Source of the DNA: Lactobacillus gasseri ATCC 33323 = JCM 1131
GTDB lineage: Bacteria; Bacillota; Bacilli; Lactobacillales; Lactobacillaceae
Reading direction: 5' to 3'
Length of the DNA: 64,000 bases
NCBI RefSeq assembly: GCF_000014425.1
Contig: NC_008530.1
Span: 1,674,001 to 1,738,000 of the forward strand
Shown: one piece after another, positions 1 to 64,000 of the stretch
How positions within the stretch are numbered: the stretch's first letter is position 1
How the letters are laid out: each line of letters opens with the position of its first letter
Position numbers and translations under genes: made by a program
The notes under the pieces: generated by a model
Database searches by the model: none
What the model saw: the letters and a program-made list of their open reading frames with translations, nothing else
What the model was told of the DNA's origin: nothing

Positions 1-2
1 TA

Positions 3-173
3 ATTGCAATTCTTGTAGCTCAACAAATTAAAGTAAGCAGTGATTTTAGAAATAAAAAAATTACTGAGGAAAAACATCAAAAATTAACTAAAAGAAATAC
101 TATTCTTTTAATTATAGTAGGAATTCTGTTGATTTTATTTTTGTATACACCCTTTAAGATTTTGATTTTCTAG
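3..173 (+). CDS. C-terminal end of a membrane protein (partial)
   Basis: An open frame enters from the left edge and stops at a TAG at 171-173, giving the last 56 residues of a protein. A charged, Lys/Glu-rich stretch is followed by a strongly hydrophobic segment (about residues 34-56) that ends the protein, so the C-terminus is a transmembrane helix with a very short tail. The family cannot be named from this fragment. The downstream gene has its own promoter, so they need not form an operon. Confidence 0.6.
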   Translation: MAILVAQQIKVSSDFRNKKITEEKHQKLTKRNTILLIIVGILLILFLYTPFKILIF

Positions 174-176
174 GTT

Positions 177-185
177 TGATATAAT
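177..185 (+). promoter_or_regulatory. Extended -10 promoter of the histidine phosphatase gene
   Basis: TGATATAAT is a perfect extended -10 (TGnTATAAT). It begins just after the stop codon of the preceding frame and lies about 30 bases before the start codon. No good -35 is seen, which is usual for extended -10 promoters. Confidence 0.6.
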
Positions 186-215
186 CAAAGTAAGTAATTC
201 AAGGAGATTTTTAAC

Positions 216-866
216 ATGAAAAGAATCTATATCGTCCGTCATGGTCAAACTTATATCAACCGCTATGACAAAATGCAAGGCTGGTGTGATACCCCTCTAA
301 CTGATGAGGGAATAAAAGGTGCCAAAGATGCTGGTAAAGCTTTAAGTAATATTCCTTTTGATATCGCTATTTCAAGCGATTTAAAGAGAGCCAGTGATAC
401 TTGTGACTACATTATCAATGAAAACTGTAACCGCGATGAATTACAGCATATTGCAACACCATTTTTTAGAGAGCAATTCTATGGCTTTTTTGAAGGAATG
501 AATTCTGATGAAGCTTGGCGCATGATTGGTGGGCCTCATGGCTATCCAAGAAGAGATGAACTCCTTAAGGAAGTTGATATCAATACTATTAAAGACTACA
601 TGAAAGAAGCAGACCCATATCATGAAGCAGAAAATGCGGAGGAATATTGGGACCGAGTTAACAAAGGCTTTGATTTAATCAGTCAATTAGATGGTGCTGA
701 AAATATTTTACTTGTTACTCATGGCTTTACCATTAGAAGTATTGTTTCTCGCTTTGCGCGTGGCGAATACAACTTGGCTCACGGTCCAAGAAACGCATCA
801 ATTACAATTATGAATATGACTGATAAAGATATGAAAATTACTTCTTATAATAAAATGTCAGTTTAA
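216..866 (+). CDS. Histidine phosphatase (phosphoglycerate-mutase-like)
   Basis: This 216-residue protein belongs to the histidine phosphatase superfamily. The N-terminal RHGQT motif carries the phospho-accepting histidine, and VTHGFTIR near residue 168 carries the second catalytic histidine. The size fits the cofactor-dependent mutase/phosphatase branch. Lactobacilli have several such paralogues acting on small phosphorylated metabolites, so the substrate cannot be told from sequence. The start is fixed by AAGGAG nine bases upstream. It stands alone, with its own promoter and a strong terminator. Confidence 0.85.
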   Translation: MKRIYIVRHGQTYINRYDKMQGWCDTPLTDEGIKGAKDAGKALSNIPFDIAISSDLKRASDTCDYIINENCNRDELQHIATPFFREQFYGFFEGMNSDEAWRMIGGPHGYPRRDELLKEVDINTIKDYMKEADPYHEAENAEEYWDRVNKGFDLISQLDGAENILLVTHGFTIRSIVSRFARGEYNLAHGPRNASITIMNMTDKDMKITSYNKMSV

Positions 867-870
867 CGCA

Positions 871-905
871 AAAAAGACTTCACCAATTTTTGGTGAAGTC
901 TTTTT
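871..905. terminator. Bidirectional rho-independent terminator
   Basis: A 15-base stem (AAAAAGACTTCACCA and its complement) with a 5-base loop is flanked by A- and T-runs. It serves the phosphatase gene on the plus strand and the converging ABC permease gene on the minus strand. Confidence 0.9.
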
Positions 906-906
906 C

Positions 907-2775
907 TTAATCTTCTTTTTGTAAAACAATGTGTTGGTATAAAGCCACTGTTAATAGGTAGTAAATTGCGTAAAGCACGCCGAAAATTGTAAATGGAATC
1001 CAAAGTTTATCGTATGTATTCATTCCTAAGATAGATTTAAATAATTGGAGTCCAAATAAAACATCCACCACACCTAAAACCGCTGGTAAAACAAATAGAA
1101 TTCCAATTTCTTTAGCAATTGATGCTTTCAATAAGCTCTTTCTTGTACCAACTTTCCAAAGCATTTGGTATCTTGGCTTGTCGCTGTTTGCACCAGATAA
1201 AACTTTAAACATCAAGGTTGAAGCAAGCATTGCTAGGAAGGCAAGTCCTAAGAAGAAGCCCATAAATTCAAAACCAGAAGTCATACTTGAAACTAAACGA
1301 TATTGAGCAGATTTTGAATTAGAAAGGTTTACATTAATTGCTCCCTTTTCAGCTTCTGGTGAACTGATCATTTGATTTACCGATAACTTTTGTAACTTTT
1401 CAATATTGTTGAAATTACTTCTAAAGTTATTAACTCTTAAAAGCTCAATCTTATTTACCTTGGCCTTAATTTGATCATATTTAGCTTGCGATACAACCTC
1501 AGCTTGAGCGTCAACATACGGAGTAAGAGACACTAATTGATATTCGCCTTCTGCTGCGGCATCTGATTTCTTATTTTTAAAATCATTGACAGTAAGACGT
1601 TTAGTATCATAGTGGTTCACGTCATTCTTACGTGAATAGTGCTGATACATAATCTTATTATTCTTGATTTGATTTTCAGAAATATAGAGGACGCGATTCT
1701 TTTCTTTTCCCTTACCCTCTACGACCATCTTATAGTCAAAATGAGTCGTAGATTTTACAGAAACTTTCTTTAGTTGATTATCAACCTTGGGATTACGGTT
1801 GTATAAAACTACATCATAATACGTACTTTGCATTGCCTGCTCAGTCATATTGTTGAAGTTCAAACCAACAGTAATTGCTCCCAAAGCAAGCGCAAATAGT
1901 AATGAAACGGTTGATAAAATTCTAGTATAGTCACTTAATCTAAACTTAAGTTGACCTAAAGTAAAGGAATGAAGTTTTCTGTATTTGAAAGACAAGTTCT
2001 TACGAAGCAAATCAATAATTGCTGTAAAGAAGGAATCAAAAGTAAAGTAAGAACCAAAAACGATTGTAAAGAAAGCAATTGGAATAGTTTTAGTGCCTAA
2101 TTTTGCTGCATGCATCATTGCCCAATAACCTACAGCAAGTAATGCAATACCTAAAAGTGCCTCAACAAACTTCCATAATTTATTTCTATGTAATTTAACT
2201 GGTTTTTGATCTTCATGAAGCAAGTTAATTACGTTTGATTTAACTAACTTGTGACGATTCCAAAAAGCAGCTAAGAAGAATAAAATTGCAAAAAATGCGA
2301 TTGTCCAAAGTAATGCTGGCAAATAGAATCCTACAAACTTATGAATTTGCAAGCCCAATTGTGAGATCAAAATGCTAGAAACACCTTGCGTTAAAGCAAC
2401 CCCTAGAACTGTTCCTAATAAAGTAGCTAATAAGCCAACAACAAGTGTTTCAGTAAAAATTAATCTTCCTATTTTGCTAGTTCTAGCACCTAGCATCATG
2501 TACATTCCATAGTCTTTCTGCCGCATACTTAGCAAAAAGCTATTAGCATATACAATATAAACAAAAGTGATGATTGATAGGAGCGCAATTCCAAAGCCGA
2601 AAACAACCTGAGTTATTTGAAAAGCAATACTCAATGAACCCTTTAAGAAAGCAGGATTAGTTGCTAAGGTCATAAACATGTAGAAGATTGCACTAGCAAA
2701 AGTTAAGCCAGAAAAAAGAACTAAATAGTCTTTGAACCGGCTTTTTATTCCGGTTAATGATAATTTCCAAAGCAT
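907..2775 (-). CDS. BceB/VraG-type ABC transporter permease (FtsX-like)
   Basis: This 622-residue integral membrane protein has about ten hydrophobic segments and one large extracytoplasmic domain (roughly residues 300-500). That is the layout of BceB-type permeases, which handle bacitracin-like and other peptide antibiotics. FtsX-like permease regions lie near residues 60-180 and 505-615. It follows the ATPase gene by 19 bases and must form one complex with it. Unlike classical Bce modules, no two-component system sits beside it. AAAGGA precedes the start. Confidence 0.85.
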   Translation of the reverse strand: MLWKLSLTGIKSRFKDYLVLFSGLTFASAIFYMFMTLATNPAFLKGSLSIAFQITQVVFGFGIALLSIITFVYIVYANSFLLSMRQKDYGMYMMLGARTSKIGRLIFTETLVVGLLATLLGTVLGVALTQGVSSILISQLGLQIHKFVGFYLPALLWTIAFFAILFFLAAFWNRHKLVKSNVINLLHEDQKPVKLHRNKLWKFVEALLGIALLAVGYWAMMHAAKLGTKTIPIAFFTIVFGSYFTFDSFFTAIIDLLRKNLSFKYRKLHSFTLGQLKFRLSDYTRILSTVSLLFALALGAITVGLNFNNMTEQAMQSTYYDVVLYNRNPKVDNQLKKVSVKSTTHFDYKMVVEGKGKEKNRVLYISENQIKNNKIMYQHYSRKNDVNHYDTKRLTVNDFKNKKSDAAAEGEYQLVSLTPYVDAQAEVVSQAKYDQIKAKVNKIELLRVNNFRSNFNNIEKLQKLSVNQMISSPEAEKGAINVNLSNSKSAQYRLVSSMTSGFEFMGFFLGLAFLAMLASTLMFKVLSGANSDKPRYQMLWKVGTRKSLLKASIAKEIGILFVLPAVLGVVDVLFGLQLFKSILGMNTYDKLWIPFTIFGVLYAIYYLLTVALYQHIVLQKED

Positions 2776-2794
2776 AATTATTTCCTTTCTAGTA

Positions 2795-3541
2795 TTAACG
2801 TCTACCTAATTCTGCAATAATGTCCTGATAAAATTCTTCGCGGCTCTTATCATTCTTTTTAATTTCTTTACCAATCTTACCGTCCTTAATGAAAAGAATG
2901 CGACTAGCGTATGAAGCGGAATATGGATCGTGAGTTACCATCAGGATTGATACTTTATCTTTTTCGTTTAAGCCCTTCATTGTTTCAAGAAGTTCGGTTG
3001 CACTTTTTGAATCAAGTGCTCCAGTTGGCTCATCCCCGTAAAGAATAGCCGGTTCATGAACTAATGCCCGTGCTGCTGCGACACGTTGCTTTTGACCGCC
3101 AGAAATTTCTGCTGGGTATTTATTTAAAATATGATCAATTCCTAATCTCTTTGCAATCTTATCAACTTTAGGATTAATGGCACTTGTCTTCACATTTTGA
3201 AGTGATAGTGGAAGTGCAATATTTTCACGATTAGTTAAGTTCTCTAGTAAGTTAAAGTCTTGGAAAATAAAACCAATTTCTTGACCACGAAAATCTGCCA
3301 TTTGATTTCTATTTAAACCGGTAATATCACGACCATTGATATAAACGTTTCCTGTAGTTGGTTGGTCTAAAGTTGACAAAATATTTAATAAAGTGGTCTT
3401 ACCTGAACCAGATGCACCCATGATTCCAACAAATTCACCACGTGCTACATCAAAGCTAATACCTTTTAAAGCTTGGTATTGTTTCTCACCTTTCTTACCA
3501 TAAGTCTTGGTAATATCTTGAACTTGAACTACTTCACTCAT
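2795..3541 (-). CDS. BceA-type ABC transporter ATPase
   Basis: This 248-residue ATP-binding subunit has Walker A GASGSGKTT, signature ISGGQKQR and Walker B ILYGDEPT. The sequence resembles the LolD/MacB/BceA group of ATPases that power FtsX-like permeases. It is the first gene of a two-gene unit with the permease. A GAGGAG site sits seven bases before the ATG. Upstream lie a promoter and a long inverted repeat, suggesting repressor control. Confidence 0.9.
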   Translation of the reverse strand: MSEVVQVQDITKTYGKKGEKQYQALKGISFDVARGEFVGIMGASGSGKTTLLNILSTLDQPTTGNVYINGRDITGLNRNQMADFRGQEIGFIFQDFNLLENLTNRENIALPLSLQNVKTSAINPKVDKIAKRLGIDHILNKYPAEISGGQKQRVAAARALVHEPAILYGDEPTGALDSKSATELLETMKGLNEKDKVSILMVTHDPYSASYASRILFIKDGKIGKEIKKNDKSREEFYQDIIAELGRR

Positions 3542-3559
3542 GATTACTCCTCTTTTCGT

Positions 3560-3589
3560 TATAGTGTATTACGTACCTGTTACACTATA
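3560..3589. promoter_or_regulatory. 30-bp inverted repeat, likely operator of the BceAB-type genes
   Basis: TATAGTGTA, 12 bases, then TACACTATA form a perfect 9+9 inverted repeat abutting the predicted -10 of the ABC genes on the downstream side. This position suits a repressor such as a GntR/PadR-type regulator. No candidate regulator is encoded next to it. Confidence 0.5.
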
Positions 3590-3617
3590 TGATACAGACA
3601 CAAGCATAAAAAGTAAA
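3589..3617 (-). promoter_or_regulatory. Promoter of the BceAB-type operon
   Basis: On the minus strand TTTACT (3617-3612), a 17-base spacer and TATCAT (3594-3589) make a plausible sigma-A promoter. It directly precedes the inverted repeat and lies about 50 bases before the ATPase start codon. Confidence 0.5.
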
Positions 3618-3650
3618 GCCTGTTTTTTATTTTTTAAACTTTTCTTCTTG

Positions 3651-3656
3651 TATAAT
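3651..3656 (+). promoter_or_regulatory. -10 element for the leader peptide/permease transcript
   Basis: A perfect TATAAT lies 41 bases before the small leader ORF and about 120 bases before the permease gene. The -35 region is AT-rich and not well matched. Confidence 0.45.
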
Positions 3657-3697
3657 AGAAAACGGTATTGTAATTAAAACAGGAAAAGAGGTTTAGT

Positions 3698-3742
3698 ATG
3701 CAGGGTCGCTACTTCTTCAATCCCCCTCCTAAATTTAAATAA
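3698..3742 (+). CDS. Candidate 14-residue leader peptide with Pro-Pro-Pro
   Basis: This short ORF encodes MQGRYFFNPPPKFK. It has its own strong SD (AAAAGAGG, six bases from the ATG) and ends 31 bases before the permease start, which has its own AGGAGG. Three consecutive prolines are a known ribosome-pausing motif relieved by EF-P. The arrangement is what one expects of an upstream ORF whose translation senses amino acid supply or ribosome state and tunes the transporter. That function is inferred. No alternative terminator hairpin is evident between it and the permease, so coupling would more likely be translational. Confidence 0.5.
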   Translation: MQGRYFFNPPPKFK

Positions 3743-3773
3743 ATAAAATAGTATAGGATTTTTAGGAGGAAAT

Positions 3774-5216
3774 ATGGACACTTTTGATGAAGCTCAAAAA
3801 CGTAAAAAACTGACCTGGCCGGTAATTGCACTGATGGACTTTGTTACAGTTATTGGTTTTGATGATATTATTTACAACTTTCAAAACCAAGGACTAGCAG
3901 TTGTCAGTGACTGGATTTTATTATTAATTTTATTTGTCGTTCCTTATGAATTAATCGTTGGCCAATTAGGCGCAACTTTTTCCGATGATGGCGGTGGTTT
4001 ATCATCTTGGCTAAGGCATACCTCCGGAGACAAAATGGGTTATATCACTGCTTGGTGCTACTGGGTAGTGTCTCTGCCTTACTTAGTCGATGTAGCCAAC
4101 TCAACTGTTGTCTCCTTTGCATGGCTATTTAAAGGACATGCTTTAAGTGACAAAGAAATGAGCAACTGGGCTTTTGCCTTATTTACTGCAATTATTTTCG
4201 TCATCTTTATCTTCTTCCAGCACCGATTTGCTAATTCATTGCAATGGTTATCCATTATCGGTGGCGGAGCAATGTTTATCATGACGATTCTTTTCGTAAT
4301 CATGACTATTGTCTACCTCGGCGAAGGACGCACGATTGCTACGCAGCCGTTCCACTTTAAGAATTTCTTGCCAACCTTTGATATGAAATTCTTAATGTCA
4401 TTAGGTCTGCTAATCTTTGCTATGAACGGAGCCGAGTTCGTTGCACCATATGTTACTGAAATGAAAGATGGACCTAGAAACTTTCCTAAAGCAATGTACA
4501 TGCTTGCAATTATGACTGGATTTCTAACAATCTTTGGTTCCTTTGCATTAGGCGTATTCTTTAATGCACACCACTTACCAGATGATTTAAAGATGAATGG
4601 TTCTTACTACGCCTTCCAAGCAATGGGTGAGAAATTTGGAATGGGTAAGTTTTTCTTATATACCTTTATTATTACTCAAGCCCTTTATATGCTTGCTCAA
4701 CTAGCCGTTTTAGTAGATGGCGGGGCTAGAATCTTCTTATCGGATACAGCTAAAAAGTATCTGCCTAAGCAATTAACCAAGACTGATAAGAACGGATTAC
4801 CGATCAATGGTTACTGGCTAACAACTGGAATTTGCTCAGTTTTACTATTTCTAAGTGCTACTCTTCCGTCAGTTAATGACATTTTTAATCAATTACTGAA
4901 CTTAAACGGAATCGTTTCGCCTTATGTTACTGGGCTAGTCTTCTGGGCCTTTATTAAAATCAGACTTCACCCAGAAAAATTTCCATCACAATATGTCTTC
5001 ATTAAAAACAAGACTTTTGCAGTTATTGTTGGTTGGTGGTGCTTGATTATCACAGTTACTGGTGCAACTTTTGGTATCGTTCCAATCGATGCAAAAGCCG
5101 GTTCAGCTACTTGGTGGCATATGCTGATCTTAAATATTGTCGAACCACTTTTAATGATTGGACTGGGAATTGTTTTACCATTAATTGCTAAGTGGCAAAG
5201 ATCAAAGGAAAATTAA
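3774..5216 (+). CDS. APC-family amino acid permease
   Basis: This 480-residue protein has about 12 transmembrane segments and belongs to the amino acid-polyamine-organocation superfamily, closest in appearance to the glutamate/GABA antiporter-like branch. The N-terminal region (about residues 15-75) has the broken TM1 typical of APC proteins. It should move amino acids across the cytoplasmic membrane. The substrate cannot be read from sequence. TTTTAGGAGG fixes the start. A 14-codon leader ORF lies just upstream on the same transcript, and a terminator follows 15 bases after the stop. Confidence 0.85.
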   Translation: MDTFDEAQKRKKLTWPVIALMDFVTVIGFDDIIYNFQNQGLAVVSDWILLLILFVVPYELIVGQLGATFSDDGGGLSSWLRHTSGDKMGYITAWCYWVVSLPYLVDVANSTVVSFAWLFKGHALSDKEMSNWAFALFTAIIFVIFIFFQHRFANSLQWLSIIGGGAMFIMTILFVIMTIVYLGEGRTIATQPFHFKNFLPTFDMKFLMSLGLLIFAMNGAEFVAPYVTEMKDGPRNFPKAMYMLAIMTGFLTIFGSFALGVFFNAHHLPDDLKMNGSYYAFQAMGEKFGMGKFFLYTFIITQALYMLAQLAVLVDGGARIFLSDTAKKYLPKQLTKTDKNGLPINGYWLTTGICSVLLFLSATLPSVNDIFNQLLNLNGIVSPYVTGLVFWAFIKIRLHPEKFPSQYVFIKNKTFAVIVGWWCLIITVTGATFGIVPIDAKAGSATWWHMLILNIVEPLLMIGLGIVLPLIAKWQRSKEN

Positions 5217-5231
5217 ATTAGTTCGCTTGCA

Positions 5232-5262
5232 AAAAGCCAAATCAATTAATGATTTGGCTTTT
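5232..5262 (+). terminator. Terminator of the amino acid permease gene
   Basis: AAAAGCCAAATCA, a 5-base loop and TGATTTGGCTTTT form a 13-bp stem ending in T residues, just after the permease stop codon. Confidence 0.85.
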
Positions 5263-5527
5263 ATTATACTTCAATAACATAACAATTTATGAAAGCTCTT
5301 TTATTTGCTATTATTTTCTTCACGTCTTATATTGATAAGTGAAGGCAGTCTTCATAGAGAAGCAATAAATAACGATATATTTATTACTGTTACTTTATAT
5401 AAATATCTAGTAAATATATTAAGAAGAAATTTTTGATATTCTGAATCATAGTAATAATTCACTATTTTCACTACTTTTTCCCGTCTATAGTTCAATAAAA
5501 TGAAAATAGCAAAATTAATTGTTAGTA

Positions 5528-5569
5528 AAATACGTTTAATTAAATTCTTCAGGAAGCTGAAACGTATTT
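5528..5569. repeat. Stem-loop/inverted repeat in the hflX upstream region
   Basis: AAATACGTTT at 5528-5537 pairs perfectly with AAACGTATTT at 5560-5569. The 22-base loop itself holds a small CTTC/GAAG hairpin. No T-run follows, so it is not a terminator. Confidence 0.5.
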
Positions 5570-5790
5570 CAATATATGGCTTCAGTTTAAACTATGTATT
5601 ACAAAGATAATGAATTTGTCACCCTATATACCCTTAAGTCGTGAGCTTTCCTATTCCCCCATAATTATGTATGGCTTAAGTGATTTTCTTAATTAACTAC
5701 CTTTGATACAGTCAATTTAATTTCATTGATAAGTGTAAAATTTATTATGATGTCAGAATAACAATTATATACTCCACTCATATTTATGTG

Positions 5791-5845
5791 CACGGTTAAT
5801 TAAAGTAATTATCTCTATTCGGATATTACCGTGTTCAAATATCCT
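5791..5845 (+). ncRNA. Possible structured leader of hflX with alternative stems
   Basis: CACGGTTAAT (5791-5800) can pair with ATTACCGTG, while the overlapping GGATAT (5821-5826) can instead pair with ATATCC (5839-5844). The two stems are mutually exclusive and sit directly before an intrinsic terminator that precedes hflX. This is a typical attenuator geometry, but no ligand-binding class or uORF with a good SD could be recognised. Confidence 0.35.
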
Positions 5846-5875
5846 AAGGTCACTTCGAGATCGAAGTGGCCTTTT
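5846..5875 (+). terminator. Intrinsic terminator upstream of hflX (orphan or attenuator)
   Basis: AAGGTCACTTCGA, a GA loop and TCGAAGTGGCCTT form a 13-bp stem with one G-T pair, followed by TTTTT. No protein gene ends here. It must therefore end a small RNA or act as a leader terminator for hflX 123 bases further on. Confidence 0.75.
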
Positions 5876-5997
5876 TGTCTTTAAAATTGATTTTTATTTA
5901 AAAAGAAATTATAATTTTCATACTATAGAATAAAGGAATGGTTATGATGATTTTTTAAGCTATTACTCTAATATATAAACTTAATTTGTGAAAGCAG

Positions 5998-7287
5998 GTG
6001 AATTATTTGATCGACAATCAACCAAAAAAGACTAAAGCCTTTATTGCTGGCGTAAACTTAAACGATCCTAATTTCGACTACTATATGACAGAACTAAGAG
6101 AATTAGCTCTTGCTAACAACTTAGACGTTGTCGGACAAGCAGGCCAAAAGGCTGAAAATATTGTTGCAGGTACGTATTTTGGTGTGGGAAAGCTTAACCA
6201 GATTAAAAACATGGCCCGTGAGTTGCATGCAAAAATCTTAGTTATCAATGATGAATTGTCCCCAACTCAAATTAGAAATATTGAGGGCATGACAAAACTT
6301 AAAGTTTTAGACAGAACAGAATTAATCTTAGAAATTTTCTCTAACCGTGCACGTAGTCGACAAGCCAAATTACAAGTTCAACTTGCAAGATTACAATATG
6401 AATTACCTCGACTCCACCCTTCTGAAAATAATCTAGACCAGCAACGTGGTTCTGGTGGAGCAAGCGGCGGTTTCGCCAACCGTGGTTCCGGAGAAACTAA
6501 ACTTGAATTAAACAGACGTACTATTGGTAAACAAATTAGCGCAATCAAGAAAGAACTAAAAGACATCAGTAAACAAGAAGAAATTAAATCTGCTAGAAGA
6601 AATAATTCTCGTTTGCCTCAAGTAGCCTTAGTTGGCTATACTAATGCGGGAAAATCAACAACAATGAATGAATTGTTAAATGTCTTTAGTGACGAAGCAA
6701 ATAAAAAGCAGGTTTTCGAAAAGAACATGCTTTTTGCGACTTTAGATACTAGCGTCAGACGAATTGATTTAAAAGATGACTTAAGTTTCATTCTTTCAGA
6801 CACCGTTGGTTTTATCTCTAAGCTACCTCATAATCTAGTTGAGTCATTTAAAGCTACCTTGCAGGAAGCAAAAGACGCCGACTTACTGATTAACGTAGTA
6901 GACGCCTCGGATCATAATATGGTTCAAATGATTAAAACCACGCAAAAAGTTCTAAATGAATTAAATATTACTGACGTTCCAATGATTACTGCTTATAACA
7001 AGGCTGACTTAACAGAACGTAATTATCCTCAAATTGAAGGAAATGATATCTTATATTCTGCTAAAGATCCCGAATCAATTAAGCAGCTAGCCAATTTAAT
7101 TGTCAAAAGAGTATTTGATAATTACGAAAAGATAAACTTAGTATTGCCACTTTCAGATGGCAAGAGCTTAGCTTACCTACATGAATATGGTCAAATTTTA
7201 AGTGAAGACTTTAAAGATGACGGCGTTCACGTTACCGTAAGGCTATCTCCAAAAGACCTAGAGAAATTCAAAGCAAATGCCGTATAG
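5998..7287 (+). CDS. hflX: HflX ribosome-associated GTPase
   Basis: HflX binds the 50S subunit and splits stalled ribosomes. The protein has the HflX N-terminal domain and glycine-rich linker, then a G domain with G1 GYTNAGKST (about residue 213), G3 DTVG and G4 NKAD. The annotated start is GTG at 5998, but a TTG at 6007 is better placed six bases after AGGTG and would give 426 residues beginning M(TTG)-I-D-N-Q. In Listeria an HflX homologue confers macrolide/lincosamide resistance under attenuation control. Here a terminator lies in the upstream region, so similar control is possible. Confidence 0.93.
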   Translation: MNYLIDNQPKKTKAFIAGVNLNDPNFDYYMTELRELALANNLDVVGQAGQKAENIVAGTYFGVGKLNQIKNMARELHAKILVINDELSPTQIRNIEGMTKLKVLDRTELILEIFSNRARSRQAKLQVQLARLQYELPRLHPSENNLDQQRGSGGASGGFANRGSGETKLELNRRTIGKQISAIKKELKDISKQEEIKSARRNNSRLPQVALVGYTNAGKSTTMNELLNVFSDEANKKQVFEKNMLFATLDTSVRRIDLKDDLSFILSDTVGFISKLPHNLVESFKATLQEAKDADLLINVVDASDHNMVQMIKTTQKVLNELNITDVPMITAYNKADLTERNYPQIEGNDILYSAKDPESIKQLANLIVKRVFDNYEKINLVLPLSDGKSLAYLHEYGQILSEDFKDDGVHVTVRLSPKDLEKFKANAV

Positions 7288-7292
7288 CAAGC

Positions 7293-7324
7293 AAAAAGAG
7301 TAGATTTTAAATCTACTCTTTTTT
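7293..7324. terminator. Bidirectional terminator between hflX and the transpeptidase gene
   Basis: AAAAAGAGTAGATTT and its complement form a long stem with an A-run before and a T-run after it. It sits between converging genes and can serve both. Confidence 0.9.
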
Positions 7325-7328
7325 CGTA

Positions 7329-8537
7329 TTATTTATAAATGATTACTGCTTCATTCTTTTCTATATTATTCCAAACTTTCGGTGCGTCACTAGGTTTTAA
7401 GTTTACACAACCATAAGAACCATCATTTAGGTAAGCCGTCTTAGACCAATTCTTTCGCCAGCTATTATCATGGAAGCCACAACCAGTTAAAGTAAATGGC
7501 ATCCAATACTTAACATCAACCGAGTATTTAGAACCATCATCATTTATTCCCTTTAAAACGCTTGGAGATTCTTTATACTGGATATACCAAACTCCGGTCG
7601 GTGTTTCTAAATTCTTATGAGCAATTTTAGTTTCAACTGTACCAGTAACAATTGTATCCAAAGTAACCACGCACTTGCCATTCTTATATATCCACAGCTT
7701 TTGATCAGTTAAAGAAACAACAATGTAGTTATTTCCAATTCCATTATTGCTCAAACCATAACCAGTTCCATACGTACTGAAACCTTCACCGTAAATATAG
7801 TTTTTACCATTTAATTCTTGCGTATTATTGACAAAAGCATTTTCAACAGCAGCAACTAGCTTTTTCTCATTGATAGCCCAACCATAACTTTCATTTTTTA
7901 CTTTTGTAACTTGACCATTTGGCAATTGGAAGTCATAAGATTTATGAAGTGTAGACACTTCTTTATTAATATTGCTAATCTTATTCGCCAAAATCTTTGT
8001 ATCTGAAAAAACATACTTATCACTTTCATAAGTTACCGTCGGAAAAACTTCTGACCGTTTAAATACAAAGGATTTACCATTAACCGTATATTTTACTTGA
8101 CGATCTTTAATTTCATTTAACTTTTCTTTTGCCTTCAAGAGCTCAGTATTCTGAAAGTTCCACTTTTTACGACTAGGATAGCGAGTATGTTGCTCTTCAA
8201 AGTAAGACTGGACTTTTTTGTTTGTAATTACTTTATCGCTATTCTTCTTTAAAATAACTTCGTCATCGTTTAAAACTGCACTATTTTTAGCTTTTTCATT
8301 TATTTTAGCAGTAGCTTTCTTAACAGTTAGTTTTCCAACTGGAACATCATAAATTGCAACATGTGAATTAAAGTGACTGGCATTAAATTTTTCAGCTTCA
8401 GCATTTCTTTTTGACTGGATATGTCCAACTACCAACCAAGCTATTAAAACAATTACTAAGCAAATTAAAATACCTATTAGCCACTTACGATAGTTATTTG
8501 TGGGATGGGTATTTTTTTCTACATTTTTATTATTCAT
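7329..8537 (-). CDS. L,D-transpeptidase (YkuD family) with N-terminal membrane anchor
   Basis: Read from the ATG at 8537 (AGGAAACAGG upstream; the frame is open 15 codons further), this is a 402-residue type II membrane protein. An anchor lies at about residues 19-42, followed by a peptidoglycan-binding-type domain, then a YkuD domain from about residue 270. The catalytic motif SYGCVNL places the nucleophilic Cys at about 377 and the HxxxW-type histidine earlier (GFHDNSW). L,D-transpeptidases make 3-3 crosslinks or attach proteins to the wall. Lactobacilli often carry only one or a few. The gene is monocistronic, with terminators on both sides. Confidence 0.9.
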   Translation of the reverse strand: MNNKNVEKNTHPTNNYRKWLIGILICLVIVLIAWLVVGHIQSKRNAEAEKFNASHFNSHVAIYDVPVGKLTVKKATAKINEKAKNSAVLNDDEVILKKNSDKVITNKKVQSYFEEQHTRYPSRKKWNFQNTELLKAKEKLNEIKDRQVKYTVNGKSFVFKRSEVFPTVTYESDKYVFSDTKILANKISNINKEVSTLHKSYDFQLPNGQVTKVKNESYGWAINEKKLVAAVENAFVNNTQELNGKNYIYGEGFSTYGTGYGLSNNGIGNNYIVVSLTDQKLWIYKNGKCVVTLDTIVTGTVETKIAHKNLETPTGVWYIQYKESPSVLKGINDDGSKYSVDVKYWMPFTLTGCGFHDNSWRKNWSKTAYLNDGSYGCVNLKPSDAPKVWNNIEKNEAVIIYK

Positions 8538-8580
8538 TAAAAATACCTGTTTCCTAAAAAATTTCTTTTCATTATAACAC

Positions 8581-8613
8581 AAAAAAGAAGGTTAATCTTT
8601 TAATTAACCTTCT
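8581..8613 (-). terminator. Terminator of the NlpC/P60 gene
   Basis: On the minus strand AGAAGGTTAAT, a 6-base loop and ATTAACCTTCT form an 11-bp stem followed by TTTTTT. Confidence 0.85.
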
Positions 8614-8639
8614 AAAATAACTATGTTTATTTCATTTAA

Positions 8640-9788
8640 TTATCTTACACGGATTGCGTAATCTGGCATGAAGTAACTTGAGATAGTAGCTTGAGTTACG
8701 TTTTGACCTGGTTGTGGTGCGTGTACGTATTGGTTGTTACCTACGTAGATAGCATCGTGGTAGTCACCCCACATTAAGATGTCACCAGCTTGTGCTTGAC
8801 TTACAGAAACATGTTGGCCAGCACCAGCTTGTTGGTAAGTAGTACGTCCAATGTTCTTGCCTGCTTGGCTGTATGCGTATTGTACTAAACCTGAGCAGTC
8901 GTATGCGTTAGGACCAGTTGCGCCCCATACATAAGGCTTACCGATTTGTGATTTTGCTGCATTAACTACAGTTTGAGCAGTGCTACTTGATTGAGTAGAA
9001 GCTTGTTGCTTAGCTGGTTGAGCGGCTTGGCTTGAAGCTTGTTGAGTTTGTTGTTGTGCAGGCTTAGCAGCAGTAGTAGTATTTTGTGCAGGTGCACTGT
9101 AAGTTGCTGCTTGTTGAGTCTTAACTGTAGTGTTAGCTTGTGCGTAGTAGTTAGTCTTTGCTGGAGCAACATAAGTATTGTTAGTTGAAGCAGTGTATGT
9201 GCTTTGTTGTGCAGCAGTTTGTGCTACTGGAGCTTGTGCAGTTGCTGAAGTTTGTTGTGCGTTAGCTGCAGTATTAGTTTGTACAGATGCAGTTGCAACT
9301 GATGCTTGTTGTGCGTTGTTAACGCTAGCTACAGCAGTTTGTGCAGTAGCAGTAGTGTTAGCTGCAACGTTAGCTGCAGGAACTTGACTTACAGCTGCCT
9401 TAACTGCAGATAAATCAGCAGTAAGTGCGATTGGAGCTTCTTCTTGTACATCATCGCCTGAGATCCATTGGTCTCCACCTAAGTTATACCAAGTTTCACC
9501 CTTGACGGTCTTAACCTTCTTGTATGTCTTCCAGCTTGATTCATGTGGTAAGTACTTACCAGTTTGTTGCTTGCCATCTTCGTAGCTGTTCCAAACTGCG
9601 ACACTTTCACCAGTCTTAGAATTTACTTTTACAACACCAATTTGCTTTGCAGGAGCTTGGACAGTTGAAGCTTGTGCAGTACTGTTAAATGATAATGAGT
9701 TTAATTTAGCTGCACTTAAAGTTGCGATACCTGCAACAGCGAATGAAGCAGCAGTGGTAAGTTTGATTACTTTAGATTTGATAGTCAA
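8640..9788 (-). CDS. Secreted NlpC/P60 peptidoglycan hydrolase with SLAP-like wall domain
   Basis: The best start is the TTG at 9788, eight bases after GGAGG, giving 382 residues; the upstream ATG codons lie in or before the SD. A signal peptide (to about residue 36) is followed by an S-layer-type wall-binding domain (about residues 45-115). Then comes a long Gln/Ala/Thr linker and a C-terminal NlpC/P60 domain with catalytic Cys near 298 (DCSGL) and histidines near 344 and 356. Such enzymes cut gamma-D-Glu-Lys type bonds in wall peptides and help daughter-cell separation. The low-complexity linker makes long antisense open frames that are not genes. Confidence 0.92.
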   Translation of the reverse strand: MTIKSKVIKLTTAASFAVAGIATLSAAKLNSLSFNSTAQASTVQAPAKQIGVVKVNSKTGESVAVWNSYEDGKQQTGKYLPHESSWKTYKKVKTVKGETWYNLGGDQWISGDDVQEEAPIALTADLSAVKAAVSQVPAANVAANTTATAQTAVASVNNAQQASVATASVQTNTAANAQQTSATAQAPVAQTAAQQSTYTASTNNTYVAPAKTNYYAQANTTVKTQQAATYSAPAQNTTTAAKPAQQQTQQASSQAAQPAKQQASTQSSSTAQTVVNAAKSQIGKPYVWGATGPNAYDCSGLVQYAYSQAGKNIGRTTYQQAGAGQHVSVSQAQAGDILMWGDYHDAIYVGNNQYVHAPQPGQNVTQATISSYFMPDYAIRVR

Positions 9789-9986
9789 AGGTATTTCCTC
9801 CATAAAATTCTTTTTTCTTAATATTATCAACATAGCCGTCATTAATTAACTTAAAAGTTATGCTATGTGTCTCTTTTTTTAATTGACAATGGTTATTGTA
9901 GGGCATTAATATTACAGCCCTGTTACAAAGCTAAATCATTGTCATTACATTTCGCATATTCTCAATCTTTTTGCATTATGCAAAGC

Positions 9987-10544
9987 CTACTCATTATCAA
10001 GTTTTGCGATGATTTCATCTATCTTTTTAGCTGTTTCTTTCCAGTTATCATTATTCAATACATGCGCTTCTTTTGCTAATTCATCTGATAAATGTAAGTC
10101 GCGCTTAAATTCATAGCTGTTTAATCGTTTATCAATCTCACTCGCTTGATCTCCACGTGCTAGTAGTCTTTTTTTCAAAACAGAAAAATCAGAAACGGTT
10201 AAATAAATAAAATATACCTGCTTTCCTAATTTTTCCAAATATGATTTAACCCCATCTGTTTCTACTATTAAAGAAACTAGATCGTTCTTCTTCCAAGCTT
10301 TTTCTAAAGCTTCTTTACTTGAACCATATTGATATTCACCATATTTTACATGTTCAAAAAAATGAAGCTTTTTAAAGCTCTTATCATTTTCAAAATAATA
10401 TGATTTTCCAGGGATTTCACCTTTTCGGATTGGTCTTGTAGTATGCGTTACTACACGAGGAATATGATATTTTTCTGTTAAGTATTTTGAAACTGTGGTC
10501 TTTCCTACCCCACTTGGTCCAGCAATTATGATAATTCTTTGCAA
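9987..10544 (-). CDS. Guanylate kinase paralogue
   Basis: A TTG at 10544, nine bases after GGGAG, is the likely start, giving 185 residues. Forty more codons are open upstream, but they run over the promoter region and have no SD. The protein has P-loop AGPSGVGKTT at residues 7-16 and the GMP-kinase pattern of an HTTR stretch and YGSS where canonical enzymes have YGTP-like residues. The lid region RLLARGD is present. It resembles guanylate kinase (GMP + ATP to GDP + ADP) but looks divergent from the usual housekeeping enzyme, so the role is uncertain. It is divergent from the DUF2187-like gene. Confidence 0.75.
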   Translation of the reverse strand: MQRIIIIAGPSGVGKTTVSKYLTEKYHIPRVVTHTTRPIRKGEIPGKSYYFENDKSFKKLHFFEHVKYGEYQYGSSKEALEKAWKKNDLVSLIVETDGVKSYLEKLGKQVYFIYLTVSDFSVLKKRLLARGDQASEIDKRLNSYEFKRDLHLSDELAKEAHVLNNDNWKETAKKIDEIIAKLDNE

Positions 10545-10575
10545 AATATTACTCTCCCGCTTGAAATCGACTATT

Positions 10576-10604
10576 ATATATAATAGTATTTCACTATTGT
10601 AAAA
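10576..10604 (-). promoter_or_regulatory. Promoter of the guanylate kinase paralogue
   Basis: On the minus strand TTTACA, a 17-base spacer and TATATA (overlapping a TATAAT two bases on) lie about 35 bases before the proposed TTG start. This supports the shorter protein. Confidence 0.5.
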
Positions 10605-10607
10605 CAT

Positions 10608-10621
10608 TTCTGTACAGAAAA
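10608..10621. promoter_or_regulatory. 14-bp perfect palindrome before the DUF2187-like gene
   Basis: TTTCTGTACAGAAA is a perfect palindrome placed between the divergent promoters and touching the SD (AAAAGGGAG) of the downstream gene. It could be an operator or an mRNA hairpin limiting translation. Confidence 0.4.
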
Positions 10622-10634
10622 GGGAGTTTTTTAA

Positions 10635-10925
10635 ATGAAAAAAGCTGACGTAAAGATTGGACAAATTTTAGCTGCTACTTCTGAAGAGGAACTTAAGCAT
10701 CCTTTTCAAGGAAAAGTAGAAAAAATTTACGAAAATTCTGCTTTGCTAGCTATTACTTCATACGATCCAGAAGATGAATCTTCGGTTAACGAACTAAACA
10801 ACAAAATGGTTATTAACTTTAAGAACTTAAAGAAAGTTAAATCACCTGCACGTGGAAAAACAGCTGCAACTAATGATGTAAAGATTTCTAAGGTTCAACC
10901 AGATAAAACTAAAAAATCAAAATAA
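10635..10925 (+). CDS. DUF2187-like small protein
   Basis: This 96-residue protein has an N-terminal half resembling the small DUF2187/YkvS family (pattern G-K-V-E-K-I-Y-E-N-S around residues 25-35). Its tail is Lys/Thr-rich and disordered-looking. No function is established for the family. AAAAGGGAG lies eight bases before the ATG. It is divergent from the guanylate kinase paralogue and precedes a membrane protein gene by 51 bases without a visible terminator, so the two may be cotranscribed. Confidence 0.6.
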   Translation: MKKADVKIGQILAATSEEELKHPFQGKVEKIYENSALLAITSYDPEDESSVNELNNKMVINFKNLKKVKSPARGKTAATNDVKISKVQPDKTKKSK

Positions 10926-10976
10926 AAATTAAGCCTAAACAAGTTTTATTTTATATAAAAAGGTATCGATAATCAT

Positions 10977-12509
10977 ATGAAAAAAAGGCTACAAACATTC
11001 TTATTTTGGTTTATCTTAATCCAACCATTTCTAGATATTTATTGGTTATCAAGACCACCACTTCTAAAATTCTCAATTCCATCGATTTTGAGAGTTTTAG
11101 GAGTTTTTATTGCCATTATTTTATTTTTTAGCATCAAAAATAATTGGCAAAGATTAAAAAAGCAATGGTGGATTATTACTTATATTGCAACTTTAATCCT
11201 CTATTCGATTTGCCATTTATTCTCTGTTAAAAACTTTACTGGGGTAGATCCAACAAGCTTTGGCTATTCAGCAAAAGTTGAAATCTTCTACTTAATTCGA
11301 GCTTGTCTACCCTTGATAGTTATTTACATCACTTCATACAGTGATTTTAAAACTAAATACTTTTTCAGAGTAATTCAAGCAATTTCGGGTTTATATTCCT
11401 TAACGATTGTCATTTCAAATCTCTTCGTTTTTTCGCTAACTTCATATCATACTACAGAAGCTAAACGAATCAGTGCCAATATTTTTTCTTGGTTTACTCA
11501 AACGAATTATCCTTTTAACGCTTTAGCATCTAAGGGAATTTTTTTTCAAGCTAATACTTTATCAGCTATTTTATTCATGATTATGCCGATCATGCTCTAT
11601 ATTCTTTACAAAGAGTTTAACCTCTTAAATATAGTGCTAGTTAGTGTACAAGCCTTAGCAATGTTAATGCTAGGAACAAAGGTAGGAAACTTTGGCTTAA
11701 TTATTAGCTTAGTAATTTTCTTAATCACTTTCTTATTCCATAGTTTGATTTTGAAAAATACCAAATTTTCAGCCAAATTTCTAATTACGTTGATCTGCAT
11801 CTTAGCTGCCTCCAGTGCTATTTTTCCTTATAGTCCAACACTTAGAAGGTCTTCGCTTGAAAATGGAGTAGCTCAAAAAAGAAGTAATCTTGGCGATAAA
11901 AATAGACTCGATCAAGAGCTCGACTCTGGATTAAAAAGATATAAAGGGCAAAAACAAGCAGAATATCTAAAAGATTTTATTAAGAAAAATTATTGGGTTT
12001 ACTCTTTAAAACATGATTTAGTTTTAGATCATTATTCCTATCAAAATGATCCCTATTATTGGCTGGACGTCATGAAAAGGCCAGCTGCTGAACGATTAAA
12101 TTATCGACATCTTGAACAAGATATTCTTAGTCGCGTCATGAATAATGATAAAAATAAACTCAATAAACTTTTTGGTATTTCCTTTAGCCGTGAAAATAAC
12201 ATTGCTCCGCTAGAGCGTGACTTTTTAGCGCAGTATTATTCAATGGGATTACTGGGAACAATCTTGTTAACAATAATTTATATATTCGTTCTGGGCTATG
12301 GAATCTTTTACTGGCTAGTCAATAAAAATTCAAAAACTTTATTAATCTCTTCCCTACTTTTATCCGGTGGCTTCATTCTATTCGCTGCCTTTTATGCAGG
12401 CAATGTTCTTGAATACTTATCAGCAACATTAGTAATGGCATTTATTTTGGGATTTTTATTACAAAATATTCGATATAGCAAAACATCAAAATATCTAGTA
12501 AAGAAATAA
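10977..12509 (+). CDS. O-antigen ligase/polymerase-like membrane protein
   Basis: This 510-residue polytopic membrane protein has about eleven hydrophobic segments and one large extracytoplasmic loop near residues 285-400. That layout is typical of the O-antigen ligase/Wzy polymerase group, which join glycan units outside the membrane. In lactobacilli such proteins are linked to surface polysaccharide or wall-polymer assembly. There is no polysaccharide cluster here, so the substrate is unknown. The ribosome binding site (AAAAAGG) is about 13 bases from the ATG, further than usual. Confidence 0.7.
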   Translation: MKKRLQTFLFWFILIQPFLDIYWLSRPPLLKFSIPSILRVLGVFIAIILFFSIKNNWQRLKKQWWIITYIATLILYSICHLFSVKNFTGVDPTSFGYSAKVEIFYLIRACLPLIVIYITSYSDFKTKYFFRVIQAISGLYSLTIVISNLFVFSLTSYHTTEAKRISANIFSWFTQTNYPFNALASKGIFFQANTLSAILFMIMPIMLYILYKEFNLLNIVLVSVQALAMLMLGTKVGNFGLIISLVIFLITFLFHSLILKNTKFSAKFLITLICILAASSAIFPYSPTLRRSSLENGVAQKRSNLGDKNRLDQELDSGLKRYKGQKQAEYLKDFIKKNYWVYSLKHDLVLDHYSYQNDPYYWLDVMKRPAAERLNYRHLEQDILSRVMNNDKNKLNKLFGISFSRENNIAPLERDFLAQYYSMGLLGTILLTIIYIFVLGYGIFYWLVNKNSKTLLISSLLLSGGFILFAAFYAGNVLEYLSATLVMAFILGFLLQNIRYSKTSKYLVKK

Positions 12510-12511
12510 AC

Positions 12512-12557
12512 AAAAGACCTTACTCCGAATTTTCAATCTTCGGGGTAAGGTCTTTTT
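12512..12557. terminator. Bidirectional terminator
   Basis: AAAAGACCTTACTCCGAA and CTTCGGGGTAAGGTCTTTTT form a long stem with an 8-base loop between converging genes. Confidence 0.88.
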
Positions 12558-12571
12558 CTACATAAATTCTT

Positions 12572-13198
12572 CTACTTCAGTTCTCTCACAAAAGTACGGT
12601 CAGGCACTCTAATCAAGTAATATCGAGCTGCAGTCTTACCGGCATGCATTCTAAGACCGTTATACCAATTCTTCTTGTAAGTAGCAGTGTACGTTGCCAC
12701 ATAGGCACTTTGATATCGTTCATCTGCTTGAACTAATTGTTTAGCAGAATATGGAATAGCAGATGCTTGAACCGACATTGGATTCTTACCATCAGAAATG
12801 GTAGCGTAATTGCTTTTAACAGTTACTCTGTTTCCATTGCTATAGAAAGTATATGTTTGAACAGGTGCTTTCTTATTATCAGATCTAGCAGTAACATAGT
12901 ATGAACGTTTATTACCAGCTGTCAAAATTAAAGGCTGATATTCAATTTTGCTAGATAAAACTTTTTTATTTTTCAAATCAGGGTTGTAAAATAAGGTGAT
13001 GCTAAACATATAGATCGCACCACATAGAAGAACTAAAACTTCTAAGATGTCTAGCAGAGTTGTCTTCCATTCAAACCGCTTACGATCTTTTACAATCATC
13101 ATTAAGTGACGTTTACGAATATTTTGTACGATAAAAATCAAATACAAAACAAGTATTAACCAGGCCAAAATACCTAAAATATTCCATCCAAGTGTCAT
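12572..13198 (-). CDS. Membrane protein of the LVIS_2131-like lactobacillar type
   Basis: This 208-residue protein has two N-terminal transmembrane segments (about residues 7-27 and 48-68) and a predicted extracytoplasmic domain rich in Tyr, Thr and Lys. It resembles conserved lactobacillar membrane proteins of unknown function (an LVIS_2131-type assignment by memory, unverified). GGAGGATCC lies before the ATG. It is a single gene with its own terminator. Confidence 0.55.
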   Translation of the reverse strand: MTLGWNILGILAWLILVLYLIFIVQNIRKRHLMMIVKDRKRFEWKTTLLDILEVLVLLCGAIYMFSITLFYNPDLKNKKVLSSKIEYQPLILTAGNKRSYYVTARSDNKKAPVQTYTFYSNGNRVTVKSNYATISDGKNPMSVQASAIPYSAKQLVQADERYQSAYVATYTATYKKNWYNGLRMHAGKTAARYYLIRVPDRTFVRELK

Positions 13199-13266
13199 AA
13201 AGGATCCTCCATTTTCTTTAAGTTAAGTATACGGTACTTATGGATGTTTTTAAAACTTTTTTTAAT

Positions 13267-13295
13267 TTGACTTTATTAGAAAAAGTCGCGACAAT
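13267..13295 (+). promoter_or_regulatory. Putative promoter of nrdI-nrdF
   Basis: TTGACT, a 17-base spacer and GACAAT lie about 46 bases before nrdI. The -35 is good and the -10 weak. No NrdR box resembling ACACWATATMTTGTGT is visible nearby, which is unusual for an nrd promoter. Confidence 0.4.
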
Positions 13296-13310
13296 TGAAT
13301 ACGTAGAAGG

Positions 13311-13341
13311 TAGTTTTGGTGTATAGCGTTAGGCAAAACTA
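13311..13341 (+). promoter_or_regulatory. mRNA hairpin enclosing the nrdI ribosome binding site
   Basis: TAGTTTTG (13311-13318) is perfectly complementary to CAAAACTA (13334-13341). The 15-base loop holds the SD-like TTAGG, and the stem's last base is the A of the ATG. The fold would partly hide the start site. Confidence 0.45.
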
Positions 13342-13802
13342 TGGTAAAAATAGCTTTTTATACAATTACAGGACAAACGCAACGATTCATAAATAAAACG
13401 GGCCTTGATGCACATCGGATTGAGGATGCTCATCCTCAATATCAAATGAATGATAAATATATTTTGATCTTACCGTCGTATCAAGATTTTATGATGGATT
13501 CTGTTGTTGATTTTTTAACATATAAAGATAATAAAGAGAACCTTTTAGGTTTAATAGGATGTGGCAATCGTAACTTTAATGATCTCTTTGCCCAAACAGC
13601 AAAAAAGATCTCTGTTACACTGCACGTTCCGATTCTCTATTTACTTGAACTAAGTGGCAATTCGACTGATGTCAAAAACGTTCGTCAAATTGTCAAAGAA
13701 GCTCGTAAAAAAGAACGGGGTGCTCAAAAAGATTTGCCAGTTCAAAATCCATCTCTTAGCAATATTAGTTTCTTAAGTGACTTCAGGCAGAAAAATGAAT
13801 AA
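13341..13802 (+). CDS. nrdI: NrdI flavodoxin-like protein of class Ib ribonucleotide reductase
   Basis: This 153-residue protein shows the NrdI pattern: the FMN phosphate loop TGQTQRF (residues 9-15), the LPSYQD segment and the hallmark GCGNRNF near residue 74. NrdI uses reduced FMN to supply the oxidant that activates the NrdF metal-radical cofactor. The C-terminus carries about 25 extra residues beyond the conserved core. The stop overlaps the nrdF start (ATGAATAA), so the two are translationally coupled. NrdE and NrdH are absent from the window. Confidence 0.92.
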   Translation: MVKIAFYTITGQTQRFINKTGLDAHRIEDAHPQYQMNDKYILILPSYQDFMMDSVVDFLTYKDNKENLLGLIGCGNRNFNDLFAQTAKKISVTLHVPILYLLELSGNSTDVKNVRQIVKEARKKERGAQKDLPVQNPSLSNISFLSDFRQKNE

Positions 13803-14739
13803 AAAATCTTATTATAAAACAAGTAACTGGAATGCTGTCGAAGATCAAGTAGATCGTTCTGCTTGGGCAAGATTAAATGATATTGTCTACGAACCTCGTC
13901 GTGTTCCAATTCATGAAGATCGAGATGAATTTTCCCATCTCCCTAAAACTGAACAAACTATGCTCTTACATAGTTTTGGTTCTTTAGCTCTTTCATCTAC
14001 TCTCCAGATGAAAGTTTCACTCTCAAAAATAAAACAAGATGCAGAAAATTCTGAAGAAGCTGCTGTCTATAATGCATTGCAATATTTGGAATCAATTAAC
14101 AATAAAGCTTATGGTCATGCTCTAACTGAATTTTCTACTTCTAATGAGCAACGAGATGAAGCTTTTAATTGGGCAAATCAAAATCCATATTTGCAAAAGA
14201 AGATGAGGCTTTTAAATACAGTCTATCAATCCGATAATGCAATTCAGAAAAAGGCAGCACATGTTTTCATCTCAACCGGCTTGTATCATTCGTCATTCTT
14301 TGGACCCTTATATTTATTTGGGCAGCATAAATTACCACGTACAGCGGAATTAATTAAATATGCACTTAGAATAACGACTTTAAATGGCATTTATACAGGA
14401 ATTAAATTTAGACGTGACTTTTTCAACCTCTCTAAAGAAGAGCAAAAGAATATTCATAAATGGGTATATGATTTATGCGATAGATTATATGCTAATGAAC
14501 TTAACCACATTCATCTTCTATATGAAGACACTGGTTTAGAAGATAAAGTTGAACATTATATTCATTACACCTTAAACAAGGCACTTATGAACCTAGGACA
14601 AGAGCCAAAGTATCCTGAGAATGTTGAAACTTTAGATCCCACTTTAACAACAGGTTTGATGGAAAGTGCAATGATTGAAGATTTCTTCTTCTATACAAAT
14701 GCCCATCCAATTCTCAAAATGCATGAAATAAAAAAATAA
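13795..14739 (+). CDS. NrdF-like R2 subunit that has lost five of six metal ligands
   Basis: The ATG at 13795 gives 314 residues clearly homologous over their length to class Ib R2 (NrdF); shared landmarks include NWN at 11-13, EEA at 87-89, NKALMNLGQ at 261-269 and GIYTGIKF at 198-205. Against canonical NrdF, the first Asp is Ser68, the first His Asn102, the second Glu Ser160, the third Glu Thr194 and the second His Asn197. Only Glu99 remains, together with the radical tyrosine Tyr106. The pathway Trp near residue 32 is Tyr, and the acidic/aromatic C-terminal tail that docks to NrdE is missing. Described metal-free class Ie R2 proteins replace only three carboxylates, so this is a different variant. 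It may be a pseudoenzyme, a novel radical protein or a NrdI partner. The frame is intact and well kept. Confidence 0.88.
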   Translation: MNKKSYYKTSNWNAVEDQVDRSAWARLNDIVYEPRRVPIHEDRDEFSHLPKTEQTMLLHSFGSLALSSTLQMKVSLSKIKQDAENSEEAAVYNALQYLESINNKAYGHALTEFSTSNEQRDEAFNWANQNPYLQKKMRLLNTVYQSDNAIQKKAAHVFISTGLYHSSFFGPLYLFGQHKLPRTAELIKYALRITTLNGIYTGIKFRRDFFNLSKEEQKNIHKWVYDLCDRLYANELNHIHLLYEDTGLEDKVEHYIHYTLNKALMNLGQEPKYPENVETLDPTLTTGLMESAMIEDFFFYTNAHPILKMHEIKK

Positions 14740-14769
14740 GGAGTTAGCCCTCAAGGTTAACTCCTTATT
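14735..14769. terminator. Bidirectional terminator after the nrdF-like gene
   Basis: AATAAGGAGTTA and TAACTCCTTATT form a 12-bp stem that includes the nrdF-like stop codon and runs into the end of the converging gene. Confidence 0.8.
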
Positions 14770-15256
14770 TTGTCTTTTTAGCTTTCGTTTTTGATTCTGG
14801 TTTTTGATAATTACGAATGACTTCAATTTTCTCTTCAATTGCTTTAAATAGTAAGTCGCTATACTTATCTGGATCAGCTGCTATTTCGTCACTTGAACCC
14901 AAAATATCGATTCTAAAGTGTGATACATTTACATATTCTGAAATAGTTTCAAAATAAACATTTACTTCATATTCATCTTCGTTATTGCAAAAATTGCTAA
15001 TCTTTTTGTAATTAGTAAAAGGAAGATTAATGATATTACTCTCTAATGCAAAAGTCATTGGTCTTCTTCCACTAATTGCAAGCTGCGTTTGAATAAGTGA
15101 ATTATGCTTAAACGCTTGAACCACTTCACTAATCATCTTAGTTGCAATTTTCTTTAACTTAGTTTTTGTTATTTCGCTATACTTGATTGTTTCAAGATCT
15201 TGAAGATAATCTTGTTCTTCAATTTTTTTAGTTAATTCTTCTTGTTTAATTTTCAC
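14765..15256 (-). CDS. Uncharacterised 163-residue protein
   Basis: A GTG start, about ten bases after AAGGA, begins a charged protein with an N-terminal helical region (Lys/Glu-rich), a central beta-rich stretch and a Lys-rich tail. No signal peptide or membrane segment is visible, so it should be cytoplasmic. No family was recognised. It lies between the nrdF-like gene (converging) and the MazF gene (same strand, about 85 bases upstream) and may be read through from mazEF. Confidence 0.55.
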   Translation of the reverse strand: MKIKQEELTKKIEEQDYLQDLETIKYSEITKTKLKKIATKMISEVVQAFKHNSLIQTQLAISGRRPMTFALESNIINLPFTNYKKISNFCNNEDEYEVNVYFETISEYVNVSHFRIDILGSSDEIAADPDKYSDLLFKAIEEKIEVIRNYQKPESKTKAKKTK

Positions 15257-15341
15257 GATAAAAATTCCTTCATGTATCCTTTTTTCATTACTAAGATACT
15301 CAATAAATCTTATTCATGCAACCGAAAAAAGTTAGCTTTGT

Positions 15342-15683
15342 CTAATCAAACTGTAAAGCAAAGCTAAGTAGTTCCATTACCTTAAGCATATCTTCCGGTC
15401 TAAGATGATCTGCTGGTTTTTCATCTAATAAACGCATTCTTGAAAAAGTTTGAATTTGTGCTGCATTTACTCGGCCATGAACATGATAGCCTAGCAAGTC
15501 TAGATATGTCGGGAAGTGATTACCATGTGAAGTAATGGGACACAACATTAAATAATTAGTTTTCTCATTATATGAATTAGAAGACACTACAACTGCTGGA
15601 TGTTTTCCTTTCATTTCTTGTCCAACTGAAGGTGAAAAATCTGCCCATACAATATCTCCTTGTTTAAATTTAATCTTCGGCAT
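15342..15683 (-). CDS. mazF: MazF/PemK-type endoribonuclease toxin
   Basis: From the ATG at 15683 (GGAGG upstream), 113 residues show the MazF pattern: GDIVWADFSPSVGQE, then HPAVVVSS and LCPITS. MazF toxins cut mRNA at short motifs. The frame is open another 24 codons upstream, but those overlap the antitoxin gene and lack an SD. The start overlaps the 3' end of the antitoxin gene by 14 bases, the usual coupling of such pairs. Confidence 0.9.
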   Translation of the reverse strand: MPKIKFKQGDIVWADFSPSVGQEMKGKHPAVVVSSNSYNEKTNYLMLCPITSHGNHFPTYLDLLGYHVHGRVNAAQIQTFSRMRLLDEKPADHLRPEDMLKVMELLSFALQFD

Positions 15684-15921
15684 GACGTAATTCCTCCATC
15701 GCCAAATTTTCCCAAGCTTCCCTTTCTGGTCCTGGTACATCTTCAAATTTAGCATCGGAGGTATAAGGATTCGAAATTTTCGGTATTAAGATCAAACTAC
15801 CATCAGATTTTTGATGAATTGTGTACTCAGTTCCTACCTCTACCTTAAACGAAGCAGGAAGTGAAAAGCCCACTGAGTTACCAACCTTTTGAGTTACAAT
15901 ATGATGAATAGATATTTTCAT
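15670..15921 (-). CDS. mazE: MazE-type antitoxin (AbrB-like DNA-binding)
   Basis: This 83-residue protein has an AbrB/MazE swapped-hairpin domain at the N-terminus (HIVTQKVGNSVGFSLPA) and an acidic C-terminal tail suited to wrap the toxin. It is expected to neutralise MazF and repress the shared promoter. GAGGT precedes the ATG. A small inverted repeat (15941-15954) next to the -10 is a likely operator. Confidence 0.87.
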   Translation of the reverse strand: MKISIHHIVTQKVGNSVGFSLPASFKVEVGTEYTIHQKSDGSLILIPKISNPYTSDAKFEDVPGPEREAWENLAMEELRHAED

Positions 15922-15940
15922 AAGTTTTTACCTCATTAAT

Positions 15941-15954
15941 TACTTTCAAAAGTA
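15941..15954. promoter_or_regulatory. Candidate mazEF operator
   Basis: TACTTT-CA-AAAGTA is a perfect 6+6 inverted repeat between the -10 and the mazE SD, where an autorepressing antitoxin would bind. Confidence 0.4.
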
Positions 15955-15983
15955 TTGTAGTACTAAAAAAGACTAACTTTCAA
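15954..15983 (-). promoter_or_regulatory. mazEF promoter overlapping the upstream terminator
   Basis: On the minus strand TTGAAA (15983-15978), an 18-base spacer and TACAAT (15959-15954) form a good promoter. Its -35 lies in the loop and stem of the terminator that ends the upstream RNA, so termination and initiation share DNA. Confidence 0.5.
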
Positions 15984-16001
15984 AAGAAAGTTAGTCTTTT
16001 T
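15965..16001 (-). terminator. Strong terminator of the 16-kb structured RNA
   Basis: AAAAAAGACTAACTTTC and GAAAGTTAGTCTTTTT form a 16-bp stem with a 4-base loop and T-run (minus strand). It also has a T-run on the plus strand. Confidence 0.88.
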
Positions 16002-16137
16002 GGCGAGAAACATACAAAAGTATGTCAGGGTCTTTGTTTCACAGCCAAAGTAGCCCATCATCAGCACTTCCCGTGCTTTGACTTCTAGAGTCCAGATGAT
16101 CTCTGTCAAAGAACGCATCTCGCGTTTTCCTCGACTC
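15965..16137 (-). ncRNA. Unidentified structured small RNA
   Basis: The strip between the exporter gene and mazEF is clearly richer in G+C than its surroundings and has no reading frame. On the minus strand it begins after tandem TATAAT boxes and ends at a strong terminator. It can fold into an outer GCGAG/CTCGC stem, a TCTTTGACAG/CTGT...CAAAGA stem, a GATCATC/GATGAT stem, and GCAC/GTGC and ACATAC/GTATGT hairpins. An alternative CTTTGAC/GTCAAAG pairing is possible. The motif GCUGUGAAAC recalls some Firmicute 6S RNAs, but the fold is not clearly 6S. Riboswitch hallmarks were not recognised. Confidence 0.6.
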
Positions 16138-16143
16138 GTCGCA

Positions 16144-16155
16144 ATTATAATTATA
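16144..16155 (-). promoter_or_regulatory. Tandem -10 boxes of the structured RNA
   Basis: Two adjacent TATAAT hexamers on the minus strand overlap the stop codon of the exporter gene. The -35 region is poor (TAGAAA at 17-base spacing), so the promoter call is tentative. Confidence 0.45.
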
Positions 16156-16621
16156 CTAAATTTTTCTTATTTTTTCTATTATTGCGCGTCTTAAAAAAGA
16201 TCTCTCCCATTAGTTGAGCTAGCATAAAACCCATCGCAATCGCAATTGTGACAATCGCCACACGTAAAATTAGGTCTTCTGCATCAGACAGCTGTCCTTC
16301 TACCATCGCACGTACTGCTTGATAAGCTGGTACACCTGGCACAAGGGGCACAACTCCAGGAATATTAAAGACAGTTACGGGACATTTTTTAATCCGAGCA
16401 AATACTAAACCTAAAATTCCAACGCACAGTGCTCCTAAAAGATTAGATCCTAATCGGCCAATCCCAATTCGATTAGCCAACCAATATAAGATCCAACCCG
16501 CACTCCCGCTGACACCACATAACACAAGAGCACGGTGAGGGACATTAATAATCAGCCCAAAGCCTACAGAAGCAAGCCAGGCAAACACTAAATTAACAAT
16601 TATTTCTAACCAAAAAGGCAT
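16151..16621 (-). CDS. Threonine/serine exporter, C-terminal half (DUF3815 type)
   Basis: This is the second half of a split ThrE-type exporter: about 156 residues from the ATG at 16621, with four to five membrane segments. The pattern PGVVPLVPGVPAYQAVRAM marks the ThrE C-terminal family. An ATG five codons further upstream is open, but TAATG coupling with the preceding gene makes 16621 more likely. It should pair with the DUF1212 half to export Thr/Ser or related small solutes. Confidence 0.85.
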   Translation of the reverse strand: MPFWLEIIVNLVFAWLASVGFGLIINVPHRALVLCGVSGSAGWILYWLANRIGIGRLGSNLLGALCVGILGLVFARIKKCPVTVFNIPGVVPLVPGVPAYQAVRAMVEGQLSDAEDLILRVAIVTIAIAMGFMLAQLMGEIFFKTRNNRKNKKNLV

Positions 16622-17403
16622 TACATTACACCCCATAATAACTTAATTGCAATACCGATGCCGCCACCAAGAGCAATAGCAGTTAAAACTGCCTCTGTTG
16701 TTCGGGCCATCCCTGATAACAAATCACCGCCAAATAGATCTCGCAGAGCATTAGTTATCGCTACTCCTGGTACCAATGTCATTAAGGATCCGATTAAAAT
16801 ATTATCGACAATAAGCTTCGGAAACAACTTGCAGGCAAAAATGGTAATTACTCCCATAAAAATTGCCGTCACCATTTCAGCTAAAAAACGAATATTAGTA
16901 TAGCGTTTAATAGCCAAATAAACAGCATATGATACGCCACCAATAACAGCAGCTGCTGGAAAATCAATCCAGTCATAATCATCCATAAATAAGACCATTA
17001 AAGTCGGACTCAAAATTGCAGCCCCGATAATTTGAAGCCAGATTGGAAAATCTGGAATTGAAATTGAAATTTGTTGAAGTCTTTCCTGCAATTCCTTCAA
17101 AGTGATTTTCTTAGCAGCAAATTCACGTGATAATTCATTAACTCGGTCTACCAGCTCTAAGTTAATGTTTCTTTTCTTAACTTGTGTAACTTGAGTATAA
17201 GAATGCTCACCTAAACTCATAAATATTCCAGTCGGAGTTGTAAAACATCTAGCACCCGCAATACCAGCATTGCGGGCTATTCTCATCATCGTATCTTCAA
17301 CTCGATAAGTTTCACTGCCACCTTCGATCATTAACCTACCCGCTTTTAAGCAGGTATCGAGCACTTCAGCGGCATAGTCTTGACTCACATGCTCTTTATT
17401 CAT
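16621..17403 (-). CDS. Threonine/serine exporter, N-terminal half (DUF1212 type)
   Basis: This 260-residue protein has a cytoplasmic N-terminal domain (about residues 1-120) and about five membrane helices. Typical ThrE features include EGGSETYRVEDTM near residue 27 and LVPGVAITNALRD near residue 215. In actinobacteria both halves are one ThrE polypeptide; in Firmicutes they are usually two adjacent genes as here. GAGGG precedes the ATG, and its stop overlaps the next start. Confidence 0.87.
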   Translation of the reverse strand: MNKEHVSQDYAAEVLDTCLKAGRLMIEGGSETYRVEDTMMRIARNAGIAGARCFTTPTGIFMSLGEHSYTQVTQVKKRNINLELVDRVNELSREFAAKKITLKELQERLQQISISIPDFPIWLQIIGAAILSPTLMVLFMDDYDWIDFPAAAVIGGVSYAVYLAIKRYTNIRFLAEMVTAIFMGVITIFACKLFPKLIVDNILIGSLMTLVPGVAITNALRDLFGGDLLSGMARTTEAVLTAIALGGGIGIAIKLLWGVM

Positions 17404-17425
17404 TTTTACCCTCTAAAATGCTTAT

Positions 17426-18973
17426 CTATTCATTATTCATTTTTTCAATATCAATTGTTTTGTCGACCCAGTCTCCTCTAAAGAAGTCTCTTTCGTGACT
17501 CACAATGATTACTCCGCCTTTAAATTCAACAATTGCTTTTCTCAAAGAATCTTTAGTAGCAATATCTAAGTGGTTAGTAGGTTCATCTAAAAATAGTAAA
17601 TTAGCTGGTTCAAATTGCATCTTAGCTAGCTTAACTTTTTCTTGTTCTCCACCAGATAATTCCTTTAAGGGGCTCATTGCTTGCTGAGCAGTCAAACCCA
17701 TCCTAGCTAAAGCTTGACGTAATTCTCTTGGACGCAAACGTGGAAATTCTTCTTGTAAATATTGCAAAGGCGTCATATTTTTATTGGGCCAAACAAGATC
17801 TTGCTGAAAATATGCCAGTTTAGCAGTTGAAGATAATTCAAAATTACCGTAAATTGGTTTCAATTTTCCTAGCAAAGTCTTCAATAAAGTAGTCTTTCCA
17901 ATTCCATTAAAACCAGTTACCGCTACCTTTTCACCATTTCCAACAGAAAAATTAAAAGCTGACTTAACGAGCGCTTGATCGTACCCAATTACCAAGTCCT
18001 GAGTTTGCAGCAACAAATTTGAAGCTGTATCAACGTAAGGGAAAATGACATGTGCTTTTTTATTGTTTTGTGGCGGCGTTAAAATATCCATCTTTGCTAA
18101 TTGCTTTTCTCGTGATTTAGCACTTTTAGACCTTGAACCAGCTTTATTCTTTCTAATATATGCTTCAGTCTTTTTGATTTTTCGCTGCTGGTTGGCATAA
18201 GCTTTTAAATAGCTCTCTCGGTCAGCTTCTTTTTGTCGTAAGGCATGTTTTAAATCCCCGCTATAGCGAGTAATGGTGCCAAAATCAATATCAATAATGC
18301 AATTGGTAATTCTCCCTAAGAAATCATAATCATGTGATACTACAATAAAAGCTCCTTCAAAATCATTTAAATAATCAGCTAACCAATCAATATGGTTAAC
18401 ATCTAAATAGTTCGTTGGTTCATCTAAAACTAAAACATCAGGATTTTGTAAAAGAAGTTTAGCCAAAATCAATTTAGACCGCTGTCCACCAGAAAGCTTA
18501 GCTACATCTCGCTCATAACCTAAATCAGCTAAGCCCAGTCCTGTTGCTACTCGGTCAATCTTAGTATCAATATCGTAAAATTCCTTTTCTTCAAGGAGAG
18601 TTTGAATCTTACCGGCTTTTTCTAAGAGAGAGTCATCCCCATTTTCACCATATTTCACATAAAGGTCATTCAATTCTTTTTCTTTTTGAAAAAGATCGCT
18701 AAATGCTGTTTGTAAAAACTCTTTAATTCCTATACCTGCTTTAAGTTTGGCATACTGGTCTAAATAACCGACATGGAGTTTATTTTGCCACTTAACCTCG
18801 CCCTCATCTTGGGTAATTTCACCAGTTAAAATCTTAATTAAAGTCGATTTACCAACTCCATTTTGCCCAGTTACACCCATATGGTCTTCTTTATTTAAAA
18901 CAAAATTTGCATCTTCATATAACGTTTTATCAATAAAAGTTTGGCTTAAATTTTTAACCGTTAATAAACTCAT
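17426..18973 (-). CDS. ABC-F family ATPase (YkpA/YbiT-like)
   Basis: This 515-residue soluble protein has two ABC domains and no membrane segment. Walker A motifs are GQNGVGKST (near residue 36) and GFNGIGKTT (near 350), with signatures LSGGQRSK and LSGGEQEK, both followed by canonical LDEPTN. A charged linker near 240-300 joins them. ABC-F proteins act on the ribosome as translation factors or antibiotic-resistance factors. This one looks like the housekeeping YkpA/YbiT type rather than a drug-resistance type. It is followed by ThrE 22 bases downstream. Confidence 0.9.
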   Translation of the reverse strand: MSLLTVKNLSQTFIDKTLYEDANFVLNKEDHMGVTGQNGVGKSTLIKILTGEITQDEGEVKWQNKLHVGYLDQYAKLKAGIGIKEFLQTAFSDLFQKEKELNDLYVKYGENGDDSLLEKAGKIQTLLEEKEFYDIDTKIDRVATGLGLADLGYERDVAKLSGGQRSKLILAKLLLQNPDVLVLDEPTNYLDVNHIDWLADYLNDFEGAFIVVSHDYDFLGRITNCIIDIDFGTITRYSGDLKHALRQKEADRESYLKAYANQQRKIKKTEAYIRKNKAGSRSKSAKSREKQLAKMDILTPPQNNKKAHVIFPYVDTASNLLLQTQDLVIGYDQALVKSAFNFSVGNGEKVAVTGFNGIGKTTLLKTLLGKLKPIYGNFELSSTAKLAYFQQDLVWPNKNMTPLQYLQEEFPRLRPRELRQALARMGLTAQQAMSPLKELSGGEQEKVKLAKMQFEPANLLFLDEPTNHLDIATKDSLRKAIVEFKGGVIIVSHERDFFRGDWVDKTIDIEKMNNE

Positions 18974-18999
18974 TATTTCCTCTAGTCTAGATTGTTTCC

Positions 19000-19374
19000 T
19001 TAATCTTTTAATTTGTTTTGATGCTTAGCATCATACTCTTGCAGAGCATTTAATACTCTGGGCCATTGTCTTTTAGGAATAATTAATTGAAGTTTATTGT
19101 GATAAATTGGAAAATCACTTGCTTTCATTCCTGTTATTCTAGCTAGTTCTTCATCTGTTAAATGATACTTGGCTACAATGGCTTTAATTTCATAAGAGGC
19201 ATGTCCTCTAAAATATGAAAGAACATAAAAGAATGCCGCAAAAATACCTGCGTTTAAAACAGCCATTGGCAGAGAGAAGTGAAATGTTCGCCGCGCAATA
19301 AAAAACACTGCGATAAATGCAATCAGTGCAGAAATTACCCCGTAAATGACTGGAAAATACTTACTTTGCTTCAT
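19000..19374 (-). CDS. Small two-helix membrane protein, function unknown
   Basis: This 124-residue protein has two membrane segments (about residues 9-28 and 36-54) followed by a cytoplasmic domain of about 65 residues with Lys/Arg- and Glu-rich stretches. No family was recognised. AAGGATG lies before the ATG. It precedes the ABC-F gene by 26 bases, so the two are probably cotranscribed. Confidence 0.6.
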   Translation of the reverse strand: MKQSKYFPVIYGVISALIAFIAVFFIARRTFHFSLPMAVLNAGIFAAFFYVLSYFRGHASYEIKAIVAKYHLTDEELARITGMKASDFPIYHNKLQLIIPKRQWPRVLNALQEYDAKHQNKLKD

Positions 19375-19489
19375 TTTTTATCATCCTTTTTATTACACTA
19401 GTTTTTCAAATATTACATTCAATTTACGCAAGTGACTTTTTTGTAAAAAAATGTAAATTGTGTTTTATTTTACTGCAATAATCCTCTTA

Positions 19490-19495
19490 TATAAT
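19490..19495 (+). promoter_or_regulatory. -10 box of the small secreted protein gene
   Basis: A perfect TATAAT lies about 100 bases before the start codon; TTTACT at 15-base spacing is a suboptimal -35. The implied 5' leader is AT-rich without clear structure. Confidence 0.4.
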
Positions 19496-19597
19496 ACAGT
19501 TTGTTAAGTAAATTAAAAATGACTTTTTAAATATCATTAGTGTAACACGATTATCATTCAATTATTATTAAATTTAAACTTAAAAGGAGTAAACGCT

Positions 19598-19867
19598 TTG
19601 ACACACAAGAAGGGAATTTCAGTAGTACTTATTGCCCTACTAGGTTGCGGTTTTCTTACAAATTCAGTTACTTCTAAAGCGGCTGACCAAGATACTAATT
19701 TTAATATTTCTAAAAGCCTAGTTGAAAACACAATTAAACCAACTCTTCTCAGTAAAAAATTTAAAGAAGAACAACTTAAAGCATTTAAAGAGAATAAACT
19801 AGTAGAGATCAAGTTTGAAGAAAAAAGAATCAATCATGAAAATTCTAATTCTCAATTAGATAATTAA
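19598..19867 (+). CDS. Small secreted protein, function unknown
   Basis: A TTG start follows AAGGAG by eight bases. The 89-residue product has a Lys-rich N-terminus, a hydrophobic core (residues 7-22) and an AXA-like site near residue 29 (SKA-AD), a Sec signal peptide. LLGC at 14-17 looks like a weak lipobox. The mature part is charged and helical (KKFKEEQLKAFKENK). No family was recognised. A terminator 70 bases later ends a single-gene transcript. Confidence 0.6.
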   Translation: MTHKKGISVVLIALLGCGFLTNSVTSKAADQDTNFNISKSLVENTIKPTLLSKKFKEEQLKAFKENKLVEIKFEEKRINHENSNSQLDN

Positions 19868-19934
19868 AACTTTGCCAACAAGAGTTGCAGTCATTAGCCA
19901 AAATTACTAAGATAGAATCATCAACAGATATCTT

Positions 19935-19970
19935 AAAAAAAGCAGTTAGCATTTTGCTAGCTGCTTTTTT
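19935..19970. terminator. Bidirectional terminator
   Basis: AAAAAAAGCAG-TAGCA and TGCTAGCTGCTTTTTT form a stem between the small secreted protein and the converging LCP gene. Confidence 0.82.
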
Positions 19971-19971
19971 C

Positions 19972-21096
19972 TTAATTTCCATCCCATGGAATTGTATCAG
20001 AATCTTTGTCATAAATAATATAATTTCTAAAGTCTTCTGGATCATTCCAATCTAGTCCTTGCTGTAGACTATTTTGTCTCGTTTCTTGATTACGTAATTT
20101 TTCTTTCTTTAAGCCTAAGCTAGACCGAACTAAATCTGAAACGCGCTGTAATTCTTTAGTAGAAGCTACTTGCATTGCAGCAGAACCAATCCAAACGTTA
20201 TGTCCATGAATATAACCACTCTTGATATCCTGTGTACAACCACGATAGTTCATTGCAATTGAAAGCATATCATCAAAAGTTAGGTTAGTTTTAACATATT
20301 TGGCAAAGACTTTGAGAATTTTACGATAATTTGTAATTGAGTTAACCGACATCCCTTTACGTACAATGTCATTAATAACCTGTCTTTGTCGCATTTGCCG
20401 GCCGTAATCGCCTTTAGGATCCTCTTTGCGCATTCGAACGTAGTCTAAAGCCTCTTTACCATTCAAATGCTGCTTACCCTTCTTAAAATGCGTGTGATAA
20501 GTAAAAGTAAACGGAACATTAACATCTACTCCGCCTAGGGCCTCTACCATGCTCTCTAAGGCCTTCATATTAACTTCCATGTAATAATTAACTGGTGTGT
20601 TTAATAGCGCTCTAACCGTTCGTGTGGCTCCTTTACTGCCACCAACTTGATAAGCTGAATTGACTCGGAACATATAGTATCGTCCTTCGCCCTTACCATC
20701 TCCCTTAATATCAGCAAGCAAGTCCCTAGGAATTGATGTCATCGTTGCCTCTTTTTTCTGTGGATTCATAGTTGCTAAGATCATCGTATCTGAATTTCCG
20801 CGATCGTGCCTACCCTCAATTCCTTGATCAACCCCAAGAATTAAAATAGAGATTGGTTTCTTCTGAGAAATTAACTGTGAAGTTTTTCCAGTCCCGCGAT
20901 AAGCCTGCTGCACTGAACTCATAGCTGAGAAATAGGCATGAGCAAAATATGCAACACTTCCGCAAACAAGTAGAATTGTTAAGAGCCCCACCAGGCGAGC
21001 AAAGTTATTTCCATTCTTAATGTCTTTTTTGTTCGCCGCAAAAACATTATTTCTTTCTAGTTTTTTATTTGGTTTATTAGGTTCATCTGGTCTCAT
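19972..21096 (-). CDS. LytR-CpsA-Psr (LCP) family ligase
   Basis: This 374-residue type II membrane protein has a cytoplasmic N-terminus, an anchor at about residues 34-54 and an extracytoplasmic LCP domain (about 80-250). Its SIPRDLLADI, FRVNSAYQVGG and RQMRQRQ segments correspond to the conserved Asp/Arg active-site pattern. LCP proteins transfer wall teichoic acid or polysaccharide from lipid carrier to peptidoglycan. GAGGAG lies before the ATG. It is monocistronic. Lactobacilli usually have several, so no symbol is given. Confidence 0.9.
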   Translation of the reverse strand: MRPDEPNKPNKKLERNNVFAANKKDIKNGNNFARLVGLLTILLVCGSVAYFAHAYFSAMSSVQQAYRGTGKTSQLISQKKPISILILGVDQGIEGRHDRGNSDTMILATMNPQKKEATMTSIPRDLLADIKGDGKGEGRYYMFRVNSAYQVGGSKGATRTVRALLNTPVNYYMEVNMKALESMVEALGGVDVNVPFTFTYHTHFKKGKQHLNGKEALDYVRMRKEDPKGDYGRQMRQRQVINDIVRKGMSVNSITNYRKILKVFAKYVKTNLTFDDMLSIAMNYRGCTQDIKSGYIHGHNVWIGSAAMQVASTKELQRVSDLVRSSLGLKKEKLRNQETRQNSLQQGLDWNDPEDFRNYIIYDKDSDTIPWDGN

Positions 21097-21212
21097 TAAT
21101 TTTCGGCTCCTCTGGCTATTAGCTTACCCTTTCATATTACAAAAATCACTGGCTAAGCACATTAGTTTCATTATTAAAAAATTTTTATTTTTTAGCAAGC
21201 AAAATAATGTTC

Positions 21213-21218
21213 TATAAT
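21213..21218 (+). promoter_or_regulatory. -10 box of pepF
   Basis: TATAAT lies 41 bases before the pepF start; a weak TTTAGC sits 16 bases upstream of it. Confidence 0.4.
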
Positions 21219-21259
21219 GGTGATTAATAAAATTTGTATCACAGAAAGAAGGAAAAAAT

Positions 21260-23071
21260 ATGGCTCTTCCAACAAGAAATGAAGTATCTGATGAGCTTAA
21301 GTGGGACTTAAGTCGTGTTTTTAAAAACGATCAAGAATGGGAACAAGAATATAAGCAGGTTGCGCAAGAAATCAAGAACTTAAGCAAATTCAAGGGAACA
21401 CTTGCCAAATCTGGTAAAGAGCTCTACGAAGGAATTACAGAAATTTTAGCTGTAAATCGACGCTTAGAAAAAGTATATGTTTATGCCACGATGTCAAGCG
21501 ACGTTGACACGAGCAATACTCATTACCTTGGCTTTGTTGCCAAAGCTCAAAGCTTAGCTAATCAAATGAGTGCTGCGATTGCTTTTGTCGATCCAGAAAT
21601 CTTGTCTATTCCAGCAAAAAAACTTACTAAGTTTATGCAAGATGAACCACGTTTAGAAAATTACCGGCATCGCCTTGAACAAATTACCCAAAAGCGTCCG
21701 CATACTCTACCAGCAAATGAAGAAAAAATCATTGCTGACGCTGGAGACGCAATGGGAACGTCTGCTAACACTTTTAATGTCTTAACCAATTCTGATATGG
21801 AATATGGCTACGTCCAAGATGAAGACGGTGAAATGGTTCAATTATCTGACGGCTTATATTCGCTTTTAATTCAATCTCAAGACCGCAAGGTTCGCAAAAA
21901 CGCCTTTGACGTAATGTACGCAAGCTACGGTCAGTTTGAAAATAGTCTTGCTTCAACTTTATCAGGCGAAGTAAAGGCTCACAATTTTAATGCTCGAGTA
22001 CATAAATATAATTCAGCTAGAGAAGCTGCTTTAAGTGAAAATAGTGTTCCAACAGCTGTTTACGATACCTTAATCAAGGAAGTAAATAGCCACCTCGACT
22101 TACTTCACCGCTACGTTTCATTAAGAAAGAAAATTTTAGGCTTAAAAGACCTTCAAATGTACGATATGTACGTGCCATTAACTGGGAAGCCCGTTCTTTC
22201 TTATAACTTTAACGAAGCAAAAGAAGAAGCTAGAAAGGCTTTAGCACCATTAGGAGAGGACTATTTAAAGCACGTTGATTACATTTTTAATAACCGTGTA
22301 ATTGACGTAGTTGAAAGTCAAAATAAAGTAACTGGTGCATATTCAGGTGGGGCTTACGATACTGATCCATACGAACTACTTAACTGGGAAGATAACCTTG
22401 ATTCACTCTATACTCTAGTTCATGAGACTGGTCACTCTGTCCACTCTTGGTACACAAGAAATACTCAGCCTTACGTCTATGGTGATTATCCAATTTTCGT
22501 TGCTGAAATTGCTTCAACTACCAACGAAAATATTTTAACCGAGTATTTCTTAGATAAAATTACTGATCCAAAGACCCGTGCATTTATCTTAAACCATTAT
22601 CTTGACTCCTTTAAAGGCACACTTTTCCGTCAAACTCAATTTGCGGAATTTGAGCAGTTTATTCATGAAGCTGATGCTAATGGTCAACCGTTAACAGCCG
22701 ATGTCCTTGATGAATTTTATGGTAATTTGAATCAAAGATATTATGGTAATAGCGTTGAGCCAGGCGGAGAGATTGCTAAAGAATGGGCGCGTATTCCCCA
22801 CTTCTACTACAACTTCTACGTTTACCAATACGCAACAGGTTTTGCGGCTGCAACTGCTCTTGCCAATAAAGTTGTTCACGGCACTGACAAAGAACGTGAG
22901 GCTTATATTAATTTCTTAAAGGCTGGCTCTTCCGATTACCCAACAGAAATTATGAAACATGCTGGCGTTGATATGACTAAGGCTGATTACTTGAGGGATG
23001 CTTTTGATACTTTTGAAAAGCGTCTTAATGAATTTGAAAAAATTGTTGATGAATTAAACGCTGAAAAGTAA
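21260..23071 (+). CDS. pepF: Oligoendopeptidase F
   Basis: This 603-residue zinc metallopeptidase of family M3 has the HETGH motif at residues 388-392 within a typical TLVHETGHSVHSWY context. The third zinc ligand Glu lies in the following helix. There is no signal peptide, so it acts in the cytoplasm on 7- to 17-residue peptides. Length matches lactococcal and lactobacillar PepF. AGAAGGA fixes the start, and it has its own promoter and terminator. Confidence 0.95.
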   Translation: MALPTRNEVSDELKWDLSRVFKNDQEWEQEYKQVAQEIKNLSKFKGTLAKSGKELYEGITEILAVNRRLEKVYVYATMSSDVDTSNTHYLGFVAKAQSLANQMSAAIAFVDPEILSIPAKKLTKFMQDEPRLENYRHRLEQITQKRPHTLPANEEKIIADAGDAMGTSANTFNVLTNSDMEYGYVQDEDGEMVQLSDGLYSLLIQSQDRKVRKNAFDVMYASYGQFENSLASTLSGEVKAHNFNARVHKYNSAREAALSENSVPTAVYDTLIKEVNSHLDLLHRYVSLRKKILGLKDLQMYDMYVPLTGKPVLSYNFNEAKEEARKALAPLGEDYLKHVDYIFNNRVIDVVESQNKVTGAYSGGAYDTDPYELLNWEDNLDSLYTLVHETGHSVHSWYTRNTQPYVYGDYPIFVAEIASTTNENILTEYFLDKITDPKTRAFILNHYLDSFKGTLFRQTQFAEFEQFIHEADANGQPLTADVLDEFYGNLNQRYYGNSVEPGGEIAKEWARIPHFYYNFYVYQYATGFAAATALANKVVHGTDKEREAYINFLKAGSSDYPTEIMKHAGVDMTKADYLRDAFDTFEKRLNEFEKIVDELNAEK

Positions 23072-23091
23072 GATTCACATTTAAATAAAAT

Positions 23092-23125
23092 AAGCTGGTA
23101 GATTTTATTTATACCAGCTTTTTTA
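23092..23125 (+). terminator. Terminator of pepF
   Basis: AAGCTGGTA and TACCAGCTT form a 9-bp stem with an 11-base loop and TTTTTT after it. Confidence 0.82.
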
Positions 23126-23134
23126 TTAGCTATT

Positions 23135-23520
23135 TTATTTATACATAGCAACTATTCTTTCTAACTCTTTATCAGAAATCAGTTTCAAATTTCTAACAAA
23201 TTCCGTAGCTTGTTCCAAAGTTCTGCCATTATTCAATTGATTTTCGAGAATAATTTTAGCAGAATCCACTTTTCCTTCTGCCCTACCTTGTTTTATACCG
23301 CGTTGCATTCCTTGTTCATATCCAGCTTTTCCTGCAGCTTGTTCACGTTCTAGCATTCTTGTTTCGTAAAGCATGATCTTTTCCCTCGTTTCTGGATCTT
23401 CATTAATTTCTTTGATTCTTCTCTGCGCGTAATCGAAATGTTTATTTAAATTTACATCTGACCCTCAACTGAAACTTGTGAATTAATAATAATCTTTGTC
23501 ATGCCATCCCGCAATTGTTA
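23135..23520 (-). pseudogene. Remnant of an Rpn/PD-(D/E)XK nuclease-transposase family gene
   Basis: The 79-codon frame ending at 23135 has the repetitive C-terminal tail (EQGMQRGIKQGRAEG and similar) of Rpn-family recombination-promoting nucleases. The homology-like frame continues upstream of its first Met for about 30 codons (NEDPETREKIMLYETR) to an in-frame stop. It then appears to resume in another frame (DGMTKIIINSQVSVEG) to about 23520. The catalytic N-terminal nuclease domain is gone. It is therefore a truncated, frameshifted relic. Confidence 0.7.
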
Positions 23521-23731
23521 AAGTACTATTTTTATATACCTTTTTTATTTCAAAGTGCAACAAAAAAGCCCAATGCTATGCATCAGACTTTATATCCAAT
23601 CAAATCAATTTTAAATAAGGAGTATTTACTACTCGAAATTAAAAAGATTACTTTTGGCTATCACACCAAAAGTATGGTTAATTATACCTATATTTATAAT
23701 TACTATCAACAAATACAATTAATAATTTTTA
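23521..23731. other. AT-rich stretch between the nuclease remnant and lctP
   Basis: No supported gene lies here. A plus-strand open frame across it has no SD and a composition of stop-poor AT sequence. A perfect 8-bp hairpin, ACTTTTGG with CCAAAAGT (23650-23673), followed on the minus strand by AATCTTTTT, is a weak candidate terminator for lctP. Confidence 0.4.
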
Positions 23732-25255
23732 TTACACCAACTTAGCCAAGAAACCAACTAAATAAAGAAATACACAAGTAATCAACAAGTATAAGCTTCC
23801 CCACTTAACAGTTTCTTTCAAAATTTTTCCTTCTAAGCCTTCTTTATTAATCGCACCAGTAGCTACTGCAATATTCTGCGGTGACAGCATCCCTGCTGTA
23901 GCTCCTGTCATGTTCGATGCTACAATCCAGTATTTGCTTACCCCCAAAGATTGAGCAGCCGAGTACTGTAAATTACCAAACAAGACATTAGCCGAAGTAG
24001 CAGATCCTGTTAAAAATGTACCCAGTGCTCCAATTAACGGTGCAAATAATGGGTAAGCTGGCCCAAGCAAACTTACTAAGGCTAAAGCCAAGGCATTTGT
24101 CATGCCTGCATAAACCATTACCTTAGCTAGACCAACAATTGCACACACAGTAATAGTCGTCATGCCAATTGTCTTTAAAACACTAACCAGAATTTTAAAC
24201 ATCTTATTGAAGCTTAAACCCTGAATTTTTCCACCAATTAAGCCAGCTAATAAAATTAATGTTCCTGGAGAAGAAAGCCAGTTAATTGGTAAATCATTAG
24301 AATTCTTTCCTAAGTAAACATGTAAATGTGTAGTTACACTAGTTAAGAAGTTATTCACAGGTGGACAAAGTGAAGAAGCCAGTAATACAAATACAAATAC
24401 TAAGATAAATGGCGAACATGCCTTTATAATCTCACTAATACTCTCATTTTCTACTTCTTCTATTGCACCAGTCTTTCGCTTCGTGAGCCACACTGTAATT
24501 AAAATCGAGAACAATGATCCAACTAAAGCTGGAAGCTCTGCACCAGTAACTTTAGCAATGATAACTTGCGGAATCGCCATTCCTATTCCAGACATCAAAG
24601 TGATAAAGAAGATTCCCTTAAGGGCTTTAATACTTTTACCAGTAAGAATTACCAAGATAAACGGTACTAAAATCACTAAAATAACTAATTGCAAAGTTAC
24701 AATAAATCCTAATTGCACTTCGTTAAGATTAGTTACTTCAGCTAATGTCAGAACTGGCAAGCCAATTGCGCCGAATGCTGTTGCCGTACTATTAGCAACT
24801 AAGCAAATCACAGACGCTTGAATTGGCTCTAAGCCTAATGAAATTAAAATTCCAGCACAAATTGCCACTGCTGTTCCAAAGCCAGCAATCGACTCAAGAA
24901 AGCCGCCAAAGCCCCAAGCAATTATTAACACTAAAATTCTCTTATCAGTTGTAATAGACGATAGTAACGTTTCAATCGTCTGCATACTCCCTGATTTTGT
25001 TGTGATCTGGTAGACAAAAAGAGCCGCCAAAATCACATACATAATTGGCCAAATTCCCATTATAATACCCTCTAAAGCTCCAGAAAGAGTATTAATTAGG
25101 GGTTGCTTAAAAAGTAACACAGCATCAGCAATTGTAATAATTAATCCAATTGTACACGCTTTTGAAGCAGGCATCCCAATAATTCCCAGCGAGATTATTA
25201 ACCATAAAATTGGTATTAATGCCCATAAGAAATTTATCCACATAGTTTTCCTCAT
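23732..25255 (-). CDS. lctP: L-lactate permease
   Basis: This 507-residue protein has about 12-14 membrane helices and strong LctP-family signatures, for example the conserved GTFLTGSATSANVLFGNLQ region near residue 415 and GFLESIAGFGTAVAI near 120. The family carries lactate (or glycolate) with protons. In a fermentative Lactobacillus it probably serves lactate exchange. It stands alone; TGAGGAAA precedes the ATG. Confidence 0.93.
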   Translation of the reverse strand: MRKTMWINFLWALIPILWLIISLGIIGMPASKACTIGLIITIADAVLLFKQPLINTLSGALEGIIMGIWPIMYVILAALFVYQITTKSGSMQTIETLLSSITTDKRILVLIIAWGFGGFLESIAGFGTAVAICAGILISLGLEPIQASVICLVANSTATAFGAIGLPVLTLAEVTNLNEVQLGFIVTLQLVILVILVPFILVILTGKSIKALKGIFFITLMSGIGMAIPQVIIAKVTGAELPALVGSLFSILITVWLTKRKTGAIEEVENESISEIIKACSPFILVFVFVLLASSLCPPVNNFLTSVTTHLHVYLGKNSNDLPINWLSSPGTLILLAGLIGGKIQGLSFNKMFKILVSVLKTIGMTTITVCAIVGLAKVMVYAGMTNALALALVSLLGPAYPLFAPLIGALGTFLTGSATSANVLFGNLQYSAAQSLGVSKYWIVASNMTGATAGMLSPQNIAVATGAINKEGLEGKILKETVKWGSLYLLITCVFLYLVGFLAKLV

Positions 25256-25309
25256 TAAAAAAAGTAATACTATTTAATTTTATCCTTTTTCCACATTTTA
25301 AGGAAATTT

Positions 25310-25354
25310 AAAAAACAAAAAACCTACAAAAACCGCTTTTGCTTTTGTAGGTTT
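25310..25354 (-). terminator. Terminator of the metal ABC operon
   Basis: On the minus strand a 12-bp stem (AAACCTACAAAA and complement) is followed by a T-rich run. Confidence 0.8.
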
Positions 25355-25362
25355 CATAAGAT

Positions 25363-26154
25363 TTACTTTTTAATAGCATGTACGCCATAAACGAATAAAT
25401 AAATGCCAACTTCAATAATTGAAATAAAGAAAGTCACTGGTAAATTAGTCACATATCCTAAAACTAATCCTGCCCAAACTCCAACTAAGGCAATCCCAAC
25501 AGACCAACATAACATAGCCGGGATTGTTCTACCTAAATAGCGGGCGCTTGAAGATGGCAAGGTTAATAAGATAAAGACCAATAATGATCCAACAACTTGC
25601 GCACCAATTGAAACGGCTAAAGCCAAGGCAATTAAAAATACTACTGAAACTAAACCTGTATTAATATGATGGCTAACTGCCCCAACATGATCAAACGAGT
25701 CATAATTCAACTTTCTTAAAAATAAGAAAATGATTGCTAAAACAAAGATAGATAGGATAACTAGTTGAATAACCCCTTCTCTATCAACGCCAATAATTGA
25801 ACCAAACAAGATATTAGTAGCATAGCGACTATTACCACCAGCAATAGCTAGAAATAGCACACCAAGGCCAATAAATAAGGCTGAGATTGCACTAATTGCG
25901 GACTCCTTTTGGTCACTTCTCATTGATAATTCACCAACGCTAATTGAACCAAGCAAGGTGAAGAGAACCATGCCCCATAAGGGAACCCAACCAATCCAGA
26001 CTGCAAAAGCAGCCCCAGCAAAACCAATTTCCGAAAGAGTATGGGCTAAAAATGAAAATCCTCTAGCTACAACATATACACCGACTATTCCACAAGTAAT
26101 AGCAATAAAAGTACTAGCTAGAAATGCATAACGCATAAAATCATACGCAAACAT
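25363..26154 (-). CDS. Metal ABC transporter permease (ZnuB/MtsC-like)
   Basis: This 263-residue membrane protein has about eight helices and belongs to the ABC-3 family of zinc/manganese permeases. It contains the family's conserved HTLSEIGFAGAAFA-type segment near residue 37 and SIGAQVVGSLLVFILLTLP near 180. Its ATG overlaps the ATPase stop (TAATG). It is the last gene of a three-gene uptake operon. Confidence 0.9.
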   Translation of the reverse strand: MFAYDFMRYAFLASTFIAITCGIVGVYVVARGFSFLAHTLSEIGFAGAAFAVWIGWVPLWGMVLFTLLGSISVGELSMRSDQKESAISAISALFIGLGVLFLAIAGGNSRYATNILFGSIIGVDREGVIQLVILSIFVLAIIFLFLRKLNYDSFDHVGAVSHHINTGLVSVVFLIALALAVSIGAQVVGSLLVFILLTLPSSSARYLGRTIPAMLCWSVGIALVGVWAGLVLGYVTNLPVTFFISIIEVGIYLFVYGVHAIKK

Positions 26155-26813
26155 TATTCTTCCCCCACCTCCTCAGTTAAGTCTTTAATTTTACCAGCTA
26201 CTAGACCCTTGTCTTTAAACAAAAGATAGTCCTTCATATATTTCTTTGCTAAAGGAATATCATGAGTTGTGAATAATACAGTCATTGCATGCTTTTCATT
26301 CAAGTGCTTAATCAAAGACATCAACTCTTCTTTAGCAACAGGATCTAAACTAGCGGTTGCCTCATCTAAGATAATAAAATCTGGCTTATCTAATAAGGCT
26401 TGAGCTAAATATGCGCGTTGCTTCTGACCACCAGAGGCCTCACCCATTCTGGTATTTTGAATATCTAACAGGTGAGTTTCTTTTAAAATTTGGTTTACTC
26501 TTGTCTTTACTTGGGCATTTTTAAACAAAGGAGTATTGAGTTCCACAAAGGCCCTAATTGAAAGTGGGTAATCAGCATCCAAATTTCTAAACTGAGGCAC
26601 ATAACCTACTTTAGTGTCAGTTGCGAATTTAAACGAGCCTGTTGTTGGTTGCAGCATCCCCATCAAAATTCTAATTAGGGTTGTTTTACCTGTACCATTT
26701 GCACCAAGCAAAGCCGTCATTGACCCTTTAGTTAAGGCAAAATTTAAGTTCTTAAAAATTACCTTATCTTCAAATTTCATTCCCAGGTCTTTAACAGTTA
26801 ATATCTTAGTCAT
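26154..26813 (-). CDS. Metal ABC transporter ATPase (ZnuC-like)
   Basis: This 219-residue ATPase has Walker A GANGTGKTT near residue 36, signature ASGGQKQR near 124 and Walker B FIILDEAT. The Glu after Walker B and the H-loop TTHD are present. It drives the adjoining permease. GAAGGGTGAG precedes the ATG, and the gene follows the binding-protein gene by 34 bases. Confidence 0.9.
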   Translation of the reverse strand: MTKILTVKDLGMKFEDKVIFKNLNFALTKGSMTALLGANGTGKTTLIRILMGMLQPTTGSFKFATDTKVGYVPQFRNLDADYPLSIRAFVELNTPLFKNAQVKTRVNQILKETHLLDIQNTRMGEASGGQKQRAYLAQALLDKPDFIILDEATASLDPVAKEELMSLIKHLNEKHAMTVLFTTHDIPLAKKYMKDYLLFKDKGLVAGKIKDLTEEVGEE

Positions 26814-26847
26814 CTCACCCTTCCTCTCTTCATCCTTTAAACTGATC

Positions 26848-27747
26848 CTATTTATTTTCGATATTAGCTAGATTTTGATAATTTTCCTTCATCCAAGTTA
26901 AGTAAGTAGTGTGATTTGGAATGGTTTCACGAACGTTTAAAACCGGAACATCATTCTTTTTAGCTAACTTAACAAAAGATTTAACAGTTGAGCTACTTGC
27001 CTGCGTATTGTTAACGAAAAAGGCTATCTTCTTTTCTTTAATATCAGTATTCATCTTGTTAATCATCTTAGGACTTGGATCTGTGCCATTCTCAATGGCT
27101 TCTTCAAATTCCTTGTCGCCTACCTTATACCCTGCTTCTTTTAAAGCATAGTCAAAAACAGGTTCACTAACAAAGACTGGCTTTTTATTGTTTTTATCAG
27201 TCTTAACTAGCTTCTTAATCTTATCAACCTTAGCTAAATACTTTTCACCATTAGCCTTAAAGTAAGCCGCATGTTTCTTATCTAGCTTAGATAAACGTTT
27301 AACTAAATAGTTGACATACTTAGTTGGCATATTTAAATTGTACCAAATGTGAGGATTATCGCCGTTTTTTAGTCCCATTAAGTCTTCACCAACTAAAACC
27401 GGCTTTTTATTAACAGACTTAGCTAACTTATTCATCCATGAGTCATACCCTAAGCCGTTAGCCACAATAATATTTGCCTTAGTTAATTTCTTAGCATCAG
27501 CAGTAGTGGGATCAAAGTCATGCGGGTCTGTGCTACTCTTATCAATAATCGCCGTAGCAGTCCCGTATTTTCCAACGATGTTTTTAGCAATATCTGCATA
27601 AACATTAGTTGTTGTAACGATCGAAATCTTATCTGATTGGCTAGACGATTCTTTTTTATTAGCACATGCCGTAGTCACAAGCGCTAAAAGTCCCACTAGC
27701 CCAATAATAGAAATAAATTTTGTAATTTTAGATTTAAAATTTTGCAT
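26848..27747 (-). CDS. Metal-binding lipoprotein of the ABC uptake system (ZnuA/AdcA-like)
   Basis: From the ATG at 27747 (AGGAGG nine bases upstream), this is a 299-residue cluster A-I solute-binding protein. A lipoprotein signal peptide ends in the lipobox TTAC near residue 27. Histidines in the SSTDPHDFDP region and in NPHIWYN, plus the Glu/Asp of VSEPVFDYA, suit zinc or manganese. There is no long His-rich loop, so zinc versus manganese is unresolved. The ORF is open nine codons further, but those overlap the SD. It is the first gene of the operon. Confidence 0.9.
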   Translation of the reverse strand: MQNFKSKITKFISIIGLVGLLALVTTACANKKESSSQSDKISIVTTTNVYADIAKNIVGKYGTATAIIDKSSTDPHDFDPTTADAKKLTKANIIVANGLGYDSWMNKLAKSVNKKPVLVGEDLMGLKNGDNPHIWYNLNMPTKYVNYLVKRLSKLDKKHAAYFKANGEKYLAKVDKIKKLVKTDKNNKKPVFVSEPVFDYALKEAGYKVGDKEFEEAIENGTDPSPKMINKMNTDIKEKKIAFFVNNTQASSSTVKSFVKLAKKNDVPVLNVRETIPNHTTYLTWMKENYQNLANIENK

Positions 27748-27806
27748 ATGTTTATATCCTCCTGTGCAAAACAAAAAAGCATTAAGTTAGAAAATTCAGC
27801 ATAAAT

Positions 27807-27823
27807 TCTAACTTAAAGTTAGA
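27807..27823. promoter_or_regulatory. Inverted repeat operator of the metal uptake operon
   Basis: TCTAACTT-A-AAGTTAGA is a perfect 8+8 palindrome. It overlaps TTAG-A-CTAA across the -10 hexamer, and another AAGTTAGAA lies about 15 bases downstream. Such nested repeats at a metal-transporter promoter suggest binding by a metal-responsive repressor (DtxR/MntR, AdcR or the nearby ArsR type). Confidence 0.55.
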
Positions 27824-27849
27824 CTAAGCTACTTTTTTTATTATGTCAA
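27821..27849 (-). promoter_or_regulatory. Promoter of the metal uptake operon
   Basis: On the minus strand a perfect TTGACA (27849-27844), a 17-base spacer and TAGTCT (27826-27821). The -10 is buried in the operator repeat. Confidence 0.6.
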
Positions 27850-27868
27850 TAATTTTTAGATAGACAAA

Positions 27869-27898
27869 TAGCACCAAGACGTCTCAGACTTGATGCTA
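27869..27898 (-). terminator. Possible weak terminator between the ArsR gene and the metal operon
   Basis: TAGCATCAAG and CTTGGTGCTA on the minus strand make a 10-bp stem with one G-T pair, followed only by TTTG. It may separate the ArsR-type gene from the downstream operon. Confidence 0.35.
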
Positions 27899-28050
27899 TC
27901 AATAAGTGTAAATAATAAAAACTTTGCTGAATTTTTAATTTAATGCTTTTCTCTAAAATTACATCTTTATATAAACATATTTTTATATCTTTGTCAAAGC
28001 TGATCATAAAAAAGATGTCCCAAACTCAGAAATTATTCAAGGGCTTTAAA

Positions 28051-28338
28051 CTAAAAATCCTCCTTAACATGTTGCCTTAAGACGTCTAAGATCTTAATCA
28101 CATGTTTATCTTCTAAACTATAGTAACGCTCTTGCTTAACTTGTTCACTTTTAACAAGTTTAGCTTCTTCTAATATCCTTAAGTGCCTAGAAATAGCTGG
28201 CTGGCTTACATCAAATTGCTTAACTAAGTTATTTACACTGCTTTTTTGATGATCATTCAAATAATACAAAATTTGTATTCGAATGGGATGATTTAAAGCT
28301 CTGGTAACTCGAATAATTTGTTCGTTCAACTCGTTCAC
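28051..28338 (-). CDS. ArsR-family transcriptional regulator
   Basis: This protein of about 95 residues has a winged-helix fold: NHPIRIQILYYL, VSQPAISRHLRILEEAKLV and the wing RYYSLE. The classical ELCVCDL metal-binding motif of SmtB/ArsR is replaced by SSVNNLV, so if it senses metal it does so through other sites. The start is GTG at 28338 or, better spaced behind AGGTG, TTG at 28329. It lies directly upstream of the metal uptake operon on the same strand and is the best local candidate for its repressor, though this is inference. Confidence 0.8.
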   Translation of the reverse strand: MNELNEQIIRVTRALNHPIRIQILYYLNDHQKSSVNNLVKQFDVSQPAISRHLRILEEAKLVKSEQVKQERYYSLEDKHVIKILDVLRQHVKEDF

Positions 28339-28356
28339 CTATCTCAATTTATTTAA

Positions 28357-29142
28357 TTATGAGAGTAATTCAAGAATTTTCTTTTGCACACTTGAATCTT
28401 CACTTGATCCAATAATTTGATTTGCTGCCTTTTTAGCTTCAGGTAAAGCCGTTGCTGTCGCAAAACTAGTTCCTACGTATTTAAGCATTGCTTCATCGTT
28501 TCCACTATCGCCAAAAGCAATCATCTCGCTAGACTTTATACCTAATTTTTTACCAAGATATTCAAGCCCAACTGCCTTATTCATACCCTTAGTCTGCATA
28601 TCAATTGAAGTACTTGCTCCTGCTACAAAATCGATTTGTGAATAAAGTGAACGCAACTCAGCTAGAATTATTGGCATGATTTCAGCTGGAACATTTAAGC
28701 TAACTTTGAAAATACGATCATCAATTTCTTTAAAGTTATCAACAACTTGAATTTTATTAAAGAATTTAGTCATTTCTTGAGCAAATTTTTCACCATCACT
28801 TTTTCTCACGTAAGCACTAGTTACTCCCGCAACAACTGCTTGATACGGTAAGCTTGAAACAATTTTCAACATTAAAGCGTAATCTTCATCAGATAGATCC
28901 GCAATTTTAAGAATCTCTTGCCCATGAGCAACTAAAGCACCGTTTTCTGCAATGAAGTACATCTTCCGATTATAATTTGGAAAACGTGAAAAAATATTCT
29001 CATATTGATTACCACTCGCAACCACAAATTTAATATCGCGATCTTGCATAATTTGAAATTCTTTTTCGAAGAGTTCCTTATCATAAGTCTTATTTTCTTT
29101 TAACCAAGTACCATCCATATCAGTTGCAATAAGCTTAATCAT
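28357..29142 (-). CDS. Cof-type HAD-superfamily phosphatase
   Basis: This 261-residue protein (ATG at 29142, GGAAAG upstream; a GTG four codons earlier is too close to the SD) has the Cof/HAD-IIB signatures DMDGTW at residues 8-13 with the nucleophilic Asp, and GDSGNDEAML near 210. Such enzymes dephosphorylate sugar phosphates or flavin nucleotides; the substrate cannot be told. It ends 18 bases before the ArsR-type gene on the same strand, so the two may share a transcript. Confidence 0.88.
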   Translation of the reverse strand: MIKLIATDMDGTWLKENKTYDKELFEKEFQIMQDRDIKFVVASGNQYENIFSRFPNYNRKMYFIAENGALVAHGQEILKIADLSDEDYALMLKIVSSLPYQAVVAGVTSAYVRKSDGEKFAQEMTKFFNKIQVVDNFKEIDDRIFKVSLNVPAEIMPIILAELRSLYSQIDFVAGASTSIDMQTKGMNKAVGLEYLGKKLGIKSSEMIAFGDSGNDEAMLKYVGTSFATATALPEAKKAANQIIGSSEDSSVQKKILELLS

Positions 29143-29186
29143 TTTTAATCTCACTTTCCACTTTTATTATCCACACTCCACTATAC

Positions 29187-29216
29187 TAAAAAACGCCACC
29201 CGGAGGTAGCGTTTTT
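29187..29216 (-). terminator. Terminator of the mucin-binding protein gene
   Basis: AAAACGCTACC, a short loop and GGTGGCGTTTTTT on the minus strand, with one mismatch in the stem. Confidence 0.8.
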
Positions 29217-29248
29217 CACAAAACTATTTTTATGCAACTAGCTTAGTT

Positions 29249-32200
29249 CTAATTCTTTTTACGTTTTCTAGTGCCAGCTAAGCCTAAAATTGACGCAATT
29301 GTTGCTAAGCCTAGTCCAATAATTCCTACATTAGAATGTTTATGTCCTGTTTGAGGTAATGAAACCTCATTAGTCGTTGCTGCTTCTACTTTTCCAGTTT
29401 CTTTATGTTCTACAGTTGAGACATTCTTAGCTGTAGTATCAATAGAAATATTATCTGGAAGAGTGCCAGCGTCAGATTTATCTGATTCTGTTGCTTCAGT
29501 TGGTTTATTTTCTGAAGCTTCTGGTTTTAGCGGTTCAACTGGTTGGTCTGACTCTTCTGGAGTTTCAGATTCAGTTGGCTTCTCTGGTTCTTCTGGAGCT
29601 TCAGGCGCCTCAGGTTTCTCAGGTTCTACTGGAACTTCAGGTTCAGTTGGTTCTTCTGGCTTATTCGGTTCAACCGGCTTTTCAGGATTCTTACTGTAAA
29701 CTACGGTTTCAGTAATATTCTCAGTATCACTATCTACATTTTCAACACTGCCAATTTCTTTCTTATCGGCTGTGTAGCCAGCAATTTCTGGAGAAATAAC
29801 CTGTACAAATGTTGTGCCATCAAGTGCAGCCCATTTAATTCCATCAGAAACTTTTCTACCATTTTCATCTAAAATAATGATCTCACCAGTCACTTTATCA
29901 ATTACCGCTGTACCACGGAATCTCAAAGTTTGAACCACGTCATCTTTTGCCTTAGTTCCATCAGCGTAAACGTACTTAATTGTACGAGTAATGGTCTTAT
30001 CTAAAGCAATTGAATCGAATGGATATTTTGGTCCCTCAGGATTGTCTGGATTAATTGGATCATCTTCTGTGAACTTGTCATCAGGAGTAACAGTAATTGT
30101 ACCATGCTTGAGCGTTACATAGTATCTGCTTGTTTCTAATCCAAATTTACCATCTTGTTCATAACCATCCTTAACTAACTCATAGCCTAAGCTTTCGTAG
30201 TACTTAATCTTGTCAGCTGTGCTGTAGTTGATTTCTTCATTGTATTTACCATCTACTGTGACTGTTTCCAGCTCTTTACCAGTAGTTTCATCAATGTAGA
30301 TAATTTCAGCTTTAGCAGCATTTGCTGTGTAGACAACTTTAGTTTCAAGATGATTGCTATCTTGATTGATTCCCTCAATTGCATTCACAACAGTCTTATC
30401 TGCAGTGTAGCCTGCGATTGTTGGAGAAATTACTTCGACAAAAGTTGTACCATCTTCGGCTACCCAAGTTAACTTACCTGGAACTGGCTTACCGTTTGCA
30501 TCTAACTTAATGTTGCCATTTTCATCGACTTCTACGTATTGGCCAGTTACCTTATCAATCACACCAGAACCTGTGAAAGTTAAAGTTTGTGTATGACTTG
30601 GTTTAGCTGTTGTACCATCAGCGTAAACATAGTGAATAGTATGTGTTACATCTTTATTTAAGTTAGCTGAATCAGTTGGATATTTTGGCCCTTCTGGATC
30701 GTTTGGATTAATTGGTTCATCTGGTTTTCCAGGATTTTCTGGATTTACAACTACAGTTCCATGTTTGAATGTTACATAGAATTTCTTAGTTGTTTCACCG
30801 AATTCGCCACCATTATAACCATCCTTAACTAACTCATAGCCTAAGCTTTCATAGTACTTAATCTTGTCAGCTGTGCTGTAGTTGATTTCTTCATTGTACT
30901 TGCCGTCTACTGTAGCTACTTCTAGCTCTTTTCCAGTAGTTTCGTCAACGTAGACAATTTCAGCTTTAGCGGCATTTGCTGTGTAAGTTACAGTATGAAC
31001 ATAGTTTTCACTATCATGTGCCACATTTTCAACGCCGTCGATTTGCACGTGACTAGGTGTATGACCTGTAATTTGTGGAGATGTAACAGCTAAGAAACTA
31101 TTTCCAAGCATAGCCATCCAGTTCAATTTACCAGGAACTGGCTTACCATCTGTATCTAGTTTAATGTTGCCATCTTCATCAACTTCTACATATTCACCAG
31201 TTACCTTATTAATGTGACCAGATCCTGTAAATGTAATTGTCTGAGTATGGCTTGGATTTGCTATTGTGCCATCGGCATAAACATAATGAACAGTATGTGT
31301 TACATCTTTATTTAAAACACCAGAATCAGTTGGATATTTAACATCCCCACCTGGATTAATGTTTTCACCAGGTTTTCCAGGGTTTTCTGGATGAACGTGA
31401 ACTACACCATGTTTAAATGTCACATAGAAAGTCTTAGTTGTCTCACCAAATTTACCGCCATTATAGCCATCATCAACTAATTCATAGCCCAAGTTTTCGT
31501 AGTATTTAATTTTGTCGGCTGTACTGTAATTGATAACATCGCCGTATTTTCCGTTTAGGGTTACTGCTTCTAATTCTTTACCAGTTGTCTTATCTACAAA
31601 AATAACTTTAGCATCGGCATCATTTGCAGTATAAGTAACTACGATTACCTTACTTGGCAGATCATGGGTCACTTTAGTTCCAGAAACACTAGCTTTGTCT
31701 GGAGTATAACCAGTTATAATCGGTGAGCTTACTTCAGTAAACTTAGGATCAGCAACTTCTGCAGTCCATGCAAGTTTGCCTTCAATCGGTTCTCCATCAT
31801 CGCCAATAATGACTTTGCCGTTTTCATCAAGAACTACATATTTTCCAGTTGTCTTATCTACAACTCCATAAGCAGTAAACTTAATGGTTTGCTTGTTACT
31901 TTCAGCTGCTGCATTGCCATTTGCATAAACATATTTGATCTCTTGAGTTACTTCTTTGTTGTAATCTTCTGATTCATAGACTGGACTATCTGGATCTTCA
32001 GGATCAATAATGATCAAATCTCTAGTTAAGTGAACCTTAAAACTGTTTTTGGCATCTTCTGCAGAATAGTAGTAATCTTTACCGAATTCGTAATCACTAC
32101 TTACAAGTTTGTAGCCATTATTTTCAAACATTTTAAGTGTAGCTTCAGGATTTAAATTCCAGCTAATAATGTGATCAATTTTACCATTAACAGTATCACT

Positions 32201-35200
32201 ACCGATAATTTTACCAGTTACATCATCAATATATTGAATCTGAGCAGTTTGCTGGTTTGCATAGTAAAGAACTTCTTCAGTGATATTATTTGAATTACCA
32301 CTGACTAAAACTGATTCTACTTGCAACCTATTTGCACCGTATCCTGAAATCTTTGGTGAATTTACTTGAGCAAAAGTATAGTTAGCATTGCCATCTTCTG
32401 CAGTCCAAACAATATCGCTAACCCAAACTTTATCTACAAAGTCATATTGACCTTTTCCAATAAAGTTAACTTTTTGAATAACAGAATTGGCAGCTGTTTG
32501 ACCTTTATTAGGGCCATCAGCATAGACATATGTAATGACACGATTTACTTCTTTAGTTTGTGAATTTTCAGCTATTTTATGTTTTAACGTAACTACATAG
32601 TCATTGCAGCCTGGGTTATAGTCTGCATCTCCAAAGACTGTCGTATATCCTAGAGGATTATTCACTAAAATGTAGCCATTATTTTCGTAATCCTTGATGC
32701 TACCTAAAACCTTATCAATAACCTGGTAATTTATAACTTCACCATAATTTCCAGTAATATTGACAGTAGTACCAAGTTGTTTTTGAGATGTTTCATCCCA
32801 GAAAATAATTGTACCTACCTGAGCTTTTTTATCGTAAATGATATTTTCTATCTTTAACTTTTCATTCTGCTCTACTTTATCTGCTGTACTCCACTTTTGA
32901 TTAGTAGTGTAACCAATGATATCTGGAGATTTAAGAGATTCAAAAGTTGTCTTATCCGCAGTCCATTTTAGACTAGCATTTTTATCAGTAATCTCAGTAG
33001 CAATTAAGTCATTACCTACTTGTTGAGTACCAGCAACTAAGACAATATTTCCAGTTACCTTATCGCGATAACCAGTAGCAGTGAAAGTTGCTGTCTGAGT
33101 AGTTGAAGGACGTAGTTCATTTCCCACTGTATCTACATAGTGAATATCTTTTTGAACTGTTTGTGATTCATTAACTGCTTCAAGGACATGCTTTAATTGA
33201 ATTTCAAAGTTTAAATCATGAACACCAAATTGAGTACCAGGTTTAAAGCTATTACTAATAATTACATAGCCACTATCAAGCAAATTGGAAAGAGTAGTGT
33301 CTAAATCCACAAAGTTAATTTGAGAATATACTTTTCCAGTAGCGTTTAATTGAGCAAGACTATTACGGTTATTGTCCATATCAATAATCGTAATTGTAGC
33401 TTTTACATCTTCACGTAAGCGATAAATTACTTTGATATCTTCACCTGGATTTTCAGGAATTACATATTCAATATCAGCAATGTATCCTGCAATAATTGGT
33501 GCATCAGTTCTACCAGCCTTTATTGGGTCAGTTAAGTTATTATTAAACTTCACAGCATCCCCAATTTGATTACCATTTTCATCAACTGGAATAATCGAAC
33601 CCAAGTCCTTGTAAATAAACTGTACTTCATGAGCTGAGTCAGTTACGAATGGATTTCTTGCAGTAAAGTTATTATGAGTAAATTTAACTGATTTACCAGC
33701 CTCTACAGTATGACTTTCAATCACACGATCCATATTACTGCCGTCATACATAAGAACTTCCATCTTACCTGTAGCATCAATTTGACGGTAAACTACAGTG
33801 AAGTCAACTGTTAATTGGTTAACAGTACCTTCTGTTCTATTGCCAGAACTGTAGTAAACCTTCTTGTAGTAACTACCATCACCAAATTGAGAGATAGTTC
33901 CAGTAAATGATCCACTAGGGATATTTGAGCCATCTAAATAAAAACCATCAATTAGTTGTTTGTATTGGTCAACATTATCAATAACGAATTCTTGTCCTGT
34001 CCAACCAGAAACACTAACATTAGGATATTTATCAGTACCTGGAATCTCAACTAAATTACCATCTTTATTGTGGTAGTAGTACTTAATTACAGATTCCTCA
34101 GTATGAACTGGAATAATTTCACCTACTGAGCTCGCATCTAAATTAGTGATATTTCCTAGGCCATAGATAATTTTAGTGCTACCAACAACCGTTGTAGCAT
34201 TACCAACAGGCATTGAACTACCGCCGACTGTGATATTAGATTTACCACTATTTACAATTAAAAAGTCTCTATTGTTTACTTCAATTTTCTTGAAATATCC
34301 TGCTTTAATGATATGTTCAGCTACCATATTTTTATAATCAGCATCAGTCACGTAAGCATAGAGATTTTCATCAGTTAAATCATTACGATTTACAGATAGA
34401 ATAAGTTTTTTATTGCTACTATTCCAAAAGGCAGTATTATTTAAATCTAAAATTTGATATATATACTTATCGTCACCAATTAAAGCACCTGCTTCTTTTG
34501 GATATTTATCTGTATCTGTTGCAGGAATAGTCACAGAAGCCTTACTTTGAACTTCTTTAACATCTGTTTGAACGGTAGTTTGATTGTTTTCTTCTACTAC
34601 AGTTTCTTCAATTGGAGAAACTACATTTTCAACTTTCGTTTCAGTTTCAACAGGAGTAGTTTCTGTAACTGGAGTAGATTCTTCAACAGTGGTAGTAGCA
34701 TTATTCTCAACTACAGGTGTTGCTATGCTTTCAGTAGATTGAAGACTATTGTTTTCAACATTTTGAGTATTATTTACTACTGTTTCGTCTTTAGTTGATT
34801 CAGCGTCATAAGTGGTTGCTTCGTTAGCTGCTTTTTCTTCTACAGCACTTGTTTCTGCTGAAGAAACAAATTCATTATTTCCAGCTACTTCACTACTTAT
34901 TTCATTAGTAGTTTCATTATTTTCAACGTCATTGTTTGTTTCTATTGAAGCTGTTTTTGCTTGTTCTACATGCTGAACTGCACTTTGCTCTTCAACACTT
35001 ACCGTATTTTCAACGTTTTCTTTTAAGTTATTAGCTACATCATTTGTTACATTTATACTTTCTTCTTGAGTAACTGTAGTATCAGCTTTAACTGTTCGAC
35101 CATTAACTCCCATGAAGGTTAACCCGATCAATACAGAGGCAGCACCTACAGTAAACTTACGAATAGAGAAGCGTTGCTTTTGCGGTCTAATTTTCCGCAT

Positions 35201-35230
35201 TTTTTCACTATAATTGTTCTTGGAAACCAT
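29249..35230 (-). CDS. YSIRK/LPxTG mucin-binding surface adhesin with MucBP and Mub-B2 repeats
   Basis: This 1993-residue surface protein has a YSIRK-type signal (RFSIRKFTVGAASVLIG near residue 20). A Thr/Val/Glu-rich region follows (about 50-235), then a non-repeated head (about 240-610) and six pairs of MucBP plus Mub-B2-like domains (about 610-1845). A Pro/Glu-rich wall-spanning stretch (about 1845-1925) and LPQTGH near 1957 precede the C-terminal helix and RKRKKN tail, so sortase anchors it to the wall. The last three pairs are the most alike. MucBP/B2 proteins bind mucin glycans and mediate gut adhesion. The GAGGG before the ATG is modest. The gene is monocistronic. Confidence 0.95.
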   Translation of the reverse strand: MVSKNNYSEKMRKIRPQKQRFSIRKFTVGAASVLIGLTFMGVNGRTVKADTTVTQEESINVTNDVANNLKENVENTVSVEEQSAVQHVEQAKTASIETNNDVENNETTNEISSEVAGNNEFVSSAETSAVEEKAANEATTYDAESTKDETVVNNTQNVENNSLQSTESIATPVVENNATTTVEESTPVTETTPVETETKVENVVSPIEETVVEENNQTTVQTDVKEVQSKASVTIPATDTDKYPKEAGALIGDDKYIYQILDLNNTAFWNSSNKKLILSVNRNDLTDENLYAYVTDADYKNMVAEHIIKAGYFKKIEVNNRDFLIVNSGKSNITVGGSSMPVGNATTVVGSTKIIYGLGNITNLDASSVGEIIPVHTEESVIKYYYHNKDGNLVEIPGTDKYPNVSVSGWTGQEFVIDNVDQYKQLIDGFYLDGSNIPSGSFTGTISQFGDGSYYKKVYYSSGNRTEGTVNQLTVDFTVVYRQIDATGKMEVLMYDGSNMDRVIESHTVEAGKSVKFTHNNFTARNPFVTDSAHEVQFIYKDLGSIIPVDENGNQIGDAVKFNNNLTDPIKAGRTDAPIIAGYIADIEYVIPENPGEDIKVIYRLREDVKATITIIDMDNNRNSLAQLNATGKVYSQINFVDLDTTLSNLLDSGYVIISNSFKPGTQFGVHDLNFEIQLKHVLEAVNESQTVQKDIHYVDTVGNELRPSTTQTATFTATGYRDKVTGNIVLVAGTQQVGNDLIATEITDKNASLKWTADKTTFESLKSPDIIGYTTNQKWSTADKVEQNEKLKIENIIYDKKAQVGTIIFWDETSQKQLGTTVNITGNYGEVINYQVIDKVLGSIKDYENNGYILVNNPLGYTTVFGDADYNPGCNDYVVTLKHKIAENSQTKEVNRVITYVYADGPNKGQTAANSVIQKVNFIGKGQYDFVDKVWVSDIVWTAEDGNANYTFAQVNSPKISGYGANRLQVESVLVSGNSNNITEEVLYYANQQTAQIQYIDDVTGKIIGSDTVNGKIDHIISWNLNPEATLKMFENNGYKLVSSDYEFGKDYYYSAEDAKNSFKVHLTRDLIIIDPEDPDSPVYESEDYNKEVTQEIKYVYANGNAAAESNKQTIKFTAYGVVDKTTGKYVVLDENGKVIIGDDGEPIEGKLAWTAEVADPKFTEVSSPIITGYTPDKASVSGTKVTHDLPSKVIVVTYTANDADAKVIFVDKTTGKELEAVTLNGKYGDVINYSTADKIKYYENLGYELVDDGYNGGKFGETTKTFYVTFKHGVVHVHPENPGKPGENINPGGDVKYPTDSGVLNKDVTHTVHYVYADGTIANPSHTQTITFTGSGHINKVTGEYVEVDEDGNIKLDTDGKPVPGKLNWMAMLGNSFLAVTSPQITGHTPSHVQIDGVENVAHDSENYVHTVTYTANAAKAEIVYVDETTGKELEVATVDGKYNEEINYSTADKIKYYESLGYELVKDGYNGGEFGETTKKFYVTFKHGTVVVNPENPGKPDEPINPNDPEGPKYPTDSANLNKDVTHTIHYVYADGTTAKPSHTQTLTFTGSGVIDKVTGQYVEVDENGNIKLDANGKPVPGKLTWVAEDGTTFVEVISPTIAGYTADKTVVNAIEGINQDSNHLETKVVYTANAAKAEIIYIDETTGKELETVTVDGKYNEEINYSTADKIKYYESLGYELVKDGYEQDGKFGLETSRYYVTLKHGTITVTPDDKFTEDDPINPDNPEGPKYPFDSIALDKTITRTIKYVYADGTKAKDDVVQTLRFRGTAVIDKVTGEIIILDENGRKVSDGIKWAALDGTTFVQVISPEIAGYTADKKEIGSVENVDSDTENITETVVYSKNPEKPVEPNKPEEPTEPEVPVEPEKPEAPEAPEEPEKPTESETPEESDQPVEPLKPEASENKPTEATESDKSDAGTLPDNISIDTTAKNVSTVEHKETGKVEAATTNEVSLPQTGHKHSNVGIIGLGLATIASILGLAGTRKRKKN
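29700..31960 (-). repeat. Three tandem ~650-bp repeats plus a partial copy inside the adhesin gene
   Basis: Stretches such as ataaccatccttaactaact recur at 30161 and 30815, with a diverged copy near 31463: a period of about 650 bp (217 codons). The DKIKYYESLGYELV and EINYSTADK blocks are almost identical in each unit. A partial unit follows at the C-terminal end. Older, diverged copies extend to about 33400. Such repeats recombine and vary in copy number between strains, and can be collapsed in short-read assemblies. Confidence 0.85.
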
Positions 35231-35522
35231 AATTTTACCCTCATACTTCTAGTATTAGGTGAGTATTAAGTTATAGCTCTCATGCTAGCGATTAACCTAT
35301 ATAGTAATCGCTTACTTCACCTTTTATAATATTTATTTTTTACAATAAGTAAGTATACTGGGGATCTATGATCCAATTGTGTACAATTTATGATTTTTGT
35401 GTGAATTTATAGTCTTTGATTGTTATATATTATCTGCATTATATCAATATATAATGCGGTATCATAAATACTATAATTTTAATCCTATACAAATTAAAAT
35501 TTTCATATGTTATTTAATACAC
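35231..35522. other. Upstream region of the adhesin gene with several inverted repeats
   Basis: No gene is seen. AGCGATTA (35287-35294) and TAATCGCT (35305-35312) form a hairpin in the presumed leader. Further upstream two palindromes abut: GGATC-TAT-GATCC (35362-35374) and AATTGT-GT-ACAATT (35375-35388). A TTACTT/TATAAA pair at 18-base spacing on the minus strand is a possible promoter between them. Confidence 0.45.
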
Positions 35523-35563
35523 AAAAAAAGCAAGATCCCGTTAAAATTGGAATCTTGCTTTTT
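35523..35563 (-). terminator. Terminator of the fru operon
   Basis: AAAAAGCAAGAT and ATCTTGCTTTTT with flanking CC/GG pairs form a long stem; the minus-strand T-run follows. Confidence 0.85.
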
Positions 35564-35578
35564 AAAATTTAATTGTTT

Positions 35579-37564
35579 TTATTCATCTGGGTATTTAGAA
35601 ACAGGTTTCTTCCAGAAACTCATGATTAATCCAGCTACAATAGAACCAATAATTGTAGCAACAAAGTAAAGTAGAATGTGATTAGATAATGGAGATACCC
35701 ATAATCCGCCATGAGGAGCTGGCACTTGAATATGCCATAATCCAACAAGTAAACCACCTACTGCAGAACCAATTACACAGGAAGGAATGACACGACCTGG
35801 GTCAGCTGCAGCAAATGGAATAGCGCCCTCAGTAATAAATGAGAATCCTAGAATCCAGTTTGAAACACCTGCACGACGTTCTTCTTTAGTGTAACGGTTT
35901 TTAAAGAAAGTAGTACCAATTGCAGTAGCAAATGGAGGAACCATACCACCTACCATAACAGCAGCCATCATAACAGCTGCAGTTGCAGAATGCGGATCAT
36001 TAGCAAAAGCACCTGAAGCAAAGACGTAAGCAGCCTTGTTGAAAGGACCACCCATATCGATAGCCATCATTCCTGCTAGGATTAAAGTTAAAATTACTAG
36101 GTTTCCAGTACCCATACTATTCAAGAAGTGGGTAATAGCAAAGTTAATTGAACTAAAGATTGGGTTGATGATGTAGAACATAATCAAAGCAATGAAGAGT
36201 AAGCCCAAGATTGGGTAAATCAACATTGGTTTCATACCTTCTACAGATTTAGGAAGCTTAGCAAACAACTTCTTCAAGCCAATCATCATATAACCAGCGA
36301 TGAAACCAGCAGCAATACCACCTAAGAAGCCTGCTGGAGATACGGCATGAGCTTGAACATTAACTTGTAAGCCGTTAGTTCCATTAACAATGGCTGCCAT
36401 GTAACCACCAACAAAACCTGGCATCAAAGCAGGTAAGTCGCCGATTGATTCAGCAATATAAGCAGCTAAAACTGGAACCATGAAGGCAAAGGCTAAATTA
36501 CCTGCACTGTTCAAGAAAATAAATGCAGGGTTCTTAGCACCACCAGCCATATAGTTTTCAACGATAAAGGAGATGGCCATTAAGATACCACCACCAATAA
36601 CGAATGGAAGCATGTGGCTAATACCACTCATTAAGTTCTTATAGATAGAAGCCCATAATCCTTGTTTTTCTTTAGCGCTATCATCGTTAGCACTAGCACT
36701 ACTATCAGCGTGATATATTGGAGCCTTATTTTCTAAGATGTCTTCAATTAATTCTTGTGGATGGTTAATACCATCAACAACAGGCTTCATCACCAGTTCT
36801 TTACCATCAAAACGTGGCATTTCAACTTTTTTATCAGAAGCGATAACAACACCCTTAGCACGCTTGATTTCTTCAGGAGTAAGTCTGTCTTTCACACCTT
36901 CGGAACCATTAGTTTCAATTCGAACATCAACGCCTAATTTCTTACCAGCCTTAATTAAAGCTTCTTGAGCCATGTAAGTGTGAGCAATACCATTAATACA
37001 TGCAGTAACACCAACAATTAAAGGCTTTTGTTCACTAGCAGGCTTAGCTGCTTCTTTTGCAGCTTCTGCTTTTCTCTTTTCAGCATCAGCCTTATCCTGA
37101 GCATCTTTTTTAGCTTCAGCCTTTTTAAAGATGTCAATTACTTCTTCTGGCTTAGTTGCTGCCTTCAAAGCACTCACAACATCTGGATTAATTAACAAAC
37201 TAGATAATTTAGCTAATGCTTGTAAGTGCGTATTATCAGCACCAGCTGGTGCTGTAATCATAAAGAACAAGTGAACTGGTTGACCATCAAGAGAATTATA
37301 ATCAATTCCTTTAGGACTTTTTGCAAATAAAACAGCAGCACGATTAATGTATTTGTTTCTTGCATGTGGCATAGCAATTCCATCGCCAATACCAGTTGTT
37401 GATTCTTTTTCACGAGCCCAGATTGATTTAATGAATTCGTCTTCGTTATTCACAACGTCTTGCTTTACTTCAAGATCAGCCATTTCTTTAATTGCTTCTT
37501 CCTGAGTAGTAGCCTTAAGATCCATAATCATTAAATCAGGACTTAAAAGATCTTCAATTTTCAT
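35579..37564 (-). CDS. fruA: Fructose-specific PTS enzyme IIABC
   Basis: This 661-residue fused permease has an EIIA domain (about 1-145, phospho-His67 in AMPHARN), a charged Lys/Ala linker (145-178) and EIIB (about 180-280, phospho-Cys189 in TACINGIAHTYMAQ). The EIIC membrane domain runs from about residue 310 to the end with about nine helices. It brings in fructose as fructose 1-phosphate, the substrate of the FruK enzyme encoded 40 bases upstream. AAGGAG precedes the ATG. Confidence 0.95.
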   Translation of the reverse strand: MKIEDLLSPDLMIMDLKATTQEEAIKEMADLEVKQDVVNNEDEFIKSIWAREKESTTGIGDGIAMPHARNKYINRAAVLFAKSPKGIDYNSLDGQPVHLFFMITAPAGADNTHLQALAKLSSLLINPDVVSALKAATKPEEVIDIFKKAEAKKDAQDKADAEKRKAEAAKEAAKPASEQKPLIVGVTACINGIAHTYMAQEALIKAGKKLGVDVRIETNGSEGVKDRLTPEEIKRAKGVVIASDKKVEMPRFDGKELVMKPVVDGINHPQELIEDILENKAPIYHADSSASANDDSAKEKQGLWASIYKNLMSGISHMLPFVIGGGILMAISFIVENYMAGGAKNPAFIFLNSAGNLAFAFMVPVLAAYIAESIGDLPALMPGFVGGYMAAIVNGTNGLQVNVQAHAVSPAGFLGGIAAGFIAGYMMIGLKKLFAKLPKSVEGMKPMLIYPILGLLFIALIMFYIINPIFSSINFAITHFLNSMGTGNLVILTLILAGMMAIDMGGPFNKAAYVFASGAFANDPHSATAAVMMAAVMVGGMVPPFATAIGTTFFKNRYTKEERRAGVSNWILGFSFITEGAIPFAAADPGRVIPSCVIGSAVGGLLVGLWHIQVPAPHGGLWVSPLSNHILLYFVATIIGSIVAGLIMSFWKKPVSKYPDE

Positions 37565-37604
37565 GAAAGTAACTCCTTATCCTAATTTTCTTTTTTAGTT
37601 TTAA

Positions 37605-38519
37605 CTACTTTACTTCTTCAACTGTGATTTGTGGCAAAACAGTATCGATTTGACTCTTAACTGCAATGTCTTCAGTAAATGCAGTGGCTCCGCCGCAAGC
37701 AGATCCTACTTTTAATGCTTCAACAACATCATGAGTCTTGTAGTAAGTACCTACAAAACCAGCAATCATTGAATCTCCAGCACCAACAGAGTTAACTGCA
37801 GTACCAACAGCAGCGCTTGCATGGTAAATATGATCCTTAGTTACTAGGTAAGCACCATCACCAGCCATAGAAATCATGACATTCTGTGCTCCCATATCTA
37901 AAAGCTTCTTAGCTGCTTCAAGCATCTCTTTATCATCAGCAAAACTAGTATTAAACAAAGCTGCTAATTCATGGTGATTTGGCTTAATAACCAATGGATG
38001 ATACTTCAAAGTTGCAAGTAAAGCTTCACCAGTTGTATCAATTGCAAATTCGGCACCGGCTTCTCTAATAGTTGGTAACAATTGTTCATAGAAGTCTGTT
38101 GGTAAACTTGGTGCTAAACTACCGCTCAATACAACAATATCGCCTTCATTAAGATCATCCAAGCGCGCCTTAAATGCAGTAATTTCTTGTTCATCGATCT
38201 TTGGACCAGCCGCATTAATTTCAGTTTCTTTTTGAGCATGAACTTTTACATTAACACGGGTATCATCAGAAATAGTTACAAAATCACTTTCGATTTTTTT
38301 AACGTTTAATTGACGAACCAATTCCTTGCCAGTAAAACCACCGACAAAGCCCCAAGCGGTATTATCAACATCAAGTTGGTTTAAGATTTGCGAAACATTA
38401 ATTCCCTTGCCACCAGCTAAAAATTGACAATCATTTGAACGGTTAACGCTACCAGCATCAACCTTTTTTAATTGCATAACATAATCTAATGCTGGATTAA
38501 CTGTAACAGTATAAATCAT
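37605..38519 (-). CDS. fruK: 1-phosphofructokinase
   Basis: This 304-residue PfkB/ribokinase-family kinase has the N-terminal GGKGINVSQ motif near residue 37 and the C-terminal GAGDSMIAGF motif near 250 with the catalytic Asp. It converts fructose 1-phosphate to fructose 1,6-bisphosphate. The family also holds tagatose-6-phosphate kinases, but the neighbours fix the role. Its ATG overlaps the fruR stop (ATGA), with GAGGAGG upstream. Confidence 0.93.
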   Translation of the reverse strand: MIYTVTVNPALDYVMQLKKVDAGSVNRSNDCQFLAGGKGINVSQILNQLDVDNTAWGFVGGFTGKELVRQLNVKKIESDFVTISDDTRVNVKVHAQKETEINAAGPKIDEQEITAFKARLDDLNEGDIVVLSGSLAPSLPTDFYEQLLPTIREAGAEFAIDTTGEALLATLKYHPLVIKPNHHELAALFNTSFADDKEMLEAAKKLLDMGAQNVMISMAGDGAYLVTKDHIYHASAAVGTAVNSVGAGDSMIAGFVGTYYKTHDVVEALKVGSACGGATAFTEDIAVKSQIDTVLPQITVEEVK

Positions 38520-39274
38520 GACCGAGCCTCCTCAACTCTGATTTGTTTAGGAAGAAGATTCTTCTTACCTATTGTTAAATGGTTAGTGATGAGTATTGCC
38601 TCATTGATATGTGCAAAACTTGCAAAATTTGCCGCTCCAATTTTACTACTATCCATTAAGACAAAAGCTTCTTTTGCTTGTTCAATAGCAGTCTTTTTTA
38701 TCCCTGCTTCCGCTGGATCTGGAGTAGTAAATTGCCCCTCTGCTGTTAAACCGTTGGCACCAATAAATGAAACAGATAAATTCATTTCCTGTAGTTGTTT
38801 CATTGCAGTGTTACCTACCACAGCATGTGTTTCAATCTTCGCCTCGCCCCCTAACAAGCGAGTCTGAATACCATTCTCTAAACATGCTAATGCAATATCA
38901 ACACCATTGGTTAACACATGTAAATCCTTAATTTCTCGCAAAAATGACACCATTTCATATGTTGTCGTTCCAGCATCAAGGAAAATATGATCTCCCCTAG
39001 TAATATGGTTGATTACGGCAAAACGAGCAATTTCACGCTTCTTATCAACATTAAGATTAAATCTAACCTGCTGTTCAACATCGCGTGAATAATCTTGCAG
39101 CGAACGTGCACCACCATGTACACGTACAATTACACCACGTTTTTCTAATTCAATGAGGTCACGGCGAATTGTTGACTCTGACGACTTAGTTAACTTACAT
39201 AATTCATTAACACGACAGATACTATGATTATTAATATAACTTGCTATCGCTTGTTGACGTTCTTCAGTCAGCAT
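38516..39274 (-). CDS. fruR: DeoR-family regulator of the fructose operon
   Basis: This 252-residue regulator has a DeoR helix-turn-helix (about residues 20-45, SSESTIRRDLIELEKRG) and a sugar-phosphate-binding C-terminal domain including DAGTTTYEM near residue 102. It should repress its own operon and release on fructose 1-phosphate. Three 20-bp-spaced repeats upstream are its likely binding sites. Confidence 0.92.
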   Translation of the reverse strand: MLTEERQQAIASYINNHSICRVNELCKLTKSSESTIRRDLIELEKRGVIVRVHGGARSLQDYSRDVEQQVRFNLNVDKKREIARFAVINHITRGDHIFLDAGTTTYEMVSFLREIKDLHVLTNGVDIALACLENGIQTRLLGGEAKIETHAVVGNTAMKQLQEMNLSVSFIGANGLTAEGQFTTPDPAEAGIKKTAIEQAKEAFVLMDSSKIGAANFASFAHINEAILITNHLTIGKKNLLPKQIRVEEARS

Positions 39275-39312
39275 CGTTCATCATCACCTCGTTTAATATG
39301 ATAAACGCTTCC

Positions 39313-39318
39313 AATTAT
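39313..39318 (-). promoter_or_regulatory. -10 box of the fru operon, with cre-like core downstream
   Basis: TATAAT on the minus strand, with TTTTGA 17 bases upstream, lies between FruR sites and the fruR gene. Just downstream TTGGAAGCGTTTATCA resembles a cre but deviates at its 3' end. Confidence 0.5.
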
Positions 39319-39320
39319 AA

Positions 39321-39370
39321 AATCAATCATTTTTCTTCAAAATCAGTCATATTCATTCATTATTAGTCAT
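39321..39370. promoter_or_regulatory. FruR operator: three direct repeats exactly 20 bp apart
   Basis: AATCAATCAT at 39321, AATCAGTCAT at 39341 and TATTAGTCAT at 39361 recur at exact 20-bp spacing across the promoter. DeoR-family repressors bind such direct repeats, here on one face of the helix. Confidence 0.75.
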
Positions 39371-39400
39371 AGCTAACTTCATGAAAAGCTAAGCCTAAAT

Positions 39401-39433
39401 AAAAAAGCTAGCGATTTATTCGCTAACTTTTAA
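39401..39433 (-). terminator. Terminator of the GH31 glucosidase gene
   Basis: AAAAGTTAGCGA, a 5-base loop and TCGCTAGCTTTTTT on the minus strand with one mismatch. Confidence 0.8.
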
Positions 39434-39440
39434 TTTATTA

Positions 39441-41744
39441 TCAAATTTGCAGATACTTTTGATCCTTGAAAATAAAGTCTATTTTCTTGTCTATAGTTCT
39501 AAGCTCAATTCTTTGATAAACCGGTTCATAGCCATGCTTTTTCAAATTAATACTTGCTCTATTTCCATCAACATTTATCTCATACAAATTATATTCACCA
39601 TGTTTATAAGCAAAGTCTGTACCATTATCTTGATAATGCAGATAGTTACCATATTCGCCAAAAACTCTAAAAATCATCTTTTCATCTGGTTGAGATGAAA
39701 TATGATCCTTCACTTCTCCCCAAGGTAAAATCGTATCTTTTTTAATAAATAAAGGTAACTTATCAAGCGGAGCATTAACTAAAACCGTGTTGTTTCCGCT
39801 ATACGTAACATTATTCCAAAAATCAATCCATTTACCTTGCGGTAAATAAACAGCTCTAAAGTCTTTTCCTTCTTCAACTACTGGCGCCACTAAAATTTTC
39901 GTACCAACCATATATTCATCATTCATATTTTTAACCTTTGGATCATTGGGATAGTTCAATACTAAAGGCCGCATAATTGGTAACCCGTTTTTACTTTCTT
40001 TGACAAACAGGTCATAAAGATAAGGAATAAAGTGATAACGTAGCTGCAAATATTTACGATACATTGATAAAGTTGGTTCGCCAAATACCCATGGTTCCTG
40101 CGAACGTGTTCCTAAAGCTGCATGATTTCGAAGAAGTGGACTAAAAATTGCCGCTTCAATCCATCTGGTTAATAATTCAGGTGTGGTATCAGCACCAAAA
40201 CCGCCAATATCAGTTCCTGCAAATGCAAAACCGCTCATCCCTAAATTACATAATTGCGGAATCATCATTTGTAAATGAACCCATAAGCTCTGATTATCAC
40301 CAGTCCAAACAGTAGAATACTTTTGTGTTCCTGCGTAAGCGGCACGAGTAATCACAAATGGCCGCTTGCCACTTGCTTTCTTTAAACCATCATAAGTTGC
40401 TTTAGCCATATTATGGCCATACACATTGTGCATTTTACCATGCGTTGATTTTTTATCTTCATCACTAAAAATGATATTTTCAGGAATTTCTCCATTAAAG
40501 GAAGCTGGTTCATTCATATCATCCCAAATACCATCAACGCCTAAATCAACTAGAAACTTGCAGTTTTCTGCCCACCATTTTCTAACTGCGTTACGACCAA
40601 AATCAGGATAAACCGCATCCCCCGGCCAAACTTTATTAACATAAACTTGCCCATTTAGTGCTTTGACGAAATAACCTTTTTGAAGCCCCTCTTGATAGAT
40701 TTGATAAGCTTCATCTTTTTTCACTCCCGGGTCAATAATTGTAATAATGTGTAAACCTAATTTATGCAATTTATTGATAAATTTCTTGGGATCGTCATAG
40801 GTATCCGTCCGCCAAGTAAAAACACGATAACCATCCATATAATCAATATCTAAATGAATTGCATCACATGGAAGATGATATTTACGCATTTTATCAACAA
40901 TTTCTTCCACTTTTTCAGCACTAATGCTGTATCCCCACCGAGATTGTTGATAACCTAAAGTCCATTTTTGCGGCAATGGTGTCCTACCAGTTAAATAAGT
41001 ATAGTTTTCAACAACTTTTTTCAAACTAGTACCACCAATAATGTAATAGTCAATATTTCCATCATCAGCTGCATAGTAGTAATACTTATTGCTTTCTTTT
41101 CCTAAGTCAAAATAGCTATGATACGTATTATCGAAAAAAATCCCATAGGGATGATTATTTTTTAAGCCAATTAAAAATGGAACAGATTTATAAAGTCGTG
41201 TAAAGCTTTCCAAATGGGGTTCTGGATTATCTGTATTCCAATTCTCATACGCATAGTGCCGCTTATTTAAAAATCCAGTCTTATCTCCCAAGCCGTAAAA
41301 TTGTTCATCCGCTGCTAATTTCTTAACTAGTTCATAATAATGACTATTCTTTTCTGTACTAGTTGCTACATCATGTCCTTCAGATTCGGCTAATTTTTGA
41401 TGGCTAGCGTCTACTTGCCGATCAAGTGGAATCCGGTTACCACGATAATCAATAATTAATGGATTTTCTTGTTCATCATAAACATCAACTTTTTCATCAT
41501 CATAAATTTTAATAATTAATTTTGAAGTCTTCAGTTCAAGATGATCATCTATTTTTTTAACTTCAAAACTCGTTTCCTCGGTCTTATTTTCTTCAATTGC
41601 ATAAGAATTATTATTGCAACCACGGTCTTGAAATACGCGAATTATTTCAGAAGTTAAAACAGATAAAGTAAGAATTGAATTAGTAAACATTATTTTAACT
41701 TGATTACGATCAATTATGTATTTTTCTAAATTATTTCTATTCAT
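39441..41744 (-). CDS. GH31 family alpha-glucosidase
   Basis: This 767-residue cytoplasmic glycoside hydrolase of family 31 starts at the ATG 41744 (GAGG upstream; 25 more codons are open but cross the promoter). Family hallmarks include DIDYMDGYRVFTW, the nucleophile region GIWDDMNEPASF, the acid/base region GFGADTTPEL and RNHAALGTRSQEPW. The N-terminal beta-sandwich and C-terminal beta domain are present. It probably releases glucose from maltose- or isomaltose-like oligosaccharides. A perfect cre site predicts catabolite repression. Confidence 0.92.
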   Translation of the reverse strand: MNRNNLEKYIIDRNQVKIMFTNSILTLSVLTSEIIRVFQDRGCNNNSYAIEENKTEETSFEVKKIDDHLELKTSKLIIKIYDDEKVDVYDEQENPLIIDYRGNRIPLDRQVDASHQKLAESEGHDVATSTEKNSHYYELVKKLAADEQFYGLGDKTGFLNKRHYAYENWNTDNPEPHLESFTRLYKSVPFLIGLKNNHPYGIFFDNTYHSYFDLGKESNKYYYYAADDGNIDYYIIGGTSLKKVVENYTYLTGRTPLPQKWTLGYQQSRWGYSISAEKVEEIVDKMRKYHLPCDAIHLDIDYMDGYRVFTWRTDTYDDPKKFINKLHKLGLHIITIIDPGVKKDEAYQIYQEGLQKGYFVKALNGQVYVNKVWPGDAVYPDFGRNAVRKWWAENCKFLVDLGVDGIWDDMNEPASFNGEIPENIIFSDEDKKSTHGKMHNVYGHNMAKATYDGLKKASGKRPFVITRAAYAGTQKYSTVWTGDNQSLWVHLQMMIPQLCNLGMSGFAFAGTDIGGFGADTTPELLTRWIEAAIFSPLLRNHAALGTRSQEPWVFGEPTLSMYRKYLQLRYHFIPYLYDLFVKESKNGLPIMRPLVLNYPNDPKVKNMNDEYMVGTKILVAPVVEEGKDFRAVYLPQGKWIDFWNNVTYSGNNTVLVNAPLDKLPLFIKKDTILPWGEVKDHISSQPDEKMIFRVFGEYGNYLHYQDNGTDFAYKHGEYNLYEINVDGNRASINLKKHGYEPVYQRIELRTIDKKIDFIFKDQKYLQI

Positions 41745-41761
41745 ATTCAGCCTCATCATCC

Positions 41762-41776
41762 TGTATTCGCTTCCAA
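41762..41776 (-). promoter_or_regulatory. Perfect cre site before the GH31 gene
   Basis: On the minus strand TTGGAAGCGAATACA matches every position of the CcpA consensus WTGNAANCGNWNNCW. It lies between a GATAAA-type -10 and the SD, a position that blocks transcription. Confidence 0.8.
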
Positions 41777-41785
41777 TTTTATCAT

Positions 41786-41819
41786 AAAAAAGACCGCTCT
41801 CCTTTTGAACAAAGAGCAA
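41786..41819 (-). terminator. Terminator of the ABC-2 transporter operon
   Basis: GATTGCTCTTT and an imperfectly complementary AAGGAGAGCGGTC are followed by TTTTTT on the minus strand. Confidence 0.65.
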
Positions 41820-41836
41820 TCATCAAGATAAATTTT

Positions 41837-43063
41837 CTATTCTTTTATTCCTTGCAATGCACGCTTCATATTCTTCCACATGCCATTATCATCAGTTTGT
41901 AAAATCAAACTCGGGTAAATTTTTCTAATCCACCAAATCGATCCCACTAAAAATATTACTAAGATTAACATTGAAATCTCAGCTTCTAAGTTTGTTGCAT
42001 TTCCTTTAATTAGTCGAAGTGGCATTAAGAAAGAGGATAAAAACGGTACATAAGACATAATTATTACAAAAATACTATCAGGATTATTAGACAAACTCAT
42101 GCTGCTAAATAAACCAAGTAAAGTCAAATAAACTAGAGGTTGAACAGCTTTGTTAGTATCCTCTGCCTTAGTTACAATCGCACCACAAACAGCAGCATAG
42201 ACAATATATAAGATCAACCCTAAAACAATGAATACTAATCCCCAAGAGATTATTTGTCCTAAGACTTGATCAATAGCTGGTTTTACTTGAGCAAAAGTTT
42301 CTTTAACTCCAGTAATTTGTGGAGCCAAATAATAAAATCCAGAAAACATTAACGCATAAATTAATAATTGCGTAAGAATTTCCATGAAAATTCCTAAAAC
42401 TTTACCATCAAAATAATTTCCACCTGGCATACTTGAAAAGATCATTTCCATGATCTTAGTTCCTTTTTCACTGGCAATATCTTGCGCCATAATAGTGCTG
42501 TAAGTCTGAACCAAAAAGTACAAAACAAAAATCAAAATCCAAAAAGTGGCCGTTTTCAAATTTTTCTCGTCGCTTGCACCTAGCTTCTTACTATTAGTTT
42601 TTTCAGTAAACTTAACCTTTTGAGAAAGTGATTTCAGCTGCTGATTATTAAGTTTGGCATTCTTTAAATTAAGTACCTGCTGTTGAGTATTTAAAACTCG
42701 CATCAATTCATCTTTAAGATCACCGTCGAGTCCTTCTGAACCATAGTAAGTTGCCCCTAATTGAGTAGAATTATTTTTAACAACAATATAGCCGTTAATA
42801 TCTCCAGCTTGATATGCTTTTTCAGCTTTTACTTTATCCTTATACATATCAAAATCTTTTGTTTTCTTTAAAGGTTGAAGCAAATTTTCGTTTTGGCTCA
42901 CAATGCCAACTTTTGTATTATCATCAAAAGCAGAAGACGAACTCATTCCAAAGAAAAATGAAATAACTAACACAATAAATGGCGCAAAAATCATCAATAA
43001 AAATGACCAATTTTTAACTTCTCTACGGTAGGTTTCTTTTGCAACTAACCAAGTCTTATTCAT
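41837..43063 (-). CDS. ABC-2 type exporter permease (NatB-like)
   Basis: This protein of about 408 residues has an N-terminal helix, a large extracytoplasmic domain (about 45-180) and five or six C-terminal helices, typical of NatB/ABC-2 permeases. The ATG at 43063 overlaps the ATPase stop (ATGAATAA); a GTG three codons upstream is also in frame. The substrate is not predictable (sodium, peptide or drug export in relatives). Confidence 0.85.
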   Translation of the reverse strand: MNKTWLVAKETYRREVKNWSFLLMIFAPFIVLVISFFFGMSSSSAFDDNTKVGIVSQNENLLQPLKKTKDFDMYKDKVKAEKAYQAGDINGYIVVKNNSTQLGATYYGSEGLDGDLKDELMRVLNTQQQVLNLKNAKLNNQQLKSLSQKVKFTEKTNSKKLGASDEKNLKTATFWILIFVLYFLVQTYSTIMAQDIASEKGTKIMEMIFSSMPGGNYFDGKVLGIFMEILTQLLIYALMFSGFYYLAPQITGVKETFAQVKPAIDQVLGQIISWGLVFIVLGLILYIVYAAVCGAIVTKAEDTNKAVQPLVYLTLLGLFSSMSLSNNPDSIFVIIMSYVPFLSSFLMPLRLIKGNATNLEAEISMLILVIFLVGSIWWIRKIYPSLILQTDDNGMWKNMKRALQGIKE

Positions 43064-43952
43064 TATTTTCACCGGCTTTCAGTTTAAAGATTTCATCTAA
43101 AGTTGGTGGTTCTTGATCAAAGGTTTGCAAATATTCTCCATGAGATAAAGTCTTAAAAATATCTCGGCCATAATTAGCTGACATTAGCCAAAGCTTATAA
43201 ATGCCATTGTTTTGCAAAATAGCTTTTTCTACTCCGGGTAGTTTCTTAACCTCATCGAGCCCTAAATCTGTCCTAATAAATAAGCGCGTTAGGCCAAAAT
43301 TATTTCGTACTTCATTTACCGCACCATTTAAAACAAGATGACCATTATTAATCATCACTACATCATCACATAATTCTTCAACATTAGACATATCGTGATC
43401 AGAAAAAATAATTGTCGCCCCACGCCGTTTTTCTTGGAGAATTACATCTTTAATTATTTCAACATTTACGGGATCCAAGCCACTAAAAGGTTCATCTAAA
43501 ATAATTAAATTTGGTTGGTGAATAAGTGTCGCAATTAATTGAATTTTTTGTTGGTTTCCTTTAGATAAGCTCTTAATCTTATCAGTAATCTTGCCTTTAA
43601 CTTCTAATTTCTGCATCCAATCTTGCAAGTCATGCTTTACTACATCTTTCTTCATACCTTTTAAACTAGCTAAAAAACTTACTTGTTCTAAAACTGTCAA
43701 CTTAGGCATTAGACTACGCTCTTCTGGCAAGTAGCCCACAGAGTTGTAGTCACGACTTGAAAAAGAATGATTATTAATCGTAATCTTGCCCTGATACTTA
43801 ACAAACTTCAGAATACTATGAAAAAGAGTAGTTTTTCCTGAACCATTCTTACCGATTAAGCCTAGTATTTTCCCATTATCTGCTTTGAAATTAATATCAA
43901 ATAAAACTTGTTTACTTCCAAAGCTTTTATTTAAATTTTTTACTTGTAACAT
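43056..43952 (-). CDS. ABC-2 exporter ATPase (NatA-like)
   Basis: This 298-residue ATPase has Walker A GKNGSGKTT near residue 36, signature LSKGNQQK (a variant with K for the second G, common in NatA/EcsA types) and Walker B LIILDEPF. A C-terminal DUF4162-like extension of about 80 residues is present. It works with the downstream permease, which overlaps it. Only AGAAAG serves as SD. Confidence 0.87.
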   Translation of the reverse strand: MLQVKNLNKSFGSKQVLFDINFKADNGKILGLIGKNGSGKTTLFHSILKFVKYQGKITINNHSFSSRDYNSVGYLPEERSLMPKLTVLEQVSFLASLKGMKKDVVKHDLQDWMQKLEVKGKITDKIKSLSKGNQQKIQLIATLIHQPNLIILDEPFSGLDPVNVEIIKDVILQEKRRGATIIFSDHDMSNVEELCDDVVMINNGHLVLNGAVNEVRNNFGLTRLFIRTDLGLDEVKKLPGVEKAILQNNGIYKLWLMSANYGRDIFKTLSHGEYLQTFDQEPPTLDEIFKLKAGENNE

Positions 43953-44030
43953 AGCTTTTTCTTTCTAGGTAAATTTTAGTAAAGTTAAATCTAATTATAT
44001 CAATCTTTAATATTAATATCTTTTTTATAC

Positions 44031-44067
44031 CAAAAAAGCCTCTCAGCTGTCTAAAACTGAGAGGCTT
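44031..44067 (-). terminator. Terminator of the murE-racemase operon
   Basis: AAGCCTCTCAG, a 10-base loop and CTGAGAGGCTT form a perfect 11-bp stem followed by TTTTTTGG on the minus strand. Confidence 0.9.
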
Positions 44068-44071
44068 GATC

Positions 44072-44821
44072 CTATTTATACATATATTTTGCAGTTGCTT
44101 CTTTAGGATCCATTCCATTACGAATCTTCAAAGCAAGTTCAATTGAAACATCAGCGATAATTGATTGTGGATCAATTACATTATAAGGATGATCTGGTGC
44201 CTTTTCTTGAGCAAGAGACAATTCTGTACATCCTAATAAAATTACATTGCAACCATATTTATCATGCATTGTCTTCAAGATCTTATGATACAAGTCATGA
44301 TCAACGATTCCCTTTTCCTTAATATCGCTGTAAATTAATTCATTAACCATTGGCTGAATTTCGGGACCACCTAATTCTACTTTCTTGCCAACACGTTCTA
44401 ATTCGTCCACATACAAATGGTCATAAATAGAACCTTCAGTTGCAATTAAGCCAATTTTTTCTTCCTTAGGAAAATTATCTACAAATGTATGCACTGCAAT
44501 TCGCATCATATGTAAAAATGGTACATCAGTTAATGCAGCTAGATCATCATAAAAATAATGTGCGGTATTACATGGCATTACAAAGAAATCAGGATTGAGC
44601 TTGGCTTGGCTTAAAACATCATCTTTTAAATCATAGAAAAAGTTAGGCTTACTATGATCCATGATATAAGCCGTTCGATCGGGAATTTGAGCATCATTTA
44701 CTAAAATATAATTCAAATAATCTTGATCTTTAGCGATTTTAACTCGGTGATTAATTAAGCGAACATAGCTTTCAGTTGCAATTGTTCCCATCCCGCCAAT
44801 AATTGAGAAAAAGTGTTTCAT
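44072..44821 (-). CDS. Aspartate racemase-family enzyme
   Basis: This 249-residue protein of the Asp/Glu racemase superfamily has both catalytic cysteines: Cys84 in MPCNTAH and Cys198 in LGCTELS. It interconverts L- and D-amino acids without a cofactor. It lies two bases after murE and is probably cotranslated with it. In L-Lys/D-Asp type lactobacilli D-aspartate forms the interpeptide bridge, so supplying D-Asp for the wall is the likely role. Glutamate racemase (MurI) is less likely from the overall sequence. Confidence 0.85.
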   Translation of the reverse strand: MKHFFSIIGGMGTIATESYVRLINHRVKIAKDQDYLNYILVNDAQIPDRTAYIMDHSKPNFFYDLKDDVLSQAKLNPDFFVMPCNTAHYFYDDLAALTDVPFLHMMRIAVHTFVDNFPKEEKIGLIATEGSIYDHLYVDELERVGKKVELGGPEIQPMVNELIYSDIKEKGIVDHDLYHKILKTMHDKYGCNVILLGCTELSLAQEKAPDHPYNVIDPQSIIADVSIELALKIRNGMDPKEATAKYMYK

Positions 44822-44823
44822 AG

Positions 44824-46395
44824 TTATTCCTTATCGTCTTTTTCTAATTCATTAATTACACTTTCAGCAACTTTAATATCAGTTGGATATGGCGTATCTA
44901 CCCCGCGAATCTTTTGGAATGGATCTGCACCCTTCCCGCAAATTAAAACAATATCATCTTTATTAGACATTGCAATTGCATCATGGATTGCCTTTTCACG
45001 ATCTAATTCAATTGTGACATCAACTTTTTCATGATCAATGCCCGCATCAATTTCTTGAGCAATATCCATTGGATCTTCAAAGCCAGGATCATCAGTAGTT
45101 AAGAATGCCTTATTTGCATAAGCGGTCAAACTTTCGCTAAATCCAGGACGACGTGATACTCCCTTATCTCCAGGAGCTCCAACAACTACAATAATCTTTG
45201 GATTATTAAACTCGCGTTGCATAAAGCTCATTAAAGCTATCATTGAAGCTTTATTATGTGCGTAGTCAACGATAACAGTACCATGATTCTTTGATGGTAA
45301 AGTTTCCATTCTGCCCGGGATTGTTACGTGACGGATTCCTTTAGCACATTCTGCATAGCTTTCACCAGCAAGACCAGCACCAATAATTGCAGCAGTACCA
45401 TTCATCTCGTTGAAGTCACCAATCATTTGAAGAGTGTAATCTCCAGCAATTGGTAATTTCTTAGCTTTTTCAGAAGCACAGAACAACTTAAATTCAGTTT
45501 CCTTCATGTCTGTTTCAACTGATTGGAAGCGGAAATCAATTGGTTGTTTTAAGTTAGGATTTTCGAAATCATTTCTAGCAAACAGATAGATACTATCTGG
45601 ATTAGTAGTTGTAGTTGCTGCTGCATAAATTTCATCAAAGTGGTCTGACATTGCGTTAATAATACATTTACGCGAGTTAACCATTAATTGTAATTTACAA
45701 TGTAAGTAATCTGCAAAGTTAGGGTGTTCATTTGGACCGATATGATCTGGAGTAATATTTAAGAAAAATCCTAGATCATAGGTTAAACCAAAGACACGGT
45801 TCTTTTTATAAGCTTGACTAGAAACTTCCATTACCAAATGAGTCATACCATTATCAACAGCTGTTCTCATGTCACGGAACAAGTCTAAACTTTCAGGTGT
45901 AGTCAAACTAGACTTGAACTTATCTTCAGGTTTTGGCCCTACGATATCATCTACTGATGAAAACAAAGCTGTTCGACCACCGTTAATTTGGTCAAGCATC
46001 CCCTTCAAGAAATAAGCAGATGTAGTTTTACCCTTTGTACCAGTAAAGGCTACAACGTATAAATCATCTTGCGGGAATCTGTAAAAGGCAGCTGATAAAA
46101 GAGCCATGGCTTTAGTTACATCTCTAACAACTAAAGCATGCATTCCTTTACCTTCTGGATATGGTTGTTCTGCTACATAACAAGTAGCTCCACTGTCTTT
46201 AGCCATTGATAAATAAGTAGGTCTAAAGCCTTTACCCTTACAGAAAAACAAGGTATTTGTTTTTATATCACGTGAATCATATGAAATATAATTCATTTTA
46301 GTTGGAACCGCATCTTGCACTGCACTTGATTTAAGCAAGTGGTGTTCCTTCAAGATTAAGATGCAAGTGTTTAAAGAAATGCTAGAATCGCTCAT
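44824..46395 (-). CDS. murE: UDP-MurNAc-tripeptide synthetase (MurE)
   Basis: This 523-residue Mur ligase has ATP loop TGTKGKTTS near residue 118, the VMEVSSQAY segment and the carbamylated-Lys region of the central domain. The site that reads DNPR in diaminopimelate-adding enzymes is DDPG here, so this MurE adds a non-DAP residue, almost surely L-lysine, to UDP-MurNAc-L-Ala-D-Glu. GGGGAG precedes the ATG, and an extended -10 lies upstream. Confidence 0.93.
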   Translation of the reverse strand: MSDSSISLNTCILILKEHHLLKSSAVQDAVPTKMNYISYDSRDIKTNTLFFCKGKGFRPTYLSMAKDSGATCYVAEQPYPEGKGMHALVVRDVTKAMALLSAAFYRFPQDDLYVVAFTGTKGKTTSAYFLKGMLDQINGGRTALFSSVDDIVGPKPEDKFKSSLTTPESLDLFRDMRTAVDNGMTHLVMEVSSQAYKKNRVFGLTYDLGFFLNITPDHIGPNEHPNFADYLHCKLQLMVNSRKCIINAMSDHFDEIYAAATTTTNPDSIYLFARNDFENPNLKQPIDFRFQSVETDMKETEFKLFCASEKAKKLPIAGDYTLQMIGDFNEMNGTAAIIGAGLAGESYAECAKGIRHVTIPGRMETLPSKNHGTVIVDYAHNKASMIALMSFMQREFNNPKIIVVVGAPGDKGVSRRPGFSESLTAYANKAFLTTDDPGFEDPMDIAQEIDAGIDHEKVDVTIELDREKAIHDAIAMSNKDDIVLICGKGADPFQKIRGVDTPYPTDIKVAESVINELEKDDKE

Positions 46396-46430
46396 TTTTT
46401 CTCCCCAATTTTTTAATCAATTCAGCCTAA

Positions 46431-46439
46431 ATTATAGCA
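46431..46439 (-). promoter_or_regulatory. Extended -10 promoter of the murE operon
   Basis: TGCTATAAT on the minus strand is a perfect TGnTATAAT, about 36 bases before the murE start and just after the histidine kinase stop. Confidence 0.65.
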
Positions 46440-46444
46440 CACCA

Positions 46445-47590
46445 TCATTTTGCTTTGGGGCTATTGAGTGGTAGTTGAATAATAAAACTAGTTAATTCTG
46501 ATGTTGACTGACACTTAATTGTCCCGCCATGTAAGTCAACAATACTTTTCGTAATCGCTAAACCTAAGCCAGTACCGCCGGTTTTTAAATTTCTTGAACT
46601 TTCTACTCGATAGAAGCGATCAAAAATTTTTTGCAAAGACTTCTTAGGTATCTGCTCCCCATTATTTTCAACTCTAAGTTCTACAAACTTATTATTCACC
46701 TTATTGGCAATTAAATTAATTTCAGTTGCGCCATGGCCATATTTCAAGGCATTCGAAATTAAATTATTTAACATTCGCACAATCATTTTAGCATCAGCAT
46801 CAATTACTAAATCTCTTGGTCGTGTCACTACATTAAAAGCAATATTTTTCTTTTCTGCTTCGAGTTCAAAACCAGCTGCTACTTGTTCAAGCATTGAATT
46901 GACATGTAACGGTGCTAAGACTAATTTATTATTCGTTGACGAACGAAGCGTAGTGTATTCAAATAAGTCTTCAGCTAAAGCTTTCATTTGTAGAGCTTTG
47001 TCATAGGCGATTTTAATATATTTAGCTTGATCTTCATTTAGTTCACTACTCTTTAATAAACCCAAGTAGCCAATAATTGAAGTTAACGGCGTTCTAATAT
47101 CATGAGATACGTTAGTAATCAGATCATCCTTTGATTGTTCAATTTGGCGTTCTTCTTCCATTGAAGCTACAGTACTATCAACTAAAGCGTTAATTGAATC
47201 AATTACTTTCTGTAAATCTGTCTTTACTACAAAAGGAATTCGATGATCAAAGTGACCGTCAGCTATATAATGCAGTTCTTCTATGACATGCCGCAATTGC
47301 ATTTGACGATATCTTCTAATTAATCGCCAGTAAACAACAATAGCATCGCCCACTAACATCACACCAACAAAAAGCCGTTGCCAAGACCATAAATGCATCC
47401 CGTTAGCAAAAGTAATTGTCTTTTTAAGAAAGAATATACCATTTTCTAAACGTGGATCATTCAATACTGCCAAATTAAGCAAAATAATAATCGAAAGATT
47501 CAACAGCAAAAGCAGAATAACAGTTATAACGCCTTCACCAAATAATTCACTTTTTTCTTTCGTGGTTAGGATTACTTTTTGTTTTTTCAT
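46445..47590 (-). CDS. VanS-like sensor histidine kinase
   Basis: This 381-residue kinase has two membrane helices (about 20-42 and 70-90) around a short extracytoplasmic loop. A HAMP-like linker follows, then HisKA with phospho-His163 (VSHDIRTPLTS) and an HATPase domain with N box NLISNALKYG and G2 box GTGLGLAI. The short sensor loop suggests sensing within or at the membrane. It lies five bases after the response regulator gene. No terminator separates it from murE, so some read-through is possible. Confidence 0.9.
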   Translation of the reverse strand: MKKQKVILTTKEKSELFGEGVITVILLLLLNLSIIILLNLAVLNDPRLENGIFFLKKTITFANGMHLWSWQRLFVGVMLVGDAIVVYWRLIRRYRQMQLRHVIEELHYIADGHFDHRIPFVVKTDLQKVIDSINALVDSTVASMEEERQIEQSKDDLITNVSHDIRTPLTSIIGYLGLLKSSELNEDQAKYIKIAYDKALQMKALAEDLFEYTTLRSSTNNKLVLAPLHVNSMLEQVAAGFELEAEKKNIAFNVVTRPRDLVIDADAKMIVRMLNNLISNALKYGHGATEINLIANKVNNKFVELRVENNGEQIPKKSLQKIFDRFYRVESSRNLKTGGTGLGLAITKSIVDLHGGTIKCQSTSELTSFIIQLPLNSPKAK

Positions 47591-47595
47591 CCTTG

Positions 47596-48282
47596 TTAAG
47601 CCTCTACTTTATAGCCTACTCCCCAAACTGTTTGGATAACTTCTTCTCCATCAGTTGCCTTTTGAATTTTATCACGCAAGTGAGAAACGTGAACCATAAC
47701 CGTTTTGGCTGAAACAACCGATTCTTGTTGCCATACTCTTTCAAAAATTTCATCTGCACTAAAAACACGATTAGGATGACTAGCAAGCATATATAAAATT
47801 CCAAACTCTAAAGCGGTTAATTGAATAACTTTCCCAGTTAAAGTCTTAACTTCATGTGAGTCCTTATTAATTACTAAAGGTCCTACTTCTAATACATCAG
47901 GCTTGTCATCTTTAACTTCTTTTTGACTGCGGCGAAGCAATGATCTTACTCGTGCCATTACTTCTAATGGATTAAACGGCTTAACGACATAATCATCTGC
48001 TCCAGTGATTAATCCTTGAATCTTATCCATATCGCTAGTTTTAGCTGAAACAACTAAGATTGGAATTTCTGAATCTTTTCTAACTTCTTTGATAACTTCA
48101 ATCCCCGACATTTGTGGCATCATAATATCAAGAATCATCAATGCAATTTCTGGATTCGTAGAAAGTTTAGTCAAGGCTTCTTTACCACTATAAGCAGCAA
48201 TTGGCTCATAGCCTTCATTTTTTAAATATATGCTTAATAATTCAACGATTTCTTTATCATCATCAACAACTAAGATCTTCAT
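47596..48282 (-). CDS. OmpR/VanR-family response regulator
   Basis: This 228-residue regulator has a receiver domain with acidic pocket DDD near residues 7-9, phospho-Asp52 (LDIMMP) and Lys near 102. A winged-helix DNA-binding domain follows (about 130-227, ending VWGVGYKVEA). It acts with the adjacent kinase. AAGGAG lies before the ATG. The targets are not identifiable; murE or the flanking ABC genes are possible by proximity. Confidence 0.92.
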   Translation of the reverse strand: MKILVVDDDKEIVELLSIYLKNEGYEPIAAYSGKEALTKLSTNPEIALMILDIMMPQMSGIEVIKEVRKDSEIPILVVSAKTSDMDKIQGLITGADDYVVKPFNPLEVMARVRSLLRRSQKEVKDDKPDVLEVGPLVINKDSHEVKTLTGKVIQLTALEFGILYMLASHPNRVFSADEIFERVWQQESVVSAKTVMVHVSHLRDKIQKATDGEEVIQTVWGVGYKVEA

Positions 48283-48391
48283 GAGGAATGTCTCCTTATT
48301 CTATATTTATCACGTAAAAAATCTATTATTAACATTTTACCTGTTTTACATCTATTTACTTAAATTAAACCACGTTTTTAAAGAATCATAA

Positions 48392-48428
48392 AAAATGAAC
48401 CCTAGAAAAAATATCTAGAGTTCATTTT
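48392..48428 (-). terminator. Terminator of the heterodimeric ABC exporter operon
   Basis: AAAATGAACTCTAGA and TCTAGGGTTCATTTT form a 15-bp stem with a G-T/A-C variation and an AT-rich tail. Confidence 0.78.
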
Positions 48429-48432
48429 CTGA

Positions 48433-50283
48433 TTAATCTAATTCTTTTTTACCAGTGTACAACTCGTAGTAATAACCCTTTTGCTTCAAAAGCTCTTCAT
48501 GATTACCACGCTCAATAATATGACCATGATCAAGAACTAAAATGAGGTCCGAGTTAACAATGGTTGATAAACGGTGTGCGATCACAAAACTGGTTCTCCC
48601 AGCAAGCAAGTTATCCATCCCTGCTTGAACCATTCGTTCAGTCCTAGTATCAATACTTGATGTTGCTTCATCTAAGATCATTACTGGTTCATCAGCAATC
48701 ATGGCTCTAGCAATACTCAATAACTGCATTTGACCTTGTGACAAGTCACCGCCGTCGCCATCAATCACAGTTTCATATCCATCATCTAGCTCATGAATAA
48801 ATTCATCAGCATGCGCTAAGCGAGCAGCTTGATAAACCTCGTCATCACTCGCATCTGGCTTTCCAAACCGAATGTTGTCCATGATTGTACCAGTAAAGAG
48901 GTGCGTTTCTTGTAAAACAATCGATAAAGAATGTCGTAAATCATTTTTCCTAATTTGAGAAATTGGAACGCCATCATACGTAATCTTTCCAGACTGAATC
49001 TCATAGAAACGATTAAGCATATTAGAAATAGTCGTCTTACCAGCACCGGTTTCACCAACTAAGGCAACTTTCATACCTGGTTTAGCGTCGATATTAATAT
49101 CGTGCAAAATTTGTTTTTCTGGAACATATGAAAAGTTCACATGATCAAAAACAATATGTCCTTTAATTGGAACTTTTTTAACATCACCATTTTTCTCAGG
49201 GACATCCCAATACCAACTATTTTTAACTTCAGGATTGGCCGACATAATAACGTCGCCATTATCAACTTCCGAGGGTTCATCTTCTAACTCAAAAATTCTC
49301 TGCGCACCAGCTAAAGCCAAAACAATTGAATTCAATTGCTGTGAAATCTGAGCAATCGGCATACTAAATTGCCGCGATAATTGTAAGAAAGAAGCAATTG
49401 CACCTAAAGTCAATGGTGCCCAGCCGTTAATTGCGGCAGCTCCTCCGATAAAGGCAATTAATACATACAATAAATTTCCCATATTACCCATAATTGGGAA
49501 CAAAACGGTCGCATAAGTATTAGCCTTCCCAGATGCTCCACGCAGTTCTTCATTAAATTTATCAAATCCCTCTTCAGCTTCAGGTTCATGTGAAAAGACC
49601 TTAATGACTTTTAAACCATTAAGCATTTCTTCGTCATAACCGTTAATTTGACCTAATTTATTTTGTTGAACCTTGAAATAGTAGCTAGACTTCACAGTTA
49701 AAAATCTAACAATTCCAAATGATAGGCCAAAAATAATAAAAGAGAATAAAGTCAGTTGCCAGCTTAAACTAAACATCGCCACAATAACAAAAATCAAGCT
49801 TAATGCCGAATTCAAAAATTGTGGTAGCGATTGTGAGATCATCTGCATTAAGGTGTCGATATCGTTAGTATAACGACTCATGATATCCCCATAATTGTTT
49901 TGATCAAAATAAGCAATCGGCAAAGACTCCATATGCGTAAATGTTTCGTTACGAACACGGAATTGAACTTTTTGGGCTAACACTCCCATTAACATGCTAA
50001 AAAGGTAGTTAGAAATAAAGCCAATTGCATAAATTCCAAACATTACCAAAATTGCATTTAGTAATGGACCATAGTTAGGAACCTTTTCATGCAGTAAGGG
50101 AGTAACATATGTATCAATTAATCGTTCAATAAATAAGGATCCAATTACCGCAGATCCAGCTGCCAAAATGATAGTAATTACTGAAACGATTAACATCCAA
50201 GGACTAGTGGTTAAGACTACTTTTAGTAGACGTCCTAAAACTTTAAGACGATTTCCTTTAGTGTGTTGTTTTGCTTGATCCAT
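48433..50283 (-). CDS. Heterodimeric ABC multidrug exporter, catalytic subunit
   Basis: This 616-residue half-transporter has a six-helix membrane domain (to about 325), an insertion near 345-375, and an ATPase domain with canonical Walker A GETGAGKTT, Walker B MILDEATS and H-loop IAHRLST. Its signature is the variant LSQGQ, which in BmrCD/LmrCD-type dimers faces the partner's degenerate site. It starts 13 bases after the partner gene. Confidence 0.9.
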   Translation of the reverse strand: MDQAKQHTKGNRLKVLGRLLKVVLTTSPWMLIVSVITIILAAGSAVIGSLFIERLIDTYVTPLLHEKVPNYGPLLNAILVMFGIYAIGFISNYLFSMLMGVLAQKVQFRVRNETFTHMESLPIAYFDQNNYGDIMSRYTNDIDTLMQMISQSLPQFLNSALSLIFVIVAMFSLSWQLTLFSFIIFGLSFGIVRFLTVKSSYYFKVQQNKLGQINGYDEEMLNGLKVIKVFSHEPEAEEGFDKFNEELRGASGKANTYATVLFPIMGNMGNLLYVLIAFIGGAAAINGWAPLTLGAIASFLQLSRQFSMPIAQISQQLNSIVLALAGAQRIFELEDEPSEVDNGDVIMSANPEVKNSWYWDVPEKNGDVKKVPIKGHIVFDHVNFSYVPEKQILHDINIDAKPGMKVALVGETGAGKTTISNMLNRFYEIQSGKITYDGVPISQIRKNDLRHSLSIVLQETHLFTGTIMDNIRFGKPDASDDEVYQAARLAHADEFIHELDDGYETVIDGDGGDLSQGQMQLLSIARAMIADEPVMILDEATSSIDTRTERMVQAGMDNLLAGRTSFVIAHRLSTIVNSDLILVLDHGHIIERGNHEELLKQKGYYYELYTGKKELD

Positions 50284-50296
50284 AACGTTCTCTCAC

Positions 50297-52027
50297 CTAC
50301 TTTCCTGCATTATTTTCTTCTTGGAACTTAGCGATTGAGTGATAAAGCTCATTAGTCTTCATTAATTCCTCATGAGTTCCAATTGCTTGAATCTTGCCAT
50401 GATTCATAACAATAATCCGATCAGCGTCTTTAATTGAAACAACCCTTTGCGAAATAATTATCTTAGTTGTAGTTGGCATATCTTTTGCCAAAGATTCACG
50501 AATTTCACGTTCAGTTGTTGTATCAACTGCAGAAGTCGAATCATCTAGAATTAAAATTTCTGGATTCTTTAATAATGCACGCGCGATCGTAATTCTTTGC
50601 TTTTGACCACCGGAAACATTATTTCCGCCTTGCTCAATCATAGTATTATAGCCATCTGGCATTTCACGAATAAAGCCATCAGCATGTGCAACTTTAGCAG
50701 CAGCTACGACTTCTTCATGCGTTGCATTTTCATTTCCCCATTTTAAGTTTTCTTCAACAGTTCCACTGAACAAAACATTCTTTTGTAAAACCATTGCAAC
50801 TTTATCACGAAGAGCCTTTAGTTCATATGACTTAACATTATGTCCAGCCACTCTAACTGCACCAGATGTTACATCATAAAGACGCGGAATCATGGAAACT
50901 AAAGTCGATTTTGATGAACCAGTTTCACCAATAATACCAATTGTTTCACCTGGTGTAATATGTAAATTAATATCTTCTAAAGCATAATGCTTTTCATCTG
51001 TCGAGTATTTAAAGTTAACATGATCAAAAACAATATCACCGTTTGTCACATCTTTAAGTGGTTTACGTGGGTTTTCAATCGCTGATTTTTCAGTTAAAAC
51101 AGCTGCAATACGTTTACCACTAGCTTCTGAAATAACCAATTGCGTAGTAATCATAGCCAGAATGTTTAAACTAAATAAAACGGAGTTTGAATATGAAAAC
51201 ATTGAAACCAATTGTCCAGTTTGCAAGTTTCCACCAACAATTTCTTTAGCACCAAACCAGCAAATTGCTAAAGTCGAAATATTAAGAACTGCCATTACAA
51301 CTAATGCGTTAAGTGACATGATTTTTTGCGCAGTTGAGAAAAGTTTATAAATAAAGCCTGAAGATTTTTCAAATTTTTCAATTTGAGCTTCTTCTTGAAC
51401 GTAAGTCTTTACCTCACGAATTCCACGAATATTTTCACGAACATCTTGATTCATTACATCGTATCCCTTAAAAATACGTGGAAAGTAAGGATATGCACTT
51501 TTAATAATTAAAGCCAAAATTAAAACAAAAATTGGAGCAATTACCACAAAAATTAAAGATAGTCTTGGACTAATTATGACTGACATAATGATTGAAAAAA
51601 TCAACATCAGTGGTGCACGAACGGCAATTCTGATTAGCATTTGATAAGCGTTTTGTACATTAGTTACATCTGTGGTAAGCCGCGTTACCAAACTAGCGCT
51701 AGAAAATTTATCAATATTACTGAAAGAAAAATCTTGAATATGATAAAACATATCTTTTCTTAAATTAGCTGCAAATCCTGCTGCTGCATGTGCAGAAACG
51801 TAACTAGCAGCTGCACCTAAAGATAAGGAAATTAAAGTTAATACGAAAAGGATTAGGCCCCATTTATTGATGTAACCCATATTTCCTTTCATAATTCCCT
51901 TATCAATTAAAATACCAACCAAGTACGGGATCAGCATTTCAATTAAAGCTTCACCTGCAACTAGGACTGGGGAAGTCATTGACAATTTTTTATATTGCCG
52001 AATTGACTTACGTAACACATTAATCAT
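50297..52027 (-). CDS. Heterodimeric ABC multidrug exporter, degenerate-site subunit
   Basis: This 576-residue half-transporter has a six-helix membrane domain and an ATPase domain with signature VSGGQKQR. Its Walker B ends ILDD (Asp for the catalytic Glu) and its H-loop is SQR (Gln for His), as in LmrC-type subunits. Walker A reads GETGSSKST: Ser372 replaces the glycine before the lysine, which is not usual even in degenerate subunits. The SD is the G-rich AACGGGGG. Confidence 0.9.
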   Translation of the reverse strand: MINVLRKSIRQYKKLSMTSPVLVAGEALIEMLIPYLVGILIDKGIMKGNMGYINKWGLILFVLTLISLSLGAAASYVSAHAAAGFAANLRKDMFYHIQDFSFSNIDKFSSASLVTRLTTDVTNVQNAYQMLIRIAVRAPLMLIFSIIMSVIISPRLSLIFVVIAPIFVLILALIIKSAYPYFPRIFKGYDVMNQDVRENIRGIREVKTYVQEEAQIEKFEKSSGFIYKLFSTAQKIMSLNALVVMAVLNISTLAICWFGAKEIVGGNLQTGQLVSMFSYSNSVLFSLNILAMITTQLVISEASGKRIAAVLTEKSAIENPRKPLKDVTNGDIVFDHVNFKYSTDEKHYALEDINLHITPGETIGIIGETGSSKSTLVSMIPRLYDVTSGAVRVAGHNVKSYELKALRDKVAMVLQKNVLFSGTVEENLKWGNENATHEEVVAAAKVAHADGFIREMPDGYNTMIEQGGNNVSGGQKQRITIARALLKNPEILILDDSTSAVDTTTEREIRESLAKDMPTTTKIIISQRVVSIKDADRIIVMNHGKIQAIGTHEELMKTNELYHSIAKFQEENNAGK

Positions 52028-52066
52028 ATAAAACCCCCGTTCTTTTAACTTAAAAAAGATAAAAAT

Positions 52067-52092
52067 AAATAGACGCCTCGCGCCGTCTATTT
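52067..52092 (-). terminator. Hairpin between the partitioning operon and the ABC exporter
   Basis: AAATAGACG, an 8-base GC-rich loop and CGTCTATTT make a 9-bp stem followed by ATTTTTATC on the minus strand. It may end the DUF1129 transcript or act as a leader hairpin of the exporter genes. Confidence 0.6.
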
Positions 52093-52162
52093 ACTCTCTA
52101 ACAAACACATTATTTGCTATCTTTATTTATACTGTAGACTACTTTAATTAAATAGTCACGCT

Positions 52163-52996
52163 TTAACTTCTGCGATTTCTTCTACGTGCTGCAATCTCAT
52201 TTTCACGTTTAACTTGTAGTGGATCAACAACATGATACTTTTGACGGAACCATCTACGGACAAAGAAAGCAATCACTGCTAACACAATGTAAACCCATGG
52301 ATTAAGAACTGGGTTAATTACACGCAAGAATGGCATTGAAGTAAATGTGATCCATACCATAACTATTCCAACTAAGAAGATTCCTATTAAGACTACCTTC
52401 CACATAGGTGGTCTTTTACTCTTTTCTCTGGTTACTAAATCATTGTAATATGCCATCAAAATACCAAACAAAATGGTAACAGAAGCAACAGTTAAAATTC
52501 CCATCTGTTGGACACCATTTTGTTGTTTAGAGTTTATATTAAACAATTGTACTACGCCAAAGAATCCAGCAAAGATCACAAAGTAAAGTAAGCCATTATC
52601 TACTGCGTGCATCCAGAACTTATTCTTGGGTGCTTCTTTTTGGGGATTAGCAATTTCAATTGCCTTTTCTTTGGGAGCTTTTTGATACAAGCTGGATGCT
52701 GGAATACCCTTGCGTTGTGCAACAATAATTTCTGGCAAGATTTGATCAATTGCAGGTTTCACTTGATCCATAGTGTAGTTTTGATCTTCTGTCAAAAATT
52801 TTTCCAAACGAAAGACATAATCTTGATTTTTATTACTTAATTTCTTTCGTAATTCTTTTGGCGGCATCTTCTTAATTTCTTCTTCACGAGAATTTTGCTC
52901 ATGCGCCTTTTTTAATTTCTCTTGTTTTGCGTTACCTACTGTTGAGTTTTTAGCTACTTCAGTATTCTCACTCTTATTTTGATCTTTTGGATCCAT
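52163..52996 (-). CDS. DUF1129-family membrane protein
   Basis: This 277-residue protein has a highly charged cytoplasmic N-terminal half (about 1-120, Lys/Glu-rich) and four membrane helices in the C-terminal half (about 130-255), ending in a basic RRRNRRS tail. It resembles DUF1129 proteins commonly found near ychF in lactobacilli. No function is established. It starts 11 bases after ychF and is the likely last gene of the partitioning operon. Confidence 0.7.
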   Translation of the reverse strand: MDPKDQNKSENTEVAKNSTVGNAKQEKLKKAHEQNSREEEIKKMPPKELRKKLSNKNQDYVFRLEKFLTEDQNYTMDQVKPAIDQILPEIIVAQRKGIPASSLYQKAPKEKAIEIANPQKEAPKNKFWMHAVDNGLLYFVIFAGFFGVVQLFNINSKQQNGVQQMGILTVASVTILFGILMAYYNDLVTREKSKRPPMWKVVLIGIFLVGIVMVWITFTSMPFLRVINPVLNPWVYIVLAVIAFFVRRWFRQKYHVVDPLQVKRENEIAARRRNRRS

Positions 52997-53007
52997 TCAA
53001 AAAACTC

Positions 53008-54108
53008 CTAAACATTAAATCTAAATTCAATAATATCACCGTCTTGAACTACATAATCTTTTCCTTCAAGACGAAGCTTTCCTGCTTCCTTAACTTTTTG
53101 CATGGTTTCAAGTTTGTCTAAGTCATCAAATGAAACAACTTCTGCCCGAATAAATCCACGTTCAAAGTCTGAGTGAATAACACCAGCAACTTGCGGTGCC
53201 TTCATTCCTTCATGGAAAGTCCAAGCACGAGTTTCAGGACCACCAGCAGTAAAGAAAGTACGAAGTCCTAAAATATGGTAAGCAGCCTTGATTAAACGAT
53301 CAAGTCCAGACTCTTCAACGCCTTCCATTTCAAGGAATTCTTTTCTTTCATCTTCATCCATTGAAGCAATTTCTTCTTCAGTAGCTGCACTAATGCCTAA
53401 AGCTTCAGCATTTTCACTTTCAGCATGCTTTTTGACAATTTGGTAATACTTGTCACTTTCAGGATCAGCCATTGAACTTTCAGCAATATTAGCAACATAA
53501 ATAACTGGTTTAGAAGTAAGTAAAAACAGACCCTTTACAATCTTTTGTTCATCTTCATTAAACTCAATTGAACGAGCAGCCTTACCTTCTTCAAGGACAG
53601 GTTTTAACTTGTTCAAAACAGCCATTTCAGCCTTAGCTTCTTTATCTCCTTGTTGTGCAACTTTTTGAACTTTTCCAATTCGACGGTTAACTGCATCTAA
53701 GTCTGCAATCGCCAATTCAAGATTAATTGTGTTAATATCTTCTTCAGGATCAACCTTACCGGTAACTGAAGTAATATTATCGTCATCAAAAGCTCTTACT
53801 ACATGAACAATTGCATCTGTTTGGCGAATATTTTCAAGGAATTTATTTCCAAGTCCTTCACCCTTAGAAGCACCCTTTACTAAACCAGCAATATCGGTAA
53901 ATTCAAAGGTTGTATGAACAATCTTTTTAGCTGGAATTAATTCTTGAATGCGAGCTAGACGACTATCTGGAACTTCAACCATCCCGACATTTGGTTCAAT
54001 AGTGGCAAATGGATAATTCGCCATTTCAGCACCAGCCTTAGTAATCGCGTTAAACAAAGTAGATTTACCAACATTTGGCAAACCAACAATACCTGCAGTT
54101 AATGACAT
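53008..54108 (-). CDS. ychF: YchF/OLA1-type GTPase-like ATPase
   Basis: This 366-residue Obg-family protein has P-loop GLPNVGKST at residues 7-15, G3 DIAGLV and NIAE in place of NKxD, the change that gives YchF/OLA1 preference for ATP over GTP. A coiled-coil region and C-terminal TGS domain follow. It is a ribosome-associated protein linked to stress responses. AGAGGAG fixes the start. Confidence 0.95.
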   Translation of the reverse strand: MSLTAGIVGLPNVGKSTLFNAITKAGAEMANYPFATIEPNVGMVEVPDSRLARIQELIPAKKIVHTTFEFTDIAGLVKGASKGEGLGNKFLENIRQTDAIVHVVRAFDDDNITSVTGKVDPEEDINTINLELAIADLDAVNRRIGKVQKVAQQGDKEAKAEMAVLNKLKPVLEEGKAARSIEFNEDEQKIVKGLFLLTSKPVIYVANIAESSMADPESDKYYQIVKKHAESENAEALGISAATEEEIASMDEDERKEFLEMEGVEESGLDRLIKAAYHILGLRTFFTAGGPETRAWTFHEGMKAPQVAGVIHSDFERGFIRAEVVSFDDLDKLETMQKVKEAGKLRLEGKDYVVQDGDIIEFRFNV

Positions 54109-54131
54109 TATATTTCTCCTCTTAATTGGTT

Positions 54132-54380
54132 TTATTCAAAGTGTGGTACAGCAATGTTTTCCTTAGGAACATAGTGTTCTTCTTTTAAGTTAACTGGATC
54201 ATTTGCTGAATGCAGCACCTTTTTAAATTTTTTATTAAATTCTGCTCGAGGCATCATAATTAAATGACCACACCCCAAGCATTTAATGCGAATGTCTGCA
54301 CCCATCCGCAAGATTTCCCACTTATTTTCACCACATGCATGTGGTTTCTTCATCTGCACTACATCGCCCAAATGATACAT
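54132..54380 (-). CDS. DUF951 family protein (YyzM-like)
   Basis: This 82-residue protein has the DUF951 pattern: GDVVQMKKPHACG near the start, WEILRMGADIRIKCLGCGHLI in the middle. Two Cys plus the CxxC pair and His residues suggest a small zinc-binding fold. The C-terminal 20 residues extend beyond the family core. It is almost always found between parB and ychF in Firmicutes, as here. Function unknown. Confidence 0.85.
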   Translation of the reverse strand: MYHLGDVVQMKKPHACGENKWEILRMGADIRIKCLGCGHLIMMPRAEFNKKFKKVLHSANDPVNLKEEHYVPKENIAVPHFE

Positions 54381-54400
54381 GAAAAATCACTCCTAATTAA

Positions 54401-55282
54401 TTATTTATCTAAATTTATCCCTAGTAAATCTAAAATTCGATTTAATTCATCAGTTGAAGCAAAATCAATCGCTAAATGACCATTTCCCTTTTTGCTTTCT
54501 GTGATGTTTACGCTAGTTCCAAATTTATCAGTTAATTGAGATTCGCTAGCTCTGATAAAGGCGGACTTTTTAATAGCCTTCTTCTTAGGCTTCTTTTCTT
54601 TTTCATTTAACTTAGCTACTAATGATTCCAATTGACGAACAGTAATTCCGTTCTTAACTACTTTTTTAGCTAAATCATCAATTCCATCTTTATCTTTTAA
54701 ACCAAGCAATGTTCTTGCTTGACCCATGGATAATTCTCCTCTTTGAAGAAGACGCTTAGTCTTTTGTGGCAAGGTAAGCAAGCGAAGATAGTTAGCAATA
54801 TAAGGGCGAGATTTTCCCAATCTTTTAGAAACTTCAGCCTGCGTCAAGCCTAGATTTTTTTGCAGCATTTCATATGCTTGTGCTTCTTCTAGTGGCGTCA
54901 AATCTTCACGCTGCAAGTTTTCTAGAACTGCGACTTCCATCATTTGCGCTTCATCAAATTTACGAATGATAGCTGGAATTGTTTCTTTTTTAGCTAACTT
55001 AGAAGCACGAAAACGACGTTCCCCGGCAATGATTTCATAACCATTAACGGATTTACGAATAATTATTGGCTGAAAAACACCATTTTCCTTAATTGATTCA
55101 GACAGTTCTTTTAGGCTCTTGTTATCAAAGGTTTTTCTTGGTTGGTAAGGATTAGGCCTAATTTCATCTAAAGGAATTTCTGTAATTTCTTCAGTTTCTT
55201 GCACTTGCGGGCTTTCATCAAATAAGGCTTCTAACCCGCGCCCTAGCCCACGCTTTTTTGGTTCTTTAGAGTTTCTTACCAT
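54401..55282 (-). CDS. parB: ParB/Spo0J chromosome-partitioning CTP-binding clamp
   Basis: This 293-residue protein has the ParB N-terminal domain with GERRFRA near residue 88 (CTP/arginine patch), a central helix-turn-helix (LTQAEVSKRLGKSRPYIANY near 150) and a C-terminal dimerisation region. It loads at parS near oriC and works with ParA in origin segregation and SMC loading. Its start overlaps the parA stop by 17 bases. Confidence 0.93.
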   Translation of the reverse strand: MVRNSKEPKKRGLGRGLEALFDESPQVQETEEITEIPLDEIRPNPYQPRKTFDNKSLKELSESIKENGVFQPIIIRKSVNGYEIIAGERRFRASKLAKKETIPAIIRKFDEAQMMEVAVLENLQREDLTPLEEAQAYEMLQKNLGLTQAEVSKRLGKSRPYIANYLRLLTLPQKTKRLLQRGELSMGQARTLLGLKDKDGIDDLAKKVVKNGITVRQLESLVAKLNEKEKKPKKKAIKKSAFIRASESQLTDKFGTSVNITESKKGNGHLAIDFASTDELNRILDLLGINLDK

Positions 55283-56039
55283 GAGCTTTCAACACCTCTT
55301 TTGCTAAGGAATCATACACTTGCGAACCCCGAGATTTTGGAGCATATTCTGTAATTGGCTTACCATAACTTGGTGCTTCAGCCAATTTGGTAATTCTCGG
55401 AATAATTGTCTTATACACTTTTTTATTAAAGTAAGATTGAACTTCCTTAACAACTTCAGCGCCCAAATTCGTTCTTGCATCTAACATAGTTAACAGAACT
55501 CCTTCTACGCCCAAGTTTTTATTAAAGTGCTTTTGAACTAAACGAATCGTATTTAGTAATTGACTTAACCCTTCCATTGCATAATATTCGCTTTGTACTG
55601 GGATTAAGATAGAATCTGAAGCAGTGAAGGCATTAATTGAAAGCTGACCTAAAGACGGTGGACAATCAATTAAGATAAAGTCATACTCATGACTAACTTC
55701 ATCAATTCCTTGTTTCAATCTAGTTTCACGTGCCATCATCGATGTTAATTCCATCTCAGCACCAGCTAATTGAATTGTAGCAGGAACTGCATCTAGATTT
55801 TTAATTTCAGTATGATGAATTGTCTCAGATAGGGGAATTTCATCAATTAAAACATTATAGATATCCTTATCTACAGTTGATTTTTCAATACCTAAACCAG
55901 ACGTTGCATTTCCTTGAGGATCAATATCAACAATTAAAACTTTATAACCATGATTTGCAATACTGGCACCTAAATTAATTGTCGTCGTTGTTTTACCAAC
56001 GCCGCCTTTTTGATTAGCAACCGAAATAATTTGAACCAT
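55266..56039 (-). CDS. parA: ParA/Soj partitioning ATPase
   Basis: This 257-residue ATPase has the deviant Walker A KGGVGKTT at residues 10-17, VDIDPQGNAT near 39 and IDCPPSLG near 126. It partners ParB in chromosome segregation and replication control. AAAGGGG precedes the ATG. The gene order noc-parA-parB matches the origin region of Firmicutes. Confidence 0.95.
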   Translation of the reverse strand: MVQIISVANQKGGVGKTTTTINLGASIANHGYKVLIVDIDPQGNATSGLGIEKSTVDKDIYNVLIDEIPLSETIHHTEIKNLDAVPATIQLAGAEMELTSMMARETRLKQGIDEVSHEYDFILIDCPPSLGQLSINAFTASDSILIPVQSEYYAMEGLSQLLNTIRLVQKHFNKNLGVEGVLLTMLDARTNLGAEVVKEVQSYFNKKVYKTIIPRITKLAEAPSYGKPITEYAPKSRGSQVYDSLAKEVLKAHGKKL

Positions 56040-56053
56040 ATTTACCCCTTTGC

Positions 56054-56935
56054 TTACTTTTTAAGCAATTCAATAGTAATTTTATAGGAATCTCCCTTTT
56101 TATCTTCTTTATACTTTACGGTCATTCCCGAATCTTTTGCCATTTTAATTGCTTTTTTAATGGTGTTAATTTGTACTTTAAAGTCATTAGCTGTTCGAAC
56201 TTGAACTTTTTTCTTAGGCTTTTTTTCTTTTTCAGGTTTATTCTCTTCAAGCTCTTCTTCTTTGGCCTGCTTCTGCGCTTCAAAGTAGCCATCGAGGTCT
56301 TTTACCATCTCTTCAGTTTCTTTTACAGTCAGACCATTTTTAATAATTTCGCTAACAGCCGTATCTTGGTCTTCTTCATTCAAAGCTAAAAGCGCACGAC
56401 CATGACGTTGAGAAATCTTCTTATCAATTAAAAAGCCTTGTACCTTAGGAGTTAATTTAAGCAATCTAATCTTATTAGCAATGTATGATTGGGTCTTTCC
56501 CATCTGATCTGCTAATTCAGTTTGAGTTAAGTTATTAACTTTCATCAATTGAACATAAGCTTGTGCTTCATCAATTGGATTAAGGTTCTCACGTTGTAAG
56601 TTTTCAACTAATGCCAAAGAAGCGGCTTTTTCATCATCCATATTCTCAACAATAGCTGGAATTTTAGCCCACTTCAGTGATTGAGCTGCACGAAAGCGTC
56701 GCTCACCTGCAATAATTTCGTATTCACCCTCAGGACCATCAGCTGGCTTACGTAAAATAATAGGTTGAAGTAGTCCTTGCTCTTTCAAAGTAGTAGCTAA
56801 TTCTTCAATTGATTCATCGCTAAAAGTATGGCGTGGCTGATAGCGGTTAGGCATAATTTTATCTAGTTCAATTTCTTGAACTTGCTTACTTTCAGGAATC
56901 TTTTTTTGACGATTGCCAAATAATGAAAATGCCAT
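56054..56935 (-). CDS. noc: Nucleoid occlusion protein Noc (ParB paralogue)
   Basis: This 293-residue ParB-like protein has GERRFRAAQSLKW near residue 76, a helix-turn-helix near residues 135-160 and a Lys/Glu-rich linker (215-245) before the C-terminal domain. The N-terminus MAFSLFGNRQ is a short amphipathic segment as in Noc proteins, which tether DNA to the membrane and block division over nucleoids. Its position directly after rsmG and before parA supports Noc rather than a second ParB. Confidence 0.9.
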   Translation of the reverse strand: MAFSLFGNRQKKIPESKQVQEIELDKIMPNRYQPRHTFSDESIEELATTLKEQGLLQPIILRKPADGPEGEYEIIAGERRFRAAQSLKWAKIPAIVENMDDEKAASLALVENLQRENLNPIDEAQAYVQLMKVNNLTQTELADQMGKTQSYIANKIRLLKLTPKVQGFLIDKKISQRHGRALLALNEEDQDTAVSEIIKNGLTVKETEEMVKDLDGYFEAQKQAKEEELEENKPEKEKKPKKKVQVRTANDFKVQINTIKKAIKMAKDSGMTVKYKEDKKGDSYKITIELLKK

Positions 56936-56957
56936 AATCTAAATCCTCCAATTAAAT

Positions 56958-57677
56958 TTAAAGTGGTTTTTTATTCGGTGTGCCAGCCTGACGTGGATAC
57001 TTCTTTGGCGTAGCTTTTACCTTTTTAACAACAATCAAGGTACGTTCATCATCTGTATCGGGAAGCGTTAATTCTTTTACTTCTTCAACTCTTCCGCCCA
57101 ATACTTCAATTGCATTTTTGGCTTCAACCAACTCATCCTGTGCTTTAGGTCCCTTAAGGGCAACCAAATATCCATCAACCTTAGCTAAAGGTATACAATA
57201 CTCGCTCAAAACACTCATTCTTGCCACTGCACGTCCAGTAACCAAATCAAACTTTTCTCGTAAATTTTTGTTTTGTCCAGCATCCTCTGCACGACTATGA
57301 ACTAAAGTAACTTTATCTAAACTTAAATCATTTATGAGTTCATCTAAAAACTTTAATCGTTTACCTAAAGAATCAACAATCGTAATGCTTAAGTCTGGAC
57401 ACAAAATTTTAATTGGTAAAGAAGGAAATCCTGCTCCAGCACCCACATCACATAAACTCTTCTCACCTTTAAATAAGTCTGAAAACTCTAAAAGAGGCGT
57501 AATACTATCAAAGAAATGTTTTAAGTAAACCTCGTTTTTATCAGTAATTCTAGTAAGATTGACCTTTTTATTAAATTCAATTAATTTGTTATAGTATGTC
57601 GCAAACTGTTCTTTTTGCTTATTGCTAAGCTTAAAGCCGTGATTTGCGAGTTCTTCTGCAAAAATTTCTGGATTCAT
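56958..57677 (-). CDS. rsmG: 16S rRNA (guanine527-N7)-methyltransferase RsmG
   Basis: This 239-residue protein has the SAM-binding motif [16 protein letters not shown] near residue 77 and the GidB pattern HFFDSI near 55. It methylates G527 of 16S rRNA, and its loss gives low-level streptomycin resistance. The SD GGGTGAG lies within an inverted repeat of GTGAAAC/GTTTCAC. It is the first gene of the rsmG-noc-parA-parB-DUF951-ychF run. Confidence 0.95.
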
Positions 57678-57686
57678 TTCTCACCC

Positions 57687-57703
57687 GTGAAACCTAGTTT
57701 CAC
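57687..57703. promoter_or_regulatory. Inverted parS-half-like repeat in the rsmG leader
   Basis: GTGAAAC-CTA-GTTTCAC is a perfect 7+7 inverted repeat next to the rsmG SD. The halves equal those of parS (GTTTCAC/GTGAAAC) but in reversed order and separated by three bases. In the mRNA it would form a hairpin close to the start codon. Confidence 0.4.
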
Positions 57704-57846
57704 ACTCCTAATTTACCGCAATTAAAGTCGGTTAACAATACTATCATCATCATAAACTAACGTATTTAATTATGTAGTATTTTTTAAGAATCGTCAAAAA
57801 ACAACTAAGTCTGAAAAAATATGTATTTAAATCAATATCTATAGGC

Positions 57847-57852
57847 TATAAT
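57847..57852 (+). promoter_or_regulatory. -10 box of the cvpA gene
   Basis: TATAAT about 24 bases before the CvpA start codon; the -35 region is AT-rich and unmatched. Confidence 0.4.
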
Positions 57853-57875
57853 GATTAGCAAAAGGGGTTAAATTC

Positions 57876-58412
57876 ATGATTATTACGCTTATTGTGATTC
57901 TTTATCTCGGCTACCAAACCTACAAAGGATACCAGCTGGGATTTGCTCAACGTGTTATTAATATGATTTTTGGGGCAATTGTCTTTGCTGCTGCAATTTT
58001 AGGTCAAAACAGTTTAGGAAATTGGTTCTACCAACAATTTTCAGGTAATCTAGTTCCAACGACCGGTAATGTTAGTCTTGAATTAATTGGTTATCGATTC
58101 TTAGCTTTCTTCGTAATTTGGTTCATCGGAAAGATGATTCTAAAAATATTCAAGGGCTGGCTTCCTAAGCGAGATCGCACTAATAAGGGGCTTAGTAATT
58201 TGTTAGACAATGTCCTAGGAGCAATTGTTTCTTTCATTGCGGCTTACTTCTTAGTTTACGTTGCCTTATCCATGTGCCAAGCTTTTCAAAATCCTTGGTT
58301 TATCCAACAAACAGTCGACTCACCAATTTTACGAGTAATTATTTATAATACTCCAGGTTTATCTAATGGGGTCTTTAAGACAATCTTTGGTATTAGTCGA
58401 ACCGTAGGTTAA
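57876..58412 (+). CDS. cvpA: CvpA family membrane protein
   Basis: This 178-residue protein has four membrane helices and the CvpA-family start (a short helix followed by YKGYQLGFAQRVINM). Relatives are needed for colicin V production in E. coli and for envelope stress tolerance elsewhere. AAAGGGG fixes the start. It lies alone, divergent from the rsmG operon, with its own terminator. Confidence 0.88.
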   Translation: MIITLIVILYLGYQTYKGYQLGFAQRVINMIFGAIVFAAAILGQNSLGNWFYQQFSGNLVPTTGNVSLELIGYRFLAFFVIWFIGKMILKIFKGWLPKRDRTNKGLSNLLDNVLGAIVSFIAAYFLVYVALSMCQAFQNPWFIQQTVDSPILRVIIYNTPGLSNGVFKTIFGISRTVG

Positions 58413-58421
58413 TATTTCACT

Positions 58422-58453
58422 AAAAAAAGATTCGGAAATTTCCGAATCTTTTT
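58422..58453. terminator. Bidirectional terminator
   Basis: AAAAAAGATTCGGAAA and TTTCCGAATCTTTTTT are a perfect 16-bp palindrome between the converging cvpA and apbE genes. Confidence 0.92.
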
Positions 58454-59379
58454 TATACGCCAATTCTTTCAATTGAATCGTCATCGTACACAAATATTGC
58501 ACCATAGCGACCGGCCTTATCATTTTTCCATCCTGGAATCGATCCACCAGCAAAAAATAGTCGTTTACATTCAATCTCTGCTTGAACTGAATCCCGAGTA
58601 AATAGGGTAACGCCCGCTACATGAGTCTGAACTGGATACCCAGTCTTAGGATCAATAATGTGATGGTATTTCTTGCCATTAATTTCTAAAAAGCGTTCAT
58701 ATGTCCCACTAGTTACAGCTGAGCATTCGTGAACTGTGGCAGTGGTAAGGTTATCTCCACGTTTCTTTTTCGGATCTTGAACACCTAAAATCCATTCGCC
58801 ACTTGCTCTTTTTGGAGAACTATTTACAAATAAAACATTGCCGCCTAAATTGATAATCCCAGCTCGCACATCATATGCACGCCAAAGATCTCTAATTCTA
58901 TCTGCAATATAACCTTTAGCAATGCCTCCTAAATCAAGTTCCATTCCTTTTTTAGTTAGGAAAACAGTTTGGTTAGCATCGTCTAAAACAACATCATCAG
59001 GATTAGTTAAACTCATCTTCGCTTTGATTTGTGCATCAGTGGGGACATGTGCTCCTTTAAAGCCAATATGCCAGAGTTTTACAACTGGTCCAATAAGTGC
59101 ATTGAAACCGAAGTTTTGCTTACTTTCATAAACTGCTAGCTTAATTAGATTATATGTGCTTGCTGAAACTTGAACAGGATGAAGACCTGCAGCATGATTA
59201 ACATCCATCACTTCAGAATGATCACGATTTACAGTTAAGCGATCCTCATATCCCGCAATTAAATCAAAGCTCTGATTTAAGATTTTTTCGTTTTGATCGC
59301 CATAGATCTGTAAAGTAATAACCGTGCCTAAGCCACGACCAACTTTTGAAATTGGAGTTGAAGCATAATTCTCTATCAT
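58453..59379 (-). CDS. apbE: FAD:protein FMN transferase (ApbE)
   Basis: This 308-residue ApbE protein has LDLGGIAKGYIADR near residue 152, the INLGGN segment and HHIIDPKTGYPV near 242 with the metal/FAD-binding residues. It attaches FMN to Thr or Ser of target flavoproteins. There is no lipobox, so this form is cytoplasmic or membrane-peripheral. Its ATG overlaps the phosphatase stop (ATGA). Targets are not encoded alongside. Confidence 0.9.
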   Translation of the reverse strand: MIENYASTPISKVGRGLGTVITLQIYGDQNEKILNQSFDLIAGYEDRLTVNRDHSEVMDVNHAAGLHPVQVSASTYNLIKLAVYESKQNFGFNALIGPVVKLWHIGFKGAHVPTDAQIKAKMSLTNPDDVVLDDANQTVFLTKKGMELDLGGIAKGYIADRIRDLWRAYDVRAGIINLGGNVLFVNSSPKRASGEWILGVQDPKKKRGDNLTTATVHECSAVTSGTYERFLEINGKKYHHIIDPKTGYPVQTHVAGVTLFTRDSVQAEIECKRLFFAGGSIPGWKNDKAGRYGAIFVYDDDSIERIGV

Positions 59380-60179
59380 TTTGATGCCCTCTTTGGCTCT
59401 AAATACAACTCTCTTAAGCTTTGAATCAACTCATCATCAATCTTCAAAATATTTTTAATATAGTTATCAAGGCCGTTATACTTTTCATCAATTAATAAAA
59501 GAGCTGTATCCAAATATTCATTTGCGACACTTGCTAAGCTTCTAACATTGGCACGTAAAACTACACCGCCGCCTTCGTCAACTATCTTTTGATTCATCAT
59601 AGCCTGATATTTGCCAAGCATTAGGTTTGAAAATAAATAGTCTTGTCTGATAGTTTCCATATCAACGCCTAAAAGATACAAAATTAAAACTGTAGCTAGC
59701 CCCGTACGATCTTTTCCTTCAGAACAATGAAAAATAATCGCACCATCTTTAGTATTAGCGAAGATATTCAGTAGATTTCTAAATGCTTTTTGCGAGTATT
59801 CTTGACTAACAGAAGAATAATACTGATGACACATCGTTTTAAAGCCAGCATATTGATCTTTAGTATATGTTTTCTTCAATTGTGCTATCTTTTGATCTGT
59901 TTCTGCACTCTGATTGCCATGAATTGGATTATCAATATGCTCTATTCCTGCCGGTATAACATCAGGAGTAATTTGAATTTCCTTAGGTGAACGCAAATCA
60001 ATAATTTTAGTTAAGCCATAATTAAGTAAAAAAGTTTCATCTTCCTTGGTCATTTGACATAATTTACCAGTTCTAAGAAGACGGTGCATTTTAATTTTAC
60101 GGCCATCAAAACCTACATAGCCTCCTAAATCACGTGCATTAGGCACATGCTCTAGTGGTAAAACGTTTGGCCTAATCAT
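59376..60179 (-). CDS. Tyrosine/serine phosphatase-like protein
   Basis: This 267-residue protein has the Cys-X5-Arg phosphatase loop HCSEGKDRTGL near residue 152, the PNARDLGGY N-terminal signature and a long helical C-terminal part. It belongs to the bacterial Tyr/Ser (and phosphoinositide) phosphatase family related to LipA/IphP. It lies between mupG and apbE in one operon. The substrate is unknown and could be a phosphoprotein or a small phosphate ester. Confidence 0.85.
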   Translation of the reverse strand: MIRPNVLPLEHVPNARDLGGYVGFDGRKIKMHRLLRTGKLCQMTKEDETFLLNYGLTKIIDLRSPKEIQITPDVIPAGIEHIDNPIHGNQSAETDQKIAQLKKTYTKDQYAGFKTMCHQYYSSVSQEYSQKAFRNLLNIFANTKDGAIIFHCSEGKDRTGLATVLILYLLGVDMETIRQDYLFSNLMLGKYQAMMNQKIVDEGGGVVLRANVRSLASVANEYLDTALLLIDEKYNGLDNYIKNILKIDDELIQSLRELYLEPKRASK

Positions 60180-60189
60180 TTTGTAATCC

Positions 60190-61230
60190 CTACTTTTCTA
60201 ATTTTTTAAAAACAACTTTTTGCTCTGGCTCAATATGCGAAAGCAAACTACACTCACTAGCACAAACCTTACCAACTATTCTTACTTCTTTATCAGCTGG
60301 CAAGTTACGCTTAGTAATATGAACTTCATCACTGTTTAAGCCATTACTATTAATACTAATCGTTCCAGCAGGACGGTCTAACGGCAATTCTTGAGCTTCA
60401 AGTTCGGGTAATTTTCCTTCACAATGTAGTCTAACGATATCTTGAGCAAGATACAAATAATTGTGCCAGTGATTTTCTTCAAGCAATGAACTTTCTTCAT
60501 CTACTACGTGAAGCGTAATTGCATGTTCTTTAGTGTAACGCGCAAAAGACTTAATCGTTTCGCTAGTTAGACGATCGCCCACAATAACATTACTGCAAGC
60601 TAAGTCTTTCAAGTTAAGAGCCGCAGCTAATGGGTAAACACCTCGTTGAGATTCAAGTGTAGTTTCTCCAGCAAAAAATGGACCTCTCTTAACGCCATCT
60701 CCTGAAATAAAAGCCGCAGTTTCTAAATTACATTTACGTAGCCATTGATTTTTCTTCTTAAACCAACTTTCATCCATTCCAGTTTCTGCTTGAGAATAGA
60801 AATCAAATAAAGCCCTAATATGATCAAAGTTAGCTGCTTCTTCTTTCAAATGAGTAATATCTTCTGGCTGTAAATAAATTGCATTTAAAGATACCCACAT
60901 AGATTTAGATAATTTAGATACAAACCGCATCAATACTTGATCATTAATTCTTAAGCCTGTAACGTTAAGTGTCTTTAATTTTTCTACATCGGCTAAATCA
61001 TAGCCTAAATAATGTAAATCATCTTGCGACACATCAGCCATGACCTTTAATTCTAGATCCTTGCACCAGCTAGTTAACTGATTTAATCTCTTTAAAATTG
61101 TTTCTGCTTCATCATTTAACCCAGTCAACGAAGTAAATACCTCGTTAAAACCAGCGTTTCTCATTCCCAGCAAATAATTATGGTCATCTGCTGTTAAATC
61201 TTTATCCAAGTAAACTGAAAAACCGAGCAT
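60190..61230 (-). CDS. mupG: MupG-family TIM-barrel protein (DUF871)
   Basis: This 346-residue protein has the DUF871 N-terminal TIM barrel (about 1-240, MLGFSVYLDKD, VMADVSQDDL, RGPFFAGETTLE) and a C-terminal cyclophilin-like domain. Its homologue MupG in Staphylococcus is a 6-phospho-N-acetylmuramidase that splits MurNAc-6P-GlcNAc during wall recycling. No MurNAc-6P etherase or EIIBC is alongside, so the exact sugar phosphate remains inferred. GAGAGA precedes the ATG. Confidence 0.85.
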   Translation of the reverse strand: MLGFSVYLDKDLTADDHNYLLGMRNAGFNEVFTSLTGLNDEAETILKRLNQLTSWCKDLELKVMADVSQDDLHYLGYDLADVEKLKTLNVTGLRINDQVLMRFVSKLSKSMWVSLNAIYLQPEDITHLKEEAANFDHIRALFDFYSQAETGMDESWFKKKNQWLRKCNLETAAFISGDGVKRGPFFAGETTLESQRGVYPLAAALNLKDLACSNVIVGDRLTSETIKSFARYTKEHAITLHVVDEESSLLEENHWHNYLYLAQDIVRLHCEGKLPELEAQELPLDRPAGTISINSNGLNSDEVHITKRNLPADKEVRIVGKVCASECSLLSHIEPEQKVVFKKLEK

Positions 61231-61298
61231 CTCAATCTCTCTTTTCTAAGCTTTGTGAAAATGCTTTCTTTCATTAAAATGATAAACTTTAATGACAA

Positions 61299-61336
61299 AA
61301 AAAGCTAGATAGAAAATATCTATCTAGTTCTTTTTG
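61299..61336 (-). terminator. Terminator of the FMN reductase pair
   Basis: AACTAGATAGA and TCTATCTAGCTT form a stem, followed by TTTTTTTG on the minus strand. Confidence 0.8.
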
Positions 61337-61359
61337 ACAATGCAAAAATAAGACTTTAC

Positions 61360-61914
61360 TTATTTTTTAGCTTGTTCAACAAATTTGACAAAGTTGTTGA
61401 ATGCCAAATCAATCGCATGGATTGTTTCTTGGTCTAATAAATCTCCAGTATTTTTATCAAACTTATCTGCAGCATGACCAATTAAAATTTCATTTCCTGG
61501 CAAAACATTGGCACCTTGATCAGGTGAAAGTAAAATTTCACGCATTTCTTCTTGTGCTCTTGAAGCTCCTTGAATACCGTAAGATGCACCCAAAACCATA
61601 GCTGGCTTCATTTTCATCACGTCTGCATTTCCTTGAGCATGACTACCAGTCCATTCCATTGCACTCTTTAATGAAGATGGAATTCCGTGGTCATATTCTG
61701 GTGTAGCAAAAATCACACCATCGGCTTCACGAATTTTATTTTTAAATTCTTCAACCTTGCTATCTGGTTGTGCTTCTTTTTTGAACCGAGGTAGATCAGC
61801 AATCTCATATACTTCAATTTCAGCTTGATCTTGATAGCGTTTAGCCATAAATTGTTCCAAAAATCTGTTATATGAAAAATCTGCATTCGTACCAACAATT
61901 GCTAATAATTTCAT
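61360..61914 (-). CDS. NADPH-dependent FMN reductase
   Basis: This 184-residue flavodoxin-like reductase has an FMN loop near residues 8-15 (GTNADFSYNR), FATPEYDHGIPSSLKSAMEW near 70-90 and GASYGIQGASRAQ near 110. Its neighbour upstream is about half identical by eye, so the pair arose by tandem duplication. Family members reduce azo dyes, quinones or free flavin. GGGAGG precedes the ATG. Confidence 0.88.
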   Translation of the reverse strand: MKLLAIVGTNADFSYNRFLEQFMAKRYQDQAEIEVYEIADLPRFKKEAQPDSKVEEFKNKIREADGVIFATPEYDHGIPSSLKSAMEWTGSHAQGNADVMKMKPAMVLGASYGIQGASRAQEEMREILLSPDQGANVLPGNEILIGHAADKFDKNTGDLLDQETIHAIDLAFNNFVKFVEQAKK

Positions 61915-61925
61915 GTTCTACCTCC

Positions 61926-62468
61926 CTACTTGCAGTTACCTACTTCAGAATAGAAAACGTCGAATTCATCAAAGAAATGATCTAAAAACTTAACAGTTCC
62001 ATCTGGTAAATCGCCATTTTCATCAAATTGTTCTGGAGCAGTTCCCATCATAAATTCATCTCCATTAAACACTTTAGCGCTAAAGCCTGGAGAAGAAAGT
62101 ACCATCTTTAAATGACTTTGTCCCCGAGCAGAACCTTGTGGTAAAACTGAAGTTCCTACAATAACCACTGGTTTATCCTTAAAAGAATGCTCAGCTGATG
62201 AAAGCCATTCTAAAGCACTCTTCAAAGATGAAGGAACTGAGTGTTGTTGCTCTGGCGTAGAGATTAAGACTGCATCAGCTTCAGTTACTTTCTTAGCAAA
62301 ACTAGCCACTTCAGCAGGTTCTTCAACTCCCTCTTTAAACATTGGGAGATCTCTAACTTCTCCTAATTCAATGTCATATCTGCCAGTAAAATGCTTTTTA
62401 ATAAATTTTAGCAAATCTCGATTATAAGAATGATCTGCGTTGCTACCCACAATTGCAAAGAGCTTCAT
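61926..62468 (-). CDS. NADPH-dependent FMN reductase (tandem paralogue)
   Basis: This 180-residue paralogue of the next gene shows [10 protein letters not shown] near the start, [19 protein letters not shown] in the middle, and [13 protein letters not shown]. In the active-site segment EYDHG is EQQHS, so substrate range may differ from its partner. It starts after AAAGGTGA and precedes the partner by 11 bases. A TetR gene lies upstream and may control both. Confidence 0.87.
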
Positions 62469-62552
62469 TTCTACGTCACCTTTCTCTTAACTGTCTTTCC
62501 CTTAAATTATACGTTTTAATTTTACAATTTTGAAAGCTATATTTTAATTTTA

Positions 62553-62587
62553 ACAAAAAAACACCACTTTCACTTGAAAGCGGTGTT
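62553..62587 (-). terminator. Terminator of the TetR gene
   Basis: AAACACCGCTTTC and GAAAGTGGTGTT with a 4-base loop, followed by TTTTTTGTT on the minus strand. Confidence 0.82.
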
Positions 62588-62603
62588 TAATTAATTTATA
62601 AAA

Positions 62604-63227
62604 TTAGCCTAGACGTTCTTCAAGAGAAGCATCAGTGTCTGCAGCAAATAATGGATTTTCTTCTACATTAGTAAGACGGTCATTTAGCATAGCATCATGA
62701 ATTTGTGCCTTCAAAACACTAATCATTTGAGCTTGCGTAAAGTTTGCCATCTTGTTAATGAGTAAAGTTGCTAATCCAGTAGCAGCAATCCAGTTGGCAA
62801 CAATAATATGCTTGAGTCTTTCATCAGAATATTGTTCTGCATCAAATTGTTGCTTGAATTTTTCAATTCCAAGTCCCATCAAAGTATCAACAATCATTTG
62901 GTTGCCACACTTACCATCTACAAACATTGCTCTAAATAAATCAACATGTTCTTTAGCAAAGTATAAGTATGAAAGATCTAAATCGATCAATGGTTCACCT
63001 GTAAAGTTCTGTTGAAGAGTGTTAGACTTCAATTCATCAGAAATTCTTGCTAGAACTTGATTACGTAAATCCTGCATATTTTCAAATTCAAGATAAATTG
63101 GTTGGGTTGAGCAGTTAACTGCCTTAGCAATGTTTCTTGCAGTTAAACTTTCAATTCCACCACGAACTGCTAATTTATAAGCAGCATCGAGAATTCTTTG
63201 CTTGTCTATTTCCTTTTTTCTAGCCAC
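62604..63227 (-). CDS. TetR-family transcriptional regulator
   Basis: A GTG start after TGAGGT begins a 207-residue protein with a TetR helix-turn-helix (about 10-55, ESLTARNIAKAVNCSTQPIYLEF) and a helical ligand-binding domain. The CSTQPIY variant in the recognition helix differs from the usual xSxxxxY pattern only slightly. Its targets may include the FMN reductases just downstream, though a terminator separates them. Confidence 0.88.
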   Translation of the reverse strand: MARKKEIDKQRILDAAYKLAVRGGIESLTARNIAKAVNCSTQPIYLEFENMQDLRNQVLARISDELKSNTLQQNFTGEPLIDLDLSYLYFAKEHVDLFRAMFVDGKCGNQMIVDTLMGLGIEKFKQQFDAEQYSDERLKHIIVANWIAATGLATLLINKMANFTQAQMISVLKAQIHDAMLNDRLTNVEENPLFAADTDASLEERLG

Positions 63228-63370
63228 TTTAATTACCTCACTTAATTATATTATCAACATCAACACATAGAGATCATCTAAAAATAACAAAGATTGCCTA
63301 ACATCTGTTATTTTCTCCGTGACTATATTATAACAAAAAAATGAAAATGTGGAGAATTTTATCTCAATTT

Positions 63371-63613
63371 CTATAATCTTTTGAATAAACTTGAATCATC
63401 ATCCCCAGTAAATTGATCATAATGGGAATTGACCATTTCAATAACTTGTTGTTTATCTAGGCCTTCATTCGCAGCAAATGCAAAAAATGCGGCTGAGAGA
63501 ATATATCCTTTTTCACGATTATCAACTAAATTGTCAGAAAATTCCATATTAATGGTATTATCTTTGTAATCAGTTGTAAGAATAATTTTTTTATCTTCTG
63601 GTAATTCTGCCAT
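63371..63613 (-). CDS. Small acidic protein, function unknown
   Basis: This 80-residue acidic protein has no signal peptide or membrane segment. GAGGG precedes the ATG. It reads as a mixed alpha/beta fold with a conserved-looking YILSAAFFAFAANEGL helix in the middle and a KRL tail. No family was recognised. It lies divergent from the C69 dipeptidase gene. Confidence 0.55.
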   Translation of the reverse strand: MAELPEDKKIILTTDYKDNTINMEFSDNLVDNREKGYILSAAFFAFAANEGLDKQQVIEMVNSHYDQFTGDDDSSLFKRL

Positions 63614-63695
63614 TTTAATACCCTCACTTATTTTTAAGTTTTATACGTTATACAATATAGATTATATTATATCATCAATAGAAAGTGTGAAACCT

Positions 63696-64000
63696 ATGAT
63701 ATCTCCTGTTGGACGTTCTTCTTGTACATCGATTTTAATTGGTAAAAAAGCCACTGTCGATGGCAGCGTAATTATTGGCCGTAATGAAGATGCTAAAACT
63801 GCTTGGCCAAAGCATCTTGCATTTAACCAACATCAAATAAAGAAAAATAACATTTTTAAATCAAAAGATAATAAATTTCAAATAACACTACCTAACGAAC
63901 GTTTTTCTTATTCTTCTACCCCTGAATGGATAGATAAATATGGTGTATTCGAAGAAGATGGTATCAATGAATATCACGTTGCAATGAGTGCTACAGAAAG
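63696..64000 (+). CDS. C69-family dipeptidase (N-terminal part)
   Basis: The first 101 codons are present; the gene runs off the right edge. The start MISPVGRSSCTSILIGKKA resembles PepD-type dipeptidases: Cys10 would be the N-terminal nucleophile after short propeptide removal, and GSVIIGRNEDAKTAWPKH is a family hallmark. These enzymes split dipeptides in the cytoplasm. AAAGTGTG serves as SD. Confidence 0.85.
   Translation, partial: MISPVGRSSCTSILIGKKATVDGSVIIGRNEDAKTAWPKHLAFNQHQIKKNNIFKSKDNKFQITLPNERFSYSSTPEWIDKYGVFEEDGINEYHVAMSATE

Follow-up and report, generated by a model that had tools for sequence, protein, structure and literature searches.

An NrdF-like protein lacking most dimetal ligands is paired with NrdI in Lactobacillus genomes that nearly always lack a detectable NrdE

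Proteins with the R2 fold have mainly been studied as subunits of ribonucleotide reductases (RNRs), and three described systems come closest to the locus reported here, namely class Ib NrdF with its partner NrdI, the metal-free class Ie R2 proteins, and R2lox. In the B. cereus R2b-NrdI complex, the path from the FMN to the metal site is described as lined by Ser162, Tyr166, Lys263 and Asn267 (PMC9462851). Class Ie proteins, known as VPK and QSK variants, are metal-free and carry a DOPA radical; a GTDB-wide survey deals with these two variants only and reports that virtually every genome with class Ie also encodes an NrdE (PMC11846895). R2lox, finally, is described as assembling a Mn/Fe cofactor (PMC6399176). 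Among open-licence PMC papers, no account of the clade described below was found.

The window, i.e. the whole stretch of DNA that was analysed, comprises 64,000 nucleotides (C1:1674001-1738000) of a single-contig 1.89-Mb genome. It contains a two-gene unit on the plus strand, consisting of nrdI (13341..13802), which encodes an NrdI-type flavodoxin of 153 amino acids, and an nrdF-like gene (13795..14739) for a protein of 314 residues that has the R2 fold without the dimetal ligands. We refer to this protein and its clade as NrdF*. Both frames are intact and overlap by eight bases (13795..13802, plus strand). Pfam assigns NrdF* to Ribonuc_red_sm (1.7e-50), with no other PF00268 match in the genome, and its neighbour to NrdI (1.3e-32); the latter passes both NrdI family models (TIGR00333, 95.1 bits at a cut-off of 74.65; PF07972, 112.9 bits at a cut-off of 27). 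At the nrdF* stop codon lies a terminator-like hairpin of 17 pairs with a T run (14733..14771, plus strand), which is statistically weak (one found, with shuffled versions of this region expected to give 0.9) and fits by its position and stem length. Upstream of the pair follow a putative guanylate-kinase-like frame, two more frames and a divergent membrane-like frame, and downstream a convergent frame. The flanking gene clusters are shared by 16 of 16 contexts (the window and L034-L048), in all of which the pair occupies one chromosomal site. Further downstream, two small minus-strand frames (15342-15921) resemble by eye a MazF/MazE-like toxin-antitoxin pair, which occurs in 7 of the 16 contexts, and a COG3610-DE RNA (Rfam RF03066, 110.8 bits) at 16025-16140 on the minus strand adjoins a 161-aa frame.

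NrdF* is related to NrdF in both its sequence and its predicted fold. In a phmmer search against PDB chains, the NrdF of Streptococcus sanguinis (4n83) was the top match (E 6.9e-72), followed by other NrdFs, and the ligand columns are in register in this alignment. An AlphaFold2 model of NrdF* (mean pLDDT 87.6), in which the ligand positions and Tyr106 are each found within a helix, was superposed by Foldseek on 4n83 with a TM-score of 0.97 (by target length) and an rmsd of 1.3 Å over 284 columns. A preliminary description of the locus had already proposed a conserved NrdF fold in an intact frame, and had put Ser68, Asn102, Ser160, Thr194 and Asn197 at the positions of five of the six metal ligands; the structural match and the open frame confirm the former, and the phmmer register together with alignment A3 bears out the latter. 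A3 holds 27 NrdF* sequences, nine canonical NrdFs of the Lactobacillaceae and one class Ie-type protein (L053). All nine canonical rows have D, E, H, Y, E, E, H at the ligand and tyrosine columns. In NrdF*, the first Asp position (Ser68, 13996..13998, like all following codons on the plus strand) is Ser in 27 of 27 members, the first His position (Asn102, 14098..14100) is Ala in 15 and Asn in 12, the second Glu position (Ser160, 14272..14274) is Glu in 15, Ser in 10 and Asn in two, the third Glu position (Thr194, 14374..14376) is Thr in 26 and Ser in one, and the second His position (Asn197, 14383..14385) is Asn in 17, Ser in nine and Gly in one. The sole ligand position kept throughout is Glu99 (14089..14091; 27/27). 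Tyr106 at the radical tyrosine position (14110..14112) is likewise found in 27/27, and in all 37 rows of A3, so that the invariance of these two residues, which the preliminary description had wished to see examined, holds across the aligned members. Of the six dimetal ligands D-E-H-E-E-H, the window's protein hence retains one and no aligned member more than two: the earlier count of one remaining ligand is correct for the window's lineage and too low for the 15 members that also keep Glu160.

The changes reach beyond the ligands themselves. At twenty-one columns, all nine canonical rows share one residue and NrdF* is fixed to a different one (at least 95%), the near-fixed replacements including Ser68, Asn103, Tyr164, His165, Thr194 and Arg206; 37 columns are fixed alike in both groups, and at 77 canonical-fixed columns no residue reaches 60% of the NrdF* rows. 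His165 (14287..14289), invariant in all 27 members, takes the position of the channel tyrosine (Tyr166 in B. cereus and Tyr163 in E. coli NrdF, the latter number being hand-counted on the phmmer alignment). Judged by alignment register and residue identity, the window's NrdF* probably has no shifted metal site. One could nevertheless imagine that Glu99 and His165, in many members together with Glu160 or with His238 (present in 22/27), bind another metal, for which the appearance of an invariant histidine beside the old site and the retention of Glu99 and, in 15 members, Glu160 could be taken as signs. We consider this improbable, because near the old site the window's lineage has only Glu99 and His165 of these residues, the other candidates vary across members, and His238 sits in a different helix of the model.

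With class Ib NrdF, NrdF* has in common the fold, the adjoining nrdI, the position of the radical tyrosine and the Lys and Asn at the channel entrance. It departs from it by the loss of five of the six metal ligands, the lack of NrdE in the genome, a shortened tail and the 21 new near-fixed residues. Against TIGR04171, the model for class Ib NrdF (cut-off 355), the window's NrdF* fails with 243.1 bits, and five NrdF* sequences scanned reach 197-259 bits versus 487-489 for two canonical Lactobacillaceae NrdFs. It passes NCBIfam NF007183 ('ribonucleotide-diphosphate reductase subunit beta'), which we rejected as a family for the clade, since it gives a higher score (413) to two canonical NrdFs and leaves three of the five NrdF* sequences scanned below its cut-off. 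Class Ie is similar in that there is no usual dimetal site, nrdI adjoins and the tyrosine is kept. However, the class Ie-type L053 reads D-V-H-P-K-H, i.e. the positions of Glu99, Glu160 and Glu194 are replaced while Asp68, His102 and His197 are kept, and NrdF* nearly complements this pattern, with Glu99 retained and the Asp, both His and Glu194 lost. Membership in class Ie was rejected on these grounds, as neither the Asp nor the two His are kept. The idea in the preliminary description of a further step along the class Ie route is not supported, both for this nearly reversed pattern and because NrdE, virtually always present in genomes with class Ie, almost never accompanies NrdF*. R2lox provides a parallel for the use of the R2 fold outside ribonucleotide reduction, but NrdF* has no such ligands and is paired with NrdI, a distinction drawn from the description of R2lox. 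NrdF* is therefore a member of the R2 fold family for which membership in both class Ib and class Ie fails on the tested features.

A profile search identified 30 carriers of NrdF* among 75 Lactobacillus genomes, with 28 open full-length copies, one copy split into two frames (G299) and one remnant of 30 residues (G272); the other 45 genomes gave no match, and 28 of the 60 good-quality genomes carry NrdF*. The carriers are taken to include L. johnsonii, L. taiwanensis, L. hominis, L. gallinarum, L. kitasatonis, L. kefiranofaciens, L. rodentium, L. hamsteri, L. kalixensis, L. ultunensis and L. xujianguonis. A midpoint-rooted tree was built from 26 NrdF* sequences, nine canonical NrdFs and one class Ie-type protein. 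L053 and L083 form long branches in it, and NrdF* is a single clade with 100/100 support whose stem is long, at 1.68 changes per column. Identity to the closest canonical Lactobacillaceae NrdFs is about 38-41%. A family-wide scan of 397 genomes from 40 genera yielded 16 matches of at least 459 bits, all in the genus Lactobacillus, the next among the matches listed being at 326 bits. The presence of NrdF* outside the genus was rejected on this gap and on the ligands of 15 loci from other genera, each of which proved to have all six when its columns were inspected, the remainder being judged by score. Phage and plasmid matches are all below 60% identity, and a pattern-based scan of viral contigs gave no relative. 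No canonical NrdF was seen in the 75 Lactobacillus genomes; the only other R2 matches are second copies in G410 and G412, which score 197-198 bits versus 373-566 for full-length NrdF* frames.

If NrdF* served a class I reductase, a catalytic subunit that receives the radical would be expected. In the genome of the window, NrdE was not found, PF02867 matching only the frame of a class II RTPR (TIGR02505, 898 bits), which is accompanied by a class III NrdD. With TIGR04170, NrdE was detected in only two of the 75 genomes, G410 and G412, which both carry NrdF*, and was not found in the other 28 of 30 carriers. As such, in the window's genome and 27 other carriers there is no known R1 to which a radical could be passed. 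In G410 and G412 an extra nrdF and nrdI lie beside nrdE in addition to the NrdF* pair; the extra nrdF of G412 (L053) is of the class Ie VPK type, and G410 (L054) has a like arrangement. Across the 30 carriers, RTPR is present in 14, NrdD in 26 and neither in three, namely G226, G286 and the 71%-complete G445. G226 (taken as L. rodentium) and G286, both 99% complete, showed no match to TIGR04170, TIGR02505, TIGR02487, PF02867 or PF13597, while nrdI and nrdF* are both open in them; these two strains presumably live on deoxynucleoside salvage. From the near-absence of NrdE and the lack of a match to any RNR class in G226 and G286, we conclude that a reductase role for NrdF* is very unlikely. NrdD co-occurs with NrdF* (26/30 carriers versus 14/45 others, Fisher p 1.8e-6 with kinship ignored), but this association was set aside as a basis, since kinship is uncorrected and NrdD gave no match in three carriers of at least 96% completeness (G226, G286 and G418). 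For RTPR there is no association with NrdF* (14/30 versus 18/45, one of the 18 being a fragment; p 0.64).

One alternative explanation, namely that NrdF* is another metal-free class I R2 beyond class Ie that passes its radical to an R1, is therefore very improbable and already largely contradicted, even though Tyr106 and NrdI are retained and class Ie shows that a metal-free R2 with NrdI is workable (PMC11846895). Apart from the missing catalytic subunits, it is opposed by two features of the protein itself. Behind the DFF motif, the tail measures 14-19 residues in 26 NrdF* rows, whereas the nine canonical NrdFs have 24-31 and the class Ie-type protein has 22; the long C-terminal tail of class Ib NrdF has a role in R1 binding. 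Position 32, Trp in the canonical rows and presumably involved in radical transfer there, is Tyr in 11 of the 27 NrdF* sequences and Trp in 16.

The partner that NrdF* does keep is NrdI. With PF07972 at E 1.7e-10 or better, the genomes with NrdI are exactly the 30 with NrdF*; the remaining 45 give no such match, and the next matches, probably other flavodoxins, start at 1.1e-6. According to the coordinates (listings compared by hand), nrdI adjoins nrdF* in 30 of 30 carriers, and in G070 (taken as L. taiwanensis) the two are fused into one frame of 465 aa. For L038, in which NrdI and NrdF* naturally share one frame, fold prediction gave a pTM of 0.61 and no readable interface. The NrdI of the clade had been regarded as apparently normal, which is true for its flavodoxin core but not for its C-terminus: the family-model match stops at residue 122, and in the clade alignment a conserved extension follows (residues ~123-153; 13707..13799, plus strand), with a motif near N-I-S-F-L-S-D-F/Y-R that occurs with small changes in 14 of 14 clade rows of alignment A2. 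The extension is absent from the sole NrdI of another genus in A2 (L052), and among NrdI matches in the plasmid collection the alignment ends at residue 115-138 in the 15 listed of 243.

Both genes are under strong purifying selection. Among seven genomes of the gasseri/johnsonii group (21 pairs), dN/dS of NrdF* is 0.059-0.136, and that of NrdI among five (10 pairs) is 0.033-0.107; five pairs outside the group gave 0.050-0.169 and 0.061-0.135, respectively, with one pair undefined in each, and G226 versus G286 gave 0.077 for NrdF* and 0.135 for NrdI. These values, calculated by Nei-Gojobori, are approximate since dS is high in many pairs. Together with the adjoining nrdI in every carrier, they uphold the earlier proposal of selection on a coupled pair. 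In all 10 gasseri/johnsonii-group pairs compared, nrdI also shows less synonymous divergence than nrdF*, its least-changing codons among five genomes being 1-20 (2/18 vary) and those from 141 onward (1/9), which might reflect codon bias, an RNA signal or gene conversion.

Both frames are open at 25 of the 30 loci, and the remaining five are broken or remnants. NrdI is broken by a stop in G124 and by frameshifts in G242 (taken as L. johnsonii ATCC 33200) and G402, while NrdF* remains open in all three; NrdF* is split in G299 (taken as L. ultunensis), and in G272 remnants are flanked, as seen by eye, by the neighbours found in the window. NrdI is thus broken or a remnant in four of 30 carriers. 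The frameshifts of G242 and G402 (L037 and L068) share one A-rich stretch, which may reflect independent slippage, phase variation or decay. The NrdI-NrdF* pair is thus useful but, with five of 30 loci broken, dispensable. One might go further and regard it as a relic of a class Ib RNR in slow decay in all lineages, as the broken loci and the 45 of 75 genomes without a match could suggest. A dN/dS of 0.06-0.14, the 25 loci with both frames open, and the 21 new near-fixed replacements together with a new conserved NrdI tail are, however, unlike neutral decay, and we give this idea hardly any credit; for the window's lineage it is already contradicted. Decay of the gene, which the preliminary description had named as evidence against its proposal, is on these values not seen for the window's gene, although five carriers have a broken locus.

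What then might the pair do? By hand count, Ser159, Tyr163, Lys260 and Asn264 of E. coli NrdF, which we infer to be equivalent to the channel residues of B. cereus, align with Thr161, His165, Lys262 and Asn266 of the window's protein. At the channel entrance, Lys262 is kept in 26/27 and Asn266 in 25/27 members; position 161 is Thr in 16, Met in eight, Ser in two and Ile in one. From the sequences, it looks as if the NrdI dock and the channel had been reused and the pocket rebuilt. From our point of view, the best explanation, to which we assign a probability of roughly 0.6, is that NrdF* is a class Ib R2 repurposed as a dedicated metal-free partner of NrdI. This is based on its kinship to NrdF, the single clade, the single site in the 16 contexts examined, the strict pairing with NrdI, the ligand loss, the short tail, the lack of an NrdE match in 28 of 30 carriers and the purifying selection. 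Put as a sequence of events, both the dimetal site and the R1 partner of this NrdF would have disappeared in a common ancestor of the carrier lactobacilli, while NrdI would still dock on NrdF* as on NrdF. The reduced NrdI flavin could then send either electrons or an oxidant, namely superoxide or peroxide, down the old channel into the former metal pocket, which would now be lined by Ser68, Glu99, Tyr106, His165 and Thr194. The last step, in the form that we prefer, is the least certain: the metal-free pocket might use the oxidant to oxidise Tyr106 or a bound small molecule and so serve an end outside ribonucleotide reduction, a tentative proposal against which the odds lean by about two to one. 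The stronger version, that NrdI and NrdF* form a metal-free redox device outside RNR whose oxidised or radical Tyr106 acts on a partner or small molecule, and which would act even in species without a detectable ribonucleotide reductase, is speculative, and we doubt that it is right as a whole.

Alternatively, NrdF* could be a pseudoenzyme scaffold that only holds or tunes NrdI, for instance its flavin redox potential, oxygen reactivity or stability, with the pocket being structural. The variation at positions 102, 160 and 197 would fit such a role, as would the better conservation of NrdI and the retention of the NrdI-facing Lys262 and Asn266 while much else has changed. The invariance of Tyr106, Glu99, Ser68 and His165 in all 27 members down to about 36% identity, with only Thr or Ser at position 194, exceeds the needs of a scaffold, however, and NrdF* is still an open frame in the three genomes whose NrdI is broken; we thus consider this role unlikely, though a serious candidate. 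The same three genomes also count against repurposing as a NrdI partner, as either NrdF* can act alone or decay has only recently begun at these loci; the unique codon changes of G402 (nine synonymous versus three not) are too few to decide. It further counts against repurposing that NrdF* diverges faster than NrdI (36% versus 65% identity between L048 and the window), which is unlike a tightly constrained enzyme, and that conservation of the pocket can serve packing alone.

Overall, a clade within one genus keeps NrdI together with an R2 fold devoid of most metal ligands, nearly always without NrdE, which suggests that the NrdI-NrdF* pair was recruited for a new job. As such, NrdF* corrects the reductase inventories of common gut lactobacilli and would be a natural test both of the role that NrdI plays on its own and of metal-free chemistry in the R2 core.
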